DNA from: an uncultured SAR86 cluster bacterium
GTDB lineage: Bacteria > Pseudomonadota > Gammaproteobacteria > Magnimaribacterales > D2472
Assembly: GCA_902557965.1 (NCBI GenBank)
Contig: CACECK010000003.1
Location: 62,001 to 126,000, forward strand
Length of the DNA: 64,000 bases
Direction: 5' to 3'
Program-made: the position numbers and the translations under genes
The notes under the pieces: generated by a model
What the model was told of the DNA's origin: nothing
What the model saw: the letters and a program-made list of their open reading frames with translations, nothing else
The model's database searches: none
In this document: piece after piece, positions 1 through 64,000 of the stretch
How the letters are laid out: each line of letters starts with the position of its first letter
How positions within the stretch are numbered: the first letter of the stretch is position 1

Positions 1-1
1 T

Positions 2-292
2 CCTGAAGAGGAATCTTTATGGTCTGGAGAATGTTTTGTTTTTGATGAAAGAGTTGCGGTCAATCATCAGTTAGATGAAGGGTCATATAAAATGTGTCAT
101 GGATGCAGAATGCCAATAACAGCATCTGATATAAAATCATCGAAATATATTAGAGGAGTTGCGTGCCCTAAATGTTTTGATAAAACAACTAATAAACAAA
201 AACTAAGATACACGAGTAGACAAGAGCAAATGGATTTAGCTAAAAAACGAAATGAAAAACACATAGGACCTAAAGAAGAAGTTTTTAATTAA
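2..292 (+). CDS. trhO: tRNA uridine(34) hydroxylase / rhodanese-family protein (TrhO/YceA), C-terminal part, 5' truncated by window edge
   Basis: Reading frame is open upstream of the 92..292 ORF ([39 protein letters not shown]...); the [13 protein letters not shown] and [16 protein letters not shown] motifs are typical of the YceA C-terminus. Confidence 0.88.
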
Positions 293-302
293 ATAAAATT
301 TT

Positions 303-944
303 ATGAACTTACCAATATTATATTCATTTAAAAGATGCCCATATGCAATGAGAGCAAGAATGGCAATAAAGCTTGCTGATATCAAATGTGAAATTAGAGA
401 GGTAAAGCTTAATAATAAACCAGAGGCTATGCTCAAGGCGTCTCCAAAAGGCACGGTTCCAGTGTTAATTCTAGAAGACGTTGTTATTGATGAAAGTATG
501 CAGGTTATTGATTGGGCAATAAATAAAAAAAATATATTTGAAGGCAATCTAACCGAGTCTGATGTAATCCTAACAAATGAAATAATTGATAAATTTGATA
601 ATAAATTTAAATATCATTTAGATAGGTATAAATACGCAACAAGGTACGAAAATCAAGATCCTTTATTGCATAGGAGTGAATGTAAAAAGATATTATTGCA
701 AGTTAATGATTTAATATCAGATAAAGATTATTTTTTTGGCAAAGAACTTAATAAAATTGATATTTCAATTCTTCCATTCTTAAGACAGTTTAGAATTGCA
801 GATATAAAATGGTTTGATGAGGATATGAATATTCCAAAAATGCAGAAATACGTTCATAAATTTCTTGAATCTAAATTGTTAGAAGATGTGATGATAAATA
901 TTGAAGAATGGAAAGAAGGATCGGATATAAAAATTTTTCCTTAA
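303..944 (+). CDS. Glutathione S-transferase family protein
   Basis: N-terminal thioredoxin-like motif LYSFKRCPYAMRARMAI...SPKGTVPVL; 213 aa. Confidence 0.85.
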   Translation: MNLPILYSFKRCPYAMRARMAIKLADIKCEIREVKLNNKPEAMLKASPKGTVPVLILEDVVIDESMQVIDWAINKKNIFEGNLTESDVILTNEIIDKFDNKFKYHLDRYKYATRYENQDPLLHRSECKKILLQVNDLISDKDYFFGKELNKIDISILPFLRQFRIADIKWFDEDMNIPKMQKYVHKFLESKLLEDVMINIEEWKEGSDIKIFP

Positions 945-2345
945 TTACAAACCAATAAAATCATAAGAAAGTGCAATCTTTTCAATTGCAGCCTTGTATG
1001 CAGCTGTTCTGAAGTCTGGAATTTTCTCATTTTCAAGAAATTCTTTTTTTACACTTTGAAATCCATCTATCATCATGTCATCTAGACCAGACCTGATTAA
1101 ATCTATCTCTTCAATACCATCTGCAAATTTTTCTTTGTATTGTTTTGGCATGCTTTTGCCTGTCATTGCTTCTATTGCCTCAACAAGATTATTAAGTTGA
1201 ATTTGATTTCTTCTTTTTTCAAGCCTTCCAAATCTAATATGTCTTAAATTCTTTACCCATTCAAAATAACTCACTGCAACACCGCCACCATTAGCTAAAA
1301 TGTCTGGTATTACAAATATTTTTTTCTTATTTAAAATTTGATTAGCTTTGTAACTTATTGGGCCATTTGCAGCCTCAACAATTAAATTTGCAGAAATCTC
1401 ATCTGCATTTTTTTCAGTTATAACGTTTTCTCGAGCTGCAGGAATCAATACGTCACAATTTCTTTTTAATAATAGAGATGAATCCTTTATATATGTTGCT
1501 TTTGGATAATCTTGAAAACTATTATTTTTTATAAAATATTTCTTAGCATGTTCAACATTAATTCCATCTTCATTAAAGATACCCCCATTATGTTCAGCTA
1601 TACCAATTAAGTTTAGACCATCATCTTCTGTTAGAAATTTAGCTAGGTTATAACCAACATTTCCAAAACCTTGCAAAATAAAAGATTTATTAGCAAGATC
1701 ATTATCAAGCTTAGTTAATTTGAGCAATTCAGGATTTTTAAAGAATTCTCTTACGATATATTGAACACCTCTTCCAGTTGCTTCTTCTCTTCCTACAAGA
1801 CCATTTTTACTTGTAGGTTTACCCGTAACACATGCCGCACCATTAATATCAGAGGGATGAATTTTTCTATATTCATCTGCTATCCACGCCATTTCTCTTG
1901 AAGAGGTCCCTATATCAGGAGCAGGAACATTCATTGAAGGACTTATTAAATCCCTTTTAATGAGTTCCTGAGCAAATCTTCTAGTTATTTTTTCTAACTC
2001 ATTTTCATCCCATTCAGCTGGATTAATTCTTAAACCACCTTTTGAACCGCCATACGGTACATTGATAATTGCACATTTGTATGACATTAATGCTGCCAAA
2101 GCCTCAACTTCTTCGGCATGAGTATCTATATCAAACCTTATTCCACCTTTAGTTGGTTCCATGTGTTCGGAATGAACAGAACGCCAACCTTCAAAGGTAA
2201 AAATCTTACCTTTAAGTCTTACACCAAACCTGACAACGTATGTAGAGTTACAAGTAATTATTTTGTTGGCAAGCCCATCAGATAAATCAGAATGTTTAAG
2301 AGCTTTGTTAACATATTTCGTAGTGTCTGAAAGAAAGTTATTCAT
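945..2345 (-). CDS. Glu/Leu/Phe/Val dehydrogenase (NAD(P)-dependent glutamate dehydrogenase)
   Basis: Motifs EPTKGGIRFD, YGGSKGGLRINP, VPAPDIGTS, GKPTSKNGLVGREEATGRGV, LQGFGNVGYN. Confidence 0.93.
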   Translation of the reverse strand: MNNFLSDTTKYVNKALKHSDLSDGLANKIITCNSTYVVRFGVRLKGKIFTFEGWRSVHSEHMEPTKGGIRFDIDTHAEEVEALAALMSYKCAIINVPYGGSKGGLRINPAEWDENELEKITRRFAQELIKRDLISPSMNVPAPDIGTSSREMAWIADEYRKIHPSDINGAACVTGKPTSKNGLVGREEATGRGVQYIVREFFKNPELLKLTKLDNDLANKSFILQGFGNVGYNLAKFLTEDDGLNLIGIAEHNGGIFNEDGINVEHAKKYFIKNNSFQDYPKATYIKDSSLLLKRNCDVLIPAARENVITEKNADEISANLIVEAANGPISYKANQILNKKKIFVIPDILANGGGVAVSYFEWVKNLRHIRFGRLEKRRNQIQLNNLVEAIEAMTGKSMPKQYKEKFADGIEEIDLIRSGLDDMMIDGFQSVKKEFLENEKIPDFRTAAYKAAIEKIALSYDFIGL

Positions 2346-2433
2346 ATATTTAAAATCCTTACTAATAATGACACAGTAGCAATAATAAAAAAATAGATAA
2401 TAATTATTTTTAAACTATAATAGCGAGTCTTGT

Positions 2434-2511
2434 GGCGGGCGTAGCTCAGTTGGTTAGAGCGCTGGATTGTGGCTCCGGAGGCCGTGGGTTCGAACCCCAT
2501 CGCTCGCCCCA
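2434..2511 (+). tRNA. tRNA-His (anticodon GTG), with encoded extra 5' G and encoded CCA
   Basis: Cloverleaf readable by eye: GGCGGGCG-TA-GCTC..GAGC-CTGGA TTGTGGC TCCGG-GTGGG TTCGAAC CCCAT-CGCTCGCC-CCA. Confidence 0.96.
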
Positions 2512-2529
2512 ATTAACATGGAAAAAATT

Positions 2530-3825
2530 ATGAAAGTTAGTATTAAAAAATTAAAAGATTTGGAAAGAAAAGTAACAATAGCTGTTCCAGTCGATGAGTA
2601 CCAATCTAAATTCAATACAAAAATTAAAAATATCAAAACTAAAGCAAAAATAGATGGCTTTAGAAAAGGAAATGTACCTAATGATGTTTTAGAACAAAGA
2701 TATGGAGCCTCAATCCATGGCGATGTCGTTAATGAATTAATACAAGATTCCTATCCAAAAGCTATAACAGAGAACAAAATAAGGCCTGCCTCATCTCCTC
2801 AAGTCACAATTGATAGTGAAGATCCAAAGAAACCATTAACTTATTCAGCAGTAATCGAAGTTTTTCCAGATATCAAACCAAAATTTTCTCGATGGACTAA
2901 TTATGAAGAATTTAATATTGAAATTGATGAGTCTGATATAGATCTAGCAATAGCCGATATCAAAAAAAGATATGGTGAGTGGAATGATGTAGATCGAAAA
3001 TCTAAATTAGATGACCAAGTAATTATTGATTTTCTTGGAAAGATTAATGGCGAAGAGTTTGAGGGTAATTCAGCTAATGATTTTAACCTAATCCTTGGAA
3101 GTAAATCTATGATTCCAGGTTTTGAGGATCAGATTATAGGAAAAAAACCATCTGAATTTCTAATTAAATGTGTTTTTCCTGAAGACTATTTTAAAAAGGA
3201 TCTTGCAAACGTTGAAGCAGAATTTGAAATCAAGTTAAAAAAAGTTCAAGAAATATCTGAAGCTAAGATAGACAAAGATTTATTTGAGAAACTCCAAATG
3301 GAAATTAAAGAAGAGTCTGAGTTTAGAAATGAAATAACAAGCAGAATGGAAAATGAAGTAAAGATCCAAGAAAGTGAATTAACTAAAGAATCCATGTATG
3401 AAGCTATGCTTAAAATAAATAAATTTAGCGCACCAAAGTCAACTATTAACGAACAGGCTGATTTAATGCGAAAAGATGCTTTAATGAGAATAGGTCACAC
3501 AGAAGAAAATGCTGGAGACGATTTATTTCCAATTGATGCATTTATGGAAAAAGCTGAGAAAAGGGTTAGATTGGACCTACTTTTTGCTGAGTTAATCAAA
3601 CATTTTGAAATTACTGTTGTCAAAGAAGACATCGATGCATTTATTGAGAAAGAATCATTACGTTATAAAGACTCAGAGCAATATAAGAAATGGATTGCAG
3701 GTCAACCTCAACAACTTGAGCAATTTAAAATGATTGTTTTAGAGGAGCAATTGGTTGAAAAATTAAAAAATGCACTTAAATCAAAGAAGAAAGTGATAAA
3801 ATTTTCAGAACTAGCAAATAAATAG
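2530..3825 (+). CDS. tig: Trigger factor (FKBP-type peptidyl-prolyl isomerase, ribosome-associated chaperone)
   Basis: MKVSIKKLKDLERKVTIAVPVDEY..., FRKGNVPNDVLEQRYG, followed by clpP-clpX-lon. The ORF track start at 2467 lies inside tRNA-His; ATG 2530 is preceded by GGA and is preferred. Confidence 0.94.
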   Translation: MKVSIKKLKDLERKVTIAVPVDEYQSKFNTKIKNIKTKAKIDGFRKGNVPNDVLEQRYGASIHGDVVNELIQDSYPKAITENKIRPASSPQVTIDSEDPKKPLTYSAVIEVFPDIKPKFSRWTNYEEFNIEIDESDIDLAIADIKKRYGEWNDVDRKSKLDDQVIIDFLGKINGEEFEGNSANDFNLILGSKSMIPGFEDQIIGKKPSEFLIKCVFPEDYFKKDLANVEAEFEIKLKKVQEISEAKIDKDLFEKLQMEIKEESEFRNEITSRMENEVKIQESELTKESMYEAMLKINKFSAPKSTINEQADLMRKDALMRIGHTEENAGDDLFPIDAFMEKAEKRVRLDLLFAELIKHFEITVVKEDIDAFIEKESLRYKDSEQYKKWIAGQPQQLEQFKMIVLEEQLVEKLKNALKSKKKVIKFSELANK

Positions 3826-3834
3826 GTACGTATA

Positions 3835-4437
3835 ATGTCAGATTTTCAACAAGCTCTTATCCCAATGGTTATTGAACAAACACCAAGAGGTGAAAGATCT
3901 TTTGATATATATTCAAGGTTACTTAAAGAAAGAGTTATATTTTTATCTGGACCAATTGATGACTATATTTCTAATTTAGTAGTTGCTCAATTATTATTTC
4001 TAGAATCAGAAAATCCTGAAAAAGATATTTCTATTTATATTAATTCACCTGGCGGAAGTATTTCTGCAGGGCTAGCTATCTATGACACCATGCAATTTAT
4101 AAAACCATCCATTTCAACAATGTGTATTGGTCAGGCGGCAAGCATGGGAGCTTTGCTTTTAGCTGGAGGCGATCCAAAAAAAAGATTTGCTCTTCCAAAC
4201 TCAAGAATTATGATTCATCAACCTTTGGGTGGTTTCCAAGGCCAGGCATCAGATTTTGAAATACATGCAAAAGAAATCTTACATATGAAAAAAATTGTAA
4301 ATGAGATTCTTGCTAAGCATACGGGACAAACAATCAAAAAAATTGAAAAAGATACAGATAGGGACAATTTTTTAGATGCCAAATCTGCAAAATCCTACGG
4401 TATCATTGATAGTATTTTAGAAGAAAGGAATTCTTAA
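3835..4437 (+). CDS. clpP: ATP-dependent Clp protease proteolytic subunit
   Basis: [56 protein letters not shown]. Confidence 0.98.
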
Positions 4438-4438
4438 A

Positions 4439-5695
4439 ATGACAGAAGAAACCTCTACAGATAAATTGCACTGTTCATTTTGTGGGAAATCTCAAGATGA
4501 GGTAAAAAAGCTTATTGCTGGACCAAGTGTCTATATTTGTAATGAGTGTGTTGATTTATGTAACGACATAATAGAGGAAGAAATTAAAAATGATGAAGAA
4601 TCTCCATATGATGAGGTCCTTTCTCCATTAGAGATTTTTAATAAGTTGGATGAGTATGTAATAGGCCAGGAAAAAGCTAAGAAAGTTTTGTCAGTAGCTG
4701 TTTACAATCACTATAAAAGACTTAGGAAACCAAATTCAAAATCTGATATTGAGCTTCAAAAAAGTAATGTTCTTTTATTGGGGCCAACTGGAAGTGGAAA
4801 AACGCTCCTTGCTCAAACATTAGCAAAGATTTTAAATGTACCATTTACAATTGCAGACGCTACTACATTAACGGAAGCAGGGTATGTTGGAGAAGATGTT
4901 GAGAATATAATCCAAAAACTCCTTCAAAAGGCTGATTATGATCCTGAAAAGGCTGAGCTTGGAATAGTATACATTGATGAAATAGACAAAATTGCTAGAA
5001 AATCTGATAATCCATCGATTACAAGAGATGTATCTGGAGAGGGTGTTCAACAAGCACTTTTAAAACTTATAGAAGGAACAATAGCTTCTATTCCGCCTCA
5101 AGGTGGAAGAAAGCATCCACAACAAGAATTTATTCAAATTGATACCGCTAATATCTTATTTATTTGTGGAGGCGCATTTTCTGGATTAGATAAAGTAATT
5201 GATCAAAGAACTAATAAAACTGGTATTGGTTTCAGCGCTGAAGTAGATAATAAATCTAACGTCACATCATTAAATAAGAATATTGATGATCTAGAACCAG
5301 AAGATCTTGTGAAGTATGGTTTAATCCCTGAATTTGTTGGAAGATTGCCAGTTATTTCAAATCTTCATGAACTTGATGAAAGCGCTTTAGTTAGAATACT
5401 CAAAGAGCCAAAGAATGCCTTAGTCAATCAATACAAACATTTATTTGAAATTGATGATGTCGAATTAACTTTTAGAGATGAAGCCTTAAAAGAAATTGCT
5501 AAGCAAGCTATTAACAGGAAAACCGGTGCAAGAGGCTTAAGATCGATCATGGAAGAGCTTTTGATGGAAACTATGTTTGAACTTCCAAATGAAGATCTAG
5601 ATAAAGTAATCATTGATGAAAAGACTGTAGCGTCTAAAAATGAGCCTATAAAACTCCTCAAAACAAAAAACAAAAAAACATCATCAGGCAATTGA
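4439..5695 (+). CDS. clpX: ATP-dependent Clp protease ATP-binding subunit ClpX
   Basis: N-terminal zinc-binding [16 protein letters not shown], Walker [18 protein letters not shown]. Confidence 0.98.
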
Positions 5696-5725
5696 TATTT
5701 ATTTTAATATCCCTATATTAAAATA

Positions 5726-8122
5726 ATGAGCAATCTTAAATCTGACTTACCTTTAATTCCATTAAGAGACGTTGTTGTATTTCCAGGAATTGTTACAACA
5801 TTATTTGTTGGTAGAACTAAATCTGTTGAAGCTCTAAATGTAGCAATGGCATCAAATAAAAAACTTGTACTAGTCAGCCAGAAAGATGCAGCAAAAGAAG
5901 ACCCAGATATTTCTGATTTATATCAATTTGCATCAGTGAGCAATTTACTTCAGTTAATTAAACTTCCAGATGGAACCATGAAAGTTTTAGTTGAGGGTCA
6001 CAAAAGATGTTCAATTGAAAAAATTATAGAAAAAGACTCATACACTGTAGCAAGAGTAATCGAACAAGAAGATTCAATTTTAAAAGATAATGAATCAGCT
6101 AACTTAGTTAGATTAATCAAAGCAAAATTTGAGGATTACATAAGTATTACAAAAAGAATTCCACCAGAGATCGTTTCAACTGTGGATTCATTAGATGATT
6201 TATCCAGATTAATAGACACAATTACGGGTCATCTGCCAATTGATACATCAAAAAAACAAGATATTTTAGAAAGTTTTGATCTAAAAGACAGAGCCGAAAA
6301 AGTACTAACTTTTATTGAATCACAACTTGATGTGGTTGATGTTGAGAAAAAAATAAGAGACAGAGTAAAAAAACAAATGGAAAAGTCTCAAAGAGAATAT
6401 TATTTAAATGAACAAATTAAAGCAGCTCAAAAAGAACTTGGTGAAATTGGTGAAGAAGGAGATGAATTAGAAAATTTAGAGAAAAAAATCCATGAAGTTG
6501 GAATGACCAAAGAAGCATTAAAGAAGGCTAAAAGTGAGTTAGCAAAATTTAAACATATGGCGCCTTCATCTGCAGAGGCTTCAGTAGTAAGAACATATCT
6601 TGATTGCTTGGTGGACGTTCCATGGAAAAAGAAATCAAAGATAAAAACAGATATCAAAGCTTCTATGGATATTCTAGAAGAAGATCATTACGGACTTGAA
6701 GAAGTTAAAGAAAGAATAGTTGAGTACTTGGCAGTTCAAAAAAGAGTTAAATCTATGAAAGCTCCAGTTTTGTGTCTAGTAGGTCCCCCCGGAGTCGGCA
6801 AAACATCTTTGGGTGAGTCTATTGCAAGAGCAACTAATAGAAAATTTGTAAGAATGTCTCTTGGTGGTGTGAGAGATGAATCAGAGATTAGGGGACATAG
6901 GAGAACGTATATTGGATCAATGCCTGGAAAAATAATACAGAAATTAAGTAAAGTTGGTGTAAAAAATCCATTATTTCTTTTAGATGAAATTGATAAAATT
7001 GGAATGGATCATAGAGGAGATCCGGCTTCTGCATTATTAGAAGTTCTTGATCCAGAGCAAAACAATACATTCAGCGATCATTATCTTGAGGTCGATTACG
7101 ACTTATCTGAGGTTATGTTTGTATGTACAGCAAATAGTTTAAATATTCCTACTCCTTTATTAGATAGGATGGAAATTATTAGGATTCCAGGATATATAGA
7201 GGATGAAAAAATTAATATCGCAAATAAATATCTACTACCAAAACAGATGTCTAGAAATGGCTTAAAGGAAAAAGAAATTAAATTTGGAAAAGATGTAATG
7301 CTTTCTTTAATAAGATACTACACAAGAGAGGCTGGGGTTAGAGGCCTAGAAAGACAAATAGCAAAGATATTAAGAAAAGTTGTAAAAGATAGATTAATAA
7401 ATGATAAACCTGACTCTAAAGCAACTAGCGTTACAGCAAAGAATATTGAAAAATATTCTGGTGTGCGAAAGTTCAAATATGGAATTGCTGAAAAAGATAA
7501 TGCTGTTGGTCAAGTAACAGGCCTTGCATGGACTGAGGTGGGTGGTGAACTTTTAACAATAGAAGCCTCTCATATAGATGGTAAAGGTAGAGTAATAAAG
7601 ACTGGCTCATTGGGTGATGTTATGCAGGAATCAATTCAGGCTGCATTAACCGTTGTTAGATCTAGGGCAGAATCGCTTGGAATTAAACCAAATTTCTATG
7701 AAAAATATGATGTTCATATTCATGTTCCTGAGGGAGCAACGCCTAAAGATGGGCCAAGCGCGGGGGGTGCAATGGCAATCTCGTTGATATCAATTTTTAC
7801 AGGTATTCCTGTTAAAGCTGATACTGCAATGACTGGTGAAATTACTCTTAGAGGGCAAATTCTTAAAATTGGTGGATTGAAAGAAAAACTTTTAGCTGCA
7901 AAAAGAGGCGGAATTAAAAATGTAATCATCCCCAAGGAAAACGAACCAGACTTACAAGAAATACCTGATCAAATAACAAAATCATTGAACATTATTCCAG
8001 TTGAGTGGATTGATGATGTAATTTCAGCTGCACTTATAGAAGAACCAACCCCAGCATCAAAAAAAATCAAGGCACAGAAATCTAAAAATTCTACTAAATC
8101 TGACAATAAGGCAACTCACTAA
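5726..8122 (+). CDS. lon: Endopeptidase La (Lon protease)
   Basis: LPLIPLRDVVVFPG, GPPGVGKTSLG, DGPSAGGAMAI catalytic Ser region; follows clpX. Confidence 0.98.
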   Translation: MSNLKSDLPLIPLRDVVVFPGIVTTLFVGRTKSVEALNVAMASNKKLVLVSQKDAAKEDPDISDLYQFASVSNLLQLIKLPDGTMKVLVEGHKRCSIEKIIEKDSYTVARVIEQEDSILKDNESANLVRLIKAKFEDYISITKRIPPEIVSTVDSLDDLSRLIDTITGHLPIDTSKKQDILESFDLKDRAEKVLTFIESQLDVVDVEKKIRDRVKKQMEKSQREYYLNEQIKAAQKELGEIGEEGDELENLEKKIHEVGMTKEALKKAKSELAKFKHMAPSSAEASVVRTYLDCLVDVPWKKKSKIKTDIKASMDILEEDHYGLEEVKERIVEYLAVQKRVKSMKAPVLCLVGPPGVGKTSLGESIARATNRKFVRMSLGGVRDESEIRGHRRTYIGSMPGKIIQKLSKVGVKNPLFLLDEIDKIGMDHRGDPASALLEVLDPEQNNTFSDHYLEVDYDLSEVMFVCTANSLNIPTPLLDRMEIIRIPGYIEDEKINIANKYLLPKQMSRNGLKEKEIKFGKDVMLSLIRYYTREAGVRGLERQIAKILRKVVKDRLINDKPDSKATSVTAKNIEKYSGVRKFKYGIAEKDNAVGQVTGLAWTEVGGELLTIEASHIDGKGRVIKTGSLGDVMQESIQAALTVVRSRAESLGIKPNFYEKYDVHIHVPEGATPKDGPSAGGAMAISLISIFTGIPVKADTAMTGEITLRGQILKIGGLKEKLLAAKRGGIKNVIIPKENEPDLQEIPDQITKSLNIIPVEWIDDVISAALIEEPTPASKKIKAQKSKNSTKSDNKATH

Positions 8123-8137
8123 AAACCCTTTATTTGC

Positions 8138-8171
8138 TTGACTTTTACGCATAAAAAGCATTTCATATAAG
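8138..8171 (+). promoter_or_regulatory. Candidate sigma70 promoter for hupB
   Basis: TTGACT/TTTACG -35-like and TATAAG -10-like elements in the lon-hupB intergenic region; spacing is imperfect for some pairings. Confidence 0.35.
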
Positions 8172-8210
8172 GGTATTTATTAAATAAATTATCATAGAGG
8201 AGTAATTAGT

Positions 8211-8489
8211 ATGAATAAATCAGATTTAGTTGATGCAGTTGCAGGAAGCGCTGACATGTCAAAAGCTGAAGCAGGCCGAGCTGTTGATGCGGTACTAGAT
8301 GGAATTACAGGTGCTTTAGGAAATGGTGACTCAGTTGCTTTAGTTGGTTTTGGAACATTCTCAGTAAGACATAGAGCTGCTAGAGAAGGTAGGAACCCTC
8401 AAACTGGTGCTGCTATGCATATTCCAGCTTCAAAAGTTCCAGGTTTTAAAGCTGGTAAGGGCCTTAAAGACACTGTTAAAAACAGTTAA
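8211..8489 (+). CDS. hupB: DNA-binding protein HU-beta
   Basis: [21 protein letters not shown]...[42 protein letters not shown]. Confidence 0.97.
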
Positions 8490-8504
8490 GAACTTATAAC
8501 TTTT

Positions 8505-8532
8505 AAAAGGGTGCTTACGCACCCTTTTTTTT
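8505..8532 (+). terminator. Rho-independent terminator downstream of hupB
   Basis: AAAAGGGTGC-TTAC-GCACCCTTTTTTTT. Confidence 0.93.
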
Positions 8533-8551
8533 ACTCTATAATATCGCCACT

Positions 8552-10429
8552 ATGATGGAATCACTTCGAAATTTTCTTACAGGTCCAAGATTAATCTTTG
8601 TTGTAATGGTTTGCGCCATTCCTTTTGTATTTCTTGGAACATCCTCTTTATCAACAGTTTTTACTGGATCTTTTGGTTCTATAAATGGTGAAGATGTATC
8701 TGAAACAGATATACAAATAGCTGCAAATAGTGCGGTCCAAAGATATAAAAGTATTTATGGTGACGATTTTGATTTTGATACATTGGACGAATCAATTAGA
8801 TCTGAATCTATTAAACAAGAATTAATAGTTCAAAAGGTACTTCAATCTGGAGCTAGAGATTTAGGATTTATAAATGAAGTTTCAAATAAAGAGGCGCAAA
8901 AGGGTATTATTAGAAGTCCTCAATTTCAAATTGATGGGGTTTTTGATGAAGATGTGTATTCTGCTCAAGTAAATTCAAATGGTTTTACCAAAGAAGGCTA
9001 CTTGGATACAATGACAGAATTGTTTGCTTCAGAGATTTATAGAGATTCACTTACACGATTTAACTTTGTAACTGAAAGTGAAATATTTGATCTCACAGCC
9101 TTACTAGAGCAAACAACCGATATTACCTTCACAAAAATTAATTTTGACGATTTAAAGAACAACATTGTAAATACTCTCGATGAACTACTTAACTACTATG
9201 AGGAGAATCAGGTTCTATTTTATACAGATGAAAAAAGAGGTTTTAAATATTTTCTATTGAAACAAGAGGATTATAGAGATTCTGTTCAAATTCCTGAAAA
9301 TTATCTTGAGGCTGCATATAGTCAATATCTGGAAAGATATGAAAATATCTCTGAAATCAGATTTGCTCATATTATGGTAGATAAAAATAACTATGATGAT
9401 TCTCAGCAAGCTTTTTCAGTTATTAAATCAGTAGAGGACAAACTCAAAGATGGTGAAGACTTTGCTCTTCTAGCATCCGAATATAGTGAAGATCTAATTA
9501 CAAAAGATATTGGTGGTGATCTCGATTATTTTGAAAAAGATATTTTTCCAATCCAGTTTGATGAGGCAATAGAGACTTTAAGTCTCAATGAATACAGCGA
9601 TATTATTGAACTAGAAGACACTTATCATATTTTAAAAATTACTGAATATAATACTCAAGAACCATTACCAGAGTCTCAAATCAAAGACGAATTATTGAAT
9701 GAATTAATTGAAAGTGAATCATTTGCCTTAATGAATGACGATTTTAGTGAGTTTGAAAGTATGTTGCTTGATAACAGTTCAATTGAAGATATTGCAATAG
9801 AAGCTTCAAAAGAAGCAACCTCATCTGATATTTATTCAGAAGATGACTATGACTTTGAAATAATAGATTCTTTTATTAAAGACTATCTTTTTGCCAGCAA
9901 TACACAGATAAATGAGACAGTAGCTTTTGAGCTTGGCAATCAAGTTATATTTATGTCTTTAGATAGAATTGAAGAACCATTTTTAATGAATTTTGATCAA
10001 GTGGCAGATGATGTTGCTGACTTGCTCTCTGAATCTAAAGCAATAGAAAAAATCTCTCTATTGCAGAATGAGTATACATCCAACGACGATCTGAATGATA
10101 AGGAATCATTTGTAGAAACTTATAGTTATATAACAACCGAATCATATGTTGATGTAAAAAGATACTCATCTCTATTACCAAGAGAAGTATTACAAAAAAT
10201 ATTTAATGAATCATCAGGAACAACATTAAACATTGATGCAAATAATGGAGATAAATACGTAGTTAGCATAAATAGTTTTAGCAAGCCTACTGAAGAAGAA
10301 ATCCAAGAAATTATTGCTGAATATTCTGCATTTGGAGAAGAAAGGTTCTCATCAAAAATGCAACAAATTATTAATGATGATGTTTTCCAATCTGCAAAAG
10401 TTAATTTAAATGATCTCATTCAATTCTAA
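8552..10429 (+). CDS. ppiD: SurA N-terminal domain / parvulin-type peptidyl-prolyl isomerase (PpiD-like)
   Basis: N-terminal TM anchor, central parvulin domain EIRFAHIMV...GGDLDYFEKDIFPIQFDEAI, position after hupB. Confidence 0.87.
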   Translation: MMESLRNFLTGPRLIFVVMVCAIPFVFLGTSSLSTVFTGSFGSINGEDVSETDIQIAANSAVQRYKSIYGDDFDFDTLDESIRSESIKQELIVQKVLQSGARDLGFINEVSNKEAQKGIIRSPQFQIDGVFDEDVYSAQVNSNGFTKEGYLDTMTELFASEIYRDSLTRFNFVTESEIFDLTALLEQTTDITFTKINFDDLKNNIVNTLDELLNYYEENQVLFYTDEKRGFKYFLLKQEDYRDSVQIPENYLEAAYSQYLERYENISEIRFAHIMVDKNNYDDSQQAFSVIKSVEDKLKDGEDFALLASEYSEDLITKDIGGDLDYFEKDIFPIQFDEAIETLSLNEYSDIIELEDTYHILKITEYNTQEPLPESQIKDELLNELIESESFALMNDDFSEFESMLLDNSSIEDIAIEASKEATSSDIYSEDDYDFEIIDSFIKDYLFASNTQINETVAFELGNQVIFMSLDRIEEPFLMNFDQVADDVADLLSESKAIEKISLLQNEYTSNDDLNDKESFVETYSYITTESYVDVKRYSSLLPREVLQKIFNESSGTTLNIDANNGDKYVVSINSFSKPTEEEIQEIIAEYSAFGEERFSSKMQQIINDDVFQSAKVNLNDLIQF

Positions 10430-10440
10430 GGATATTTATT

Positions 10441-12048
10441 ATGTATAAGAAATTTATTTACCTACCAGCACTTCTTCTTTTTTTTGGCTGCTCTGAAAAT
10501 ATCTCTCCTGTTGATTCAGGTCTTACTGATCAGATCTTTCATTTTGGAAATGGCTCAGAACCCCAAGGAATAGATCCACATATCGTTACAGGTGTTCCTG
10601 AGCATCATATTTTAATATCACTATGTGAAGGCCTAACAACTGCAAATCCAAATGGCGGTGCTAATCTGTCTGGAGCTGCTGAGTCATGGAGTATCAGTGA
10701 TGATGGAAAAGAATATATTTTTAATCTTAATAAAAATGGTAAATGGTCCAATGGAGACCCTGTAACTGCTGAAGATTTTGTCTGGTCTTGGAAACGGATC
10801 CTCACAGCAAGTCTTGGATCTCAGTACCCTGATATGCTTTATTATCTAGAAGGTGCCTCAGATTATCATAATGGTATAACTGATGATTTTGATACAGTTG
10901 GTGTAAAAGCTATCGATGAATACACCCTTAAAGTTAATTTAATCTCTCCAACTCCTTTCTTTTTGGGATTATTAAGTCACTATAGTACATGGCCTGTTCA
11001 TAAAGATACTGTTTTAAAATTTGGAGATATTGATGATAGAAATGGAGAATGGACTAGACCAGGAAACTTTGTTTGTAATGGTCCTTTTAAATTGAAATCA
11101 TGGGAACTTAATAACAGGATTGTTGTTGAAAAAAACCCTAACTATTGGGATGCATCGACAGTGAGTTTGAATGAGATGCATTTTTATCCAGTTTCTAATG
11201 TAATGACTGAAGACAGAATGTTTAGAGCAGGACAGCTTCATTTAACTTCAACTTTACCTTCACAAAAATGTCCAATATACATAGAAGAAAAAAATCCAGA
11301 TTTAAGAATTGATCCGTATATGGGCACATATTTCTACAGACTTAATACTGAAAATGAGGTTCTAAAAGATGTTCGTGTTAGAAAGGCGCTTGCCTTTTCA
11401 GTTAATAGAAAACTACTTGTTGAAAAAGTTACTAAATGTGGACAAATACCTGCATATTCATTTACTCCTCCAGGATCTAATGGCTATGAACCTGACACTG
11501 AAATTCCATTTGACCCCCAACAAGCAAAAGAGTTGCTTGTCTCAGCTGGGTTTGATGAAACGAATCCATTTCCAAAATTAGAGATTCTTTTTAATACCAA
11601 TGAAGATCATAGAAAAATTGCTTTAGCTATCCAACAGATGTGGCAACAAAACCTTGGTATAGAAGTAGAGTTAGTTAACCAAGATTGGAAGGTTTATTTA
11701 AGTAGAGAAATGGTTGGCGACTTTCAAGTATCTCGAGCTGGCTGGATTGGTGATTATGAAGACCCAAATACATTTCTTGACTTGATGAGACCAAATAGAG
11801 GTAATAACAAAACTGGATGGGAAAACAAACAATATGATTCAATCGTTTCGCAAGCAAATTCTACCAATAATCAATCAGAAAGATATGAATTACTAAAGCA
11901 AGCTGAAAGAATTCTTATTGATGAAATGCCAATAATACCTCTTTATACATATGTTAGAAGTTATCAATTATCACCAGATGTCAAAGGATTTAGTCCTCAT
12001 ATACTTGACCATCATCATCCAAAATATATATATCTAGAAAGAGATTAA
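10441..12048 (+). CDS. oppA: Peptide ABC transporter substrate-binding lipoprotein (OppA-like)
   Basis: Lipobox LLLFFGCS; family 5 solute-binding protein motifs (EPQGIDPHIVTG, FVWSWKRILTASLGSQYPDMLYYLEGA, RVRKALAFSVNRKLLVE). Confidence 0.9.
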   Translation: MYKKFIYLPALLLFFGCSENISPVDSGLTDQIFHFGNGSEPQGIDPHIVTGVPEHHILISLCEGLTTANPNGGANLSGAAESWSISDDGKEYIFNLNKNGKWSNGDPVTAEDFVWSWKRILTASLGSQYPDMLYYLEGASDYHNGITDDFDTVGVKAIDEYTLKVNLISPTPFFLGLLSHYSTWPVHKDTVLKFGDIDDRNGEWTRPGNFVCNGPFKLKSWELNNRIVVEKNPNYWDASTVSLNEMHFYPVSNVMTEDRMFRAGQLHLTSTLPSQKCPIYIEEKNPDLRIDPYMGTYFYRLNTENEVLKDVRVRKALAFSVNRKLLVEKVTKCGQIPAYSFTPPGSNGYEPDTEIPFDPQQAKELLVSAGFDETNPFPKLEILFNTNEDHRKIALAIQQMWQQNLGIEVELVNQDWKVYLSREMVGDFQVSRAGWIGDYEDPNTFLDLMRPNRGNNKTGWENKQYDSIVSQANSTNNQSERYELLKQAERILIDEMPIIPLYTYVRSYQLSPDVKGFSPHILDHHHPKYIYLERD

Positions 12049-12053
12049 TATAG

Positions 12054-12977
12054 ATGTTATCTATTTTCTTTAGAAGAATATTTTTAGCAATACCTGTTTT
12101 GTTTGCAGTTGCTAGTATAACTTTTTTTCTTATAAAGCTTGCGCCTGGCGGGCCATTTGATGCCGATAAAGCTGTATCACCTCAAGTCCTTAAAAATTTA
12201 AATGAGGCATATAATTTGGATGCTTCTAACTGGGAACAGTATGTTGACTATATGTCTAATCTTCTAAGAGGCGATCTTGGCCCATCATTTAGATTCCCAG
12301 GACGATCCGTTACTGAGATGATCACAACTGGTTTGCCTGTCACTTTTGAATTAGCTTTTTATGCAATCTTAATTGCTTTATTGATGGGAGTCTTTTCAGG
12401 AGTTTTAGCTGCTTTAAAGAGAAATACATTTTTAGACTTTATTCCAATGGCAATTGCTATGATTGGAATTTGTGTTCCTACTTTTTTGATGGGGCCTTTA
12501 CTAGTTCTGGTTTTTGGAATAAATCTAGAGGTACTTCCTGTATCTGGTTGGGGTCAATTACCAGGAGATAAGATACTACCATCTTTAACCCTTGGTTTTG
12601 CTTATGCTGCATATATAGCAAGACTTAGTAGAGGAGGGATGCTTGAGGTCCTTAACCAAGATTTTATTAGAACAGCTAGAGCTAAAGGACTTACTGAAAG
12701 AATGGTTGTCATAAAACACGCTATGCAAGGTGGATTAATACCTGTTGTATCTTTTCTTGGACCAGCTATTGCAGGATTGCTTGCTGGCTCTTTTGTAGTT
12801 GAAACAATTTTTCAAATACCAGGTCTTGGAAGATTTTATGTGGAGGCAGCCTTTAATAGAGACTATACAATGATTTTGGGAACTACTATTTTCTTTTCTG
12901 CAATGATAGTTTTCTTCAACCTTCTTTCTGATCTAGCTGCGCTCTGGCTAAATCCAAGATCAAGGGATTCTTCATGA
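12054..12977 (+). CDS. oppB: Oligopeptide ABC transporter permease OppB
   Basis: Binding-protein-dependent permease motif ARAKGLTERMVVIKHAMQGGLIPVVSFLGP; follows oppA. Confidence 0.92.
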   Translation: MLSIFFRRIFLAIPVLFAVASITFFLIKLAPGGPFDADKAVSPQVLKNLNEAYNLDASNWEQYVDYMSNLLRGDLGPSFRFPGRSVTEMITTGLPVTFELAFYAILIALLMGVFSGVLAALKRNTFLDFIPMAIAMIGICVPTFLMGPLLVLVFGINLEVLPVSGWGQLPGDKILPSLTLGFAYAAYIARLSRGGMLEVLNQDFIRTARAKGLTERMVVIKHAMQGGLIPVVSFLGPAIAGLLAGSFVVETIFQIPGLGRFYVEAAFNRDYTMILGTTIFFSAMIVFFNLLSDLAALWLNPRSRDSS

Positions 12978-13825
12978 ATAATAATTCCTTGTGGTCTGAT
13001 GCTCTTTATCGACTTTCAAGAAATAGAGCAGCAATGTTTGGTGGTTTTATTCTTATTTTGCTAATTTTTTGTGCTGCCTTAGCTCCCTGGATTGCTCCAT
13101 ACTCATACTCATATCAAGACCTAAATTTAGGAGCAAGTCCACCATCTGGAGAACATTTACTTGGCACAGATATATTGGGAAGAGATTTACTTAGTAGAAT
13201 TTTGTATGGAGCAAGAATTTCATTATTGGTTGGTTTTGTTGCTACTGGTGTTGCACTGGTTATTGGTGTTTCGTGGGGAATAATAGCTGGTTACATGGGT
13301 GGCAGAGTTGATTCAATTATGATGAGAATTGTTGACGTGCTTTATGGACTACCTTTTATTATTTTTATTATTCTATTAATGGTTATTTTTGGAAGAAATT
13401 TATGGTTATTGTTTGGTGCCATTGGAGCAGTAGAATGGTTAACAATGGCGAGGATTGTTCGCGGACAAGTTATTGGGTTAAAAAATCAGGAATTTGTTTT
13501 GGCAGCTCAAGCGATGGGTGTAAGTAATTTTTCAATGTTTAGAAGACATCTATTGCCTAACATACTTGGCCCAATTGCAGTTTATGCAACTTTAACAATT
13601 CCTCAGGTTATGTTGCTTGAGGGATTTTTAAGTTTTCTTGGCCTTGGAATTCAGCCTCCCATGAGTAGCTGGGGTACCCTTATTAAAGATGGAGTCGAGT
13701 CCATGGAGGAATATAGTTGGTTATTAATTTATCCAGGTATAACATTTACCATAACTTTATTTGCCTTAAATTTCTTTGGAGATGGTCTTAGAGACGCTCT
13801 CGATCCAAAGACCTCTGATAATTAA
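12974..13825 (+). CDS. oppC: Oligopeptide ABC transporter permease OppC
   Basis: LLGTDILGRDLLSRILYGARISL, EFVLAAQAMGVSNFSMFRRHLLPN; overlaps oppB by 4 nt. Confidence 0.92.
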   Translation: MNNNSLWSDALYRLSRNRAAMFGGFILILLIFCAALAPWIAPYSYSYQDLNLGASPPSGEHLLGTDILGRDLLSRILYGARISLLVGFVATGVALVIGVSWGIIAGYMGGRVDSIMMRIVDVLYGLPFIIFIILLMVIFGRNLWLLFGAIGAVEWLTMARIVRGQVIGLKNQEFVLAAQAMGVSNFSMFRRHLLPNILGPIAVYATLTIPQVMLLEGFLSFLGLGIQPPMSSWGTLIKDGVESMEEYSWLLIYPGITFTITLFALNFFGDGLRDALDPKTSDN

Positions 13826-15312
13826 AAAGCTCTTATTGCTATTTTTATAATTTGACCGGGTCTAAGAGTGTCTTCCTTAAATTTATTTATATCTTTAATA
13901 CTTTTTATTGATACATCAAATAACTCTGAAATTTTATATAAGTTATCACCTTGTTTAACAGAATAAAGAATCGTCCTCTTTTTTGATTCAATATTCCTGT
14001 GGATATTTTTATTTCCAATAGATAACTGCTGCCCAAGTTGAAGGTACGAATCAACTCTAATAGAATTCATACGAGCTAAATCTTTTACTTCAAGATTATA
14101 CTTATAAGCGATACTCCATAAAGTGTCTCCCTCAGAAACAATATGCAACTCATATGGAATAAAATTATTCGACTCAGTTTTGCTTAGGGGGATTAATAAA
14201 GTTGTATTTATGGATAAAAGATCACTATTTAAGAAATTTATTTCTTTAATAATTCTTACTTCGGTGTCATATTTTGAAGCCAATGACCATAAATTATCAC
14301 CTCGTTGCACTAAATGTGAAATCCAATTTACTTGATTGGTCTTTATAAATGGGTTGTCTGAAGTTTGAAAGTAGTCATATTTTTCAATAGGAACATAAAA
14401 TATACTTTTATCACTGGGAGCAGATGCCCATTTTGTATAACCTGCATTTAGTTTGTACAAAAGTTCGGGTTTGATATTTAAAAATTCACTTAGCGTTAAA
14501 ACTTCAACTTGGCCAGGAATTTCTATTTTTGCCACAACAGGTTCATATGGAATTAATGGCAGCTCAATCTCATAGTTATTTGAGTTTAGGATTAACTCAT
14601 TTAATGCAATAAATTTGGGAACATAATCTCTTGTTTGAGTTGGAAGATCTAGTGACCAAAAATCAGTATCTAAACCTCTTCTTTGATTTTTTTTGATTTG
14701 CCTATCAAGAAAAGATGGTCCAGCATTGTAGGCTGCAAGTGTTAAATATATATCATTATCAAATCTTTCATAAAGATACTTAAGATATTGAATTGCAGCT
14801 TCCGTAGATTTAAATGGATCATGCCTATCTTCGTTCCACCACGATTTCTCTAATTCATAATATCTTCCCGTTCGTGGCATAAATTGCCACATACCAACTG
14901 CACCTGAGGGTGAAATTGAGAAGGGATCGTAATTACTTTCAATATAAGGAAGAAAAGCAAATTCCAATGGCATATCGGCTTTTTCAAGCTCTTCTACAAC
15001 AAAGAATAAAAAATAGTAGGAGTCATTTAAATATTCTTTGAAATTATCTAAGTCCTGAAGATGTCTGTTCATGTAGAACAGAGTTTGCTCATCCAGATTA
15101 TCGCTTGAATAAGAGGACTTCATTAAAATATAGTCCCAAATATCACTGTAGTAAGACAATAGCTTGTCTTCCTTGTCTAAATATATTTGCTTTATATCTT
15201 GATCATTATTTTCAATCTGTATAATTGTGTTGGAATTATTTTCAGGTATTTGTTGACAGCCTGAAATAATAAAACTTAAAAGAATAACTATATTTAAAAA
15301 CTGTCTTTCCAT
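13822..15312 (-). CDS. mltD: Membrane-bound lytic murein transglycosylase D (SLT domain plus LysM repeats)
   Basis: SLT motif AFLPYIESNYDPFSISPSGAVGMWQFMPRTGRYYEL; three C-terminal LysM-like repeats; lipobox IISGC. Confidence 0.92.
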   Translation of the reverse strand: MERQFLNIVILLSFIISGCQQIPENNSNTIIQIENNDQDIKQIYLDKEDKLLSYYSDIWDYILMKSSYSSDNLDEQTLFYMNRHLQDLDNFKEYLNDSYYFLFFVVEELEKADMPLEFAFLPYIESNYDPFSISPSGAVGMWQFMPRTGRYYELEKSWWNEDRHDPFKSTEAAIQYLKYLYERFDNDIYLTLAAYNAGPSFLDRQIKKNQRRGLDTDFWSLDLPTQTRDYVPKFIALNELILNSNNYEIELPLIPYEPVVAKIEIPGQVEVLTLSEFLNIKPELLYKLNAGYTKWASAPSDKSIFYVPIEKYDYFQTSDNPFIKTNQVNWISHLVQRGDNLWSLASKYDTEVRIIKEINFLNSDLLSINTTLLIPLSKTESNNFIPYELHIVSEGDTLWSIAYKYNLEVKDLARMNSIRVDSYLQLGQQLSIGNKNIHRNIESKKRTILYSVKQGDNLYKISELFDVSIKSIKDINKFKEDTLRPGQIIKIAIRAF

Positions 15313-16058
15313 TTTCGCAATGCTGTAAATATTTCGATTTCAGAGTTTGTTTCACCAAATTTATCATTAATCCTATCTATAATAAATTCATTATCACATC
15401 TTAAGAATGGATTTATTTTATATTCTTTTTCAAGGCTGGAAGGAAGTGATGGTTCGCCTGAAATTAGTTTTTCTTTTATTTCTTGAAGATATTCTTTTAT
15501 ATATTCATTTGTTGGCTCTACTTCGCAAGCAAATTCAAGATTTGATGTTGTATATTCATGACCACAAAATATTTTTGTATTTGAGGGCAATTTTTTTATT
15601 TTTTGTAACGCAAGAAACATTTGTTCAAATGAACCTTCAAATACTCTACCGCATCCTCCAGAAAATAATGTATCTCCGCAAAATATAAAAGGTATAGTCT
15701 CGTCTTCGCATATAAAAGCAATATGATCAAGAGTATGCGCTGGAACTTCAATAACCTTAAACTTCAAACCTATAATATTAAATTCATCCCCTTCGCGAAC
15801 TCTTTTATTGATTAAACTAATGTTATTTTTTGGTCCATACACCTCTACTTTTTTATGTTTTAAGATTTCATCAAGACCATTTGTATGATCGTAATGGTGA
15901 TGGGTTATTAAAATACCTTTTAAATCTATGTCATTAGATTCACACAAGTTTAATACTTGATCTGCTTCTCCTGGATCGACAACTATTGACCCTTCATTAG
16001 TTGAAACTAACCAAATATAATTATCGCTAAATGCTTTAATTGGTTTTATGCTTAACAT
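15294..16058 (-). CDS. gloB: Hydroxyacylglutathione hydrolase (glyoxalase II)
   Basis: SDNYIWLV, THHHYDHTNGLDEIL, CGDTLFSGGCGRVFEG, FCGHEYT; next to rnhA as in Enterobacteria. Confidence 0.94.
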   Translation of the reverse strand: MLSIKPIKAFSDNYIWLVSTNEGSIVVDPGEADQVLNLCESNDIDLKGILITHHHYDHTNGLDEILKHKKVEVYGPKNNISLINKRVREGDEFNIIGLKFKVIEVPAHTLDHIAFICEDETIPFIFCGDTLFSGGCGRVFEGSFEQMFLALQKIKKLPSNTKIFCGHEYTTSNLEFACEVEPTNEYIKEYLQEIKEKLISGEPSLPSSLEKEYKINPFLRCDNEFIIDRINDKFGETNSEIEIFTALRKWKDSF

Positions 16059-16079
16059 ATATAAATCTAGTTTAATCTA

Positions 16080-16511
16080 ATGAAAACAGTAAATATATAT
16101 ACAGATGGAGCTTGTAGAGGTAATCCGGGTGATGGAGGGTGGGGCGTATTAATTGAATTTGAAAATATCTCAAAAGAGTATTTTGGCGGAGAAACAAATA
16201 CGACTAATAATCAAATGGAACTTAGGGCAGCAATAGAGGGCTTAAAAGCTTTAAAAGAACCATGTAATGTCAATCTAACAACCGATTCAAAATATGTTAT
16301 GGATGGAATCACGTCATGGATAGACAACTGGAAGAAGAACAATTGGAAAAATGCAGCAAAAAAAGATGTTAAAAACAAAGAGTTGTGGATCGAATTAGAT
16401 AAATATAGATCGCATCATAATGTAAAATGGCATTGGGTGAAGGGTCACTCAGGCCATGAAAAAAATGAAATTGCTGACTTATTGGCAAATAGAGGCATTG
16501 ATAATATTTAA
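16080..16511 (+). CDS. rnhA: Ribonuclease HI
   Basis: [59 protein letters not shown]. Confidence 0.97.
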
Positions 16512-16515
16512 AGCT

Positions 16516-17232
16516 ATGTCAAATAAATATATTATTTTAGATACTGAAACTACCGGTCTTGAGGTCAAGCAGGGCCATAGAGTTATTGAGATTGGCGCTG
16601 TGCTTTTAAATGATAGAAAAAAATCTGAAGAGCATTTTCATGCATACATCAATCCATCAAGATTAATCGATGAAGAGGCTTCAAAGGTTCATGGAATTAC
16701 AAACGCAGATCTTGAGGACAAACCATCATTTGATGAAATCGCTGAGGAGTTTCTTGAATTTATAGAAGGATCAACTTTAGTCATTCATAACGCTCCATTT
16801 GATGTTGGTTTTTTAAACCATGAGTTAAAACTTGCATCAACTTCGTATCCTATGTTGGAAGATATTTGTGAAATTGAAGACTCACTGTTGATAGCTAGAG
16901 ATCAATATCCTGGACAGCGAAATTCGTTAGATGCTTTGGCTATTAGATTTGATGTATCTGGATACGACAGAACTTTTCACGGCGCTCTTCTTGATGCAAA
17001 TATTTTAGCTGATGTATACATGGGGCTAACAGGTGGTCAAAGTAAATTTGAATTCTCATCTAACACGGTCACTAATGGTTCAAATGGTAAAGAAAAAGAC
17101 CAGATTAGTGAAAAAGAATTTTCTAATCTCGTAACGATAAAATCATCAAATAATGATTTAAAAGCTCATGAAGAAAGACTGATTGATATTGAAAAATCAA
17201 ACAATGTCGAAACTATTTGGAGAAAATTTTAA
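16516..17232 (+). CDS. dnaQ: DNA polymerase III epsilon subunit (3'-5' proofreading exonuclease)
   Basis: IILDTETTGLEVKQGHRVIEIGAV, VIHNAPFDVGFLNHEL; start trimmed from ORF-track 16456 to ATG 16516, just after rnhA. Confidence 0.95.
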   Translation: MSNKYIILDTETTGLEVKQGHRVIEIGAVLLNDRKKSEEHFHAYINPSRLIDEEASKVHGITNADLEDKPSFDEIAEEFLEFIEGSTLVIHNAPFDVGFLNHELKLASTSYPMLEDICEIEDSLLIARDQYPGQRNSLDALAIRFDVSGYDRTFHGALLDANILADVYMGLTGGQSKFEFSSNTVTNGSNGKEKDQISEKEFSNLVTIKSSNNDLKAHEERLIDIEKSNNVETIWRKF

Positions 17233-18626
17233 TGACTAAAGTAATTACTAGATTTGCTCCAAGTCCTACTGGAACTCTTCATATTGGAGGGGTTCGAACT
17301 GCATTATTTAATTATGTATATGCAAAACAAAACGATGGTTTATTTCTAGTAAGGATTGAAGATACTGACAAAGATAGATCAACAAAAGAATTTGAGAAAA
17401 ATATTTTAGATAGCTTATCTTCAATTGGTTTATCTCCAGATAAAGAACCCATAAATCAATCTGAAAGAAACGATATATACGTTGCAGCTGCTGAAAAAAT
17501 TATTGCCTCTGGTAAAGGTTATTGGTGTGATTGTTCTAAGGAAACACTAGATGAAATGCGAAAAGATCAAGAAGCAGCTGGAAAGAAACCAATGTACGAT
17601 GGCAGAAGTAGAAATCTAGGTTTGGAAAGATCTGAAAATACTGTGTTAAGGCTTGCAACACCTGAAGATGGTGAAATTGTAGTAAAGGACCTTATTCGTG
17701 GTGAGGTCATGTTTCAGAATTCTGAGTTAGATGACCTTATTCTGCTTAGAAGTGATGGAACGCCTACGTATCATTTATGTAATGTGGTAGATGATTATGA
17801 ACAAAATGTATCAACTGTAATTAGAGGAGAAGACCATCTCAGCAATACTCCAAGACAAATCCATATACAAAATGCACTTGGCTATCCATCGCTTGAGTAT
17901 GCACACTTACCTTTGGTTCTTGGTCCAGACAAAAAAAGACTTTCAAAAAGACATGCTGCAACAAGTCTTGAGGAATATAAAGCTGAAGGATATTTAGATT
18001 CAGCAATACTAAATACATTAGGAAGATTGGGCTGGTCAAAAGGTGATCAAGAAGTTTTTTATATGAAAGATTTAATTAAAAATTTTAATATTCATGAAGT
18101 TCAAAAAGCTGGGGCAATTTTTGATATAACAAAATTAGATTGGTTAAATTCTCAACATCTATCAAATTTAAACTTAGAAGATTTTAAAAACCACTTGATA
18201 CCATTTCTTGAAGAAATATCTATTGATATAAATGATCATTTCAATACAGATGCTTTAATTAATGCAATGAAAAGCTCATCAAATACATTACAAGGAATTG
18301 CTACAGAACTAAGACCATATTTTTTAGATGTTGAAAATTATGACCAAAAGGCTATTAGCAAATTTATTGATGATAAAGGAATGCAAATTCTCAATGACTT
18401 GTTAGATATTCTAAGTAAATTGACTCAATGGGACGAAAATAATCTTGATCACGCACTTAAATCATATCAAACAGAAAATAATTACTCCGTACCTCAAGTA
18501 AATCAACCAATAAGAATTGCTCTAACTGGTTCAACCAAATCTCCCTCGCTTGGTTTGACTCTCTATTTGGTAGGACAAAAAAATTCATTAGATAGACTAA
18601 CAAAATTAATAAATTCTTTATCTTAA
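17232..18626 (+). CDS. gltX: Glutamyl-tRNA synthetase
   Basis: MTKVITRFAPSPTGTLHIGGVRTALFNY, KRLSKRH signature; start trimmed to ATG 17232. Confidence 0.96.
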   Translation: MTKVITRFAPSPTGTLHIGGVRTALFNYVYAKQNDGLFLVRIEDTDKDRSTKEFEKNILDSLSSIGLSPDKEPINQSERNDIYVAAAEKIIASGKGYWCDCSKETLDEMRKDQEAAGKKPMYDGRSRNLGLERSENTVLRLATPEDGEIVVKDLIRGEVMFQNSELDDLILLRSDGTPTYHLCNVVDDYEQNVSTVIRGEDHLSNTPRQIHIQNALGYPSLEYAHLPLVLGPDKKRLSKRHAATSLEEYKAEGYLDSAILNTLGRLGWSKGDQEVFYMKDLIKNFNIHEVQKAGAIFDITKLDWLNSQHLSNLNLEDFKNHLIPFLEEISIDINDHFNTDALINAMKSSSNTLQGIATELRPYFLDVENYDQKAISKFIDDKGMQILNDLLDILSKLTQWDENNLDHALKSYQTENNYSVPQVNQPIRIALTGSTKSPSLGLTLYLVGQKNSLDRLTKLINSLS

Positions 18627-18663
18627 TAAGGCTTTATTCAACATATTTTTTCACTTCATAATG

Positions 18664-18694
18664 TTGGACATATTTGCTTTTCTGAGCATATAAT
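18664..18694 (+). promoter_or_regulatory. Candidate sigma70 promoter for the first TonB-dependent receptor
   Basis: TTGGAC(A) followed by a perfect TATAAT at 18689-18694, spacer 18-19 nt; ATG 33 nt downstream with an AAGGGGA ribosome-binding site. Confidence 0.6.
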
Positions 18695-18726
18695 TATCTA
18701 AATAGTTTATTTTAAGGGGATATATA

Positions 18727-21700
18727 ATGACTAAATTTAAATTTTTAGCTTACTCACTATTAGTTCTTCCTTTTGTGATTTTTGCACAAGAAGAAGAAAC
18801 TGATTCTTCCAATTCTGAAGTTGAAGAGGTTGTAGTAGTTGGCTCACAAATTAAAGGTGCCTCAATTACAGATGCACTTCCTGTAACGGTTCTAACTGCT
18901 GATGATATTGAAGCTTTAGGCGTTGGTGACGGTGATGAATTAATTGAACAAGTAGTTGAGCAGGGCTTGAACTTCTTCAATGAACAAGAACAAGCTTCTG
19001 GTGGCGTTAACGCCAGTAGGGGTGACTCAGGTGCTTATAACCTCAGAAATATGGGTGTTGGTAACACATTGACTTTGTTAAATGGCAGAAGAATGGTTAA
19101 TAACGCTGGATATCAAACTGAGTTTATTGGTGGAGACTTTGTACCTACAGTTACTGTTAATACCAATTTAATACCAACAAATGGTCTAGATAGATTAGAA
19201 ATTTTAAGAGATGGTGCTTCAGCTATTTATGGTGCTGATGCTGTTGCCGGTGTTGTTAATAACGTTTTAAAAACTGATTATGAGGGTTCTAGTCTTTCAG
19301 TCAGAGTAACAGGTTATGAGCATTTTGATGCTACAAATACTGACGTTAGTTACAAATTTGGTACTACTCTCAATGATGGAGCCACAAATATTTCATTATT
19401 TGCAAGATATAGAGATAGAGGTGCAATTAGCGCAAGTGAAGACGAGCGGTGGTATAGTCAAGATTATCGTAGATATCTTCCAGAGGGATCTCCTTTTAAT
19501 GTATCTGCAATGAATAACACTAGCACTTACGGTTGGTTTCAGCTTGATTTAAGTGGTAGAGGTGTTGGTGAAGCATGGCATGCTTCTAATGATGGAGAGA
19601 CAGAATTAGCTGATGCAACTGATCCAAGAGGCGGTGCAGCTTTATGTGCTCTTCCTGGTGCAGTTCTTACAGGTTTTGGAACATGTATGTTTGATACTAA
19701 TGCCGGTGACAATAGGTCTAACCAGAGAGGTATGGGTGATTATCGAGGCGAAATGAAAAGACAGCAGTTCTTTGTTTTCCTTAACCATGAATTTGATAAC
19801 GGCATCGAATTGTTTAATGAAATTGGAGTTTACAAATCAGATTCAAATAGAGATATTTCAGCTGGTAGTTGGAGATCTGGAATGTTTTCGATTCCTTCTA
19901 CTTACTATTGGTTTTCACAACTTCCTGAATCAATAGGTTTCCCTACTAATAGATCTGTTGGTATTGACGGTTGGAGACCTTTTAACTTAAACAGACAAAT
20001 TAGTGTTGATAAAAAAAGCACAAGATTTGTTCTTGGTCTAAGAGGAACAACCAAGAATGGTTGGGATTGGGAAACTGCTATTGTTAATGCTGGTGCAAGT
20101 AGTGTAGACGCTGCTGGTAACAGAATTACTTATGAGGCTATGTATGAACAATTTTACGGGTCTGTTTCTACTACATCAGCAGCTTTTAATATCTTTGATA
20201 CTAATTGGGACACAAACAATGGTGACAACGTTCTAACAACAATTTATAGAAAAGATAAATCAACTCTTGATATGTTTGACTTTAAAGTTAGCAATAATGA
20301 GTTAATTGATTTACCCGCTGGTCCAGTTGGTATTTTGATTGGTATGGAAAGAAGAAGAGAGTCATATACAGATGACAGAGATCCATATCTAGATGGAACA
20401 ATTACAAACCAAGATTGTTGTGGTGTTACAAGCCCAACAAGATCTCATCCCTTTACTTCAGGTGTTTTAGGATCTAGTCCAACAGTTGATGTTACAGGCG
20501 ATAAAAAAGTTGATTCAGTCTTTGTTGAGATGGTTATTCCAGTAACTGAGCAATTAGATGCTCAAATTGCTGTTAGGAAAGAGGATTTCTCAGATACAGA
20601 ATCAACTTCTGTTGGAAGAGTTGCATTAGGTTATGTTGTTAATGATTATTTAAAGATGAGAGCGTCTGTCTCAACAGCATTTAGATCACCTAACATTCTT
20701 CAAATCAATCAGCCTTATGTTACAAGAACAGGAACAAGAACTGATGCTGTTCAAGAGTATAGAATATATAAAAATAATGGTGATAGCAGGCCTTCATCAG
20801 GTTCTGGATTTGCTAATGATTATACTATTTCAAATACTCTTCACTATAGACTAGGTAATGATCAATTATTACCAGAAGAGTCAGATAATGCTACTTTTGG
20901 TGTTGTTATTACTCCTAACGATTCTTTGACAATAACTGTTGATAGATGGAGTATAGAAAAAGATAACACAATTGGTTTGTTTGGAAGAAACAACTCTAGT
21001 GTTTATGATCTTCTCTTAAGAATTCAACAAGGAATTGGTGGGGCAACTACAGTCTCTGATATGTTAGCTTTTTGTGAAGGTAAAAACGTACTTAACAGTC
21101 AATTTGGTAAATACGCACTTGATGGATCATATGTTTTAAGGGATTCAAATCCTTCATCTTCATATGACGATGATTTCTTTAATGCTGGAATATGCCCTGC
21201 TGGTCAACAAGACACAGTTTATGAGCCATATCAAAACTTAGCATTAAGAACTGTCGAGGGAACAGATATTGCAATATATTATGATTTTGAAACTTCAATT
21301 GGTGATTTTAATATAACTTTACAATCTTCAATTACTGACAAGTTTGAACAAGAGCCAAGTTCTCAGTTTAGTGCAATTTCAGCTGCAGTTGCAGATGGAA
21401 CTTTACCTGCATATACAGTCTTAGAAGGTTATGGCGATCTTAAAAATAATGAAAATATTGGAACAGATCAAAAAGATACCCTGAAAGTTAACTACAGACG
21501 TGGTGACTGGGGTGCATCTCTTACAGCATTAAGAGTAGGAGAGCTTCTTGATAACGGAGTTAAAGGTGACAATGGTGAGATATATTTAATCCCATCAATG
21601 ACCACAGCTAACCTAAGTGTTTATAAGAAGTTTACTCTTAAAGGAAACGATGCAAGATTAAGGCTTATGGTTAGAAATATTGCAGATGAGAGAGCTCCAT

Positions 21701-21786
21701 TGGCTGATGGATGGTTTGGCTTCTATTCTGATATTCATAGAGACGATGGAAGACATTACTATCTTGATCTAAGAATGGATTTCTAA
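18727..21786 (+). CDS. TonB-dependent receptor (plug plus beta-barrel), TBDR-1
   Basis: Signal peptide, EVEEVVVVGSQI TonB-box-like segment, plug motifs (LNGRRMVNNAG, LDRLEILRDGASAIYGADAVAGVVN), FRSPNI, C-terminal aromatic DF. Confidence 0.94.
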   Translation: MTKFKFLAYSLLVLPFVIFAQEEETDSSNSEVEEVVVVGSQIKGASITDALPVTVLTADDIEALGVGDGDELIEQVVEQGLNFFNEQEQASGGVNASRGDSGAYNLRNMGVGNTLTLLNGRRMVNNAGYQTEFIGGDFVPTVTVNTNLIPTNGLDRLEILRDGASAIYGADAVAGVVNNVLKTDYEGSSLSVRVTGYEHFDATNTDVSYKFGTTLNDGATNISLFARYRDRGAISASEDERWYSQDYRRYLPEGSPFNVSAMNNTSTYGWFQLDLSGRGVGEAWHASNDGETELADATDPRGGAALCALPGAVLTGFGTCMFDTNAGDNRSNQRGMGDYRGEMKRQQFFVFLNHEFDNGIELFNEIGVYKSDSNRDISAGSWRSGMFSIPSTYYWFSQLPESIGFPTNRSVGIDGWRPFNLNRQISVDKKSTRFVLGLRGTTKNGWDWETAIVNAGASSVDAAGNRITYEAMYEQFYGSVSTTSAAFNIFDTNWDTNNGDNVLTTIYRKDKSTLDMFDFKVSNNELIDLPAGPVGILIGMERRRESYTDDRDPYLDGTITNQDCCGVTSPTRSHPFTSGVLGSSPTVDVTGDKKVDSVFVEMVIPVTEQLDAQIAVRKEDFSDTESTSVGRVALGYVVNDYLKMRASVSTAFRSPNILQINQPYVTRTGTRTDAVQEYRIYKNNGDSRPSSGSGFANDYTISNTLHYRLGNDQLLPEESDNATFGVVITPNDSLTITVDRWSIEKDNTIGLFGRNNSSVYDLLLRIQQGIGGATTVSDMLAFCEGKNVLNSQFGKYALDGSYVLRDSNPSSSYDDDFFNAGICPAGQQDTVYEPYQNLALRTVEGTDIAIYYDFETSIGDFNITLQSSITDKFEQEPSSQFSAISAAVADGTLPAYTVLEGYGDLKNNENIGTDQKDTLKVNYRRGDWGASLTALRVGELLDNGVKGDNGEIYLIPSMTTANLSVYKKFTLKGNDARLRLMVRNIADERAPLADGWFGFYSDIHRDDGRHYYLDLRMDF

Positions 21787-21800
21787 AACATTTAATTCTT

Positions 21801-21830
21801 AAAAGGGAGTTGTATAACTCCCTTTTTTTT
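21801..21830 (+). terminator. Rho-independent terminator downstream of TBDR-1
   Basis: AAAAGGGAGTT-GTAT-AACTCCCTTTTTTTT. Confidence 0.93.
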
Positions 21831-21846
21831 AATCTATAATTAATTC

Positions 21847-23283
21847 ATGGCAGCTTATAAGAAAAAAGGATTTTCTATAGGAATATTTATATTTCTTGTT
21901 ATGCAATTTTCTTCTGCACCAGCCGGGCTAAGCGATGTGGGTTGGGATGTTGCTGCTGTAGCTGTATTAATGGCAATCTGGTGGGCTACTGAAACAGTCC
22001 CAGTTGCCATAACGGCATTGTTACCTTTAGCATTATTTCCTTTATTAGGAGTAACTTCTTTTGATAATGCAGCGCTACCTTATGCTAATAAAAATATATA
22101 TCTATTCTTAGGTGGATTTATGCTGGCATTAGGAATTGAAAGCTCTGGTTTGCACAAAAGAATTGCGTTAAAAATGATAATTTCAGTAGGTTCCAGTGGA
22201 AGAAAGCTTGTAGGAGGTTTTATGCTTGTAGCAGCCCTAATAAGTATGTGGGTAATGAATACTTCTACTACCTTAATGTTGCTGCCAATTGGATTGGCTG
22301 TTTGTGGTGTAATGTCAGAAACAATTCCAGGATTATCGGATAAAGATAAATCAAATTTTAATACTGCATTACTTCTTGGTATTGCTTATGCTGCAACAAT
22401 TGGTGGAATGTCTACTTTAATTGGAACGGCTCCAAATATTGTTTTTAGTGCTTTTATGCAGGATACATACGGAGTTGAAATATCAATGTTTGATTGGATG
22501 AAGTTAGGTGTCCCACTTGCAAGTATTATGTTGTTTGGTGCATGGATTTTATTAACCAAATATGTATTTCCAATAAACTTTACTGCTTCAGCCGAAGCAA
22601 GAGATGAACTCAATACTATGCTCACAAAAATGGGAACTTTCTCAAAAGATGAAAAAAGAATTTCAGTAATTTTTGGGATTGCAGTTTTTGCTTGGGTTTT
22701 TAGAACATTACTTAATAACATTGATTTCTTATCTGGGCTTACTGATGCAGGAATAGCAATTATTGCTGCAATATTAATTTTTATGACTCCGTCTGCATCT
22801 AAAAAAGGTGATTTGCTTCAATGGGAAAGGTCAAAAGATTTACCCTGGGGCCTTTTAATATTATTTGGAGGGGGTTTATCGCTAGCAGCTCAGATAAGCT
22901 CAAGCGGACTTGGTATATGGATTGGTAATAGCTTATTAATATTAAGTTCAGTTCCACCAATTTTATTAATCTTGGCTGTAGCAACTTTAATTATTTTCCT
23001 TACTGAAATAACTAGCAATGTCACAACAACAACTACTTTTTTACCAGTCTTTGGAGCTTTAGCTATAGCCATAGGAGTTCTGCCAGTTTCTTTAACCGTA
23101 CCAGTTTGCCTTGCTGCAAGTTGTGCTTTTATGCTTCCAGTTGCAACTCCGCCAAATGCAATTGTTTATGGGTCTAATAAGTTTACTATCGCAACAATGA
23201 TGAGGGCTGGCTTTGCGCTTAACATTATTGGTATTTTTGTTGTAACTATATTTGCATATTATTTTGCACCTCTTATTTTTTAA
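21847..23283 (+). CDS. SLC13/DASS family anion:sodium symporter
   Basis: Multi-TM protein with WWATETVPVAITALLPLALFPLLGV, NTSTTLMLLPIGLAV, SNVTTTTTFLPVFGALA. Confidence 0.88.
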   Translation: MAAYKKKGFSIGIFIFLVMQFSSAPAGLSDVGWDVAAVAVLMAIWWATETVPVAITALLPLALFPLLGVTSFDNAALPYANKNIYLFLGGFMLALGIESSGLHKRIALKMIISVGSSGRKLVGGFMLVAALISMWVMNTSTTLMLLPIGLAVCGVMSETIPGLSDKDKSNFNTALLLGIAYAATIGGMSTLIGTAPNIVFSAFMQDTYGVEISMFDWMKLGVPLASIMLFGAWILLTKYVFPINFTASAEARDELNTMLTKMGTFSKDEKRISVIFGIAVFAWVFRTLLNNIDFLSGLTDAGIAIIAAILIFMTPSASKKGDLLQWERSKDLPWGLLILFGGGLSLAAQISSSGLGIWIGNSLLILSSVPPILLILAVATLIIFLTEITSNVTTTTTFLPVFGALAIAIGVLPVSLTVPVCLAASCAFMLPVATPPNAIVYGSNKFTIATMMRAGFALNIIGIFVVTIFAYYFAPLIF

Positions 23284-23287
23284 AGTT

Positions 23288-25000
23288 TTGAAAAAATTTA
23301 TAACAACTCTTCTATTTATTTCATACTTAAATGGAACAGATTACATTGATTACTTGCATCCTTTTCATCCTACAACCTCATCAAATGGGATGGTAGTAAG
23401 CCAGAATGCTCTATCTTCAGATATTGGAGTACAAATTTTAGATATGGGTGGTAATGCGGTTGATGCTGCAGTTGCAGTTGGATTTTCGTTAGCGACTACA
23501 TTACCAAGAGCTGGAAATCTTGGAGGCGGTGGGTTTATGTTAATTTATTTAAAAGATAAAAATGAAATCTTTTATATAGATTACAGAAGTAAATCACCAA
23601 GAAACTCTTCGATAGAAAAACTTCTTGGAACAAAAAGAATACCAGATAGAAGTTCAAAACGATGGGAAAGGGTGGATTACACTTATTTAGCCTCAGGTGT
23701 TCCTGGAACTGTTTATGGTTTATTAGAGGCTCATAAAAATTTTGGAGTATTAACTCTTGAACAAATCATGAAACCAGTTATTGAACAGGCTGAAAAAGGT
23801 ATTGTTGTTTCAAGTGATTTGAATTATGTCATTGAGGTTACTCCTCAATTAAGAAGTGATAGTGAATCATTTTCAATATTTTTTGATAACGGTGAACCTT
23901 TGAAAGAATTCTCTATTATGAAAAGGCCCGATTTAGCAAATACATTTAAAGAAATATCTAACAATGGTACTAAAGGTTTTTATGAGGGTATCATTGCTGA
24001 CAAAATTATAGAGGCAATGGAAAAAAATAATGGGTTAATAACCCATGATGACCTCAAGAATTACAAATCATTTTTTAGAATGCCTATTGCAATAAACTAT
24101 AAAGGTCATAAAGTTTATACTGCCGGACCTCCATCTGGAGGAGGAATTACTTTGCTTACAGCTTTAGGTATATTAAATAATATTGATATTAAAAAATATA
24201 AAAGTGATTCCACAAAGGCATATCATTATCTCGCAGAGTCCCTAAGGAGGGGTCATAACAATAGATCTCATTTTGTTGGAGATCCTGAGTATTTCAATGT
24301 TCCAGTTTCTGAATTACTTTCTTTAGAAAGAATCAAGGAGCTTATTAATTCAATTGATTCAAACAAAGCAAGCAAAATTCAGGAAGTGATTCCATTTAAA
24401 CCAAGAAAAGAGAGCAAAGATACCACTCATTATTCTATTATCGATAAATATGGAAATGCAGTTTCAAATACTTACACATTAGGCCTTTCATTTGGTTCTG
24501 GAGTTACTATTCCCGGAACTGGTATTTTAATGAACAGCCAAATGAATAATTTTGCATATAGATATGGAAATAAAGGTGATATAAGCAGAGGAGCAAGTCC
24601 TGGAAACAGATTTGAGCCAGGCAAAAAACCAATGAGTACTATGGCTCCAACAATCATCTTTGATGAAAATAACGAATTATTCTTAATTACTGGATCACCT
24701 GGCGGTTCTGATATTCCTGCAGCAATTTTAAGAGTTATTACTGGTGTAATTGATTTTGATTTAGATATAGGAGAGGCAACAATGTTGCCAAGAATTCATA
24801 AGGATTGGCCTTATGTTGGACTGGAGCATGAGAGAGCAGTTAGTAGAGATATTGTTAGGCGCCTCAAAAGCATGGGACATAAAACTGAATATGAAAATAC
24901 TATTGGCAGTACACAAAGCATACATGTTATCAATGGAACAAACTATGGTTTTGCTGACCTAAGAAGGCCAAATGCTGGTGTTTCAGTTCAGACTAATTAA
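23288..25000 (+). CDS. ggt: Gamma-glutamyltranspeptidase (glutathione hydrolase)
   Basis: GMVVSQNALSSDIGVQILDMGGNAVDAAVAVGFSLA, catalytic KDTTHYSIIDKYGNAVSNTYTL, GSPGGSDIP; probable TTG start at 23288. Confidence 0.94.
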   Translation: MKKFITTLLFISYLNGTDYIDYLHPFHPTTSSNGMVVSQNALSSDIGVQILDMGGNAVDAAVAVGFSLATTLPRAGNLGGGGFMLIYLKDKNEIFYIDYRSKSPRNSSIEKLLGTKRIPDRSSKRWERVDYTYLASGVPGTVYGLLEAHKNFGVLTLEQIMKPVIEQAEKGIVVSSDLNYVIEVTPQLRSDSESFSIFFDNGEPLKEFSIMKRPDLANTFKEISNNGTKGFYEGIIADKIIEAMEKNNGLITHDDLKNYKSFFRMPIAINYKGHKVYTAGPPSGGGITLLTALGILNNIDIKKYKSDSTKAYHYLAESLRRGHNNRSHFVGDPEYFNVPVSELLSLERIKELINSIDSNKASKIQEVIPFKPRKESKDTTHYSIIDKYGNAVSNTYTLGLSFGSGVTIPGTGILMNSQMNNFAYRYGNKGDISRGASPGNRFEPGKKPMSTMAPTIIFDENNELFLITGSPGGSDIPAAILRVITGVIDFDLDIGEATMLPRIHKDWPYVGLEHERAVSRDIVRRLKSMGHKTEYENTIGSTQSIHVINGTNYGFADLRRPNAGVSVQTN

Positions 25001-26438
25001 TTTTTCTGTAATCAAGTGGAGGTAATCTATCTCCAAGTAAAGGCTTATAATCAAACTCTTCTCCAGTTCTATTAATTAATTCTTGTTTAGCCTCAATAAT
25101 CTTGTCAGGATTTTCAAAAATTTCTTTAATTGAATTTGCCATTGTTTGAGCTGCTAATTCAGCTCCTTTAAGACCAATTGAAGTCCCGCCTGTAGAAACC
25201 GCTTGCCATGAATGTGCAGCAGTACCGGGAACCCATGTTGCTGTTCTTAATCCAGCGGTAGGAACAACCCAGCTAACATCTCCAACATCTGTTGAACCAT
25301 ATGAATGGGTTGTTTTAAATGGGAGAACATTTTCTTGAGAACCAATTTCTGAACTTGGTTTTATTAGAGTTTGATATATTTCTTTAGCGTACTTATTTTC
25401 AGATTCAGTATATTTTATACCACCTAAGTTACTTAAATTGTTATGAACTATTTTCTGGATTGTGTCATTTGGAAGTAATGAGTAATTACCATGCATAACT
25501 TCATAGGTCATACTCGTCTCCGTACCAATTGCAGCGCCTTCTGCAATTTTTACAACTCTTTCAAATAATTCATCGACAACTTGCATTTCTGGATGACGAA
25601 TATAGTAATAAACTTCAGCGTCATCTGGGACAACATTTGGTGCCAGACCACCTTTGGTTATAACATAGTGAATTCTTGATTCTTGAGGTATATGCTCTCT
25701 CATCATATTAACCATATGGTTCATACCTTCAACTCCATCTAGTGCAGACCTTCCTAGTTCAGGAGCTCCAGCAGCATGGGCAGAAATACCTTTAAATTTA
25801 AATTTACCAGATTTATTCGAATTAGATGTTCTTGAATTAGCTGAATTTTCATCATCTGGATGCCAATGAAGAACAACATCAACATCCTCAAATAAACCAG
25901 CTCTGACCATATAAACTTTTCCAGATCCTCCTTCTTCAGCTGGAGTTCCATAAAACCTAATAGTTCCCTTAATTTTATTTTGTTCAATCCATTCTTTTAT
26001 TGTTACAGCAGCCCATGCTGAAGCTGCTCCAAATAAATGATGTCCACATGCATGTCCAGCTCCAGTATTATTATCTGCAACCTCTTTGAAGGGAGAATTA
26101 GTCTGAGCTAAACCAGGCAAAGCATCAAACTCTCCTAAAATACCAATGACAGGACCGCCGTTATTATATTCAGCAATAAAACTTGTAGGAATTCCTGCGA
26201 CTCCTTTTTGAATAGCGAACCCGTTTGCCTCAAGCTCATCTGAAAGTAATTTTGAACTCTGATTTTCTAAATACCCAAGTTCTGCAAGATCCCAAATCTC
26301 TAAAGCTATTTTTTGGAATGAAGTTTTATTTGCATTTACTATTTCATCTAACTCTGAAGCAAAAGAATTATTTGAAAAAGCAAAAATTACTAAACAACCA
26401 ACTGTAAGTTTGCAAAATTGATATATTTTCCTACCCAT
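24993..26438 (-). CDS. M20 family amidohydrolase, AbgB-like, with signal peptide
   Basis: GILGEFDALPG, NNTGAGHACGHHLFG, STDVGDVSWVVPTAGLRTATWVPGTAAHSWQAVSTGGTSIGLKG (AbgB-type). Confidence 0.88.
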   Translation of the reverse strand: MGRKIYQFCKLTVGCLVIFAFSNNSFASELDEIVNANKTSFQKIALEIWDLAELGYLENQSSKLLSDELEANGFAIQKGVAGIPTSFIAEYNNGGPVIGILGEFDALPGLAQTNSPFKEVADNNTGAGHACGHHLFGAASAWAAVTIKEWIEQNKIKGTIRFYGTPAEEGGSGKVYMVRAGLFEDVDVVLHWHPDDENSANSRTSNSNKSGKFKFKGISAHAAGAPELGRSALDGVEGMNHMVNMMREHIPQESRIHYVITKGGLAPNVVPDDAEVYYYIRHPEMQVVDELFERVVKIAEGAAIGTETSMTYEVMHGNYSLLPNDTIQKIVHNNLSNLGGIKYTESENKYAKEIYQTLIKPSSEIGSQENVLPFKTTHSYGSTDVGDVSWVVPTAGLRTATWVPGTAAHSWQAVSTGGTSIGLKGAELAAQTMANSIKEIFENPDKIIEAKQELINRTGEEFDYKPLLGDRLPPLDYRKIN

Positions 26439-27841
26439 TCATTATTCTCCATTGAGTGAATTACTTGTTCATTATAACTTGTGACGATATTTCTTTTTTG
26501 CATATCATTTTCAATATACATTACCGCTTTTTTAGTCAGATTATCATCTTTTATTACTGTATAACCAATAATCTTCCCGGTTCCATCTTTTTTTTCTGAT
26601 ATTTCTACAGGGTTATCATATTTTATTGCTTTTTCAGTAACGTCCATAAACTTGAAAGGAATATTTTTTTGAGATGACCATAAAGCAAATGACTGTTTTG
26701 TCATCATGCCAGAAACTCCTGTAATAATTCCAACATCAGATTGATTAGATCTGATCTTTCTTATAATTTGAACGGTGGAATTTAAAACATAACTATTTAA
26801 AGGACCGCCTGCAAATGACATTCCTCCAGTAACAGTTGCCTCTGAAATATTTTTTATTTTTAAAACCTCAGCAAACATCTGAACCGCAATTGGAAAACAA
26901 CTATATAAATCATAAATGCTTGGCGTAATACTATTTTCATTACAAACATCTAATATGAATTCAGCAGCTAATTTCATTCCAAATGGTTTTGTTAGATTTT
27001 CTCTTTGCAGGGTAGGGATCATATTATTATTCTCAGATGAGGCTAAAAGATAAACCCTTTTTTCATTATCAATTTCAAGCAAATCTGCAATTTTTTCTGA
27101 GCATAAAAGAATTGCTGCTGATTGATTAACATTCCAGCTTGCACAATGTTTTTTGTTATATGGAAAAGCTATTTGAGGATTCAAATCATTAGAATCAACT
27201 ATTTCATTTATTGAATAGCGTTTTTCATCCCAACCAAGATCGTTATGAAAGGCTATATTTGAAAAATTAGAATAAATCTTAGCAATATCATGATGGTGGC
27301 TTGAAAAATTATTCATTTTTTTAGCTCTAAATGCACTTTCAAGAATTGAGTAATAACCAACAGCCATAGATCCTAATGATTTTTCTTCTATATTTAGTGT
27401 TAATTGATTATCTGATTTTATGTAATGATCTGGATTTTCAGTAAGTTGAGTTTCATTAAAATCCTTATTCTCAATTTTGGCTCTTGTTTTCTTATATCTA
27501 GCTTCTCCACCAATAATTAGACTTCCATTTATTTGACCTGATATTATTTTTTGACATGCAGAATTGATGAGGCTCTGTTGAAGAATTCCTATCTTAGAAA
27601 CAAATGTTTTTACATCTGAAATATTATTTTGTTTAGCGATCCATTTCCCCGGATCTCTATATCTCCAATATCCCTTTGGTATTTTGATTTCATCAATGTA
27701 CTTTTTTATTTCATTGTTGCCAGAATCTTGAATTGCAAGCTTTGCAGCTTTATCCATCAATATTAACGCTTCATCAAGATTGTCAAATTTATCTTTCTGT
27801 TGGATATCTCCAATGCCAATAACGACTGGATTATTTTCCAT
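26390..27841 (-). CDS. Thiolase-like protein / acetyl-CoA acetyltransferase family with C-terminal extension
   Basis: Thiolase-like segments (CASWNVNQSAAILLCSEKIADLL, ATVTGGMSFAGGPLNSYVLNSTVQIIRKI) and C-terminal beta-rich domain. Confidence 0.75.
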   Translation of the reverse strand: MENNPVVIGIGDIQQKDKFDNLDEALILMDKAAKLAIQDSGNNEIKKYIDEIKIPKGYWRYRDPGKWIAKQNNISDVKTFVSKIGILQQSLINSACQKIISGQINGSLIIGGEARYKKTRAKIENKDFNETQLTENPDHYIKSDNQLTLNIEEKSLGSMAVGYYSILESAFRAKKMNNFSSHHHDIAKIYSNFSNIAFHNDLGWDEKRYSINEIVDSNDLNPQIAFPYNKKHCASWNVNQSAAILLCSEKIADLLEIDNEKRVYLLASSENNNMIPTLQRENLTKPFGMKLAAEFILDVCNENSITPSIYDLYSCFPIAVQMFAEVLKIKNISEATVTGGMSFAGGPLNSYVLNSTVQIIRKIRSNQSDVGIITGVSGMMTKQSFALWSSQKNIPFKFMDVTEKAIKYDNPVEISEKKDGTGKIIGYTVIKDDNLTKKAVMYIENDMQKRNIVTSYNEQVIHSMENNEWVGKYINFANLQLVV

Positions 27842-27847
27842 TAAATA

Positions 27848-28468
27848 TTACTGAGCTGAGCCCCAATAATTATAGGCAACGACTTTCGGAGTGCTAGGAA
27901 GGTACATTTGTTCTAATTTATTAATTTTTAATCCAGCAGATTGAATGATCTCAGGAATATTTCTATTTATATTACATCCACCAAACAATTTTCCCCAAAG
28001 TGGATTAATCCTATTCTGCCATTTCATAATATTTTTATCAGGAGCAATACCATGTTCACAGAATAGCAAGGTTCCATCGTCTTTTAATACTCTTTTCATT
28101 TCTTTAAGAGCAGAATCAAAATCTGGAATAGTGCAAAGGGTATAGGTTACTAATACAGTATCTATAGATTTTGATGGAAGTTGTATTTCTTCAGCCCCGT
28201 TGATTAAAAATTCAACGTCTAAATCTGTTTTTTTGGCAGTTACATCTGCTATTTCATTTAATTCTTCTGATGGATCAAGTCCTATTACCTTACTTACAGA
28301 TTTATTATCGTAATATGGAATATTTAAACCAGAACCAATTCCAACCTCTAGAACATTACCTTTTGCTAAGGGTACAATCTTATTTCTTTGGTAAGTTACT
28401 GGTTTTGTCGAGCAACAACAGTCAAGAAGTTTAGGAAGAACATGCTTTTCATAAATATTACCTATCAT
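27848..28468 (-). CDS. Class I SAM-dependent methyltransferase
   Basis: [52 protein letters not shown]. Confidence 0.88.
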
Positions 28469-29253
28469 TCATCTAACTCATGTAAAGGCATTGCAGAGAT
28501 ATTGAAGCCAGCATCTACGTAGGTAATTTCTCCTGTAATTCCACTAGCATAATCAGAACATAGGAAGGTTGCAGCATTTCCAACTTCTTCAGTTGTAACT
28601 GTTCTGCCTAAAGGCGCTCTATTTGAATGCTGAATCAACATCTTTCTAAAGTTTTTTACTCCTGATGCAGCCAGAGTTTTTATTGGTCCAGCAGATATTG
28701 CATTAACTCTAATATTATCTCTGCCCATCGATGCAGCTAAAAATCTTGTATTTGCCTCCAAGCTAGCTTTGGCTAAACCCATGACGTTGTAATTAGGCAT
28801 TGTTTGTAATGATCCTAGATACGTAAGGGTCAATAGAGCAGAATTATCATTTAAATAGGGTTTTGCAGCTTTTGCTAACGCAGTAAAGCTATATGAACTA
28901 ATATCATGAGCAATCTTGAAGCCTTCTCTATTTGTTACATCAACAAAGTTACCTTCAAGCTGATCTGCTGGAGCAAAACCTATTGAATGAACTAAGCCAT
29001 CAAATGTTTTCCACTTGCTGGTAAGTGATTTAAAGGCTTTTTCTATTGAATTATCATCTGAAACATCACACTCTATAAGTAGATCAGAACCGCATTCATC
29101 GGCAATTGGTTTAAGATTTTTTAATAATCTCTCATTTTGATAGGCAAAAGCCAGTTCAGCGCCTTGTTTATGCATAGATTTAGCAATTCCGGCAGCAATA
29201 GAGTATTTATTAGCTAGCCCAAATATAACTATTTTTTTATTTTTTAATAACAT
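28465..29253 (-). CDS. fabI: Enoyl-[acyl-carrier-protein] reductase (NADH)
   Basis: [58 protein letters not shown]; start trimmed to ATG 29253. Confidence 0.93.
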
Positions 29254-29503
29254 CTTAATTATTTCCCTATTTGTATTTATTGTAAAAGAAAAATATCTAA
29301 TAGAGTAGTTAAAAATCTTAGTATGTTCAGCAACTTCATCTAACAAATTTTCTTAATATAAATAAATCGTATAATTCTATATAAATAATTAAAAAAGTTG
29401 TTGCTTTATGCTAAAAACGCTGGAACAATACTGTTACTAGCGTGAATGTGCGCAAACTAGTTCGTGCATTCATTTAATAAAACTAAAACTACAGGGGAAA
29501 TGT

Positions 29504-32194
29504 ATGTTTAAGAAAGAAAATTACCTCATGTTGGTTCTAGTGATCGGTTTTGGTTTATTTAATACCAATTTGATTGCTCAAGACGATGCAGAGGAAGATG
29601 TAGAAGAGGTTGTAGTTACTGGATCTCGTATTGCTACTTCAGAATTCACTGGTGCTCAACCAGTTGTTGTAATTGACCAAGAGGATATTGCAAGAACTGC
29701 TGAACTAAGTGTTGCTGAAGTATTAAGAGAGTTACCAATTAACGTAACAGGTTCTTTCTACGAGCGATCAGGTTCTAGTGCTGGTTCGCAAGCTCAATTA
29801 AGTTTAAGAGGGCTTGGAGCAGGTAGAACATTGGTTCTTATTGATGGTAGAAGAATTCCATCATCTCCTAAATTAGGTGGTGAATCAGCTAATATCAACA
29901 CTATTCCAACAGCGGCTGTTGAAAGAATAGAGATACTTGCTGACGGTGCTTCTGCTGTTTATGGTTCAGATGCTATTGGTGGTGTTGTGAACGTTATCAC
30001 TAAGAAAGGTTTCGATGGAATGGTTATTTCCGGAACTATTGGTGATCCTGATTTACCAGGTGGCGAAGAGGAGAAATTCTCAATCGTTGGTGGTATCACA
30101 GGTGACGATTCATCACTTACATGGACATATGAACATTCACAAAGAGATATTATTTATTTAACAGATAGAGATTACACAGGTGGTAGAGCTCCTACTAACG
30201 ATTTCTTTAATACTGGTTTTAGTATCTCATCATATGCTTGGAACTACATTCTTAATGAAGATGATCCAGCAAATGGACTTGTTAAAGGTCAGTGGTTACC
30301 AGCTGCTGAGTGTCAAGGTGATTCAAGATTCGTTGGTAATGGTAAAGCTTATATCTTAGGAGATTCTCCTACAGGTGGGTTAGACCATAACTATCTTTGT
30401 TCATTTGACTACACTGCTATCATGGCAGAAAACGCTGGTAAGAAAAATGACTTCTTAACAGTTAACTATGACAAACAAATTAATGACGATATGAGTGCAT
30501 ACGCTCAGGTTGTTGTATCTAGACAAGAAACTTTTGGTAGATACGCTCCTCCAGCTGCATTCATTAATCCATATCCTGCTGGTCTAGCTAATGCTAGAAT
30601 TCCGGCTCAAGCTGACGGAACACCTGAAAGAGTTGTTACTATCAATGTTCCTACTCAGTTAAGAAAAAGATTTATCGAGATTGGGCCTAGAGCATCATCC
30701 GATACAGACTGGACAGGTAACGTAGTTGTTGGCTTTAGTGGAACAGTTATGGATGACTATACATGGGATCTTTCTATGCAATGGCATCTAGCTGACTACT
30801 TGTCAAATGACTGTTGTTATCTACAAAAACCAGAATATAGTTCAGCTGCTCAAGGATTTAAAGATGATGGTTACTTTACTGTTAACGGTACTAAGTACTA
30901 TTCATTATTTGATCCAGAAGTTGTAGCTTACTATTCTTCTTCTCCATCTGTTAAAGCAGGATCACAATTCAGAAGTCTAGAATATACTTTTGGCGGACCT
31001 TTAAACCTAGTTCCTAATACTGATTTCATAATCGGTGTTCAAGATGCTGAGTATGTGTATGAAAATACATATGACAAACAGGCTGAAGTAGGAAACGTTG
31101 GTGGTTCATCAGGTAATTCAGACGGTACTTCAAGAGAATATACTGCTTATTTCTATGAATCAAAAACAGGTATTCTTGATGGAAAAGGTGAGATAGACGT
31201 TGCAGTTAGATACGATGACTATAGCGACTTTGGTACAAACACTTCATATACTGTTAAAGGTTTATATGAAGTTATGGATAATGTAACTCTAAGAGCTTCA
31301 ACTGGTACTGGATTCAGAGCTCCAGGACTTGGTGACTTAGTAGCAAATACATCATTTAGTGCTGCGTATCATAACGACTACATCAAATGTGCTGCTCAGG
31401 GTGTTTCTAGAGAAGATTGTCCTGAAGAACAAGTTAACACATATATTTCAGCGAATACTAATCTAGGACCTGAAGAATCAGAATCTACTAACGTAGGTGT
31501 GATTTGGCAGGGTGATAATCATTCTGTTGCGGTTGACTGGTTTAGTACTGAGATAACAGGCGTTATTTCAACAATTACTGTACAGGACGTTATTGATGCA
31601 ACAATCTTAGGATTAGGAAATCAATTAACAAGCCAGGGAGCATATTGTGAAAGACTTAACGGTCAAGCAGATGCGAACTTACAGCAATGTTTCATCAATC
31701 CAATTAATGGTAACGAAACATCTGTAGCTGGTTTAGATATTAAATACAGTGGATTATTTGAAACTGGCGTTGGTGACTTTGACATGAACGTTAACATGGT
31801 AGTAATGGATGAGTCTGAATCAGAAGCATTCTTTAACGGACCAGTCGTTAACTATGTTGGTCTTGGTGTTCCAGAAATGAGATACACTATTGATGTTGGT
31901 CATACACTTCAAGCAGTGCCTAACTTATACATGAGTTTACAGTATGAGTTCATTGATGAAATATCAGATACTACAGACGCTAACTATAAAGCTACTTCAA
32001 TGGTAGACAGCTGGGATCAAGTTAACTTGAGAGCAGTTTATACAGTACCAGGTATGGAAAATCTTTCTGTATCAGTTGCTGTGAGGAACTTAACTAAAGA
32101 AGATCCTCCATTGACACAAAGTGGTGAGTACAACAGATTTTTACATCCTAACTTAGGTATGCAAACATTTGTTGGATTTACATTAGAACTGTAA
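29504..32194 (+). CDS. TonB-dependent receptor, TBDR-2
   Basis: DVEEVVVTGSRI TonB-box-like segment, SLRGLGAGRTLVLIDGRRIP, VERIEILADGASAVYGSDAIGGVVNVITKK, C-terminal FTLEL. Confidence 0.95.
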   Translation: MFKKENYLMLVLVIGFGLFNTNLIAQDDAEEDVEEVVVTGSRIATSEFTGAQPVVVIDQEDIARTAELSVAEVLRELPINVTGSFYERSGSSAGSQAQLSLRGLGAGRTLVLIDGRRIPSSPKLGGESANINTIPTAAVERIEILADGASAVYGSDAIGGVVNVITKKGFDGMVISGTIGDPDLPGGEEEKFSIVGGITGDDSSLTWTYEHSQRDIIYLTDRDYTGGRAPTNDFFNTGFSISSYAWNYILNEDDPANGLVKGQWLPAAECQGDSRFVGNGKAYILGDSPTGGLDHNYLCSFDYTAIMAENAGKKNDFLTVNYDKQINDDMSAYAQVVVSRQETFGRYAPPAAFINPYPAGLANARIPAQADGTPERVVTINVPTQLRKRFIEIGPRASSDTDWTGNVVVGFSGTVMDDYTWDLSMQWHLADYLSNDCCYLQKPEYSSAAQGFKDDGYFTVNGTKYYSLFDPEVVAYYSSSPSVKAGSQFRSLEYTFGGPLNLVPNTDFIIGVQDAEYVYENTYDKQAEVGNVGGSSGNSDGTSREYTAYFYESKTGILDGKGEIDVAVRYDDYSDFGTNTSYTVKGLYEVMDNVTLRASTGTGFRAPGLGDLVANTSFSAAYHNDYIKCAAQGVSREDCPEEQVNTYISANTNLGPEESESTNVGVIWQGDNHSVAVDWFSTEITGVISTITVQDVIDATILGLGNQLTSQGAYCERLNGQADANLQQCFINPINGNETSVAGLDIKYSGLFETGVGDFDMNVNMVVMDESESEAFFNGPVVNYVGLGVPEMRYTIDVGHTLQAVPNLYMSLQYEFIDEISDTTDANYKATSMVDSWDQVNLRAVYTVPGMENLSVSVAVRNLTKEDPPLTQSGEYNRFLHPNLGMQTFVGFTLEL

Positions 32195-32213
32195 TAAGGT
32201 AATTTTCCAAAGA

Positions 32214-32240
32214 AAGAGGGCTTTTAGCCCTCTTTTTTTT
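32214..32240 (+). terminator. Rho-independent terminator downstream of TBDR-2
   Basis: GAGGGCT-TTT-AGCCCTCTTTTTTTT. Confidence 0.93.
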
Positions 32241-32254
32241 GTTAAAATAATAGA

Positions 32255-32686
32255 ATGATTTATAACACAAAAATATCAACTATTCTTTGTATTCTATTTG
32301 TATCTTTCCTATCAGCCGATAACACAAATGAATGCTTATCAAAAAAAACACAAATCATGTTACCAGAATATCCCAATACTAATTATCAAGGTTATGCAGT
32401 AGTTAGTTTTGATGTTAATGAAATGGGTGAATTAATAAATATTGAAGCGATTGAATCAAAGTGTGCGATATCAAGAAATGAAGATGGGAGTATTAAATTT
32501 AAAAAATGTCCATTCTTTAAAACAAACTCGGTGCAGGCTGCAAAATTTATGAAATTTAAAGAACCTATCAATCCTAATGGAAGCTCATGCGTGCTAAAGA
32601 ACCAAACCCATAGATTTACTTATTCTTTATATAAAAGAGATGTAAAAGATTTAGACTTTTTATTAAGGAATGAATATTACAACTAA
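32255..32686 (+). CDS. Small exported TonB C-terminal-like domain protein
   Basis: Signal peptide; PEYPNTNYQGYAVVSFDVNEMGELINIEAIESKC...AAKFMKF resembles the TonB C-terminal fold but lacks the proline-rich linker. Confidence 0.6.
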   Translation: MIYNTKISTILCILFVSFLSADNTNECLSKKTQIMLPEYPNTNYQGYAVVSFDVNEMGELINIEAIESKCAISRNEDGSIKFKKCPFFKTNSVQAAKFMKFKEPINPNGSSCVLKNQTHRFTYSLYKRDVKDLDFLLRNEYYN

Positions 32687-32820
32687 TGAATAAGAACTTA
32701 AAACTATTAAGAGTGAAATTAGTTAGAATTACCTTCGCCTATTTCAGCAAATTTTTTATAAAATTGATGAATATATACGCAAAGTCACAAGTTAAAAAAT
32801 CTTAGAATCTTTATTAATCC

Positions 32821-33789
32821 ATGAAAAAATATCTTTATTATCTTTTCTTGCTAATGCCATTATTTCTATTTGCTGAATATAAAAATAGTGATGGTAATGC
32901 TTTAAATAAATCATTTAAGGAGCTTCTTGAATGGTCAAGAAACTCAGAGGATCCTATTATTTCATTAATTGATATATCCAGTGAATGGCAAGAAATTGAT
33001 TTAGCTACTGACGATAACTATGTTATCTGGATTGGCCATTCAACATTTTTAATTAAAAAAAATGGCTACACAATTCTTACAGATCCAATTTTTTCTGAAA
33101 GAGCATCCCCTTTTAAGAGGATAGGCCCTAAAAGATTAATTCCACCAGCATTAGCCCTAGAAGACATTCCAAAAATTGATATCGTTACAGTTAGTCATAA
33201 TCATTATGATCATTTAGATATTGATTCCTTGCAAAAGATATCCACTTATCATCCTGATGCAGTTTTTTTAGTTCCAGCAGGCGATCTGAAATTATTAAAT
33301 AGAAAAACAATAAAAAATGCATTCGAATTTGAATGGTGGGAATCTTTTAACGCTAATAATATAAAGTTTACTTTTACGCCTGTTCAGCACTGGTCAAAGA
33401 GAGGCTTGTTTGATAGAAATAAAAGTTTATGGGGAGGTTGGTATATTCAATATTTAGATTACGCTTTATATCATGCTGGTGACACTGGTTATTCCGGAGA
33501 CTTCAAAGACACAAAAAATAAACTTGGCTCACCGAAATACGCATTTATTCCAATAGGTGCATACGATCCTGAATGGTTTATGGCAGCAAGTCATGTCAAT
33601 CCAGAAGAAGCACTTCAAATTATGATTGACTTAGGGGCTGAACATGCATTTGGGATGCATTGGGGAACCTTTGTACTAACTGATGAAGACACGCTAGAAC
33701 CTCCTCAGAGACTAAAAAAAGCAATCAATGACAAAGGAAATATTAATTTTCAATCTCTACAACCTGGTAAGGTTATTAATCTTAAATAA
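32821..33789 (+). CDS. MBL-fold metallo-hydrolase (NAPE-PLD/UlaG-like) with signal peptide
   Basis: VIWIGHSTFLIKKNGYTILTDPIFSERASPFKRIGPKRL, VSHNHYDHLD, HAGDTGYSGDF, HWGTF. Confidence 0.88.
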   Translation: MKKYLYYLFLLMPLFLFAEYKNSDGNALNKSFKELLEWSRNSEDPIISLIDISSEWQEIDLATDDNYVIWIGHSTFLIKKNGYTILTDPIFSERASPFKRIGPKRLIPPALALEDIPKIDIVTVSHNHYDHLDIDSLQKISTYHPDAVFLVPAGDLKLLNRKTIKNAFEFEWWESFNANNIKFTFTPVQHWSKRGLFDRNKSLWGGWYIQYLDYALYHAGDTGYSGDFKDTKNKLGSPKYAFIPIGAYDPEWFMAASHVNPEEALQIMIDLGAEHAFGMHWGTFVLTDEDTLEPPQRLKKAINDKGNINFQSLQPGKVINLK

Positions 33790-35069
33790 TGTCACATTCT
33801 AGATTAATTATTAATTTTCTTATTTTACTTTTAAGCATTGACGTAAAATCAAATGAATTATTTATTACTGGTGAGTCATTTCATTCATCAGTTTCCTCTT
33901 TTATTAAAAATATTGATCCCAATATCAAGGTCTCAATTTCTACTAGAGAAATTAGTGGAAATAGAGATGCTTACGTAATAAAAGGTTTAAGAATTTACGA
34001 TTCTGGCTATGGTAGTAAAGAAATTTTAAAAATAGAAGAAATACAATGCTCGGGATATAAAGTAAATGACTATGAATTTAATACATCACTTAATAAGTTT
34101 TTTAAGATTCCCAATTTTGAAGATATAAATAAATCTTTAAAGTCACCAACTAACTGTAGCATTAAGGGATTAGATTTCTCTTTTTTAAAATCATTTCTTA
34201 AAACGTATCAAAATCCTTCATACACAGAAAATTCATCAAAAAACTTAATTGACAATGATTCATTAGAATTTTCAAAGCTAATGATAAGGTTATTTACTGA
34301 TATTGACATAAATTTTTCTACTCTTTTTAATAATGAGGGCTATAACGCTGATTTTGATATTGTTTTAGGTAACTCGATCTTTTTAAAATCAAGATTTATT
34401 TATATAGCAGAAATTAGTCAAATCCATAGCTTTTTAGATACTTTTTTTAAAAATGTTGTTTTTAATTATTGGGGTTATCAAAGTTATGAGCAGTTATATT
34501 CTGATATTGAAGTAGATACTTCTGAAATATATTTAGATTTTCTGGCGGATTTTGAATCAAATCCGAGCTCATATTATGGTTCAATTTCTTTTCCTACACC
34601 TGAAATTTTATTAAAAAATTTTTTAATTAGTTTCTCATGGTCAGAGGAAGAATTTGAAAATATAAATAACTCCTCATCACAAATAGAAAAACTGAGACTT
34701 GCATTAAAAGTTCTTTCAATAAAAAAATTATCGAAGAATCAATTTTTTATGCTTCTTGAAGATTTTTTTGCAGAGCTTTCAGATGAAGAATCAAAAAAAA
34801 TTATTATGACAAATACTTATGATATTTACTCATCTTTTATATATGCCATCAAAGAATTCTCAAAGAAACCACACAGCCTTAAAATAACTTTAGACTCTTC
34901 TAGTGGAATAAATATTGTTCCAGACTTAGAGATCTTGCTTAAAGAAAATAATGAAGGTGAGAGTATTGCTTTAGAGACGTATCAATTATTAAGCTCTATG
35001 AAGGTAGTTGAGAGTATTTTAAACTCAGAAGATACAAAGCTTAAGTTTGAAGCAAATTCAATAAATTGA
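33789..35069 (+). CDS. Hypothetical exported protein, 426 aa
   Basis: Long ORF with N-terminal hydrophobic segment; overlaps the upstream MBL gene by 1 nt (TAATG); no family recognised. Confidence 0.75.
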   Translation: MSHSRLIINFLILLLSIDVKSNELFITGESFHSSVSSFIKNIDPNIKVSISTREISGNRDAYVIKGLRIYDSGYGSKEILKIEEIQCSGYKVNDYEFNTSLNKFFKIPNFEDINKSLKSPTNCSIKGLDFSFLKSFLKTYQNPSYTENSSKNLIDNDSLEFSKLMIRLFTDIDINFSTLFNNEGYNADFDIVLGNSIFLKSRFIYIAEISQIHSFLDTFFKNVVFNYWGYQSYEQLYSDIEVDTSEIYLDFLADFESNPSSYYGSISFPTPEILLKNFLISFSWSEEEFENINNSSSQIEKLRLALKVLSIKKLSKNQFFMLLEDFFAELSDEESKKIIMTNTYDIYSSFIYAIKEFSKKPHSLKITLDSSSGINIVPDLEILLKENNEGESIALETYQLLSSMKVVESILNSEDTKLKFEANSIN

Positions 35070-35170
35070 GAGATTAGTAAAATTTGTAGATTCAGTATAT
35101 AAAGAGTATTAATCAAAAGATGATAAGGTTGGGATACGAATTAGATATCTACTTAATCTTTATTATTTAT

Positions 35171-35246
<76 letters not shown>

Positions 35247-35250
35247 ATAT

Positions 35251-35361
35251 TTAATTTACTATTCCGTAGTAACTAAAAACTGACCACAAAGAAAAATAAA
35301 TTAAAGCACTAATAGAGAGCCCAATTATTATTGCTAATATTTTAATGATAGATTTTTTCAT
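35251..35361 (-). CDS. Candidate 36-aa single-TM small membrane protein, not in the supplied ORF track
   Basis: Manual translation: MKKSIIKILAIIIGLSISALIYFSLWSVFSYYGIVN*; no strong Shine-Dalgarno seen. Confidence 0.45.
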   Translation of the reverse strand: MKKSIIKILAIIIGLSISALIYFSLWSVFSYYGIVN

Positions 35362-35440
35362 AATTAGGATATGCTTTAACCATTAGCATAGCATGTAAGC
35401 AAATTAAGTATGATGCGATCTTTTAGATCTAATCTACAAA

Positions 35441-35719
35441 TTAATTATCTGATAATAATCCAGATACAGAATCTTCATCAGGTTTAACACTTCTAACTGA
35501 GGCATATACATAGCATTTTTTACTTGAACTATTGTAAGTATAAGCTTTCATACTTTTTCTTGATGATGCATAAGTCATGCACTTTTCTGCAGATGCATAT
35601 TTTGCAGTACTTTTAACTGTTATGATTTTTCCATTCACTGAGTAACCTTCCTTTACATCAACATCTGAAAATACAGTAAGTGAACCAATAAAGCACATAA
35701 CAAATAATATTCTTTTCAT
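35441..35719 (-). CDS. Small exported protein with PAN/apple-like Cys pattern
   Basis: MKRILFVMCFIGSLTVFS signal peptide; KYASAEKCMTYASSRKSMKAYTYNSSSKKCYVYASV resembles PAN-type domains; start trimmed to internal Met. Confidence 0.6.
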   Translation of the reverse strand: MKRILFVMCFIGSLTVFSDVDVKEGYSVNGKIITVKSTAKYASAEKCMTYASSRKSMKAYTYNSSSKKCYVYASVRSVKPDEDSVSGLLSDN

Positions 35720-35829
35720 AATTTTTCCCTGTTTAAAATTAGTTTTATATCTATAATTATGCAATTAACATGCCAAATATATTATGCAGTATCTTTAATG
35801 AAAATTTCTTTATATTTAGAAGCTGAATA

Positions 35830-37275
35830 TTATTTTTTTGAATTATAAAAATTAAGATTATTATCATTAATTGAAAATAATCTCACTGCAAATATATCTT
35901 TTAGATAGTTTTGATAATTTTTCCATGGTGCTTTATTACCTTGCTTAGGCATTTGATTAAGTCCTCTTTGAAAATAACCAGAAGTAAAATCAATTAATTG
36001 ATCATCACCATGAGCAGTTTCATCTTCTATTGGCTCGCAACATGCAACACCTTTTTTATCCATAAGGTTGATAAGTCTGCAAACATACTCACACGTAAGG
36101 TCTGCTCTTAAGGTCCATGATGCATTAACGTAACCAAATGAAATAGCAAAGTTTGGAACCCCACTTAGCATCATTCCTTTATATGTAAGTCTTTCATTTG
36201 GATTTACCTTACTGTTATCAATTGTCACATTGATATCATTTAAAGAATTAAGCTCAATACCTGTTGCAGTAATAATAATATCTGCATCAACTTTTTTTCC
36301 TGAATCAAGCAGAATACCGTCTGATCGAAATTCTTTAATTGTATCGGTAACGACTGACACTTTTTTAGCATTTATAGCATTAAACAAATCGCTATCTGGC
36401 ACTAAGCATATTCTTTGGTCCCATGGCTTATAAGATGGCGTGAAGTGATTATTGACATCTTCAGAGCCAATTTCATTTTTAGCTAAATCTAAAATTTTAT
36501 TTTTGGTTCTTTCAGGATATTTCCTTGCCATAAAGAAAGTAAAACTTTGATATAGAATATTTTTCCATCTTATTAAGAAATACGTAGCTTTAATAGGAAG
36601 TATTTTTCTTAAAAACTTATTTATAGAATCTTCACTTGGACCTGACACAACATACGTCGGAGATCTTTGAACCATTACAACATGTTCTGCCTTTTCAGCT
36701 ATTGCAGGAACAATTGTTACCGCAGTGGCACCACTTCCAATTACTGCAATTTTTTTATTTTTATAATCAAGTGACTCATCCCAGAACTGAGGATGAATAA
36801 CTTTGCCTTTAAAATTTTCTTGATTTTTAAAGTAGGGCATATGAGGCTTTGCATAACTATAATACCCACCACATAGGTATAAAAAACTGCATGTCATTTC
36901 TAGCATTTCATTGTTAGCCTGTATCATCAATTCCCATAATGATTTTTCTGAATTCCAATTTGCAGAAGCAACCCTATGATTTAATAATATATTTTCTCTT
37001 AATTTATATTCATCAATTGTTTCATGAAGATATTCCATAATTGATGGACCATCTGCAATAGATTTATCATGTATCCAAGGTTTGAATCTAAAGCCAAGAG
37101 TATGCATATCTGAATCAGACCTAATACCTGGATATTTAAAAAGATCCCATGTACCACCGATACTTTCTCTACCTTCAAGTATTGAGAATGATTTTTTTGG
37201 GCAAGATTTCTTCAAATGATATCCAGCAGATATACCAGAAATACCAGCACCAATAACAAGAACATCTTTATGCAT
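35830..37275 (-). CDS. Flavin-containing monooxygenase (Baeyer-Villiger type)
   Basis: VLVIGAGISGISAGYHL, GGTWDLFKYPGIRSDSDMHTLGF, IAVIGSGATAVTIVPAIAEKAEHVVMVQRSPTYV. Confidence 0.93.
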   Translation of the reverse strand: MHKDVLVIGAGISGISAGYHLKKSCPKKSFSILEGRESIGGTWDLFKYPGIRSDSDMHTLGFRFKPWIHDKSIADGPSIMEYLHETIDEYKLRENILLNHRVASANWNSEKSLWELMIQANNEMLEMTCSFLYLCGGYYSYAKPHMPYFKNQENFKGKVIHPQFWDESLDYKNKKIAVIGSGATAVTIVPAIAEKAEHVVMVQRSPTYVVSGPSEDSINKFLRKILPIKATYFLIRWKNILYQSFTFFMARKYPERTKNKILDLAKNEIGSEDVNNHFTPSYKPWDQRICLVPDSDLFNAINAKKVSVVTDTIKEFRSDGILLDSGKKVDADIIITATGIELNSLNDINVTIDNSKVNPNERLTYKGMMLSGVPNFAISFGYVNASWTLRADLTCEYVCRLINLMDKKGVACCEPIEDETAHGDDQLIDFTSGYFQRGLNQMPKQGNKAPWKNYQNYLKDIFAVRLFSINDNNLNFYNSKK

Positions 37276-37325
37276 GATTTAAATATTTATAACCTATATT
37301 GTTTTCGCTGAGTTAAAATTTCCTA

Positions 37326-38105
37326 ATGAAACATATTCTACTATTAATACTTATCTATTCTAATAGTATATTTGCTTTAGATGTTGAAATTACTGGCCTA
37401 AAAAATAAAATTCCAGAGAGACTACTATATATAGGTAATAGCTATTTATATTATAACGATAGTCTTCACAATCACGTAAGACGAATGCTTGATGAGGTAT
37501 ACGCTACTGAGATCGATACATCAAATTATAAGTCAGTTACTATAAGTGGTTCCCGGTCATGGCACCATAATATAGATCACTCACTTGATCATAAAAACCT
37601 TGGTGTTGATGAGCCATTTCAGCTTGTTATATTTCAAGGTGGTAGTGGGGAAACCAATACAGAAAAAGAGAGAAATATCTTTGCTCAAGAAATAGAAAAA
37701 ATCGTAAAAAAAATCAAAGACTCTGGTGCTGAGGCAGCTTTATATATGATTCATGCATACGTAGAGCCACATGAAGATACAAACCCACAGATGATCAATA
37801 ACATAAAACAAATGTATATAGATGCTGGAAATAAAAACGATGCGCTCGTTATTCCAGTTGGGATAGCGTTTGAAAAAGCTTACAAAGCTCAAAAAAATAT
37901 TCAACTTCATAAGCATTATGATGGTACTCATCCGAATATCTTAGGCACATACCTTGCTTCATGTGTAGTATTTGCAAGTATTACTCATCTCTCTCCGTTA
38001 AATATTCAATATTCTTATTACGACAAGATTAGTAAAGAAGATAAAGAATTTTTACAGAATATAGCTAAAGAAACCGTAGAGGATTTCTACAATATAGATT
38101 TATAA
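37326..38105 (+). CDS. SGNH-hydrolase-like exported protein (DUF4886-like)
   Basis: LLYIGNSYLYYNDSLHNHVRRML, VIFQGGSGETN, HYDGTHPNILGTYLAS. Confidence 0.65.
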   Translation: MKHILLLILIYSNSIFALDVEITGLKNKIPERLLYIGNSYLYYNDSLHNHVRRMLDEVYATEIDTSNYKSVTISGSRSWHHNIDHSLDHKNLGVDEPFQLVIFQGGSGETNTEKERNIFAQEIEKIVKKIKDSGAEAALYMIHAYVEPHEDTNPQMINNIKQMYIDAGNKNDALVIPVGIAFEKAYKAQKNIQLHKHYDGTHPNILGTYLASCVVFASITHLSPLNIQYSYYDKISKEDKEFLQNIAKETVEDFYNIDL

Positions 38106-38705
38106 TTTATCAGCGTAATTATGATTGATTTCGCTGTGATGTTCTTCATCAGCTCTAACACATCTTATAAGATCACTTAATTTAGAATCTGATCCAAGTT
38201 TATAATAATTTATAGCTAACTTTGGAGCTGGGATATTTTTAACCTTTCCATCTTCAACTAATTTAAGATACTCTGTGTAACTTTTTACTGCCTCATCTTC
38301 AAAATATCCAATCATTCTATGAGCTGTTCTAGTAAAAAAAATGTACATGAATAAATAGAAGAGACCAAAAACAATTTGTGCAGAAAGAACAATAAGTCTT
38401 TCAAAAAAATTAGGCTTAGCGATTTCAATAAAAAACATTAAGTGCATTCTTTCGTTTTCAGCTTCAGCTAACATTTCTCTTATTTGTTCGCCGTATCCTG
38501 CTTTCATAGCTCTAAGGCTTTTGAAATGCATCCATACACCAGCAACCATACCTGGTACACCGGCAACAGTTTCCAGGACAACTGCTCTGTGACCATATCT
38601 TTTTGCAAAAAAAGTATCAGCAGTAAATTTAAAAAACATTGTCATAGAAAGAGCAAAAGCATCGGATATGTTTTCTTTATTAACTTTATCTAAAATTTGC
38701 ATCAT
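38100..38705 (-). CDS. aox: Alternative oxidase (diiron ubiquinol oxidase, AOX)
   Basis: Diiron ligand motifs present: VLETVAGVPGMVAG, AENERMHLM, GYFEDEAVKSYTEY, RADEEHHSEINH. Confidence 0.93.
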   Translation of the reverse strand: MMQILDKVNKENISDAFALSMTMFFKFTADTFFAKRYGHRAVVLETVAGVPGMVAGVWMHFKSLRAMKAGYGEQIREMLAEAENERMHLMFFIEIAKPNFFERLIVLSAQIVFGLFYLFMYIFFTRTAHRMIGYFEDEAVKSYTEYLKLVEDGKVKNIPAPKLAINYYKLGSDSKLSDLIRCVRADEEHHSEINHNYADKL

Positions 38706-38803
38706 TAATATATAAATAATTTATATGTTATATTATATATATTATTAATAATATGTAAACTCATACATAGATAATTAAATAAGGTGCTATTAAAATAATT
38801 AAT

Positions 38804-39586
38804 ATGAAATTAGATGTTTTTTTTGTAGATGCTTTTTCCAGTGAATTGTTTTCCGGTAATCCGGCTGCAGTAATATTTTCTGACTTAAATGATGATGTTT
38901 TAATGCAAAAAATTGCAGCAGAAAATAATTTATCTGAAACAGCGTTTATTAATATAGAAAGTGATGTAAATCACATTAGATGGTTTTCTCCAACAACTGA
39001 AGTTAATTTATGTGGCCATGCAACATTAGCTTCAGCATTTATCTATTTTAATTATATAGATACTTCTAAAACTGAGATCTCATTTCAATCTGCAAGTGGC
39101 GTTCTAAAAGTTACAAATGCATTAGACAAATACGAACTTGACTTTCCTAAAGATAATTTCAAACAAGTAGATCAAATACAGGCTGTGTTTGCTGCAACTG
39201 GATTAAAGCCAATAGAAACATATATTGGTGATATAAACATGCTTGCTATCTATGAAAATGAGGAACAGATAAAAGCTATTGAACCTGACTTTGAAAATCT
39301 TGCCAAGTTAGAAGGTCAAGGATTAATAATATCTTCTCCGAGCGATGACTTTGATTTTGTTTCCAGATATTTTTGTCCTAAATATGGGATCAATGAAGAT
39401 CCTGTTACAGGATCAGCTCATACAACTTTGATTCCATATTGGTCTAACAAATTAAATAAAACAATACTGCATGCCAAACAAGTTTCTTCAAGAGGAGGAG
39501 AGCTTTTTTGTAAAAATAAAGAACAAAGAGTCCTTATTGCTGGTGATGCAAAACTTTATATGAAGGGAGAATTAAAGATTAATTAA
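38804..39586 (+). CDS. PhzF family isomerase/epimerase
   Basis: DVFFVDAFSSELFSGNPAAVIF, AAENNLSETAFI, IRWFSPTTEVNLCGHATLA, EDPVTGSAHTTL. Confidence 0.93.
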   Translation: MKLDVFFVDAFSSELFSGNPAAVIFSDLNDDVLMQKIAAENNLSETAFINIESDVNHIRWFSPTTEVNLCGHATLASAFIYFNYIDTSKTEISFQSASGVLKVTNALDKYELDFPKDNFKQVDQIQAVFAATGLKPIETYIGDINMLAIYENEEQIKAIEPDFENLAKLEGQGLIISSPSDDFDFVSRYFCPKYGINEDPVTGSAHTTLIPYWSNKLNKTILHAKQVSSRGGELFCKNKEQRVLIAGDAKLYMKGELKIN

Positions 39587-40596
39587 ATCTTAATAATTTG
39601 TTTTCCAAAATTTTTACCAGTTAAAACATCTCTAAGTGCCTGAGGTGCATTTTCAAACCCCTCAGTGATGGTTTCTTTGTATTTTATTTTATTGCTTTCA
39701 ACATATCCGGAAAGTATTTCTGTAGCTTTATCCCATTCATGCATCCATTCTGTTACTACAAAGAATCTGTGTTCTGGTTTTTTATCTAATTGGCCAAGTA
39801 TTTTGAATGGTGTCTCAGCTTCGAGCATATCTGATTCATTATATTGTGAAATAAAACCACAAATTGGAACCCTTGCTCCTTCATTTAATATTGAAGATAC
39901 CGTTCTTGTTACAGCACCTCCAACATTTTCAAAGTAGATATCTATTCCATTCCCACAAGAAGTATTAAGGTCAGATTTAAAGGCCTCATTTTTATAATCT
40001 ATACAATCATGGAAACCTAACTCTTCTTTTACAAAAGCACATTTATCCGGTCCTCCTGCTATACCAACAACATGACAATCTTTCATTAAGGCCAGTTGGC
40101 CAACAACTGAGCCAACTGCTCCAGAGGCAGCAGAAACAACCACCGTATCTCCTTGATTTGGTTTACCAACCTTATTAAATCCAAAGAATGCTGTTCTACC
40201 AGGCATACCAACCGCACCTAAATATGAGGATAAAGGTATCTTCGAGGACGGAACTTTATAAATAGACGGATCAGTATCTTTTGCTTTAATTATTGTCTGC
40301 CAACCATGGTGAATACAAACATTATCACCAACTTTATAAATGTTGGACTCGCTTTCTACTACAGTACCAACAGTTTCTCCTGTCATAGGCTCACCAATTT
40401 TTGCAGGAGCTGCATACGAAACTCCTTCATTCATTCGGCCTCTCATATAAGGGTCTACAGACAAGAATTTTACTTGAATAATTATTTCACCTTTTTTTAT
40501 TGTCTCCAGGGTATTGCTTTCAAGTTTCCAACAATCATCTTGAGGCATTCCTTGAGGTCGTTTATAAAGTAAAAACTTTTTATTTACATATTCCAT
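39583..40596 (-). CDS. NADP-dependent MDR oxidoreductase (CurA-like)
   Basis: SVDPYMRGRMNE, GMPGRTAFFGFNKVGKPNQGDTVVVSAASGAVGSVVGQ, YFENVGG. Confidence 0.9.
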   Translation of the reverse strand: MEYVNKKFLLYKRPQGMPQDDCWKLESNTLETIKKGEIIIQVKFLSVDPYMRGRMNEGVSYAAPAKIGEPMTGETVGTVVESESNIYKVGDNVCIHHGWQTIIKAKDTDPSIYKVPSSKIPLSSYLGAVGMPGRTAFFGFNKVGKPNQGDTVVVSAASGAVGSVVGQLALMKDCHVVGIAGGPDKCAFVKEELGFHDCIDYKNEAFKSDLNTSCGNGIDIYFENVGGAVTRTVSSILNEGARVPICGFISQYNESDMLEAETPFKILGQLDKKPEHRFFVVTEWMHEWDKATEILSGYVESNKIKYKETITEGFENAPQALRDVLTGKNFGKQIIKI

Positions 40597-40601
40597 AATT
40601 T

Positions 40602-41183
40602 TTATATTAAATTCGTTAAATCTCTAAAATGTTTTCGACACACAGTTTTGTAAATATCATTGCCGCCTACTAAAATTTTTTCGCCTTCTAAAATTACTTC
40701 TCCATCATCACCAATTCTAACAACCATGGTTGCTTTTTTATCACATTCGCTACAAATTGTTTTTAGCTCATTTAGATTATCAGCGATAGCAAGCAATTCG
40801 GAACTACCTGTAAACAATTTTCCTTGAAAATCAGTTCTTATCCCATAACACATGACAGGAACATTTAACTCGTCAGCAATTTTACCTAATTGGTGTATCT
40901 GATCTCTTTCAAGAAATTGCACTTCGTCCACAAATAAACAATTAATAGAATGATCATTAAGATCTTTCATATATTCAAAAAAATTAAACTGTTCGTCTAC
41001 CGAAATGGCTTCAGCCTCTAAACCTATTCTTGAAACAATTTTATTATTTGATTTTTTAGCAATTGCTGCAGGTATAAACAATATTGTTTTCAAATCACTT
41101 TCTAAATAATTATGATTTGATTGAAGGAGGGCAGTCGATTTTCCTGCATTCATTGTTGAGTAAAAAAAATGAAGTTTTGCCAT
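40602..41183 (-). CDS. tdk: Thymidine kinase
   Basis: LHFFYSTMNAGKSTALLQ, FVDEVQFL, CYGIRTDFQGKLFTGS, CxxC pairs; start trimmed to ATG 41183. Confidence 0.95.
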   Translation of the reverse strand: MAKLHFFYSTMNAGKSTALLQSNHNYLESDLKTILFIPAAIAKKSNNKIVSRIGLEAEAISVDEQFNFFEYMKDLNDHSINCLFVDEVQFLERDQIHQLGKIADELNVPVMCYGIRTDFQGKLFTGSSELLAIADNLNELKTICSECDKKATMVVRIGDDGEVILEGEKILVGGNDIYKTVCRKHFRDLTNLI

Positions 41184-41217
41184 ATAATTCATTATATATG
41201 GACTTTAGAATTTCTGA

Positions 41218-41451
41218 ATGAATGTTTTTTTAGAAAATGGTATTACCTGTTTGGATTTACATGGTGAAAGGCATCATGATGTTCCAGATATAAGCATTGA
41301 TTTTGTATACAGGCATCAAGCTCTGCTCCCTCTATTAATAATATGTGGCAATAGTCAGCGAATGATTTCCTTAGTTGAAGATAAACTAAAATCAAATTCA
41401 ATAGGGTTCTCGTCTCCAAGATTTGGTATCATACGAGTTGAAAAAATATAG
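41218..41451 (+). CDS. Stand-alone minimal Smr-domain protein, 77 aa
   Basis: [12 protein letters not shown] (LDLHG motif); overlaps the ORF-track start of the next gene. Confidence 0.6.
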
Positions 41452-41455
41452 CGAT

Positions 41456-42613
41456 ATGGAATTACAAGATATTTTACATTTTGATGATCAGCTTACTGAA
41501 GAGGAATTAATAATACATCGTTCTGCAAAAGAATATTGTAAAAAAGAACTCTTGCCTAGAATTGTAGATGCAAATCGGAATGAAACGTTTGACAAAGGCA
41601 TATACAAAGAAATGGGTAGTCTTGGTTTTTTAGGAGCTCCAATTAAAGGATATGGCTGTGCTGGAACTAATTATGTTTCCTATGGCTTGATCGCAAGAGA
41701 AATAGAAAGGGTGGATTCTAGCTATCGATCTGCTTTTAGCGTTCAAACTTCATTGGCCATGCATGCTATATATGAATTCGGCTCTGATGAACAAAAAGAT
41801 TTTTATTTACCAGATATGGCTAAAGGCGAAAAGCTTGGCTGTTTTGGTTTAACTGAAGCTGATGCTGGATCTGATCCAGGATCTATGAAGACTAAGGCAA
41901 TTGAAAAAGATGATGGCTATGTTTTAAATGGATCAAAAAATTGGATTACAAATTCACCTATTGCAGATGTATTAATTATTTGGGCTAAAGATGAACAAGA
42001 AATTCTAAGAGGTTTTATTGTAGATCGAGACTCAAAGGGATTATCTACACCTAAAATTGATGGTAAGTTTGCATTAAGAGCATCAACTACAGGCCAAATA
42101 TTCTTAGAAGATGTTTTTGTACCAAAAGATAAGATGCTGCCAAAAGTTCAAAGTTTCCGAGGACCATTTTCATGCTTAAATATGGCAAGATATGGAATTG
42201 CTTGGGGAGCCATGGGTGCAGCTGAATTTTGTTGGGAAGCAAGTTTAAATTATTCTTTAGATAGAATTCAATTTGGTAAACCTCTTGCAGCAAAACAGTT
42301 GGTACAAAAGAAATTGGCTGATATGCAAACTGAAATCACACTTGGTTTGCAATCAGTACTTCGTCTTGGAAGATTGATTGATGATAAAAAGATGAAACCT
42401 GAGATGATATCTCTTCTTAAAAGAAATAATTGTCAAAAGGCTTTAGATATTGCCAGGGTTGCAAGAGATATACATGGAGGTAATGGAATATCTGATGAAT
42501 ATCATGTTATTCGTCATTGCATGAATCTCGAAGCAGTTAATACCTATGAAGGAACTTCAGACATTCATGGTTTGATACTAGGTAAATCCCAGACAAACCA
42601 TGAATCGTTTTAA
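41456..42613 (+). CDS. gcdH: Acyl-CoA dehydrogenase, glutaryl-CoA dehydrogenase-like
   Basis: [70 protein letters not shown]; start trimmed to ATG 41456. Confidence 0.9.
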
Positions 42614-42614
42614 T

Positions 42615-44681
42615 TTAATTTTCTAAATATTTTTCCAAGAACTCTTCTTGAATATCAAAATACTCTAAAGTTGCTAGTTCACCTCTGCATTTTACACAGT
42701 GGCCTTCATAAGCTTGGAACATAGACATATAAGTTTTACCTTCACGTTCAAGTTTATTTATAAGTTCTCTAGCATGTTCCGGAGGTACAGTTCTGTCATT
42801 AGTTCCCTGAAGGACTAATACAGGAGCTTTAATATTTTTAACATATAGACTAGGAGAGGTCTCGTCAGCATATTTTTTACCTTCTGCGTCTGATAGATTA
42901 CCCCATTCAAGTTTAGCTTCATCTTCCCAGCTATTAAAAACACTTGATTTAGTTGAAAAGTTTTCCAACAACATTTTTTGATTAACAACACCAACTGAGT
43001 TAATACCACATCTGTATAGGTCTGGTGTGAATGTTAGTCCTGCCATAGTTGCATAACCGCCATAACTTGCGCCTGCAATACAAACTCTATCTTTGTCTGC
43101 ATAACCATTTTCGACGGCCCATAAGACACCATCAGAAATATCATCTTGCATAGTTTTGCCCCACTGAGTATTGCCAAGCACATAATGATTAGTTCCTAAC
43201 CCTGTTGAGCCTCTAAAATCCATTTTTAAAACGTTGTAGCCTTTGTTGGCAAAAAATTGTGTCCACCAATCAAATCCAATTCTTTGTTTTGTGTTAGGAC
43301 CACCATGTGGTAGAACTATCATATAATTCTTATCAGTTTTTTTCTTTGTTAGTGTTAAATACGCTGGTATAACAAGACCATCCCTTGCTGTATATTTAAC
43401 AGGAATAGTTTCAGCCATTATTTTTCTGTCAATCCAAGGTGCATATGTATATAGCGGTATCAACTGTGACGCTTGTCTGTTGTAAAAATAATAATCGCCT
43501 GGATTAGAAGGACTTGATACTCTAATTACCATTTTATTCCTTTCTTTATCTCTTGTGACAACACTAACCCATTCGTTTGGAAATACCGCGTCTAATCCAT
43601 TGTAGATCTCTGCTATTTCATCATCAAAATAAATTTTTACTGGCTCTTGTGCTTCGTATGTAACATACAAAAGCTTTCTAGTGTCATAATCAACTCCAGC
43701 TCCACCTGATGCATTTCTACATGTACCAGTAAATCCTCCAACATCATAATTAGGATCTTGGTAAAGCTTGTCACTAAATTCTCTTGTTTCTGGATCGTAC
43801 AGATATAAAGCATTTGTATCGTTATATTCCTCTAATTCACCATTTGGTGAAAACTTTGAACCAGTTACTAGCCATCCTTTGTCAGTAGCAGCAAGAGGTG
43901 TGAAGGAGGGCTGCTGACATGTAAATCTTATGTGTTCAGACCATTCCTTTGAATCTTTATCATATGTATAAATAACTCTATCTAGACTTTCATCAACTAA
44001 AGTAGCAATAGGGTATCCTTCTTGATCTCTATATGTTCCATATACTCTGTCGCCTTTAGCATTTTTTGGAATAAAACCAATAGCCATAAGATTCTTTTTA
44101 CCTGTAAAAATATTCATCTTATAAAAATCACTTCTAAAAGCTCGTCTTTCATTTGACGAAACGATCACATGTTTTGGATCACTATCTAACCTATCTACAA
44201 CACTCATGCCAGTCCAACTTCCTTGACCACCTTTCATTTCCTGTTGACCAATGATTTTTCTTTTTGAACCATCTACATTTACTGCAATAGTAACTAATGC
44301 ATTCATGTTTCTGCCTTTTGCATTAGTCAAACCAGGTCGATATATAAATCTTTCATCTGACATCCATTGAAATCCATAAATACTTTTTTCGCCAATACCA
44401 TCACTAAAGACTCTTGACTGCATTGTCTCTAGATCTATGAAAGTTAGTGACTGGTAGGTCATTTCTTCTTCAACACCTTTAATTTTATCTTGTTCAATAT
44501 CACAAACATCTTCTCTTGGAGATCTTTGTATAGCTAAATATTTACCATTTGGTGAAATAGAAAAGGATGGAGTATCACCCCAGCATGACCAAACCTCATT
44601 GGGCAGCTCATACCACTCTTCAGAAGCTATATTGTTGATAGAAAATATTAATAGAAAAGAAATTATTAATTTTTTTGACAT
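42615..44681 (-). CDS. S9 family peptidase (acylaminoacyl-peptidase-like), with signal peptide
   Basis: PHGGPNTKQRIGFDWWTQFFANKGYNVLKMDFRGSTGLG, CIAGASYGGYATMAGLTFTPDLYRCG, LVLQGTNDRTVPP, YEGHC. Confidence 0.93.
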   Translation of the reverse strand: MSKKLIISFLLIFSINNIASEEWYELPNEVWSCWGDTPSFSISPNGKYLAIQRSPREDVCDIEQDKIKGVEEEMTYQSLTFIDLETMQSRVFSDGIGEKSIYGFQWMSDERFIYRPGLTNAKGRNMNALVTIAVNVDGSKRKIIGQQEMKGGQGSWTGMSVVDRLDSDPKHVIVSSNERRAFRSDFYKMNIFTGKKNLMAIGFIPKNAKGDRVYGTYRDQEGYPIATLVDESLDRVIYTYDKDSKEWSEHIRFTCQQPSFTPLAATDKGWLVTGSKFSPNGELEEYNDTNALYLYDPETREFSDKLYQDPNYDVGGFTGTCRNASGGAGVDYDTRKLLYVTYEAQEPVKIYFDDEIAEIYNGLDAVFPNEWVSVVTRDKERNKMVIRVSSPSNPGDYYFYNRQASQLIPLYTYAPWIDRKIMAETIPVKYTARDGLVIPAYLTLTKKKTDKNYMIVLPHGGPNTKQRIGFDWWTQFFANKGYNVLKMDFRGSTGLGTNHYVLGNTQWGKTMQDDISDGVLWAVENGYADKDRVCIAGASYGGYATMAGLTFTPDLYRCGINSVGVVNQKMLLENFSTKSSVFNSWEDEAKLEWGNLSDAEGKKYADETSPSLYVKNIKAPVLVLQGTNDRTVPPEHARELINKLEREGKTYMSMFQAYEGHCVKCRGELATLEYFDIQEEFLEKYLEN

Positions 44682-44968
44682 GTTTTAACCTTTTGTTTGT
44701 GTATTTATGAATAAGTTATTTGTTTACATTTACTATGTAACCTATACATGATAGTTATTTAAATTAAATTAATCAAAGATATTTGTATAATAATTTTAGA
44801 TATTTTGCCAAATTAGTGCTTTTATTTAAACATAATATCCATACTTATAAATATTAAATATTTTAACTATAAACTTGATTTATATGAGCTTTTGGTTACT
44901 ATTTACACAGGATATTTAACATATTGTGCATATATCATTGAAATTGCGCATTTTTACGGGGAAAACTT

Positions 44969-47900
44969 ATGAATAATAAGCTATTTTTAACTTTATTTTT
45001 TGCATTCACTATGTCGTTGAATGTATTTGCTGACAATCCTGGAGATGAGGTTGTTGAAGAGCCAGTTGCTGTTGAAGAAACAGTTGAAACTGAAACATCA
45101 AGTGATGACTCTTCTGATGACGTTCCAGCGCCAGTTACAACTTCTGATGATGATGAAGTAGTAACTCTGCAAAAGGTTGTTGTTACTGGTTCAAGAATTA
45201 AAAGAACTGATATTGCAGGAGCACTTCCTACAATTGTAATAACAAAAGAAGACATTGATGCATCAGGTTTTAGAAGTGTTACAGAAGCACTTCAGTCCCT
45301 ACCACAAGCTAATGCTTATCGGCAGGATGAACAAAACGTAAATACGTTTACTCCAAATGCCAACGAAATTGATTTAAGAAGAATTGGTCCAGGTAGAGTT
45401 CTTTATCTTATTAACGGAAGAAGAACAGCTGATTATCCACTCCCTTACAACAATGCTTCAAACTTTGTTAACACAGGCACCGTTCCCCGTGGCCTAGTTG
45501 ACAGAATTGAGATTGTTTCTCAGGGTTCATCTGCTATTTATGGTTCTGATGCTGTTACTGGCGTTATTAATATCATTACAACAACAGGTAAAGATTTCTC
45601 AGAACTTGAGGCTAATGTTTCAGTAACTGAGCACGGCAACGATATGATAAGCAGTTTAACTTTTTCAACTGGTGGATTTACTGAAAATTCAAGTTGGACA
45701 ATAGGTATTGACGCAACTCAAGTTGATCCAATGTACCTTAGTGATAGAGAGGGTTTTGATGATTGGACTGATGGCCCAGATTATTCAACTACATACATGA
45801 ACCCACGTTGGGGTGCTGCCGTTCAGATGGCAGGATTTGGAGCTGATACCGCTTCATACAGACCAGCAGATTTTGGCGGACCAGCATGTAACTCACAAGA
45901 GTTATCAGGTGGTGTATTTAGAGATTTCAGTAGAGATTTACCAGATATCTATGGTGTTACTAACTACCCTGGATCATATCAAGGATATGTATGTATGTAT
46001 GGTAGAGGTGCAAACGGTGGTGATACTCAAACAATAGTTAACGAAAGAGAAGATACTACAGTAATGGGCACATTTACCCATAACTTTGATAATGGTGTTC
46101 AAATGGATGCAAGAGTTTTCTATTTTGAAGATATTGCCTATCTAAGAAGCAACGTTTCAAGATATGTATCAATGGGTGATTACCTTGATCCTGCAAGAAT
46201 TCGAGCTACTGTTCAACCAAATGATTTAGTTCCAGTTCAAAATGGTCAACAAATTACATACTCATTAAGATACTTCACTCCAGCTATGGGTGAAGCATTT
46301 GAATCTAAAAGTGATTACAGCGAAGACGTAACAGACTTATTTGTAGGCTTTAGTGGTGTTTTTGATAACGGTTTCGAATGGCAAGCTGGTGTAAACGCAA
46401 CAGAATATAATGCGCTAATTACAAGAAAAACATTAACGTCAGGCATTAAAGATTATATGGCAGGTGTTGGAACAACCTGTGAAGATTCAGTAAGAGAAGA
46501 CAAACTTTGTTACGGATCATATTGGGCAAATGCCTATGGTCCTGCCTATGCTGTTTTTGATGCAGATCCTGCATACGGCTATAACGGTGGACCATGTGGA
46601 GTTGATGTTTTTTATGGAAGAAATAACTGTTGGTTCCCTGATCGTCTCTTCGGAGCTATATCTGCTGAACAATTCAATGGTTGGTTAGCTGATGACAGCA
46701 CTAATTCATATTCTGAACAAATGCTCGCTGACTTTACTATGAGCGGTGAGATTGGCGAAATCAATGGCGCTCCAATCGGTTTTGCTCTTCAATTAGAGTA
46801 TCAGACACAAGAATACAAAATTACTCCATCAGCAGGAAGATTGGATGATGAGCAGTTTGGTGGTGATAATGCTATTGACTTTATCCAAGGCTCTACTAGA
46901 TACGGTGGCGGAGATAGAGAAAGATATTCAGTCGGTGTTGAGTTTAGTTTACCTCTTGCTGATAACGTCGAGATGGGTTTAGCTACAAGATATGACAAAT
47001 ATGATGATGATTCATCTAATGTTGGTGGCGCAATATCATCAATGCTTAACATAGCATACAGACCAACTGAAGATATTCTTTTGAGAGCTTCAGCATCACA
47101 ATCATTCAGAGCTCCTGACATGCATAGAGTTTTTGCTGGTTCTTCTTCAGCATTCTATGGAGGAATTGTTGATGGTCCTTTATGTTTTGCCCAGACATCC
47201 GGTGGTAATGTACCAGGAGCTGGTCAGGCTGAAGGCGCATATAATTTCTGTGATGCTTCATACTCTGCAACTAGAAGAGGTTTTAGTGGCGGTAACAAAG
47301 GGCTATATGAAGAACAAGGCACTAACTATAGCTTTGGAATAGTTACAGAGCTTGCTGAAAATGTTTCTTTCCAATGGGATGCATATCAAATGGTTCTTGA
47401 AGAAGCTGTAAGATCAGGAAGCTATCAGGAACTAGTTCATCAACAAGGTGTATGTTTATACGGTGATGATTACTTAACATTCCTTGGTGGTAATTTACCT
47501 CCAGCAGATTGTGCTCAGGTTAGTGAGTTACTAGTTCGTGGACCAACAACAGATCCACTCACTGGAATAGATGCACCTCTAGGCCCGATTGTTTCAGGTA
47601 CTATGTATCCTTACAACCAAACAAAACTTGAGTTTATTGGTCATGATACATATTTAACATGGACAAAAGAAACAGAGAATGCTGGTGACTTTAGAGTTTC
47701 ATTAGCTTCTTCAACAATTGTTAGAGTTAATAGACAAGAATATGCTAGCTCAGATGAGATAGATCTTCTTGAAGCATTTATCTACGAACCTAGATCACAA
47801 CAAAATTTAACAGTGAGCTGGTCTAGAGAAGATCATGCATTATCTTTATTTGCAGATAGACTAGGTCATATGAACATGTATCAAGGCAAAGTAAGTGATC

Positions 47901-48088
47901 CGCACATCACTTATAATATGTCATACAGTTATGACTATAGTCCTGATATTGATCTTTATTTAAGTGTTAGAAACTTAACTGACGTTATGCCACAAAAAGA
48001 TGGTGGGTTTGGATATCCATACTACTATCAAGGTGTATTTAGTGTATTCGGAAGATATGCTAGTGCAGGCTTTAATTACAGGTTCTAA
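44969..48088 (+). CDS. TonB-dependent receptor, TBDR-3, with acidic N-terminal extension
   Basis: LQKVVVTGSRIKRTDIAGALPTIVI, LINGRRTADYPLPYNN, VDRIEIVSQGSSAIYGSDAVTGVINIIT, C-terminal FNYRF. Confidence 0.95.
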   Translation: MNNKLFLTLFFAFTMSLNVFADNPGDEVVEEPVAVEETVETETSSDDSSDDVPAPVTTSDDDEVVTLQKVVVTGSRIKRTDIAGALPTIVITKEDIDASGFRSVTEALQSLPQANAYRQDEQNVNTFTPNANEIDLRRIGPGRVLYLINGRRTADYPLPYNNASNFVNTGTVPRGLVDRIEIVSQGSSAIYGSDAVTGVINIITTTGKDFSELEANVSVTEHGNDMISSLTFSTGGFTENSSWTIGIDATQVDPMYLSDREGFDDWTDGPDYSTTYMNPRWGAAVQMAGFGADTASYRPADFGGPACNSQELSGGVFRDFSRDLPDIYGVTNYPGSYQGYVCMYGRGANGGDTQTIVNEREDTTVMGTFTHNFDNGVQMDARVFYFEDIAYLRSNVSRYVSMGDYLDPARIRATVQPNDLVPVQNGQQITYSLRYFTPAMGEAFESKSDYSEDVTDLFVGFSGVFDNGFEWQAGVNATEYNALITRKTLTSGIKDYMAGVGTTCEDSVREDKLCYGSYWANAYGPAYAVFDADPAYGYNGGPCGVDVFYGRNNCWFPDRLFGAISAEQFNGWLADDSTNSYSEQMLADFTMSGEIGEINGAPIGFALQLEYQTQEYKITPSAGRLDDEQFGGDNAIDFIQGSTRYGGGDRERYSVGVEFSLPLADNVEMGLATRYDKYDDDSSNVGGAISSMLNIAYRPTEDILLRASASQSFRAPDMHRVFAGSSSAFYGGIVDGPLCFAQTSGGNVPGAGQAEGAYNFCDASYSATRRGFSGGNKGLYEEQGTNYSFGIVTELAENVSFQWDAYQMVLEEAVRSGSYQELVHQQGVCLYGDDYLTFLGGNLPPADCAQVSELLVRGPTTDPLTGIDAPLGPIVSGTMYPYNQTKLEFIGHDTYLTWTKETENAGDFRVSLASSTIVRVNRQEYASSDEIDLLEAFIYEPRSQQNLTVSWSREDHALSLFADRLGHMNMYQGKVSDPHITYNMSYSYDYSPDIDLYLSVRNLTDVMPQKDGGFGYPYYYQGVFSVFGRYASAGFNYRF

Positions 48089-48105
48089 TTCTTAGTAAAT
48101 TCTTT

Positions 48106-48134
48106 AAACACCCGCTTCATGCGGGTGTTTTTTT
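48106..48134 (+). terminator. Rho-independent terminator between TBDR-3 and the DUF3450 gene
   Basis: AAACACCCGC-TTCAT-GCGGGTGTTTTTTT. Confidence 0.92.
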
Positions 48135-48198
48135 GAGGTTTAAAACGTTAGATATATCCCTATATAGTTTATATCTATAAATAATATATAATTGCACA

Positions 48199-48963
48199 AT
48201 GAAAAATCCATACTTTCTTTTAATAACTATATTTGCTTTTTCATCATCGATTTATTCACAAGAAATCGTTGATCAAACATTGAACACGCAAGTTGATGCT
48301 AATGTTCCTGGAGTTGTAGCACAAAAGGAAATTGATAACTTAGATGAGCAAGCTAAAAAACTTTATTATGAATTTAAAGATACTGTTAGTGAATACGAAG
48401 GCCTTCGAAGATACGACGATCAATTAGAAAAGATTGTATTTTCTCAAGAGGATGAAATAAAAGATATTCTTAAACAAATAGATTCATTAGATAATGTTAA
48501 TAAAGAAATTCTACCTTTTTTAAAAGAAACTGTTGATTCACTAAGAAAATTCATCGAGTTGGATATGCCTTTTTTAAAAGAAAGCAGAATTGCAAGAATA
48601 GATGATTTGGATTCAATTATTCTTCAATCAAATGTTACAACTGCCGAAAAGTTTAGAAAAGTTTTTGAAGCCTATCAGCTAGAAGCTGGCTTTGGTAATA
48701 CGATTGAAACCTATCCTGGGTTTATTGATTTGGATAATCAAACTATATCAGTAGATTATTTTAGAATTGGAAGATTGGGTTGGTATTATAGAAGTGCAAA
48801 TGGAAGAGAAACAGGTTACTGGGATAAGTTTTCAGAAAACTGGGTCAATACAGGCGGAAGACTAAATGATGAAATTAAATTAGCCTTAGATATTGCCAAT
48901 AGACAAACACCACCTAACTTTATAACTTTGCCTGTTCAGCCAGTAGATAGAGGAGAGGGTTAA
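48199..48963 (+). CDS. DUF3450 family periplasmic coiled-coil protein
   Basis: Signal peptide; coiled-coil; FRKVFEAYQLEAGFGNTIETYPGFI, FRIGRLGWYYRS...GYWD; located upstream of ExbB-type genes. Confidence 0.85.
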   Translation: MKNPYFLLITIFAFSSSIYSQEIVDQTLNTQVDANVPGVVAQKEIDNLDEQAKKLYYEFKDTVSEYEGLRRYDDQLEKIVFSQEDEIKDILKQIDSLDNVNKEILPFLKETVDSLRKFIELDMPFLKESRIARIDDLDSIILQSNVTTAEKFRKVFEAYQLEAGFGNTIETYPGFIDLDNQTISVDYFRIGRLGWYYRSANGRETGYWDKFSENWVNTGGRLNDEIKLALDIANRQTPPNFITLPVQPVDRGEG

Positions 48964-48964
48964 A

Positions 48965-50293
48965 ATGTATATCAGACTAATAACACTTTTACTATTTCTA
49001 CCTATATTCGTAATTGCACAGGACGAGTCTCAAGAAGAAGTACCAATACCAATAGAAGAACAAAGAAATAACAAAATTAAAGCTCTTTTAAATGTTGTTA
49101 AGGAAAATAAATCTATATATGTTCAGAAAGACCAAGTTAGAGTGCAGAACTTTATAGATCTTGTTGATGAGAGAGAATCAATGCTTGCAAAAGCAAAGAG
49201 AGATCTTGCTAATGAAAAAATTCGTAATGAAAACTTAGAGAAAAGATTTGAAGCCAATGAGAAGGAACTGGCTGAACTCGAGGAGTCATTACAAATAAAA
49301 ATTGGAGTTTTAGGTGAGCTATTTGGTGTAACACGTCAGTTTGCTGGTGAGCTTCTTGCCTCTACTGAAAAAGCTGTAACTTTTTCAGAATATCCTGAAA
49401 GAGTTGGTGTTTTAAGAGATATTGGTGAAACACAAGTACATGATTTAAATCAACTGCAAAACTTATGGATAAGTTATTTAGATGAAATTGTTTCATCCGG
49501 TGAAGTTAAAACTGTTGAAGCAAATATAATTGATAGAGATGGTGAATCTATTACTGGTGAAATTGTTAGATATGGACATTTCACAACAACTTATAAAAAT
49601 AAATTCGTTACACCAGTTCCTGAATTAAGTGGTTTTGAACTACTTCAAAGACAACCTGAAAGAGATGTATTAAAAAATCTTAGAAAACATCAAAGAAGCG
49701 ATGACTATAGGATTACTTCAATAGATCCTACTAGAGGATTTTTGCTATCACTGTATTTAGATAAACCTGGCTGGATTGATAGAATTGCTCAAGGTAAATC
49801 AATTGGTTTCATAATAATACTCATAGGTATAAGTGGGTTTGTTTTCTCTATTTACAAAATATATCAATTAAGAGAACAAGAGAAAGAAATTATTGCTGAT
49901 AATGCAAAAGTTAAACTTGATATGGAAAATAGTATTAAAGATACTGCGAGCTATGAATCTAAAGAAAATATATTAGATGAATTTATTATTAATTACACTG
50001 GCAAATTAGAATGGGGTGCTAATTGGGTAAAATTCTTTGCTGCTGTTGCACCTTTGTTGGGTTTGTTGGGAACTGTTATCGGAATGATAGAAACATTCCA
50101 AGCTATTACCTTATTTGGTACAGGTGATCCTAAGCAAATGGCAGGTGGTATATCTCAAGCTCTTGTAACAACAATGCTAGGTTTGATTGTTGCAGCTCCT
50201 TTATTAGGCCTATATACATATATTTCACAAAAGGTTTCTAATTTATCTCAAGTCCTTGAAGAAAAAGCATCTTATCTTCTTGCTCAGGAATAA
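48965..50293 (+). CDS. TtpC-type MotA/TolQ/ExbB proton channel protein with periplasmic N-terminal extension
   Basis: Signal peptide plus coiled-coil N-terminus; C-terminal VAPLLGLLGTVIGMIETFQAITLFGTGDPKQMAGGISQALVTTMLGLIVAAPLL. Confidence 0.92.
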   Translation: MYIRLITLLLFLPIFVIAQDESQEEVPIPIEEQRNNKIKALLNVVKENKSIYVQKDQVRVQNFIDLVDERESMLAKAKRDLANEKIRNENLEKRFEANEKELAELEESLQIKIGVLGELFGVTRQFAGELLASTEKAVTFSEYPERVGVLRDIGETQVHDLNQLQNLWISYLDEIVSSGEVKTVEANIIDRDGESITGEIVRYGHFTTTYKNKFVTPVPELSGFELLQRQPERDVLKNLRKHQRSDDYRITSIDPTRGFLLSLYLDKPGWIDRIAQGKSIGFIIILIGISGFVFSIYKIYQLREQEKEIIADNAKVKLDMENSIKDTASYESKENILDEFIINYTGKLEWGANWVKFFAAVAPLLGLLGTVIGMIETFQAITLFGTGDPKQMAGGISQALVTTMLGLIVAAPLLGLYTYISQKVSNLSQVLEEKASYLLAQE

Positions 50294-50295
50294 TT

Positions 50296-50805
50296 ATGCT
50301 AGATGAATTATTTATTAGAGGAGGGCCTGTTTTATATATATTATTTGGCCTGACTTTTTTAATCTTTACATTATTGATTGATAAGTACGTATTTATTTTT
50401 ATTCAAAGTAAAAAATGGGTAAACAACAAATTTAATCAGTTTGTTAAATTGAACCCACCTAGTGCTACAAAATATAAGTTTGTTGAATCAACCCTTATTT
50501 CAAATGTTAAAAGAAAAACTGCCTCGAATATTAAAGTTTTAGATGGTCTCATTGGAATGTGTCCCATGATAGGGCTACTAGGAACGGTTTATGGGATGAT
50601 CGAAGTATTTGAAGTATTGTCTTTTATGGGAACTGGAAACCCTAGAGCAATGTCTTCCGGTGTTGCTAAAGCAACAATTCCAACAATGGCTGGCATGGTA
50701 ATTTCTTTATTTGGTCTTTATTTTAGACAGGACCTTAATCAAAGAATGGATAAAATTGTTTTAAATCTTCGAGACTCTTTGAAAAGCGAAGGATATCAAT
50801 TATGA
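50296..50805 (+). CDS. exbB: MotA/TolQ/ExbB proton channel family protein (ExbB2)
   Basis: CPMIGLLGTVYGMIEVFEVLSFMGTGNPRAMSSGVAKATIPTMAGMVIS. Confidence 0.92.
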   Translation: MLDELFIRGGPVLYILFGLTFLIFTLLIDKYVFIFIQSKKWVNNKFNQFVKLNPPSATKYKFVESTLISNVKRKTASNIKVLDGLIGMCPMIGLLGTVYGMIEVFEVLSFMGTGNPRAMSSGVAKATIPTMAGMVISLFGLYFRQDLNQRMDKIVLNLRDSLKSEGYQL

Positions 50806-51206
50806 GACGTAAAAGAAAAAACATTTCTGATGAAAATCCATTAGATTTAACTCCAATGATGGACATTGTTTTTATCATGTTAATTTTCTTTATTGTCACC
50901 ACTTCTTTTGTAAAAGAAACTGGTGTAGATATAAGTCGACCTAATGCTGAAACTGCTGAAAGGGATGAAAAAGGAAATATTCTTGTAGCAATAACTGAAA
51001 ATAACGAAATTTGGATTGATAAAAGAAGAGTTGATCTCAAAGCAGTAAGGGCAAACATAGAAAGATTAAAAATAGAATATCCAGAAGGATCTGTAATAAT
51101 CCAAGCTGATATGTTATCTAAATCCGGTCTCTTGGTTGAAACTATGGATCAAATCAGACTTGCTGGAATTCAAAATATTTCAATTGCAGCAAAAAATGAT
51201 AACTAA
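50802..51206 (+). CDS. exbD: ExbD/TolR family biopolymer transport protein
   Basis: PLDLTPMMDIVFIMLIFFIVTTSFVKETGVDISRP; 4-nt overlap with exbB. Confidence 0.94.
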   Translation: MRRKRKNISDENPLDLTPMMDIVFIMLIFFIVTTSFVKETGVDISRPNAETAERDEKGNILVAITENNEIWIDKRRVDLKAVRANIERLKIEYPEGSVIIQADMLSKSGLLVETMDQIRLAGIQNISIAAKNDN

Positions 51207-51867
51207 TCTAAACAACATAAAAAATAAATTTTATACATTAGTATCTTCTGATAATAATAGAGTTTTCATTATTATTACTGCAATCGTAGTAACCTTTGTA
51301 ATTTTTTTAATTATTCAATCTTTAATAAGCAGATCAGCTAATATTGATAAGAAAGATAAGAATCCAAACCTTGTTGAATTTATAAGGATTAAAGAAGATA
51401 ACAATCTTCAAGAACGGACCAGGCAAATTCCAGACAAGCCACCACAACCCAAAAGGCCGCCACAACCTGAAATTGAACTAGATGATAAAACACCACCACC
51501 GGTTCAGCAATTTGACTTAGATTTACCAGATTTTGCATTGCCTACTGACTTTAGTGGGGCATTTCTAGGTAATATTGATGATATGGGTAGAGGCACTAGT
51601 CAGTTAATCCCACTCGTAAAAATAGCACCACGGTGTCCAAGTGAGGCTGCTATGGCAGGCATCAATGGATCAGTTGTTTTGGAATTACTTGTTAACGAAT
51701 CTGGAAGAGTAGATACAATTAAAATAAGACAAGCCAGACCATCTAAAATATTCAATAAAGAAGCCTTAAAGGCTGTTAGAAGGTGGCAATTTAAACCAAA
51801 ATCTGTTGACGGAGTTGCTGTACCCCAATTAGGATTACTAACAGTGGAGTTTGTTTGTAATGTTTAA
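51196..51867 (+). CDS. tonB: Energy transducer TonB
   Basis: TM anchor, Pro-rich segment PDKPPQPKRPPQPEIELDDKTPPPVQQ, C-terminal GINGSVVLELLVNESGRVDTIKI...FNKEALKAVRRWQFKP; start trimmed to ATG 51196. Confidence 0.92.
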   Translation: MITNLNNIKNKFYTLVSSDNNRVFIIITAIVVTFVIFLIIQSLISRSANIDKKDKNPNLVEFIRIKEDNNLQERTRQIPDKPPQPKRPPQPEIELDDKTPPPVQQFDLDLPDFALPTDFSGAFLGNIDDMGRGTSQLIPLVKIAPRCPSEAAMAGINGSVVLELLVNESGRVDTIKIRQARPSKIFNKEALKAVRRWQFKPKSVDGVAVPQLGLLTVEFVCNV

Positions 51868-53080
51868 ATATATATTTTTGTTATTAATATTAAGTTTTTA
51901 TCAGCCAGTATTTTCTACTGAAGATACGATAAGCCAAGCTGTGGCAAGATATTTAACAAGAATCCATAAATATATGGAAGCCGAAGATTGGATTAATGCA
52001 GAAAGAGAATTAGAACAAACAGCTAGAAGGTATTTCAAGAATGAAGATAGTTATGAAAGAGCTTTAATTAATCAATTGTATGGACAGTTTTATGCAATGC
52101 AAAGAGATTATAAAAATGCTATTCCTTGGTTTGAAAAAGCTATTGCGAAAGGGAGACTTCCGTTTGCAGCTGACTTACAAGTTACTTACAGTCTGGCGCA
52201 GTGCTATTTTCAAACGGGTAGATACACAGATGTCATTAATACTTTAGAAAACTATAGAACCAAGGCATCAAAAAGAGGCCAAAATATGGCACCTGTCCAA
52301 CTCATGGTTCTAGGCATAGCCTATTTTCAGGAACAAGAAATGCTTAAAGCTTATCTTAATATTGCTGAAGCAAATGCTACTTCAACAAAATTAAATGAAG
52401 AGTGGCTCCAATATGAATTTGCCCTTGCAGTCAAACTTGAAAAATATGACGATGCTATTAGCGTGGGCCAGTTTTTAATATTTGTAAATCCAGAAAAAAA
52501 ATCTTATTGGAAACAGTTAAGCGGTGTTTATTATGGAAGCGAATCTGAGGAGCTTTCATTAGCTGGTCTAGAGTTGGCATACGAAAATGATGTGCTTGAT
52601 AAAGAAAAAGATTACATAGATTTAGCAAGGTATTTTATGTATAAAGAGCTCCCCATTAAAGCGGTGGATGTGCTCAACGATGGCATCAAAATCCAAAAAG
52701 TTAAAAAAACCAGAAAAAATTACGAATTTCTTGCAGATTCATATTTTTTATCAAAAGATAGAGTGAAAGGTATAGATGCTTTAATAAAAGCAGAGAAAAT
52801 AGATTCAGATGCAAACTTATCTTACAAAATTGGTAGATTTGCTTTTGAAAATGAAGATTGGTCAAAATCAATTAATTATTTTAAACAAGCTAAAAATCAA
52901 GGATATGAAAAATATCCTGGTAGATTGGAATTGCTTTTAGGTATTTCTTATTTTGAAATCTCTAATTACAAAGAAGCACTTGTATATTTAAATGAATCAA
53001 AGGAAATAGATACATCCACTTCAGCTGCAGAAGGTTGGATAAGTTATATTAATGATATTCTTGGAACTCAAAGTTCTTAA
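51860..53080 (+). CDS. Exported TPR-repeat protein of the TonB operon
   Basis: Signal peptide followed by helical repeats (YKNAIPWFEKAIAKGRLP, QVTYSLAQCYFQTGRYTDVINTLENY...), 8-nt overlap with tonB. Confidence 0.82.
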   Translation: MFKYIFLLLILSFYQPVFSTEDTISQAVARYLTRIHKYMEAEDWINAERELEQTARRYFKNEDSYERALINQLYGQFYAMQRDYKNAIPWFEKAIAKGRLPFAADLQVTYSLAQCYFQTGRYTDVINTLENYRTKASKRGQNMAPVQLMVLGIAYFQEQEMLKAYLNIAEANATSTKLNEEWLQYEFALAVKLEKYDDAISVGQFLIFVNPEKKSYWKQLSGVYYGSESEELSLAGLELAYENDVLDKEKDYIDLARYFMYKELPIKAVDVLNDGIKIQKVKKTRKNYEFLADSYFLSKDRVKGIDALIKAEKIDSDANLSYKIGRFAFENEDWSKSINYFKQAKNQGYEKYPGRLELLLGISYFEISNYKEALVYLNESKEIDTSTSAAEGWISYINDILGTQSS

Positions 53081-53098
53081 TACTGTCCAATATAAACA

Positions 53099-53776
53099 AT
53101 GATAATTAACGTTAAAAATATAAAAAAATCTTATAACGTTGGCACTCAGGAAGTGCACGCTCTTCGCGGCATTGATTTATCTGTTGAGAAAGGTGAATTC
53201 ATGGCAATTATGGGGCCATCTGGATCTGGTAAAACAACTTTAATGAATATTATTGGTTGTCTTGATACACCAACAAGTGGGACGTATGAATTAAATGGAA
53301 AATCTGTAAGTAGTCTTGAGGATGATGAGCTTGCCAGCATTAGAAATAAGGAAATTGGATTTGTTTTTCAATCCTTTAATTTATTAGCCAAGAACAGCAC
53401 ATTAGATAATGTGCTACTTCCACTTAAATATGCTGGCGAGAATAAAAATGATGCTGTGATTAAAGCTAAAAAAGTTATTGGGAGAGTTGGACTAACAGAA
53501 AGATTAGATCATACGCCTGCAGAGTTATCTGGCGGTCAACAACAAAGAGTCGCAATAGCTAGAGCTTTAGTAAATAATCCTAGTATTATCTTTGCAGACG
53601 AACCTACTGGTAATCTAGATTCTAAAACAGGTGAGGAAGTAATGAATTTATTTAAGGAACTTAATTCATATGGACAAACAATCATCTTAATTACACATGA
53701 AGATAGTGTTGCTCAACAATCAAATAGGGTTATTACAATTATGGATGGTCTGATAAAATCAGATAACAGGAATTAA
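53099..53776 (+). CDS. ABC transporter ATP-binding protein (MacB/LolD-type)
   Basis: MGPSGSGKTTLMNIIGCLD, QSFNLLAKNSTLDNVLLPL, ELSGGQQQRVAIARAL, IIFADEPTGNLDS. Confidence 0.95.
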   Translation: MIINVKNIKKSYNVGTQEVHALRGIDLSVEKGEFMAIMGPSGSGKTTLMNIIGCLDTPTSGTYELNGKSVSSLEDDELASIRNKEIGFVFQSFNLLAKNSTLDNVLLPLKYAGENKNDAVIKAKKVIGRVGLTERLDHTPAELSGGQQQRVAIARALVNNPSIIFADEPTGNLDSKTGEEVMNLFKELNSYGQTIILITHEDSVAQQSNRVITIMDGLIKSDNRN

Positions 53777-53778
53777 AA

Positions 53779-54969
53779 ATGTACAATAAATACTTATTAA
53801 TTGTTTCTATGTTTATCATTGCCGCATGTGGCGGTAGTGGCGATCAAAAAAAAGAAACACAATTTTATAAGAAGCAACAAACCTTACCACAAACACTTGA
53901 GGTATCAATTGAGGCTTCTGGTGTAATTGAGGCTATATCTGCTGTTGAAATTAAATCTAAAGCTTCTGGTGAGGTTTTATTTCTTGGTGCTGAGGTTGGT
54001 GACTTTGTAGCACGAGGTTCGATGTTAGCTCAAATTGATCAAAGAACAGCAAATAATATAGTTGATCAAACTAAATCAGATCTTGAAGCTTCAAAAGTAA
54101 GACTTACAAATGCTGAATCTCAGTATGAAAGAGGAAAACAGCTTCATAAAAATGCAAGTATTTCTGATAAAGATTTTGAGGATATTAAAGAAAATTATGC
54201 TCAAGCAAAATCAACACTTGTTAGAAACGAAGTATCTTATGAGAATGCAAAAATATCACTAGATGATACTATTGTTAAATCACCAACTGACGGAACAATA
54301 ATATCCAGACCAGTAGAGGTTGGTCAGGTAATTTCGTCTCCAACTTCAGCTTTTGGTGAAGGCTCTATATTAATGACCATGGCAGATTTATCTAAAGTTA
54401 GGGTTAGAGCTTTGGTTGATGAAATTGATGTAGGTAAAGTATCTATTGGTCAATCCGTATCTATTAAAGTTGCAGCCTATAGAGATAAAGAATTTATTGG
54501 AACAGTCTCAAAAATTGAGCCCAAAGCATATGTTCAACAAAATGTTACAACCTTTCCAGTCTTAATTGATATCGATAACGATGAAAATTTACTGTTAATA
54601 GGTATGAATACTGATGTGGTCATAGAAGTACTAAATAAAGACGTAGCCATGAGTATTCCAACTATGTCCCTTAGAACAAGAAAAGATATATATACAGCAG
54701 CTTCAATAATAGATATTGAAAAAGAAGAAATAGATCAATTCTTAGTTGAAAAGGTTAAAGGCGAGAATTTTAACAAATTTATTGTAATAACAGATTCTAA
54801 AAAAGGTCCAGACCTCTCATGGGTGAAAGTAGGTGTTTCTGACCTAGTAAACGTTGAGATTGTTGAAGGCCTTAATAAAGAAGACGTGGTCTATATACTT
54901 CCTAGTAAAAGCTTATTTGATTATCAAGAACGTTTTAAACAAAGAGTAAGTGGATCATTTAGTTTTTAA
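53779..54969 (+). CDS. HlyD/MacA-family periplasmic adaptor lipoprotein
   Basis: Lipobox FIIAACGG; lipoyl-like SGVIEAISAVEIKSKASGEVLFLGAEVGDFVARGSMLAQID; coiled coil. Confidence 0.9.
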   Translation: MYNKYLLIVSMFIIAACGGSGDQKKETQFYKKQQTLPQTLEVSIEASGVIEAISAVEIKSKASGEVLFLGAEVGDFVARGSMLAQIDQRTANNIVDQTKSDLEASKVRLTNAESQYERGKQLHKNASISDKDFEDIKENYAQAKSTLVRNEVSYENAKISLDDTIVKSPTDGTIISRPVEVGQVISSPTSAFGEGSILMTMADLSKVRVRALVDEIDVGKVSIGQSVSIKVAAYRDKEFIGTVSKIEPKAYVQQNVTTFPVLIDIDNDENLLLIGMNTDVVIEVLNKDVAMSIPTMSLRTRKDIYTAASIIDIEKEEIDQFLVEKVKGENFNKFIVITDSKKGPDLSWVKVGVSDLVNVEIVEGLNKEDVVYILPSKSLFDYQERFKQRVSGSFSF

Positions 54970-54970
54970 A

Positions 54971-56179
54971 ATGTTAATAGAAGAGTCATTAAAATCCGCA
55001 GTATCTTCCATCAGAACAAATCGGGTTAGATCATTTTTAACAACACTGGCAATCATAATTGGAACAGCAGCAGTAATTGCGGTTATTGGTATTGGTTCAA
55101 GTGCTAGTAAGGCCTTAGAGGAAGATATAGATGAGCTAGGGCCAAGAACACTCTCTATATTTCCAAGTCAAAGAAAAAGAGGAGGAGTATCATCTGGTTT
55201 TAATCCATTGGTAATAAAAGATGCTGAGGCTCTAGCAGACAATAATGATCATAACTGGATGATAGCGCCAGCAATGTCTGGTAGTAGACAAATAAAATAT
55301 GAGAACAATAATATTAGTGGCGAAATAAATGGTTATTTGCCTATTAACTTTAAAGTGAGAGGTTTTGACCTAGCACATGGCAGACTTTTCACCGAAAAAG
55401 AAAACTTAGGAAGAAAAAAAGTAGTTGTTCTTGGTTCTAAGGTCCCTGGCGAATTAAAGAAATCTGTTAAGCAAATTTTAAATCAAGATATTTTAGTTGC
55501 CGGGACTTCATACAAAGTTATAGGCATTTTAGCTGAAGAAGGTTCTACAGGTTGGCAAAATCCTGATGATGATCTGTATGTTCCGTTATTAACTGCATCA
55601 CAAAGAATTTTTGGAACTGATAGACTGGGCTGGATTAATGTTGGTATTTCTAATGATACGAATGTTGATTACGTGATGATGACCATTGAAGAGATTTTAA
55701 GACAAAAACATGACATTGGACCCGGCGGAGAAAATGATTTTAGAATTAATGACTGGAGCCAGTTTTCAGATCTTAGAAGGCAAGCTACTGGTATCTTTAC
55801 TGCTTTAATAGCTGGGATTGCTGGCATAAGCTTAATAGTTGGCGGGATTGGTGTTATGAACATTATGTTAGTTTCAGTTACTGAACGTACAAGAGAAATT
55901 GGCTTAAGAAAAGCTCTAGGTGCAACACATAGGTCTATTATGATGCAATTTATTGTTGAGGCTGTTTTGTTATGCATTCTGGGTGGATTGGTAGGAGTAT
56001 TCATAGGAACTTCATTGTTATATCTTTTCGCATCTTTTAATGATTGGCCTTTTGCTATGCCAATAAGTGCTATATTTGGATCTATTACTTTCTCTGCTTT
56101 AGTTGGTTTATTTTTTGGTATTTGGCCAGCAAGAAGAGCGGCCCAATTAGATCCAGCTGTATCTCTAAGATATGAGTAA
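54971..56179 (+). CDS. MacB-like ABC transporter permease
   Basis: SLKSAVSSIRTNRVRSFLTTLAIIIGTAAVIAVIGIG, VGGIGVMNIMLVSVTERTREIGLRKALGA; start trimmed to ATG 54971. Confidence 0.92.
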   Translation: MLIEESLKSAVSSIRTNRVRSFLTTLAIIIGTAAVIAVIGIGSSASKALEEDIDELGPRTLSIFPSQRKRGGVSSGFNPLVIKDAEALADNNDHNWMIAPAMSGSRQIKYENNNISGEINGYLPINFKVRGFDLAHGRLFTEKENLGRKKVVVLGSKVPGELKKSVKQILNQDILVAGTSYKVIGILAEEGSTGWQNPDDDLYVPLLTASQRIFGTDRLGWINVGISNDTNVDYVMMTIEEILRQKHDIGPGGENDFRINDWSQFSDLRRQATGIFTALIAGIAGISLIVGGIGVMNIMLVSVTERTREIGLRKALGATHRSIMMQFIVEAVLLCILGGLVGVFIGTSLLYLFASFNDWPFAMPISAIFGSITFSALVGLFFGIWPARRAAQLDPAVSLRYE

Positions 56180-57272
56180 ACTTAAAGTAGTTCAATTATT
56201 ACCTGAATTAAATATTGGCGGAGTAGAAAGAGGTACGAAAGATTTTTCCAAAGCATTAATTGCAAACGGCCATGAATCAATAGTCATATCTAATGGTGGA
56301 ATTTTCGAAGAAGACATTATTAAAAATGGCGGAAAACATCACAAAGTTCCCATACACAAAAAGAGTATTTTTTCCTTAAAATATTCGCAAGTTTTAAGGG
56401 AAATATACTTATCTGAAAAACCTGACATAGTTCATGTTAGATCTAGAATACCTGCATGGATAAACTATTTCGCTTTTAAAAAATTAGATAATAAGCCTCT
56501 ATTAATTTCAACATTTCATGGTTTATACAGTACTCCAATTTATAGCAGAATAATGTCTAAAGTTGATCATATGATTGCTATTTCAGATACGGTCAAAGAT
56601 TACATTAAAAACACATATAACGTATCTGAAGATAATATCACTACCATTCCCAGAGGTTGTGACATGAGTGTTTTTAATAAAGAGGCTATTAATCCCAATT
56701 GGATAGCTAAATGGTATGAGGAATTCCCTCAATTAAAGAGTAAAATAATACTTACGCTGCCAACAAGAATCTCAAGCTGGAAGGGTGTTGATAGCTTTTT
56801 AGAATTAATAAACGCACTTAATAATGATAAATATCATGCATTAGTAGTAGGACCTGTAGCTAAATCTAAGCAACAATATTTTAATAAATTAAAGAGTAAG
56901 ACAAAGGAACTTGGCATAGAAAATAATATTACATTTACTGGTTCAAGAAATGATATTGTTAATATTTATAGACTTTCTGATGTGGTTTTTAATTTATCAA
57001 TAAAGCCAGAACCTTTTGGTAGGACAACTATCGAGGCAATTAGCTGTGGAGCAAAAGTGGTTGGTTGGAATCATGGAGGGACCAAAGAAATTTTAGATGA
57101 GTTATATCCAGATGGTTTAGTGGAGCTAAATAATATTGATGCTTTAAGAGATACAACTGAAAAGGTCTCTAACCCCAATTATCAAAATCCAAAAGATAAT
57201 ATTTTTACTTCTGAAAAGATGGTTCAACAAACCATTGATTTATATCATCAATTACTAAGTACGCCTTCATAG
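56172..57272 (+). CDS. Glycosyltransferase family 4-like protein
   Basis: VVQLLPELNIGGVERGTKDFSKAL, ISTFHGLYSTPIYSR, ISDTVKDYI, PEPFGRTTIEAISCGAKVVGWNHGGTKEIL; 8-nt overlap with the permease. Confidence 0.92.
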   Translation: MSKLKVVQLLPELNIGGVERGTKDFSKALIANGHESIVISNGGIFEEDIIKNGGKHHKVPIHKKSIFSLKYSQVLREIYLSEKPDIVHVRSRIPAWINYFAFKKLDNKPLLISTFHGLYSTPIYSRIMSKVDHMIAISDTVKDYIKNTYNVSEDNITTIPRGCDMSVFNKEAINPNWIAKWYEEFPQLKSKIILTLPTRISSWKGVDSFLELINALNNDKYHALVVGPVAKSKQQYFNKLKSKTKELGIENNITFTGSRNDIVNIYRLSDVVFNLSIKPEPFGRTTIEAISCGAKVVGWNHGGTKEILDELYPDGLVELNNIDALRDTTEKVSNPNYQNPKDNIFTSEKMVQQTIDLYHQLLSTPS

Positions 57273-58216
57273 GCAGAAGTAATTGCTTTAACACGCTCAT
57301 CTATTGAAAATTCATTTTGAACAAACTCAAAGATAGCACTTTGATCTATTAGATCTATTGAATCAACGTATAATTCAATTAATTCTTGAAGAGAAGCTAA
57401 GTCATCTTTATTTGCTAATAGTTCTTTTGGGAGTATATCTGGCATATGTCCAACGTCAGTAGATATTACGGGAATACCAAGATATAGTGCTTCAAGGGCT
57501 ACTCTAGGACCACCTTCGTCGCGTGATGAAACAATTAAGACAGATGCATTTTCATAGTATGAAATGAGTTCTTCTCTTTTAACCTCATCTAAAATCTCAA
57601 TTTTATTAGCTAAATTATTTTTTTTAACCAAATATAATAAATTCTGTTTCTCCTTGCCTGAGCCGATAATTACAAGTTTAGTCTTAATATTTGTCCACGA
57701 TTCTATCAATAAATCAAAACCCTTTACTTTCTCTAATCTTCCTACAGCCAGAGCATATTTATTGTTTTGTTTTGTTGATTTTTTTAGCTTGGGATTCCAC
57801 CAATTTGATATAACTAATGTTTTATTTTTAATATCTTCAATAGCTTTATTAGATACACCAATGACTAGATCGCATTTTTCATATACTTTTTTATTTTTCT
57901 TAATTCCATGAACTGTTGCAATATGTTTGAAGTTATTTTTTATAGAATTAATAATCGATGTTGTTTTACTTCCATGAGTATGAATCACATCAGGGTTAAT
58001 TCGTTTCAATTTTTTTTTGAGTTTATATTTACCAATAATAGAATTTCTTCCAAAATCCTTAATGGGAATAACATTAATCACTTCATTAAAATACTTAGCA
58101 ATAGACTCAGTACATATTAAGACTTCATTATTTTTGCTGTAGGTCAAAAGCTCATCAACGTGTTGCTCAATGCCAGCAAAGCTGTCACTCATAACCAAAT
58201 GAACAATCTTAGCCAT
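57248..58216 (-). CDS. Glycosyltransferase family 4-like protein
   Basis: YALAVGRLEKVKGFDLLIESW, VIVSSRDEGGPRVALEALYLGIPVISTDVGHMPDIL. Confidence 0.9.
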   Translation of the reverse strand: MAKIVHLVMSDSFAGIEQHVDELLTYSKNNEVLICTESIAKYFNEVINVIPIKDFGRNSIIGKYKLKKKLKRINPDVIHTHGSKTTSIINSIKNNFKHIATVHGIKKNKKVYEKCDLVIGVSNKAIEDIKNKTLVISNWWNPKLKKSTKQNNKYALAVGRLEKVKGFDLLIESWTNIKTKLVIIGSGKEKQNLLYLVKKNNLANKIEILDEVKREELISYYENASVLIVSSRDEGGPRVALEALYLGIPVISTDVGHMPDILPKELLANKDDLASLQELIELYVDSIDLIDQSAIFEFVQNEFSIDERVKAITSAYEGVLSN

Positions 58217-59255
58217 TGTGTAAAATCTTATCTAATTTAAATGCCAATTTTTCTACCTCAGAAAACAAAACCTGATTTGGTTGTTTAATTATTTTCATTG
58301 ATTTTATAATTTTTTTACTTTGCCCCTGCATTAAATCACTTATATCGATGTATCCAACATTTTTGTTAATAAGCAGATCATGTATTTGTTTTACGACCTT
58401 ATCTTTTTTTTGATAATCCATATTAAAAAGTAGTGTTTCTCCTCTTGAAGATAAAGATTCATAAACCATATTCACACTATCTTGAGTAACGAATTTAAGT
58501 GAGGCTTTTTCAATTATTTCATCATAGGAAGTATCCATAGAATCTGTTTTTACAAAGATACAGTTTGTATATTCAATATTTCTAATTAGATCATTTAGTT
58601 TGGCTGAAGTTCTTCTTGAATTAAATATGTACCACATTTTATCCGGATAAAGTGAAATCACATATCTTATTTGCTCATAGATTTCTTGATCATTAAATAA
58701 GAAATGAGAATTTTTACCCCCTACACCTATAAAACCAATTTTTTCATCCGGCAAGCTATCGTATACCTTGCTAAGAGATCCCTCAAAGTACAACACATTT
58801 GTGTCAATGGCTTTAAATTTATTCTTATCGTGAAGTGGAGCACATATCACATCAAATGATGTTTTCCTAAATGTAGGTGAAAGTACAGAAACTGCTTTTA
58901 CCATGTGGTCTGGCTTAAAGTAATTAAAAAATTTTTTTAGATATAAGATTCTCGAGTGTGTGGCATGGCCGGCACCAATAATCATATCTATATCGTATTT
59001 ATTAAGAATTTCCTTTCTTGATTTTGAATTTCGATTATCATGTTTTGTTATATCAATCATATCCAAAGCTTCACGAATAACATTTAAAGTCAAAAAATTA
59101 ATAAACAAGTGAGGCCAGTTAAAAAACTTTCCTAATCCACCAAGATAATCTTCATTAATTATTGAAATATTGTTTGTCTTTGATAATTCATCTAATAGCG
59201 TTTTGACTTGCTTTTCATGTCCAGTCTTGCCATCTTTAATCCAAAGTATATTCAT
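58209..59255 (-). CDS. Mitochondrial-fission-ELM1-like family protein (putative GT-B-like)
   Basis: ILWIKDGKTGHEKQVKTLLDEL, DMIIGAGHATHSRILYLKK, GVGGKNSHFLF, FVTQDSVNMVYESLSSRGETLLF. Confidence 0.82.
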   Translation of the reverse strand: MNILWIKDGKTGHEKQVKTLLDELSKTNNISIINEDYLGGLGKFFNWPHLFINFLTLNVIREALDMIDITKHDNRNSKSRKEILNKYDIDMIIGAGHATHSRILYLKKFFNYFKPDHMVKAVSVLSPTFRKTSFDVICAPLHDKNKFKAIDTNVLYFEGSLSKVYDSLPDEKIGFIGVGGKNSHFLFNDQEIYEQIRYVISLYPDKMWYIFNSRRTSAKLNDLIRNIEYTNCIFVKTDSMDTSYDEIIEKASLKFVTQDSVNMVYESLSSRGETLLFNMDYQKKDKVVKQIHDLLINKNVGYIDISDLMQGQSKKIIKSMKIIKQPNQVLFSEVEKLAFKLDKILHNG

Positions 59256-59323
59256 TTATAGGTAATAACAATATAAAGAATAAATTATACATGGGATAAT
59301 GAAAGCATATTTACATTCATTAT

Positions 59324-59515
59324 ATGAACAAACAAGATCTAATTAAATCTTTAGCAACTACCCTAATTTCTCAATACGGAGATGATGCTGAAACTGTTGC
59401 TATGTTAAGAGCTGCTGAAAATGCAGCAGACCTTAACAACGAAGAGTGGATGAAGTGGGAAAAAGTGATTATGGAAATTCATATTATGAATAAATCACCA
59501 AATCTTGATGGGTAA
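59324..59515 (+). CDS. Hypothetical protein, 63 aa
   Basis: Intergenic ORF with plausible amphipathic helical content (MNKQDLIKSLATTLISQYGDDAETVAMLRAAENAADLNNEEWMKWEKVI...). Confidence 0.55.
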   Translation: MNKQDLIKSLATTLISQYGDDAETVAMLRAAENAADLNNEEWMKWEKVIMEIHIMNKSPNLDG

Positions 59516-59554
59516 AATTTATATTTCTTTAAGAAATGAGTTAATCTAAAACGT

Positions 59555-60013
59555 ATGAATTTTAACTTTTTATCACAAAAATATAAGAATATTTTTATTT
59601 CAGCATTTGGAGCATTCCTATGTATGTTCTTAATAGCATATTTTAATTCCACTGATTCAACAAATGTATGGTTAATACCTCCATTTGGTGCAAGTTTGGT
59701 TTTAGTAATGGCTGTGCATGAAAGTCCATTAGCAAGCCCTCGAAATGTTTTCTTTGGGCATGTGCTTTCAGCATCATCAGGTGTATTAATGTTCTATTTC
59801 TTAGGCAATACGGCTCTTTCAATAGCCCTTGGTTTGGGTTTTGCAATTTCTTTGATGATGCTAACTAAAACTGTTCACCCACCAGCTGGAGCGAATCCAG
59901 TAATAGCAGTCCTTGGGGCAAAAACATTTGAATTCGTTATAATGCCAGTTGCTATAGGAGCATCATTTATAGTTATATTTGCTTTGTTATATAACAAAAT
60001 ATGGAAAAGATAA
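59555..60013 (+). CDS. HPP family integral membrane protein
   Basis: WLIPPFGASLVLVMAVHESPLASPRNVFFGH, LTKTVHPPAGANPVIAVLG. Confidence 0.88.
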   Translation: MNFNFLSQKYKNIFISAFGAFLCMFLIAYFNSTDSTNVWLIPPFGASLVLVMAVHESPLASPRNVFFGHVLSASSGVLMFYFLGNTALSIALGLGFAISLMMLTKTVHPPAGANPVIAVLGAKTFEFVIMPVAIGASFIVIFALLYNKIWKR

Positions 60014-60306
60014 TAGAGAGTCAAATAATAGACATAATTAATGATAAGTTAAGTCCATCCGTCTTAAATTTAATTAATGAGAGCTTTATGCATAATGTAC
60101 CAACTGGATCAGAAAGCCACTTTAAATTAATTGTCGTATCAGATGTATTCAAAGATTTAACAAACGTTAAGAGACATCAGCTAATTTACCGCACATTAAA
60201 TAAAATAATGGACGAAATACATGCGCTCTCAATCTATGCTTTTGATGAAAATGAATATAATGCAAATCCAATTGTAATCGACTCACCAAATTGCGCTAAT
60301 AAATAA
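60001..60306 (+). CDS. BolA family protein
   Basis: SESHFKLIVVSDVFKDLTNVKRHQLIYRTLNKIMDEIHALSIYAFDENEY; 13-nt overlap with the HPP gene. Confidence 0.92.
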   Translation: MEKIIESQIIDIINDKLSPSVLNLINESFMHNVPTGSESHFKLIVVSDVFKDLTNVKRHQLIYRTLNKIMDEIHALSIYAFDENEYNANPIVIDSPNCANK

Positions 60307-60307
60307 C

Positions 60308-62777
60308 ATGAGAGTTGATATTAAGAAAATAGCATCTTTACTAATTAGCAAATACTTAATTGTTATTTGTGGAATTTTTTTAATTACAATATTAGCTGCA
60401 TTTGGATTAAGTAATTTTAAACTCGACGCTTCGTCAGATGCGCTAGTCTTAGAAAGTGACGAATCTTTAAAAACTTATAGAGAAGCAGAAGATGAATTTG
60501 GAGACTCAAGTTTTTTAATAGTTACCTACGAACCAAATATAGAACTATTTTCTGATTACTCATTAAATAGAATTGCAAATCTTGAAAATGATCTTAAAAA
60601 TATTGATGGAGTTGACTCTATTCTATCTATCTTGGATGCTCCAATATTTTTCCAACCTAGAGTAGGGCTAACCGAAGTAGCAGATAACTTAAAAGATTTA
60701 ACTGACGATAATATTAATCTTGCGCTAGCAAAAGATGAAATTATTAATAATCCCATTTATAAGGAGTTAATTATAAGCAACGATGGGACTGTAACTGCTA
60801 TGCAGATTGTATTGAGAGGAAATGATGAATATGATCAGCTTATCTCAAAGCGATATTCCATAATTGATAGATTATCATCCAAGGAAGTTCTAACGGTTAA
60901 AGAAAAATCTAAATTACAAAGCGAGCTTAATACGATTAATAATCGAATTAGTTTACTAAATAATCAGGAATCTGAATTTAATAAAAATCTTATATCTGAA
61001 ATCAGAGGTACTTTAGATAAATACAAAGATGATGCAACTATTTATCTAGGAGGACCATCAATGATCGCTACTGATATGATGGATTATATCGAATCGGATT
61101 TAATTATATTTGGATCTGCAGTTGCATTAATTTTTGCGTTGATGCTGTATCTATTTTTTGGTTCATTATGGCTAGTCATACTGCCATTATTAAATGCATT
61201 TATGGCTACATTTATAACAGCTGGATTTTTAGGTTACATGGATTGGAAAATAAGCGTTGTTTCATCAAATTTTATAGCTTTACTTCTTATTCTTACTATT
61301 TCATTAACAGTCCATCTTCTAGTCAAAATTAATGAAATAAAAAAAGATACTGATTTTAAAAATGCAATAATTCAGGGCTATGATCAGATGTTTGCTCCAT
61401 GTTTCTTTGCTGCATTAACTACTGCTGTTGCATTTTTATCTTTAACATTTGGAGAACTAAAACCTGTTATTGAGTTTGGTAAAATGATGGCATTTGGTAT
61501 CTCGATCGCTTTCTTTCTAACTTTCACTTTTTTACCATGTATTCTTCTCTTAACTAATATCACATCCACTAAAGATTATTTATCACTTTATAAAATAAAT
61601 AGTTTTTTGCTAAATTTTTCTGTTAGAAATAAATCATTTATAACATCATTTTTTCTTATCTCTTTTGCAGTTTTATGTTTTGGCATTTCAACATTACAAG
61701 TTGAGAACAGATTCATAGACTATTTTGATAAAGATACTGAAATATATAAAGGTATGTATGAAATTGACTCTAAACTAGGCGGAACAGCAACATTAGATAT
61801 TATTATTTCCAAACCAGAAGATGATTTTGAATCAATAGCTATTGAAGATGATCTTTTTGAAGATGACTTATTTGAAGATGAATCTAGTACAGCAGCTGGA
61901 TATTGGTGGAATATTTATTCTTTAAATGAATTAGAAAAAATTCATGATTATTTAGATTCTATCCCAGAAATTGGCAAGGTGTTGAGTGTTGCAAGTGGGG
62001 TTAAATTAGCAAGAGAAATCAATAATGGTGAAGATCTTAATGATCTTGAGCTTGCGCTTCTAAGATCTGTATTGCCAGAAGATATAAGAGAAACTTTGCT
62101 TTATTCATATATAAATAAAGACGATTCAGTTGTAAGAATATCAACTAGAGTGAACGAATCAGCCTCTAGTCTAAATAGAAATACATTACTAAATAAAATT
62201 AATAACGATTTACAAAATAATTTTAATTTAAAGCCTTCTCAGTATGAGATAACAGGACTTGCTGTTTTATATAACAACATGCTCCAATCCTTATTCAAAT
62301 CTCAAATTGGATCTTTGATTATTGTTTTTGCTGTGATCTCTTTGATGCTTTTTTTAATATTTAAGTCATTCAAAGTTATGGTTATTGGATTAATTCCAAA
62401 TATTTTTGTTGCTTCATCTGTTATGGGCTTGCTGGGACTACTAAGCATACCTTTAGACATAATGACAATCACAGTTGCTGCAATAAGTGTTGGAATGGCT
62501 GTTGATAATACTATTCACTATATCTACAGATATAAAAAAGAGTTAAAAATTACAGGTTCTGAAAAAATTGCTCTTAAAAATGCTCACTTAACAACCGGTA
62601 GAGCTATATTCTATACAGCTACAACTATTGCAGCAGGTTTTTCAATTCTATCGCTATCAAATTTCTTCCCAACAATACTTTTTTGGACTTTTTACTGCAT
62701 TAGCAATGGTGTTAGCGTTTCTTAGCTCATTAACGCTTTTACCTAATCTATTAGTCAAATACAAAGTTTTTCAATAA
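60308..62777 (+). pseudogene. MMPL/RND-family transporter with an apparent 1-nt frameshift at T6 (62679-62684); the in-frame ORF stops at 62725, the rest of the C-terminus continues in another frame to 62777
   Basis: Two RND-like repeats (AVALIFALMLYLFFGSLWLVILPLLNAFMATF; FKSFKVMVIGLIPNIFVASSVMGLLG...MTITVAAISVGMAVDNTIHYIYRY). Removing one T restores LFGLFTALAMVLAFLSSLTLLPNLLVKYKVFQ*. Confidence 0.8.
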
Positions 62778-62786
62778 TATATTCTT

Positions 62787-63887
62787 ATGGGACCACTAAA
62801 AGGTATAAAAATAGTTGAATTTTCTGGAATTGGTCCAGGTCCATTTTGTGGAATGCTATTAGCTGATTTAGGAGCTGATGTAATTAGGATCAGCCGAAAA
62901 GATGCACAGGGAATGGAAAATAAATTTGATATTCACAATAGATCGAAAAGGACGATTACCGCAGATCTGAAGAACAAAGAGTCTGTAGATGAAATTTTAA
63001 AACTTATTGGACAAGTTGATGTTGTTTTTGAAGGGTTTCGACCAGGAGTGATGGAAAAATTAGGTTTAGGGCCTGATGTTTGTCTTAAGATCAATCCCAA
63101 ACTTATTTATGGAAGAATGACCGGTTGGGGTCAAGAGGGTCCTATGTCTAAGATGGCTGGTCATGATATAAATTACATAAGCTTAACAGGTGCCTTAAAT
63201 GCAATAGGTAGAAAAGATTCTAATCCTTTACCACCATTAAATTTAATTGGTGATTATGGTGGGGGTGGTATGCATCTAGCTTTTGGAATTGTGTCCGGAC
63301 TAATACATTCATTAAGAACAGGTGAGGGTCAGATCGTTGATTCCACAATGGTTGACGGAGCATTATCATTAATGTCATTTTTTTATTCTTTAAAAGAAAT
63401 GGGCCACTGGGATGATCAACGTGAATCAAATCTACTTGATGGACACGCTCATTTTTATGATACCTACATGTGTGCAGACAATAAGTACATTGCAATTGGT
63501 TCAATAGAACCACAGTTTTATAAGGAATTACTAGATAAGCTTGAGATTGATGATCAGCGCTTTTTAGATCAATACAATAAAGACCTATGGCCAGAACTTA
63601 AAAATTTGATTGCATCAAAAGTAATATTAAAAACTAGGTCTGAATGGGAAGATATTTTTTCAGGTACCGATGCATGCGTAACACCAGTGCTTAATATGTC
63701 TGAAGCCAAACAAAATATCCACAACGTTAAAAGAAATGCCTTTACAGACGTAGATGGCTTCAATCAACCAAGTGCTTCACCTCGATATTCAGTTACAAAA
63801 CCAGAAATCAAACATAATGCTAAGCAGGTTGGTTCTGACTTTGATGAAGTTTGTAATGAGTTTGGTTTATCAAAAGCAGCGTTTTAA
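62787..63887 (+). CDS. CoA-transferase family III (alpha-methylacyl-CoA racemase-like)
   Basis: GPLKGIKIVEFSGIGPGPFCGMLLADLGADVIRISR, NRSKRTITADLKN, FRPGVMEKLGLGPDVC, GRMTGWGQEGP, GDYGGGGMHLAFGI. Confidence 0.94.
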   Translation: MGPLKGIKIVEFSGIGPGPFCGMLLADLGADVIRISRKDAQGMENKFDIHNRSKRTITADLKNKESVDEILKLIGQVDVVFEGFRPGVMEKLGLGPDVCLKINPKLIYGRMTGWGQEGPMSKMAGHDINYISLTGALNAIGRKDSNPLPPLNLIGDYGGGGMHLAFGIVSGLIHSLRTGEGQIVDSTMVDGALSLMSFFYSLKEMGHWDDQRESNLLDGHAHFYDTYMCADNKYIAIGSIEPQFYKELLDKLEIDDQRFLDQYNKDLWPELKNLIASKVILKTRSEWEDIFSGTDACVTPVLNMSEAKQNIHNVKRNAFTDVDGFNQPSASPRYSVTKPEIKHNAKQVGSDFDEVCNEFGLSKAAF

Positions 63888-64000
63888 GCTTCAAAAAAAC
63901 TTAAGCTATTCTTATAAGTTTGTTCTCTTAATTTTTCCTCATCAACTTTCATTAAATTTGCAACTGCAGTAGCAATATGATTTAAATGATATGGCTCATT
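63884..64000 (-). CDS. TatD family metal-dependent hydrolase, C-terminal fragment truncated by window edge
   Basis: Manual translation: NEPYHLNHIATAVANLMKVDEEKLREQTYKNSLSFFEA*; the NEP...L motif matches TatD C-termini. Confidence 0.75.
   Translation of the reverse strand, partial: NEPYHLNHIATAVANLMKVDEEKLREQTYKNSLSFFEA

Follow-up and report, generated by a model that had tools for sequence, protein, structure and literature searches.

A conserved TonB-dependent receptor–DASS carrier–GGT run in SAR86 as a candidate uptake cassette for amides lacking a free alpha-amino group

Main finding

Genes for a TonB-dependent receptor (TBDR1), a DASS/SLC13 carrier and a gamma-glutamyltranspeptidase (GGT)-family hydrolase with an altered substrate pocket form a single operon-like run on the + strand of SAR86 DNA. 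The 64,000-nucleotide stretch analysed is hereafter called the window. On balance, the three genes appear to make up one nutrient-uptake cassette for a gamma-glutamyl-like amide that has no free alpha-amino group. The substrate is probably an N-substituted glutamyl or glutaryl-type amide rather than glutathione. GGTs with this altered pocket form a subfamily of old standing that is found in Alpha- and Gammaproteobacteria.

Organization of the locus

The sequence-only reading placed four contiguous genes here, TBDR1, DASS, GGT and an AbgB-like M20 hydrolase, and their open reading frames, families and order are confirmed. TBDR1 (18727..21786, + strand) stands first, preceded by a promoter-like site, TGGACA-18-TATAAT (18665..18694, +), that agrees with the consensus at 11 of 12 positions, a match that by itself does not imply a functional role. 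The receptor has plug and barrel domains above the cut-offs of PF07715 and PF00593, bears the plug signature VVVVGSQIKGA..T.ALPV and belongs to a GGT-linked clade (support 100). The gap between TBDR1 and the carrier gene contains an 11-bp hairpin, AAAAGGGAGTT/AACTCCCTTTT (21801..21826, +), which occurs in just one exact copy within the window, is also present at L033, L037, L040 and L046, and is likely an attenuator or terminator.

The carrier (21847..23283, +) matches TIGR00785 over its full length with 294 bits (cut-off 198.6), as expected of a DASS/SLC13 sodium-coupled anion symporter, and its relatives in the PDB are NaCT, NaDC and VcINDY. Alignments to NaCT and VcINDY show that its first substrate motif (22255..22263, +) reads Met-Asn-Thr instead of Ser-Asn-Thr, whereas the second, SNV, resembles that of NaCT. 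The first motif position is Met or Phe in all SAR86 orthologs where the pattern was located, and the substrate may therefore differ from those of VcINDY and NaCT. The GGT gene follows in an open reading frame spanning 23252-25000 (+), with the start more likely at a TTG codon at 23288 (23288..25000). The M20 gene (24993..26438, −) belongs to a fabI-methyltransferase-thiolase-M20 run, of which the thiolase-like, methyltransferase and fabI genes (26390..29346, −) lie upstream of M20 and outside the cassette. Since M20 and GGT are arranged convergently and the 5' end of M20 extends into the thiolase-like gene (26390-27841), M20 lies outside the TBDR1-DASS-GGT transcription unit.

The altered pocket of the GGT-family hydrolase

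The cassette GGT is a predicted exported N-terminal-nucleophile hydrolase of family T03 (PF01019; TIGR00066 at full length, 480 bits, cut-off 357.85) and is 40% identical to E. coli GGT. Alignments show that the catalytic threonine (E. coli Thr391; 24422..24424, +), Arg114, Ser462 and the oxyanion residues Gly483-Gly484 are kept. In contrast, Gly replaces Asn411 (24482..24484, +), Asn replaces Asp433 (24548..24550, +), Thr replaces Ser463 (24638..24640, +) and Tyr444 is lost. N411G and D433N are found in the SAR86 cassette orthologs, and S463T in all but two of them. Asn411 and Asp433 (E. coli numbering) line the alpha-amino side of the gamma-glutamyl pocket, and Asp433 recognizes the alpha-amino group in the E. 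coli enzyme (PMC8062742). The SAR86 cassette GGTs thus lack both of these pocket residues expected of a canonical GGT and carry the Asn433 seen in GGT-like class IV cephalosporin (glutaryl-7-ACA) acylases (PMC8062742). Those acylases are known from industrial substrates, whereas the receptor and importer beside the SAR86 enzyme suggest a natural uptake role.

The D433N mutation in E. coli GGT abolishes transpeptidation, leaves 82% of hydrolysis and confers glutaryl (class IV cephalosporin) acylase activity (PMC8062742). Because so much hydrolysis is retained, ordinary gamma-glutamyl substrates are compatible with the altered pocket. Conversely, with N411G, D433N and S463T in place, cleavage of glutathione and ordinary gamma-glutamyl bonds, as had been proposed from the sequence, does not follow from the family name. 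AlphaFold models built on shallow alignments have mean pLDDT values of 43 for TBDR1 and 53 for GGT, and the pocket is not resolvable in such models.

Conservation within SAR86

The gene block is kept across about 20 SAR86 genomes, also through inversions, and hence its contiguity is not due to chance. TBDR1 and GGT are almost never lost from it, whereas M20 and DASS are dispensable: DASS is missing at the locus in G034 and G035, M20 is lacking in many cases, and several genomes (G007, G044 and genus g7 of family f2) keep the cassette without M20. These absences weigh against the cassette reading. Co-occurrence in relatives, which the sequence-only reading had named as its refutation test, therefore holds for TBDR1 with GGT and mostly for DASS, and for M20 only in part.

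The SAR86 N433 GGTs form one clade in the tree, apart from canonical GGTs. SAR86 relatives carry canonical GGTs with an RTN(E/Q)DD motif as distinct paralogs, and the canonical copies of family f1 are linked to neither a TBDR nor a DASS gene. In family f2 the variant GGT did not arise by a recent in-place tandem duplication, since in the tree the canonical copy paired with it groups with the remaining canonical GGTs.

The receptor-linked subfamily beyond SAR86

A TBDR gene lies within 3.5 kb of 48 of the 52 GGT genes with a residue other than Asp at position 433, compared with 12 of the 42 with Asp433 (Fisher p 7e-11, kinship ignored), and 10 of those 12 sit at altered-type loci. Outside SAR86, the linkage is 21/24 versus 6/29 (p 1e-6, kinship ignored). 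The state of position 433 switches only twice on the tree. The association therefore reflects linkage that an old subfamily has conserved rather than a series of independent events. A phylogenetically corrected test has just two independent pairs and no power. The receptors linked to N433 GGTs mostly fall into one clade that spans classes (support 100).

Other genes recur at these loci. Amidohydro_3 genes adjoin the altered GGT at L319, L326 and L328; GltS scores above its equivalog cut-off at L255; SDF (GltP/DctA) carriers are found at L320 and L321, and a TAXI-type binding protein at L214. LysR genes adjoin at L184 and L191 (Pfam) and at L321, L326 and L327 (by similarity). The recurrence of acid importers (DASS, GltS, SDF, TAXI) and amidohydrolases counts for the cassette reading. 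However, ordinary glutamyl breakdown would equally account for the GltS/GltP neighbours and for the D433 GGTs that are paired in at some loci, which counts against it. Like SusCD-like and other TBDR scavenging loci, the arrangement places the receptor first, followed by a hydrolase and an inner-membrane importer, with LysR in some; unlike in those loci, the hydrolase is a GGT-family acylase. Nothing relevant to a TBDR-GGT operon was found in the literature searched.

The M20 enzyme

The M20 protein is a predicted exported M20D amidohydrolase that scores 254 bits against TIGR01891 (cut-off 153.75), shares 40% identity with E. coli AbgB across 473 residues and retains the metal-site motifs HACGH, PAEEGGSGK and AHSW. 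It has a signal-peptide-like N-terminal extension that AbgB lacks, and no abgA gene lies beside it, both as noted earlier from the sequence. It is a probable accessory deacylase of the cassette.

That M20 is instead a mere neighbour, belonging to its own gene run and sharing no function with the cassette, is a serious contender, somewhat short of an even chance, and it is compatible with the cassette reading of the other three genes. The overlap with the thiolase-like gene favours it. Consistently, the divergence of M20 tracks that of gltX (Spearman 0.87) while that of TBDR1 does not (0.26), and in family f4 the cassette remains next to gltX, whereas M20 sits near gcv genes. In family f1, adjacency of M20 is common. 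Against mere adjacency, M20 genes are found near 12/52 loci without Asp433 but near 1/42 with it, and M20 stands beside a 433-altered GGT with a TBDR in G306 (L214) and in three Alphaproteobacteria (L330, L346, L347).

Proposed mechanism and its alternatives

The proposal made from the sequence, outer-membrane capture, periplasmic cleavage and inner-membrane uptake by one unit, is supported by the conservation of that unit. In the mechanism we favour, TBDR1 would carry the substrate across the outer membrane, and the N433 GGT, presumably in the periplasm, would use its N-terminal threonine to cleave an amide whose acyl part derives from a five-carbon dicarboxylic acid. The free carboxylate of a substrate without a free alpha-amino group would still be gripped by Arg114, Ser462 and Thr463. 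Such a substrate could be N-substituted glutamyl (N-acyl-gamma-glutamyl, PABA/folate polyglutamate or muropeptide-like) or des-amino (glutaryl-like). DASS would then import the released acid, be it glutamate, an N-acyl-glutamate or a dicarboxylate, and M20, where present, may strip the N-acyl group from the product.

An ordinary GGT, with which the locus would gain cysteine and glutamate by scavenging glutathione and gamma-glutamyl peptides, is an unlikely but credible alternative. It agrees with the strong family scores, with the residual hydrolysis of E. coli D433N and with the proposal that SAR86 ggt and an aminopeptidase turn glutathione into cysteine (PMC11582366). However, the changes N411G and D433N are conserved, whereas canonical paralogs exist separately, unlinked to TBDR or DASS in family f1, and the cassette has no Cys-Gly peptidase.

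Folate-breakdown scavenging, in which the variant GGT would trim gamma-linked polyglutamate off PABA-Glu or folate and M20 would cleave PABA-Glu as E. coli AbgAB does, is improbable. The earlier folate reading had the AbgB resemblance as its sole basis; a donor whose alpha-amino group is acylated would also be compatible with the loss of Asp433 and Asn411, and M20 recurs beside altered GGTs at the four loci given above. N-substituted gamma-glutamyl substrates, including folate or PABA polyglutamates, are possible. However, the E. coli p-aminobenzoyl-glutamate hydrolase is an AbgA-AbgB heterotetramer (PMC5082436). Of the set of AbgA, AbgB and AbgT, only AbgB has a homolog at this locus: AbgA is absent from it, and no AbgT-family transporter was found in this genome (81.5% complete). 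Elsewhere in the genome (G000 C1:3662-4984), an exported M20D protein shares 26% identity with AbgA. DASS and AbgT both belong to the ion transporter superfamily. Furthermore, the SAR86 locus differs from E. coli AbgAB-AbgT in its exported M20 and in the added GGT and TBDR, genus g7 and G044 have the cassette without a close M20, and none of the M20 homologs examined outside SAR86 shared the gene context.

Uptake of a metal complex by TBDR1, opened by GGT, is highly improbable: siderophore receptors are the best PDB matches of TBDR1 and FepA/CirA models match it weakly, but these matches fall mainly on the plug and far under cut-off, carriers of the DASS type do not import metal-siderophore complexes and the cassette has no ABC permease.

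Implications

Returning to the cassette reading, a wider claim can be advanced tentatively, at slightly less than even odds: an unnoticed old subfamily of GGT-like acylases would be the dedicated periplasmic enzyme of one TBDR clade in Alpha- and Gammaproteobacteria, for widespread uptake of N-substituted glutamyl or glutaryl-type amides, which have no free alpha-amino group, with interchangeable acid importers and deacylases. If true, class IV acylase-type GGTs would gain a natural context. Positions 433 and 411, taken with gene context, would offer a simple rule to re-annotate TBDR-adjacent 'gamma-glutamyltransferase' genes. SAR86 bacteria are among the most abundant in the ocean, and their ggt genes have been read as glutathione-to-cysteine genes (PMC11582366). 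Should the cassette GGT act on compounds of a different class, this reading would fail for the cassette gene, and a way of using dissolved organic nitrogen that can be tested would emerge.

Gene order of the receptor block in SAR86

In the source genome (1.05 Mb, 81.5% complete; contig C3:62001-126000), gltX (17217-18626) is followed on the forward strand by a cassette of genes for a TonB-dependent receptor (TBDR1, 18727-21786), an SLC13-type anion symporter (DASS, 21847-23283) and a gamma-glutamyltranspeptidase-family hydrolase (GGT, 23252-25000, probable start TTG at 23288). Genes for an AbgB-like amidohydrolase (M20, 24993-26438), a thiolase-like protein (26390-27841), a methyltransferase (27848-28468) and fabI (28465-29346) lie on the reverse strand. 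The M20 and thiolase-like genes overlap by 49 bases (26390-26438), and many SAR86 genomes also keep an overlap. A hairpin (AAAAGGGAGTT/AACTCCCTTTT) at 21801-21826, 3' of TBDR1 and before DASS, is present in 4 other genomes checked despite differing receptor alleles and is consistent with attenuation downstream of a highly expressed receptor gene.

Close relatives of the source genome are SAR86 records. In about 20 SAR86 genomes retrieved via M20, contigs of sufficient length preserve the order gltX-TBDR1-DASS-GGT-(M20-thiolase-methyltransferase-fabI). Other genera of the same family carry the TBDR1-DASS-GGT block in the opposite orientation with respect to gltX and M20; sometimes an exported hydrolase-like gene with no confident Pfam match separates TBDR1 from DASS and a LysR gene adjoins TBDR1. 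In family f4 the block lies beside gltX, with M20 beside gcv genes or not found, and in family f2 it faces a GGT tandem pair. In the one f3 genome examined, a canonical GGT was all that was seen. Because DASS is absent from the locus in two genomes (G034, G035) and M20 is missing from two (G007, G018), the core is TBDR1 plus GGT, DASS being almost always present and M20 optional. For TBDR1, DASS and GGT, the contiguity and uptake logic proposed in the sequence-only reading are borne out. M20 may plausibly be an optional partner but is no member of the AbgAB system. An exported M20D protein elsewhere in the source genome (C1:3662-4984), 26% identical to AbgA, is a possible distant partner for it.

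Substrate-binding residues of GGT and DASS

Alignment to E. coli GGT shows that cassette GGTs retain Thr391 and Gly483/484 and, single exceptions aside, Arg114 and Ser462. Position 463 is Thr except in two loci (Ser in L199, Asn in L115). We take Arg114 and Ser462/463 to be the carboxylate-binding residues. At positions 411 and 433, by contrast, every cassette GGT carries Gly and Asn respectively, and the Tyr444 position is variable. Residue 433 (Asp445 in BsGGT) contacts the donor alpha-amino group, and Asn411 hydrogen-bonds the lid residue Tyr444 (PMC8062742, review). D433N substitution abolishes transpeptidation, leaves 82% of hydrolysis intact and confers glutaryl-7-ACA acylase activity; Asn at 433, common to the cassette GGTs, is also the state in class IV cephalosporin acylases (PMC8062742). 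For one GGT variant, hydrolysis of numerous glutaryl and sulfobutanoyl conjugates has been reported (PMC11421214).

Retention of the carboxylate-binding residues together with loss of those on the amino side predicts that the donors lack a free alpha-amino group. Because the enzyme lacks the residues that mark a canonical GGT, the gamma-glutamyl, glutathione or folate-like substrate named earlier does not follow. A second GGT-family protein of the source genome (C6:22289-23794; L001/L122) has a markedly different pocket, with Ser114, Tyr411 and Met433, and an aminotransferase-like gene adjoins it.

Two Ser-Asn-Thr motifs hold substrate carboxylates in DASS (PMC7553777). In all SAR86 DASS where the pattern was found, Met or Phe replaces Ser in the first (Met-Asn-Thr at 22255-22263 in the window; Phe in some f4 genomes), so the substrate may be other than plain succinate or citrate. 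The substrate, localisation and flow that we infer for the cassette come from sequence.

Apparent exchange of receptor alleles

Across 21 loci, the Spearman correlation of pairwise identities with those of gltX is 0.87 for M20, 0.68 for GGT, 0.54 for DASS and 0.26 for TBDR1. Unlike TBDR1 (orthologs L033-L057, L183-L211), the flanks gltX and M20 track descent. Median TBDR1 identity is 62-68% in the plug and 36-50% in the much less conserved barrel, and TBDR1 lineages in the tree cut across the borders of families f1, f2 and f4. The weak correlation and the crossing lineages suggest that receptor alleles have been swapped at a fixed locus across SAR86 families, driven by either different ligands or phage pressure.

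Receptor linkage in the wider subfamily

The GGT search covered 151 genomes of the SAR86 order, 274 of the class and 399 of the phylum, followed by 200 each from the orders to which G710 and G180 belong; loci were chosen by GGT similarity regardless of TBDR presence. More GGTs with a residue other than Asp at 433 were found in Alphaproteobacteria and Gammaproteobacteria, classes being named from shared class or phylum labels and GTDB grouping. A TBDR lies within 3.5 kb of 48 of the 52 altered loci versus 12 of the 42 D433 controls. Because the sampled rows share ancestry and the state of position 433 switches just twice along the tree, p-values for this contrast overstate independence. The 52 include the GGT2 type of L122, which is unrelated and whose nearby TBDR falls outside the linked clade. 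Ten of the 12 TBDR-linked D433 loci also hold an altered GGT (SAR86 f2, L255, L316, L321, L322), the remainder being L341 and L343. Outside SAR86, linkage is 21/24 for altered and 6/29 for D433 loci. Most linked TBDRs fall in one fully supported clade with members from SAR86, gamma family f255, G306 and the alphaproteobacterial loci. In the G180-type pair the TBDR is a different one. In the GGT tree, SAR86 N433 proteins form one clade (support 98*) separate from the canonical clade (95*). A third pocket class (L329, L330, L346-L349) combines Tyr114 with Asn433; five of its six members adjoin a TBDR of the linked clade, and three have M20.

Partner genes and the proposed released product

Inner-membrane acid importers vary by lineage, yet form one common theme: DASS in SAR86, GltS above its equivalog cut-off at L255, an SDF-family GltP/DctA-like importer at L320 and L321, and at L214 an NMT1_3 (Pfam) binding protein, presumably of TAXI type. 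The amidohydrolases near altered GGTs are M20 (SAR86 f1, L214, L330, L346, L347) or Amidohydro_3 (L319, L326, L328), and D-amino-acid-dehydrogenase-like oxidoreductases scoring below the model cut-off are close by in L255 and L320. An additional GGT, of D433 type, shares the locus in L255, L316, L319, L321, L322 and SAR86 f2. These partner genes fit glutamate or N-acyl-glutamate as the released product and so make N-substituted glutamyl substrates more likely than purely glutaryl ones, though not decisively.
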